A stretch of 5,507 bases of DNA, from positions 1 to 5,507 of the forward strand of contig JADFOP010000068.1 of the NCBI GenBank assembly GCA_022562795.1, given 5' to 3'. This stretch comes from Nitrospinota bacterium (GTDB lineage Bacteria > JADFOP01). This document shows positions 1 through 5,507 of the stretch, one piece after another. The notes under the pieces were generated by a model, which saw nothing but the letters and a program-made list of their open reading frames with translations, made no database searches and was not told where the DNA came from. Position 1 is the first letter of the stretch. The number at the start of each line of letters is the position of its first letter. The translations under genes and the position numbers were made by a program.

Positions 1-57
1 CGACTCGACGAGTACTGGCGGAAGTACAAATCGGGGGAATTGGAGGGCCGGAAATGA
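1..57 (+). CDS. 3' end of an unidentified protein (partial)
   Basis: The plus-strand frame starting at base 1 is open from the window edge and ends at TGA (55-57), giving the tail LDEYWRKYKSGELEGRK. This charged, hydrophilic C-terminus looks like real protein. The stop overlaps the ATG of the next gene as ATGA (54-57), the usual sign of translational coupling. Only 18 codons are visible, so no family or function can be given. The call rests on the ATGA overlap and plausible residue composition. The gene lies on the side of the 574-594 junction that probably comes from a different genome than the rest of the window. Confidence 0.45.
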   Translation, partial: RLDEYWRKYKSGELEGRK

Positions 58-227
58 AATGCCAAGCATGCGACAAGAATGCGACCGAGCACGTGACCGA
101 ACTGGACGGTGCAGTTCCGGCAGAGTACCCCGTTTGCGAAGAGCACGCGTGCGATCTTTCAAAACTCACGGGCGTCGAACCTATTGCAATTCATTCCAGA
201 GAAATGTATACGCCAGGGCGGACATGA
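54..227 (+). CDS. Small Cys/His protein, putative zinc-binding
   Basis: This 57-residue frame starts MKCQACDKNATEHVTELD and ends at TGA. It has CxxC at residues 3-6, His13, then Cys28 and the segment CEEHAC (28-33). The layout C-x-x-C-x(4)-A-T-x-H-x-T-E followed by C-E-E-H-A resembles the short Cys-rich domain found at the N-terminus of McsA-like (UvrB-motif-associated) proteins and of many small hypothetical proteins, where the paired Cys probably bind zinc. That resemblance is from memory. No UvrB/UvrC motif is visible and the protein is too short to be McsA itself. It overlaps the preceding gene by ATGA, suggesting coupled translation. Its last 47 bases overlap, tail to tail, the 3' end of the minus-strand oligopeptidase-like tail. 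Conserved spacing of Cys, His and Thr-Glu makes it likely real; function is unknown. Confidence 0.6.
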   Translation: MKCQACDKNATEHVTELDGAVPAEYPVCEEHACDLSKLTGVEPIAIHSREMYTPGRT

Positions 228-594
228 AAGCCGTTTGCTTGTTGTTTGCGGCACCGCCGTGACCGCCTTCGATGTTTTCGTAATAGAGCACATCGTGGCC
301 CATGGCCTTCATTTTCGCCACCATCTTGCGGGCATGACCGGGGTGCACTCGATCGTCACGTGTCGACGTCGTAAAAAGAATACGGGGATAGTGGGCATCT
401 TTGGTCACATTGTGGTAGGGGGAGAACGTGCGCACGAACTGCCACTGGTCGGGATCGTCCGGATTACCGTACTCGGCGATCCAGCTCGCCCCTGCCAGCA
501 ACTTGTGGTATCGCTGCATATCGAGCAGAGGCACCCGGCATACGATCGCCCCGAATAGGTCCGGTCGCATCGTGAGCATGTTGCCCATCAGCAG
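181..594 (-). pseudogene. C-terminal fragment of a prolyl oligopeptidase (S9A) gene, in frame with the TPR gene
   Basis: Residues 527-663 of the chimeric frame match the known C-terminal end of prolyl oligopeptidases: L-L-M-G-N-M after the catalytic Ser turn, P-D-L-F-G-A, V-P-L-L-D-M, E-Y-G-N-P, S-P-Y-H-N-V, the D-D-R-V catalytic Asp motif (606-609) and the G-G-H-G-G catalytic His motif (636-640), ending A-L-A-Y-T-F-L-W. Full-length family members are about 680-730 residues, so roughly the first 80% is missing, including the beta-propeller and the nucleophile Ser. The part present is undamaged, with no frameshift or stop, which argues against old decay and for a recent join or assembly artefact. 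Its GC (about 54% over 181-480) is lower than the adjoining TPR region (about 64% over 601-900). Confidence 0.8.
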
Positions 595-2172
595 GTGCGC
601 GTCAGTAAAGAGCGGCTTGATGGAGACCGCTTGGGCGAGCAGCCATTCCGCCTCCTCGGAAGCCTTTCCCTGGGCTAACAGAGCGCGGGCGAGGTTGTAG
701 AGGGTCGGCGGCGCATCGGGCTGAAGAAGCAAGGAGCGCCTGTAGGCGGCCTCGGCATCGATCCAATGGGTATCGCGGGCTTCGATAAGGCCAAGGTTGT
801 GCAAGGCCTCTGCCGAGTCGGGCTCCAGGTCGAGGGCCTTCTCAATCTCCTCCCTAGCCTCCTCCCACCGCCCTTTAGAGATCAGCGCCGCGCCGAGGTT
901 CAGGTGGGCCCGTGAGCTTTCGGGCGACGCGGCCACCGTGGCCCTCCACAAGGTGAGCTCGTCCTTCCAGACCCTGGTCCTCATAGCGGTGCGGAGGCCG
1001 AGCGTCAAGATGAGCAGACCGATAGCCCCCCAAACTATTTTGGCTTGGGGGGAAGCGCCTCGGACAGCAGCTCCCTCAAGCCCATCGCTAGCAAGGAGCC
1101 CCACGGCCCAACAAAACCCAATGGATGGGATGAAGAGATACCGCTCGGCCATGGGGTTGTCCAGAGGGACGAGGTTCGCTACGGGCAGCAGCGTAATTAG
1201 GAGCCACGCGAGGCCGAATCCCACAAGGGGTCTCTTTCTATACCCCAACACTATCGCGTAAACGGCGATCACAAAGACGACGAGGCCCGCGAGCGCTTGG
1301 GGCTCGGCAAGATTCTCGATAGGCCTGACCAGGTAATCCGCATTGAGGCGCAGAGGAAAGAGGAGTAGCCTTGCGTACTGCGCAAGGATGCCGGGCATCG
1401 TAATTATCGCGCTCGCCAAAGAACCCCCGACGTAGCCCGTCGAGTGAGGGGGCCCGGCGTAGGGCCCGAACCTGAGTACGGCGTAGACGCCCGTTACGGC
1501 CAGCAGCGCGCCGTATCGGCGCCACAACGCCTTAGGCTCAAGCGGAGCCTTGCGCCGCCGTGCAATGGCGCCGTCGTAAGCCAAGACGAGGAAGGGAAAT
1601 ACGAGGGCCACCTCCTTGGAGAGGAGCCCGAGGGCGTAGAGGCCTATGGCCCCGGCCCACCACGCGCCCGCACGGCCTCCTTGATCCGCCTTAATGATGC
1701 ACAAGAAGGCCGAAAGCAGGAACAGGGCGCAGAGGACATCGGACCGCAGGCCTGAGACCATAACCGACTCCACATGGACGGGGTGGACGGCGAAGAGGGC
1801 CGCAGCAATTAAGGCGGCCCGCCCTCGCATGCCCATCTGGAGAGCAAGCCCGAAGACGAGCAAGACGACGAGCGTGTAGAGGAAGAGGTCAAGGGCGTTG
1901 TGACCGGGTGCCCAGTAACGAAAAAGGCCCACGGAGAAAAAATGGGAGAGCGTCACTAAGGGGCGCCAGCTCCCTTCCTGGAAGCGACTGAAGTAGAGCT
2001 CGGGGTCGATAATCAAGCGGACGTTTTCGGGATGTAGGAGCTCAGGAGTGTCAAGAATGTAGCCCGTATCATCCCAAACGAAATCGTTCCCAAGCGACCC
2101 GGCATAGGTGGCCCAGGCAAGAAAAACGAGCAGACCGAAGCCGAGCACCCTTCTGCGATTAATGAGTAGCAT
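181..2172 (-). CDS. TMTC-like membrane glycosyltransferase/TPR protein fused to a prolyl oligopeptidase tail (chimeric ORF)
   Basis: The frame has 663 codons, starts with ATG and ends with TAG. Residues 1-400 are strongly hydrophobic with about ten predicted membrane segments. They carry hallmarks of GT-C/TMTC-type proteins: N-D-F-V-W-D-D (29-35), probably the acidic first-loop motif; W-R-P-L (69-72); A-V-H-P-V-H-V-E-S (128-136); L-S-K-E (184-187); and the AERYLFIPSIGF segment (342-353). Related proteins transfer sugars from lipid carriers, or are proposed to, outside the cytoplasmic membrane; the substrate here is unknown. About three TPRs follow (roughly 420-521) and a fourth begins. At L527-L533 the protein switches to the C-terminal end of an S9A prolyl oligopeptidase: RPDLFGAIVCRVPLLDM (536-552), the Asp-bearing STRDDRVHPGH (603-613) and GGHGG with His638. 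The S9A nucleophile motif GGSNGG, which should directly precede Leu-Leu-Met-Gly, is absent, so this tail cannot be an active peptidase. The membrane part is a confident call; the fusion as a natural protein is doubtful. Confidence 0.85.
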   Translation of the reverse strand: MLLINRRRVLGFGLLVFLAWATYAGSLGNDFVWDDTGYILDTPELLHPENVRLIIDPELYFSRFQEGSWRPLVTLSHFFSVGLFRYWAPGHNALDLFLYTLVVLLVFGLALQMGMRGRAALIAAALFAVHPVHVESVMVSGLRSDVLCALFLLSAFLCIIKADQGGRAGAWWAGAIGLYALGLLSKEVALVFPFLVLAYDGAIARRRKAPLEPKALWRRYGALLAVTGVYAVLRFGPYAGPPHSTGYVGGSLASAIITMPGILAQYARLLLFPLRLNADYLVRPIENLAEPQALAGLVVFVIAVYAIVLGYRKRPLVGFGLAWLLITLLPVANLVPLDNPMAERYLFIPSIGFCWAVGLLASDGLEGAAVRGASPQAKIVWGAIGLLILTLGLRTAMRTRVWKDELTLWRATVAASPESSRAHLNLGAALISKGRWEEAREEIEKALDLEPDSAEALHNLGLIEARDTHWIDAEAAYRRSLLLQPDAPPTLYNLARALLAQGKASEEAEWLLAQAVSIKPLFTDAHLLMGNMLTMRPDLFGAIVCRVPLLDMQRYHKLLAGASWIAEYGNPDDPDQWQFVRTFSPYHNVTKDAHYPRILFTTSTRDDRVHPGHARKMVAKMKAMGHDVLYYENIEGGHGGAANNKQTAFMSALAYTFLWNELQ
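574..594 (-). other. Chimera junction with shared coding word
   Basis: On the minus strand these bases encode Leu-Leu-Met-Gly-Asn-Met-Leu. The residues fit both the first helix of a TPR (D-A-H-x-x-x-G-x-x-L) and the conserved segment after the catalytic Ser of prolyl oligopeptidase (G-G-L-L-M-G-N-M). The DNA word is about CTGCTGATGGGCAACATGCT, close to the k-mer lengths at which short-read assemblers can cross-join genomes. The exact breakpoint within the shared stretch cannot be set from this sequence. Confidence 0.7.
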
Positions 2173-2232
2173 TTAACTCAATTATAGTTAGCAAAAAACA
2201 TTTGATTTGTTAATGTAATCTATTAAATTCCC
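2173..2232 (-). promoter_or_regulatory. AT-rich promoter-like region upstream of the membrane/TPR gene
   Basis: This 60-base stretch is very AT-rich against a GC-rich background. On the minus strand it contains a perfect TATAAT (2186 down to 2181) only 8 bases before the ATG at 2172. No good -35 hexamer lies 16-18 bases upstream (the sequence there reads CAAATC or close to it), and no Shine-Dalgarno sequence is visible before the ATG. If the TATAAT is a true -10 box, transcription would start at or next to the ATG, giving a leaderless message. Position and composition support a promoter; the exact start is inference. Confidence 0.45.
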
Positions 2233-2281
2233 TGGACCGCCACTCACCTCACGGCTAACTCCTGGGTTTACGGTGCAGGGC

Positions 2282-2295
2282 ATGGATCGATCCAT
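2282..2295. repeat. Perfect 14-bp palindrome ATGGATCGATCCAT
   Basis: The sequence equals its own reverse complement over 14 bases and contains two GATC sites and a central ATCGAT. It lies between the glycosyltransferase stop (2321) and the AT-rich region before the membrane/TPR gene. No run of T follows on either strand, so it is not a classic intrinsic terminator. A dimeric regulator site or a chance palindrome are both possible. Confidence 0.4.
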
Positions 2296-2320
2296 CTGAG
2301 GCGGCGGTACGGATTGGCTG

Positions 2321-3550
2321 TCAGCCGCCGCGGTCAACGAGCTTTGAACGTTCGCTCAGCAATGCCCTGGCCTGGGCCACCACCTGCTCGGGCTTGATGC
2401 CGGTCATGCACTTGTTGTCGTGGCAAGGAGAGCGCTTCTGGTTATAAGCCGACACGCAGGGGCTGCAGGCCAGATGGAGGTAGATTGCCTGCACGTTGGG
2501 TCCCAAAGGCCCGTAGATATTCGGCGTCTCCGGCCCAAAGAGGACGAGGGCCGGGAGATCGGTAAGAGAGACGAAGTGGGCCGGGCCCGAGTCGTTGGTT
2601 ATTAAAAGATGGCTTACGTTGTAGAGGTCTACGAGCTGTCTCAAGGTAGTTTCGCCGGAGAAATTGAGCACGCGGTCCGAGGCGATCTCCCCGCGCATGG
2701 CCTCAGCGTGGGCTCGCTCTTCTGTCGTGCCGGTCAACACCAACACGAGATCGGGGTCTTCCAGGAGCCCGCGGCCCAGGTCGATAAAATTCTCCCTCGG
2801 CCACCTGCGGACGGCCACGAGGTCGCTGGCATTGGGGTTGAGCAATACCAGTCGGTGCTCAGGCCCCAGGCGGGGGTAAAGCTCTTTGAGCCTCTCTTTG
2901 ATGGCCTGCCGGGCGGATTCTGAGCTCTGTACGCGGGGCAGATCAAGGGAGATGTCGTCCAGGGGCCGCTTGCACAAGGGCTCAGAGCCTCCCTCCTCGC
3001 TCGCGGCTTCGACCAGAGCGATGAAAGTCTCGGCCGCATGGAGGTGCGGGTTGTAGATGACCTTGTGGGTGAGCAGGTCTCCCGTATAGCGGCCCTCCTC
3101 GAAGAAGCGATGAAAGCCGACCCTGCGTTGCGCTCCGCTGAGAAAAGCCAGCAGAGTGCTGAAGCGGGCGAAGGCCTCCAGGTTGATGGTCGTGTCGATC
3201 TTCTCGCCCCGGATGAATCGGATTGCCTTAAGGGTATCAGCCAGGAAGCTCCAAGGGCCGTCGGGCCGAATGATGATGTGGTTCTCATCCTCGATGATAC
3301 CCATGATCTCCAGCATGCCCTTGCCGCCGCTGAAAGTGAGGAAGTATAGCTCGGCGTCGGGAAAGCGCCGACGGGCGTGCCGCAAAGCCGGGTAGGCCAC
3401 CACGAGTCCACCGATCTCAGCCATCTCAATGAATAGTATCCGTTTGGGGGGCCCAACGTCCTTGCGAGGCCTCGCCAGGCGCATAAGGCGCGAAAATATG
3501 GTGGCTACGAAGCAGCAAGGGATACCAACCCAGCGGTCGATCTTCCGCAT
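2321..3550 (-). CDS. Glycosyltransferase family 9 (heptosyltransferase-like)
   Basis: From the ATG at 3550 this encodes 409 residues, ending at TGA. It has the two-domain GT-B layout of family 9 enzymes, which move heptose or another sugar from a nucleotide donor onto lipopolysaccharide core or related envelope glycans at the inner face of the cytoplasmic membrane. The N-terminal strand RILFIEMAEIGGLVVAYPAL (37-56) matches the usual K/R-I-L-x-I-x-x-x-x-I/M-G-x-x-V-x-x-x-P-A-L opening. In the C-terminal half, LLNPNAS (236-242) plus RRWP (248-251), ITNDSGPAH (317-325) and LFGPETP (337-343) are the donor-site motifs. A four-Cys cluster (362, 365, 376, 381) follows, common in one branch of the family. 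A short hydrophobic stretch (about 8-20) may help membrane association. An in-frame GTG at 3601 would add 17 residues. ATG is preferred because AGGGG lies 8 bases before it and because MRKIDRWVGIPCCF looks like the family N-terminus. Donor and acceptor cannot be told. Confidence 0.9.
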   Translation of the reverse strand: MRKIDRWVGIPCCFVATIFSRLMRLARPRKDVGPPKRILFIEMAEIGGLVVAYPALRHARRRFPDAELYFLTFSGGKGMLEIMGIIEDENHIIIRPDGPWSFLADTLKAIRFIRGEKIDTTINLEAFARFSTLLAFLSGAQRRVGFHRFFEEGRYTGDLLTHKVIYNPHLHAAETFIALVEAASEEGGSEPLCKRPLDDISLDLPRVQSSESARQAIKERLKELYPRLGPEHRLVLLNPNASDLVAVRRWPRENFIDLGRGLLEDPDLVLVLTGTTEERAHAEAMRGEIASDRVLNFSGETTLRQLVDLYNVSHLLITNDSGPAHFVSLTDLPALVLFGPETPNIYGPLGPNVQAIYLHLACSPCVSAYNQKRSPCHDNKCMTGIKPEQVVAQARALLSERSKLVDRGG

Positions 3551-3558
3551 CGTATCCG

Positions 3559-3563
3559 CCCCT
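3559..3563 (-). promoter_or_regulatory. Ribosome binding site that decides the glycosyltransferase start
   Basis: On the minus strand AGGGG sits 8 bases before the ATG at 3550, which favours that start over the upstream in-frame GTG at 3601. The GTG itself has a GGGGG run six bases before it, so the longer form is not excluded. Confidence 0.5.
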
Positions 3564-3617
3564 GGAAGGGAAATAGCCGCTAGCTGTGGCGGAAGCAACA
3601 CCTATAACCCCCATAAA

Positions 3618-3638
3618 CTATTGACTTTAAAACAATAG
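3618..3638. repeat. Inverted repeat CTATTG-N9-CAATAG, possible operator
   Basis: Perfect 6-base arms (3618-3623 and 3633-3638) flank a 9-base centre that itself contains TTTAAA. The element is AT-rich and overlaps the -10 box of the promoter proposed at 3632-3659. Such placement is typical of a repressor site, but no regulator gene is present in the window and the symmetry could be chance. Confidence 0.35.
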
Positions 3639-3659
3639 CACATATGCCCCTCTTGTCAA
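3632..3659 (-). promoter_or_regulatory. Sigma-70-type promoter for the glycosyltransferase gene
   Basis: Read on the minus strand, a perfect -35 box TTGACA (3659 down to 3654) is followed by a 16-base spacer and a -10 box TATTGT (3637 down to 3632, four of six consensus bases). Transcription would start near 3625, leaving a leader of about 75 bases to the ATG at 3550, or about 24 to the alternative GTG. It points correctly at the downstream gene in the only AT-rich part of this gap. A perfect -35 with near-ideal spacing makes it the best promoter in the window. Confidence 0.6.
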
Positions 3660-3862
3660 GCGGTCGATCCTCGGGCGGGCCCAAAGGAGTGTGTGAGGCG
3701 GGGCCTTGAGAGGCAATCTCAAATAGACCACGCGGGCCACGGCTCTACCGCAGGGAAAATCTAGCGGGGTATACAGAAGGCGCAGGAAGAGGAGGACGTC
3801 AGGCTGCCTGCAAAGAAAGACGGCCGTGGAAGGATGGAGATGTTAAGGCCAGGCCGTAAAGA

Positions 3863-3889
3863 TGGACAGCCCGAAGGGGCGCCACTCCA
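3863..3889 (-). terminator. Weak hairpin after the repeat-protein gene
   Basis: Starting 7 bases past the TAA, the minus strand can form an outer TGGA/TCCA pair and an inner GCCC/GGGC stem with a CTTC loop. It is followed by TCTTT rather than a true T run. It could be a weak intrinsic terminator, but the stem is interrupted by unequal internal loops, so the call is tentative. Confidence 0.25.
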
Positions 3890-3896
3890 TGCCAGG

Positions 3897-5489
3897 TTAA
3901 AGTCGCGGTAAGCCAGTCGAGATCGCGTTAGAGCGGACGGTCGACTGTGAAAGGCAACCGCGTTGCGCTCGGTTCTTGGTCTTGCCTCGGATGACTTCGA
4001 CGGGTGGTCCACAAGCGGGAAGCGGCTGGTGAGAAGCCGTGGGCGGACCGACGGCCGACGCCGTCCGTCGGACCACTAAACGGCCGTTGGCCCCCACAAC
4101 AACCTCCGCCCCTTGGGGAAGACCTGGGAGCGTGACAAGGCTTCGACCGTCCGGCCCCTCGACGAGGAGCGCGCCTAGAGGTTTGACTAGCCAGCGGCCG
4201 TCGGCACCCTCGACCAGCTTCGCCCCGGGCGGCAGGACGTGGACCGTACCCGTCGAGTCGGCCTCAAGCCGTCCGCCTGGCGGCACCACCCGCCAGATCC
4301 CGTCAGGGCCCTCCATGATCTCGGAGTCCGCCGGCACCACGTGGGCCTTCCCCTCGGGGTCGAGAGTGAGGTTGGCACCAGGGGGTACGACGTGGTTCTG
4401 TCTCTGAGTATCGGCCACAGTCCGCCCCCCAGGCGGGACAAGGAGGTCCCTTTCCGTTCGGTAACCCGTCGGGACAACCTGGACACGCCCGGAGTAGTCA
4501 CGCTTTATGTGGGCGCCGGCTGGGGCGACCTGGACCTGCCCGGTGTAGTACCGCTCAAGGCGAGCGCCGGCTGTGACGACCCAAACCCACCCTGTGTAGT
4601 CCCGCTCTAGGTTGGCACCAGGCGGGACGACCCGGACCTCCCCAGTATAGTCCCGCTCCAGGTTGGCGCCAGCCGGGACGACCCGGACCTCCCCGGTGTA
4701 GTCCCGCTCCAGGCGAGCGCCGGCTGTGACGACCCAAACCCGCCCGGTGTAGTCCCGCTCCAGGTTGGCGCCAGCCGGGACGACCCGGACCCTTCCGGTG
4801 TAGTCCCGCTCCAGGTTTGCGGCGGCCGGGACGAGGTTGACCCGCCCTGTGTAGTCCTTCTCCAGGTGGGTGCCAGTTGGGACGATGTGGACCTCCCCGG
4901 TGTAGTCCTTCTCCAGGTAGGCGCCAGCCGGGACGACCTGGACCTCCCCGGTGTAGTCCTTCTCCAGGTGGGCGCCAGCTGGGACAATGTGGACCCGCCC
5001 CGTGTAGTCCCGCTCCGGGTGGGCGCCGGCCGGGAGAACGTGGACCTGCCCGGTGTAATCTCGCTTCAGGCGGCCGCTAGGGGGCAGGACGTGTAGCCGA
5101 CCCTTGTAATCCCGGACCAAACGCCCGCTTGCCTCGGGCCGGTCACCGTAAATGAGGGTATCCACGCTCCCGCCGGGGTTGAACTGCGTCGTTCCAGTCA
5201 CTGTGGCCACCCGGCCGTCGGGGTAGTGGAGTGCGTTGTTGCCGACAAAGAAGGCTAGCTCAGCAAAGGCCAGAGGCTCGCTCAAGCGGTCACCTAGCTC
5301 CTTTATATTCAGTGCGAACTCTTCATTCGTCATCCTGCGGGCCGTACGTATGATTCTTTCGACCCGGGCCCGATTGCGGGCCTTCTCCTCGGGGCTCAGG
5401 AAACCCAGGAGGTACTCTATGCGTTCCTCCAGCACCTCCGAGGGAATCGCCCTAAGCCAGGTTAAGAGATGCTCCATGTCGGGTAGCAT
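3897..5489 (-). CDS. Uncharacterised 17-residue tandem-repeat protein
   Basis: I do not recognise this 530-residue protein. Residues 1-85 are rich in charged residues with heptad-like hydrophobic spacing and should be mostly helical. A Gly-rich linker (about 86-122) follows, then 13 tandem 17-residue units (123-343) with the pattern x-L-E-R/K-D-Y-T-G-x-V-x-V-V-P-A-G-A. About eight decayed units follow (344-478), where D-Y-T-G becomes P-D-G or A-D-G but V-V-P-P-G-A persists, then a Pro/Cys-containing tail (479-530) with no repeat. Alternating short V-x-V-V strands and Gly/Pro turns every 17 residues suggest a beta-solenoid or beta-ribbon rod; this is inference. No signal peptide, membrane segment or sorting motif is visible, so export is not supported. 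The ATG at 5489 has GAGG 5 bases upstream, but the frame stays open to the window edge (six more codons), so an earlier start is possible. D-Y-T-G-R-V recalls YD/RHS repeats, but the period is shorter and no RHS core is present. Confidence 0.75.
   Translation of the reverse strand: MLPDMEHLLTWLRAIPSEVLEERIEYLLGFLSPEEKARNRARVERIIRTARRMTNEEFALNIKELGDRLSEPLAFAELAFFVGNNALHYPDGRVATVTGTTQFNPGGSVDTLIYGDRPEASGRLVRDYKGRLHVLPPSGRLKRDYTGQVHVLPAGAHPERDYTGRVHIVPAGAHLEKDYTGEVQVVPAGAYLEKDYTGEVHIVPTGTHLEKDYTGRVNLVPAAANLERDYTGRVRVVPAGANLERDYTGRVWVVTAGARLERDYTGEVRVVPAGANLERDYTGEVRVVPPGANLERDYTGWVWVVTAGARLERYYTGQVQVAPAGAHIKRDYSGRVQVVPTGYRTERDLLVPPGGRTVADTQRQNHVVPPGANLTLDPEGKAHVVPADSEIMEGPDGIWRVVPPGGRLEADSTGTVHVLPPGAKLVEGADGRWLVKPLGALLVEGPDGRSLVTLPGLPQGAEVVVGANGRLVVRRTASAVGPPTASHQPLPACGPPVEVIRGKTKNRAQRGCLSQSTVRSNAISTGLPRL
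4056..4460 (-). repeat. Decayed continuation of the 17-residue repeat array
   Basis: About eight further units can be aligned by their V-V-P-P-G-A or L-P-P-G-A ends. One is shortened to 12 residues (344-355) and one is lengthened to 21 (441-461). DNA similarity to the main array is mostly lost, so these units are older or under different constraint from the homogeneous units upstream. Confidence 0.75.
4461..5123 (-). repeat. Tandem array of thirteen 51-bp units
   Basis: Exactly 13 x 51 bases encode 13 aligned 17-residue units without insertion or deletion. Units 2-12 keep Y-T-G unchanged. The variable positions cluster at unit position 1 (R, H, Y, N) and positions 9 and 11 (R/E/Q/W and H/Q/N/R/W), while the framework V, V, P and G are nearly fixed. 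Because 51 is a multiple of three, every reading frame stays open across the array, which explains the long spurious antisense frames here. Confidence 0.95.
4561..4866 (-). repeat. 153-bp higher-order duplication inside the array
   Basis: Two adjacent blocks of three units each, 4561-4713 and 4714-4866, are offset by exactly 153 bases. By hand comparison 90 of the first 100 bases agree, and both blocks carry the distinctive W-V-V-T-A-G-A unit. This is a segmental duplication on top of the 51-bp period. Confidence 0.8.
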
Positions 5490-5494
5490 GACGG

Positions 5495-5498
5495 CCTC
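5495..5498 (-). promoter_or_regulatory. Ribosome binding site for the repeat protein
   Basis: GAGG, within GGGCGAGG on the minus strand, lies 5 bases before the ATG at 5489. This supports that ATG as the start even though the frame is open to the right edge of the window. Confidence 0.4.
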
Positions 5499-5507
5499 GC
5501 CCGTTAC

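Follow-up and report, generated by a model that had tools for sequence, protein, structure and literature searches.

Locus and neighbouring genes

The window, by which we mean the whole stretch of DNA that was analysed, is an entire contig of 5507 bp. It belongs to a genome of 2.15 Mb in 84 contigs, and the host phylum is barely sampled, with only 3 genomes in the collection searched. The genes follow one another on the minus strand: at 3897-5489 an open reading frame (ORF) of 530 aa that carries a tandem repeat, then at 2321-3601 a heptosyltransferase-like gene of glycosyltransferase family 9, and at 181-2172 the gene for a membrane glycosyltransferase that is PMT-like and contains TPRs. A genome of the same genus, G001, has both glycosyltransferase genes in identical order (73% and 67% identity) and carries a Crp/Fnr-type regulator at the homologous place of the repeat gene; a close copy of this regulator gene was not found in the window's genome, where the best match was 30% identical. 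DNA similarity to G001 was confined between 581 and 3665, and both contig ends diverged. The gene order in G001 and the stop of the similarity at 3665 place the repeat gene in a lineage-specific segment adjoining a conserved gene pair. Nothing ties the repeat gene functionally to its glycosyltransferase neighbours.

Several other features were observed in the window. A strong sigma-70-like promoter (TTGACA-16-TATTGT, with TG ahead of TATTGT) precedes the glycosyltransferase family 9 gene at 3659-3632 on the minus strand, and the similarity to G001 ends immediately upstream of this promoter-like site. At 181-620 (minus strand), the PMT/TPR ORF falls short of its last TPRs compared with G001, the DNA match ending at 581, and continues without a change of frame into a C-terminal part like that of prolyl oligopeptidases (PF00326, positions 77-209 of the model), in which the front of the catalytic domain is absent. 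An intact peptidase of this type was not found elsewhere in the genome; either a deletion fused two genes here or the contig end is chimeric. A small ORF on the plus strand (54-227) starts MKCQACDKNATEHVTELDG and carries a CxxC motif; it presumably resembles short zinc-finger proteins of the UvrB/UvrC- or McsA-like type, and a Pfam search with it gave no match above the cut-off.

The repeat array

The self-identity of the protein at lag 17 was 0.41, compared with a maximum of 0.13 in 500 shuffles, which corresponds to a period of 17 aa or 51 nt, and TRF reported 51 nt x 11.9 copies at 4470-5077. The strict 17-residue period described in the earlier note was thus reproduced, as were its 13 units of perfect length. 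These 13 contiguous units, one of the DYKG and 12 of the DYTG type, occupy residues 127-347 (4449-5111, minus strand). The first unit (DYKGRLHVLPPSGRLKR) lies at 5061..5111, and the following twelve contiguous units, with the consensus D-Y-T-G-x-V-x-V-V-P-A-G-A-x-L-E-R/K, lie at 4449..5060. After a 5-residue deletion come seven decayed units (residues 348-475; 4065..4448, minus strand) with the pattern V-P-P-G-A-x-L-x-x-D/G-x-D-G-x-W/V-x-V. The earlier note had put their number at about eight. Six of the decayed units could be aligned with six strict ones at 38% identity and a single gap of 4 residues, and a strict-unit profile recovered the decayed units at E 1e-8 and 1e-4. The protein pattern was kept in the decayed units though their DNA had diverged.

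Conservation was assessed over 19 units. G4, V8, P10 and G12 were nearly invariant (entropy 0.3-0.9 bit), positions 5, 7 and 14 were the most variable (2.3-2.6 bits), and a hydrophobic residue was present at V6, V9 and L15 in 84-89% of the units and at V8 in 100%. TRF scored a 153-bp period higher than the 51-bp period (653 vs 593), and near-identical units are spaced three apart (RVWVVTAGARLER and WVWVVTAGARLER), suggesting that part of the array grew in three-unit blocks of 153 bp. No further copy of the repeat was found in the genome.

Coding evidence and limits of the ORF

An open frame alone proves little here, because a 51-nt repeat keeps its frame open trivially. The between-unit dN/dS was 0.54 in minus-strand frame 0, with zero stops in the array. 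The other two minus frames gave 0.99 and 1.18, each with stops, and one plus frame gave 0.53 but contained 14 stops. Under an assumed star phylogeny, 5 of 500 neutral simulations gave a dN/dS as low as 0.54. The GC content by codon position was 0.62/0.42/0.72 in the N-terminal part of the ORF and 0.63-0.64/0.44/0.74-0.76 in the two neighbouring genes. Judged by substitution pattern and composition, the array is real and protein-coding in minus-strand frame 0.

The ATG at 5489 lies only 18 nt from the contig end (5507) and the frame is open to the edge, so the N-terminus is provisional, and with it the statement in the earlier note that there is no export signal and the cytoplasmic location that the note considered. 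A Shine-Dalgarno-like GAGG, read from the sequence at 5495..5498 (minus strand), 5 nt ahead of this ATG, supports it as the start codon without proving it. The N-terminal region comprises residues 1-116 (5142..5489, minus strand). At the other side, the gene had been placed at 4056-5489, and the ORF actually ends at 3897. The last 55 codons, an open-frame C-terminal tail after RLVVRR (3900..4064, minus strand), lack the codon-position signature, with a flat GC of 0.63/0.63/0.61 against 0.62/0.42/0.72 in the N-terminal part, and this tail possibly lies outside the real product. A strong GC-rich inverted repeat (hairpin; 4044-4074, z -2.4) without a T-run sits just past the decayed units and is single-copy, with no second copy in the genome. 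The flat codon-position GC and this hairpin suggest that the protein may in fact terminate around 4065.

Searches for homologues and known families

The complete protein, its N-terminal and decayed parts and profiles of the units all served as queries for homologues. They found none among phages, among viral or GTDB contigs, in the genome of the same genus or in another 385 genomes, and plasmids yielded no convincing homologue. Profile searches of NCBIfam, PHROGs and PADLOC gave no convincing family match, Pfam held no fitting family for either the whole protein or the array, and the N-terminal region matched no family. A specific test for a phage structural protein found no phage or PHROG homologue, and the phage or secretion-linked fibre suggested in the earlier note gained no support from homologues or neighbours. 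In the literature, nothing was found on a 17-residue repeat with a beta-solenoid or rod. These comparisons present the repeat gene as an orphan within the collections searched and not as a demonstrated family; a second member of the "protein family" that had been announced was not found. The unit-profile search and the family libraries agree with the earlier note, which could match the repeat to no named repeat family. The 17-residue unit is not catalogued in the libraries searched, and its general kind, beta-hairpin repeats, is already known.

Several candidate matches were rejected. In Pfam, the array scored above the cut-off for DUF2487 (30.9 bits) and NlpE_C (23.9 bits), neither with a significant single stretch; the best stretches covered 19 of 142 and 18 of 90 positions, and both scores are artefacts of summing over the repeat. 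Plasmid matches in Bacillus subtilis and Massilia were antisense to annotated genes and compositional. Among viral loci, L019-L022 shared a single RDYTGRV motif within an unrelated protein, and in L018, a Lachnospiraceae locus, the frame in which the match begins closed within 13 codons. A match to profile A5 in one of 386 genomes (G196, E 7e-4) sits in a biotinyl-carrier-like ORF, another in G002 (E 0.08) lies in a polynucleotide phosphorylase-like ORF, and the N-terminal matches across the 386 genomes (E 0.003-0.009) were at chance level.

Predicted fold

AlphaFold2 was given one or two sequences only. For the whole ORF, it predicted two strands per unit, with a pLDDT of 80-95 in most of the strict array (79-95 over residues 141-310) and of 67-86 in most decayed units, and left the C-terminal tail without structure (about 30). 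Five helices were predicted in residues 5-83, in line with the helical N-terminal domain of the earlier note, at a low pLDDT of only 36-60. An isolated-array model of 10 units (170 residues), whose alignment had just one further row, the decayed units, reached a mean pLDDT of 90.3 (each of the five models at 89-90) and a pTM of 0.64; these values have to be discounted, since even random perfect repeats receive confident AlphaFold2 models, which are often beta-solenoids (PMC11795689). Strands of 4-5 residues appeared at 14-17/23-26, 31-34/40-43 and onward. The array is predicted to be ordered; disorder throughout, which would have contradicted the earlier note, is not predicted.

The strand pairing was judged from DSSP assignments and from the structural neighbours. 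In the isolated array, DSSP left the end strands 6-9 and 167-170 unassigned and assigned 14-17 and 159-162. The unassigned terminal strands favour hairpins across the D-Y-T-G turn over a parallel solenoid. Foldseek and VIA-align returned antiparallel hairpin sheets as neighbours, including the CPAP TCP domain, teneurin/Rhs YD shells and beta-propeller blades, and no beta-solenoid occurred among the matches listed in the PDB comparisons of either model. When the isolated array was aligned with 985 PDB chains, only two reached Z 2, both from the entry 4bxr (CPAP TCP domain), a weak match with Z 2.3 over 125 residues at an rmsd of 8.6 A. Foldseek gave 4bxr a probability of 1.00 and a TM of 0.34, amid propellers, teneurin and Rhs shells. 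CPAP also ranked first when the decayed units were the phmmer query (E 9e-4, none of the stretches significant by itself), a match that may come from common turn composition. Given the weak match, we read the likeness to 4bxr as shared architecture and not as kinship.

The models predict two strands per unit in a hairpin topology. The solenoid with one coil per unit that had been proposed earlier is therefore probably wrong in topology, at the level of these models. We consider it unlikely that the protein is a two-strand beta-solenoid in which each 17-residue unit forms one coil, with V6, V8, A13 and L15 inside and G4 and P10-G12 at the corners. Its appeal is that 17 residues are a possible coil length and that the alternation of conserved hydrophobic and variable positions, with Gly/Pro turns, suits an inside/outside pattern. 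Against it, solenoids were absent from the PDB matches listed despite the leaning of AlphaFold2 towards them (PMC11795689), and the first strand of the array model was unpaired, which parallel coil-to-coil pairing does not lead one to expect.

Comparison with known systems and alternative explanations

The best single-domain structural match, although weak (Z 2.3, TM 0.34), was the CPAP/Sas-4 TCP domain (G-box, Tcp10_C), an antiparallel single-layer meander that has some 20 strands and type I turns. It is described as a free-standing sheet with P-D-G turns and without a hydrophobic core that binds a proline motif (PRxxPxP), and its describers called the architecture unique among natural proteins (PMC3776556). 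The array shares with it tandem short strands, Gly-containing turns and a hairpin repeat, and P-D-G occurs in some decayed units. Unlike TCP, the strict units turn with D-Y-T-G and P-A-G-A, and the orphan has near-identical units, a conserved hydrophobic face and a bacterial host. Tcp10_C (PF07202) gave no Pfam match at E up to 1 or 10.

Bacterial proteins of similar appearance were also compared. The P-D-G repeats of the Streptomyces AAWKG family, found in type VII secretion loci, have alternating D-G turns and V/T strands, and tblastn gave a match at E 5e-3 (48% over 66 residues), a level at which homology cannot be claimed. They differ in a turn-to-turn distance of mostly 8-9 residues without a 17-residue unit, and in a long WXG-like N-terminal part, a helical linker and a secretion locus. 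One such protein, with a P-D-G-T/S-x-T-x-T array, lies in a type VII secretion locus on a Streptomyces scopuliridis plasmid (L015, 1667-5119), and its array is possibly an open beta-sheet of similar general kind. The bacterial lectin actinohivin shares Y-x-G-x-V-x-x-L-P-A stretches (phmmer E 1e-4), but has three longer repeats in a protein of 114 residues instead of 17-residue units and reached only E 0.0024 with the unit profile; the likeness is probably convergent turn/strand composition.

A different kind of explanation, which we hold to be quite unlikely, is that an orphan ORF without a consequential folded product contains a minisatellite, which is in decay or has expanded recently, or that the contig end is chimeric and foreign to the genome. 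The gene is an orphan and is missing at the homologous place of the same-genus genome, the matches of the diverging contig ends to G001 stop at 581 and 3665, the opposite contig end bears a suspicious gene fusion, and the last 55 codons look non-coding. These points have to be set against the dN/dS of 0.54, a codon-position composition equal to that of the neighbouring genes, and the persistence of the protein pattern in the decayed units after the DNA had diverged.

We doubt strongly that the array forms a trimeric fibre shaft, as a triple beta-spiral or similar, with the hydrophobic face buried among three chains and the helices as a trimeric base. The triple beta-spiral consensus has hydrophobic residues at c, e, g, k and m and Gly/Pro at j (PMC3150272). 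The shafts of the adenovirus fibre and reovirus sigma1 resemble the array in their short repeat, Gly/Pro turn and hydrophobic strands, a conserved hydrophobic face needs a partner, and Foldseek matched several adenovirus fibre models of the viral library, the first of them with a probability of 0.99. The TM-scores of these matches, however, were ~0.1 with an rmsd of 30-60 A, and when the register was chosen to fit best with Gly/Pro at j (j = G12), polar residues fell at c and e (0.11 and 0.26 hydrophobic), so that the alternation was not found. A fibre head and a viral context were also lacking, and the phage and virus searches gave no homologue. Least probable of all, in our view, is a YD/Rhs-like beta-shell or propeller-like closed sheet in place of an open rod: teneurin and Rhs shells, as well as propellers, come up repeatedly in the structural comparisons, and YD/RHS repeats likewise have Tyr beside an acidic residue, a Gly turn before an R-V/L strand and antiparallel hairpin sheets, but their unit is longer (~20-22 aa against 17), RHS_repeat (PF05593) was unmatched in Pfam at E up to 10, the repeat spans only ~350 residues, and no shell-closing, shell-plugging, core or enclosed domain was present.

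A possible hairpin rod

The finding is a real orphan repeat protein that is probably ordered. As its best explanation we tentatively propose, at somewhat less than even probability, a lineage-specific structural or scaffold protein that forms a hairpin/meander rod and acts as a multivalent binder. The first strand of a unit would be formed by positions 14-17 (x-L-E-R/K), and the second, across the D-Y-T-G turn, by positions 6-9 of the next unit (V-x-V-V), with 17:6, 16:7, 15:8 and 14:9 as putative pairs across the loop. Successive hairpins would be joined by the P-A-G-A turn. About 20 units would then give ~40 strands in one elongated sheet or hairpin stack, and if all strands lay side by side at 4.8 A per strand, the rod would be ~19 nm long.

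With 17:6 and 15:8 paired, V6, V8 and L15, which are conserved, would share one face, and positions 7 and 14, which vary, would lie with E16 on the opposite face. A hydrophobic face that is conserved is hard to reconcile with a single-layer sheet standing free in a monomer, which speaks against the hairpin rod in that form; this face would pack on a second chain or a partner. The repeated variable polar face and the exposed edges could bind an extended ligand many times, and the N-terminal helices may anchor or oligomerise the rod. Since a one-faced sheet should either lie against a second sheet or bind some partner lengthwise, a role of the rod in spacing or gathering partners is favoured. 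We infer its length, faces, strand pairing, packing, binding, location and function from the models and the repeat pattern. That a long open hairpin/meander rod like that of the centriolar TCP domain evolved independently in this bacterial protein, from near-identical 17-residue units multiplying three at a time, and serves as a cytoplasmic ruler or multivalent scaffold, appears improbable to us as a specific version of this proposal.

If the hairpin rod is true, the protein would offer a natural and almost perfect block of 17 residues from which extended beta-sheets are built. Such a block would be of use in repeat-protein design and give a handle on how free-standing or one-faced beta-sheets escape aggregation. 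The protein would, in addition, be a bacterial counterpart to the TCP architecture (PMC3776556).
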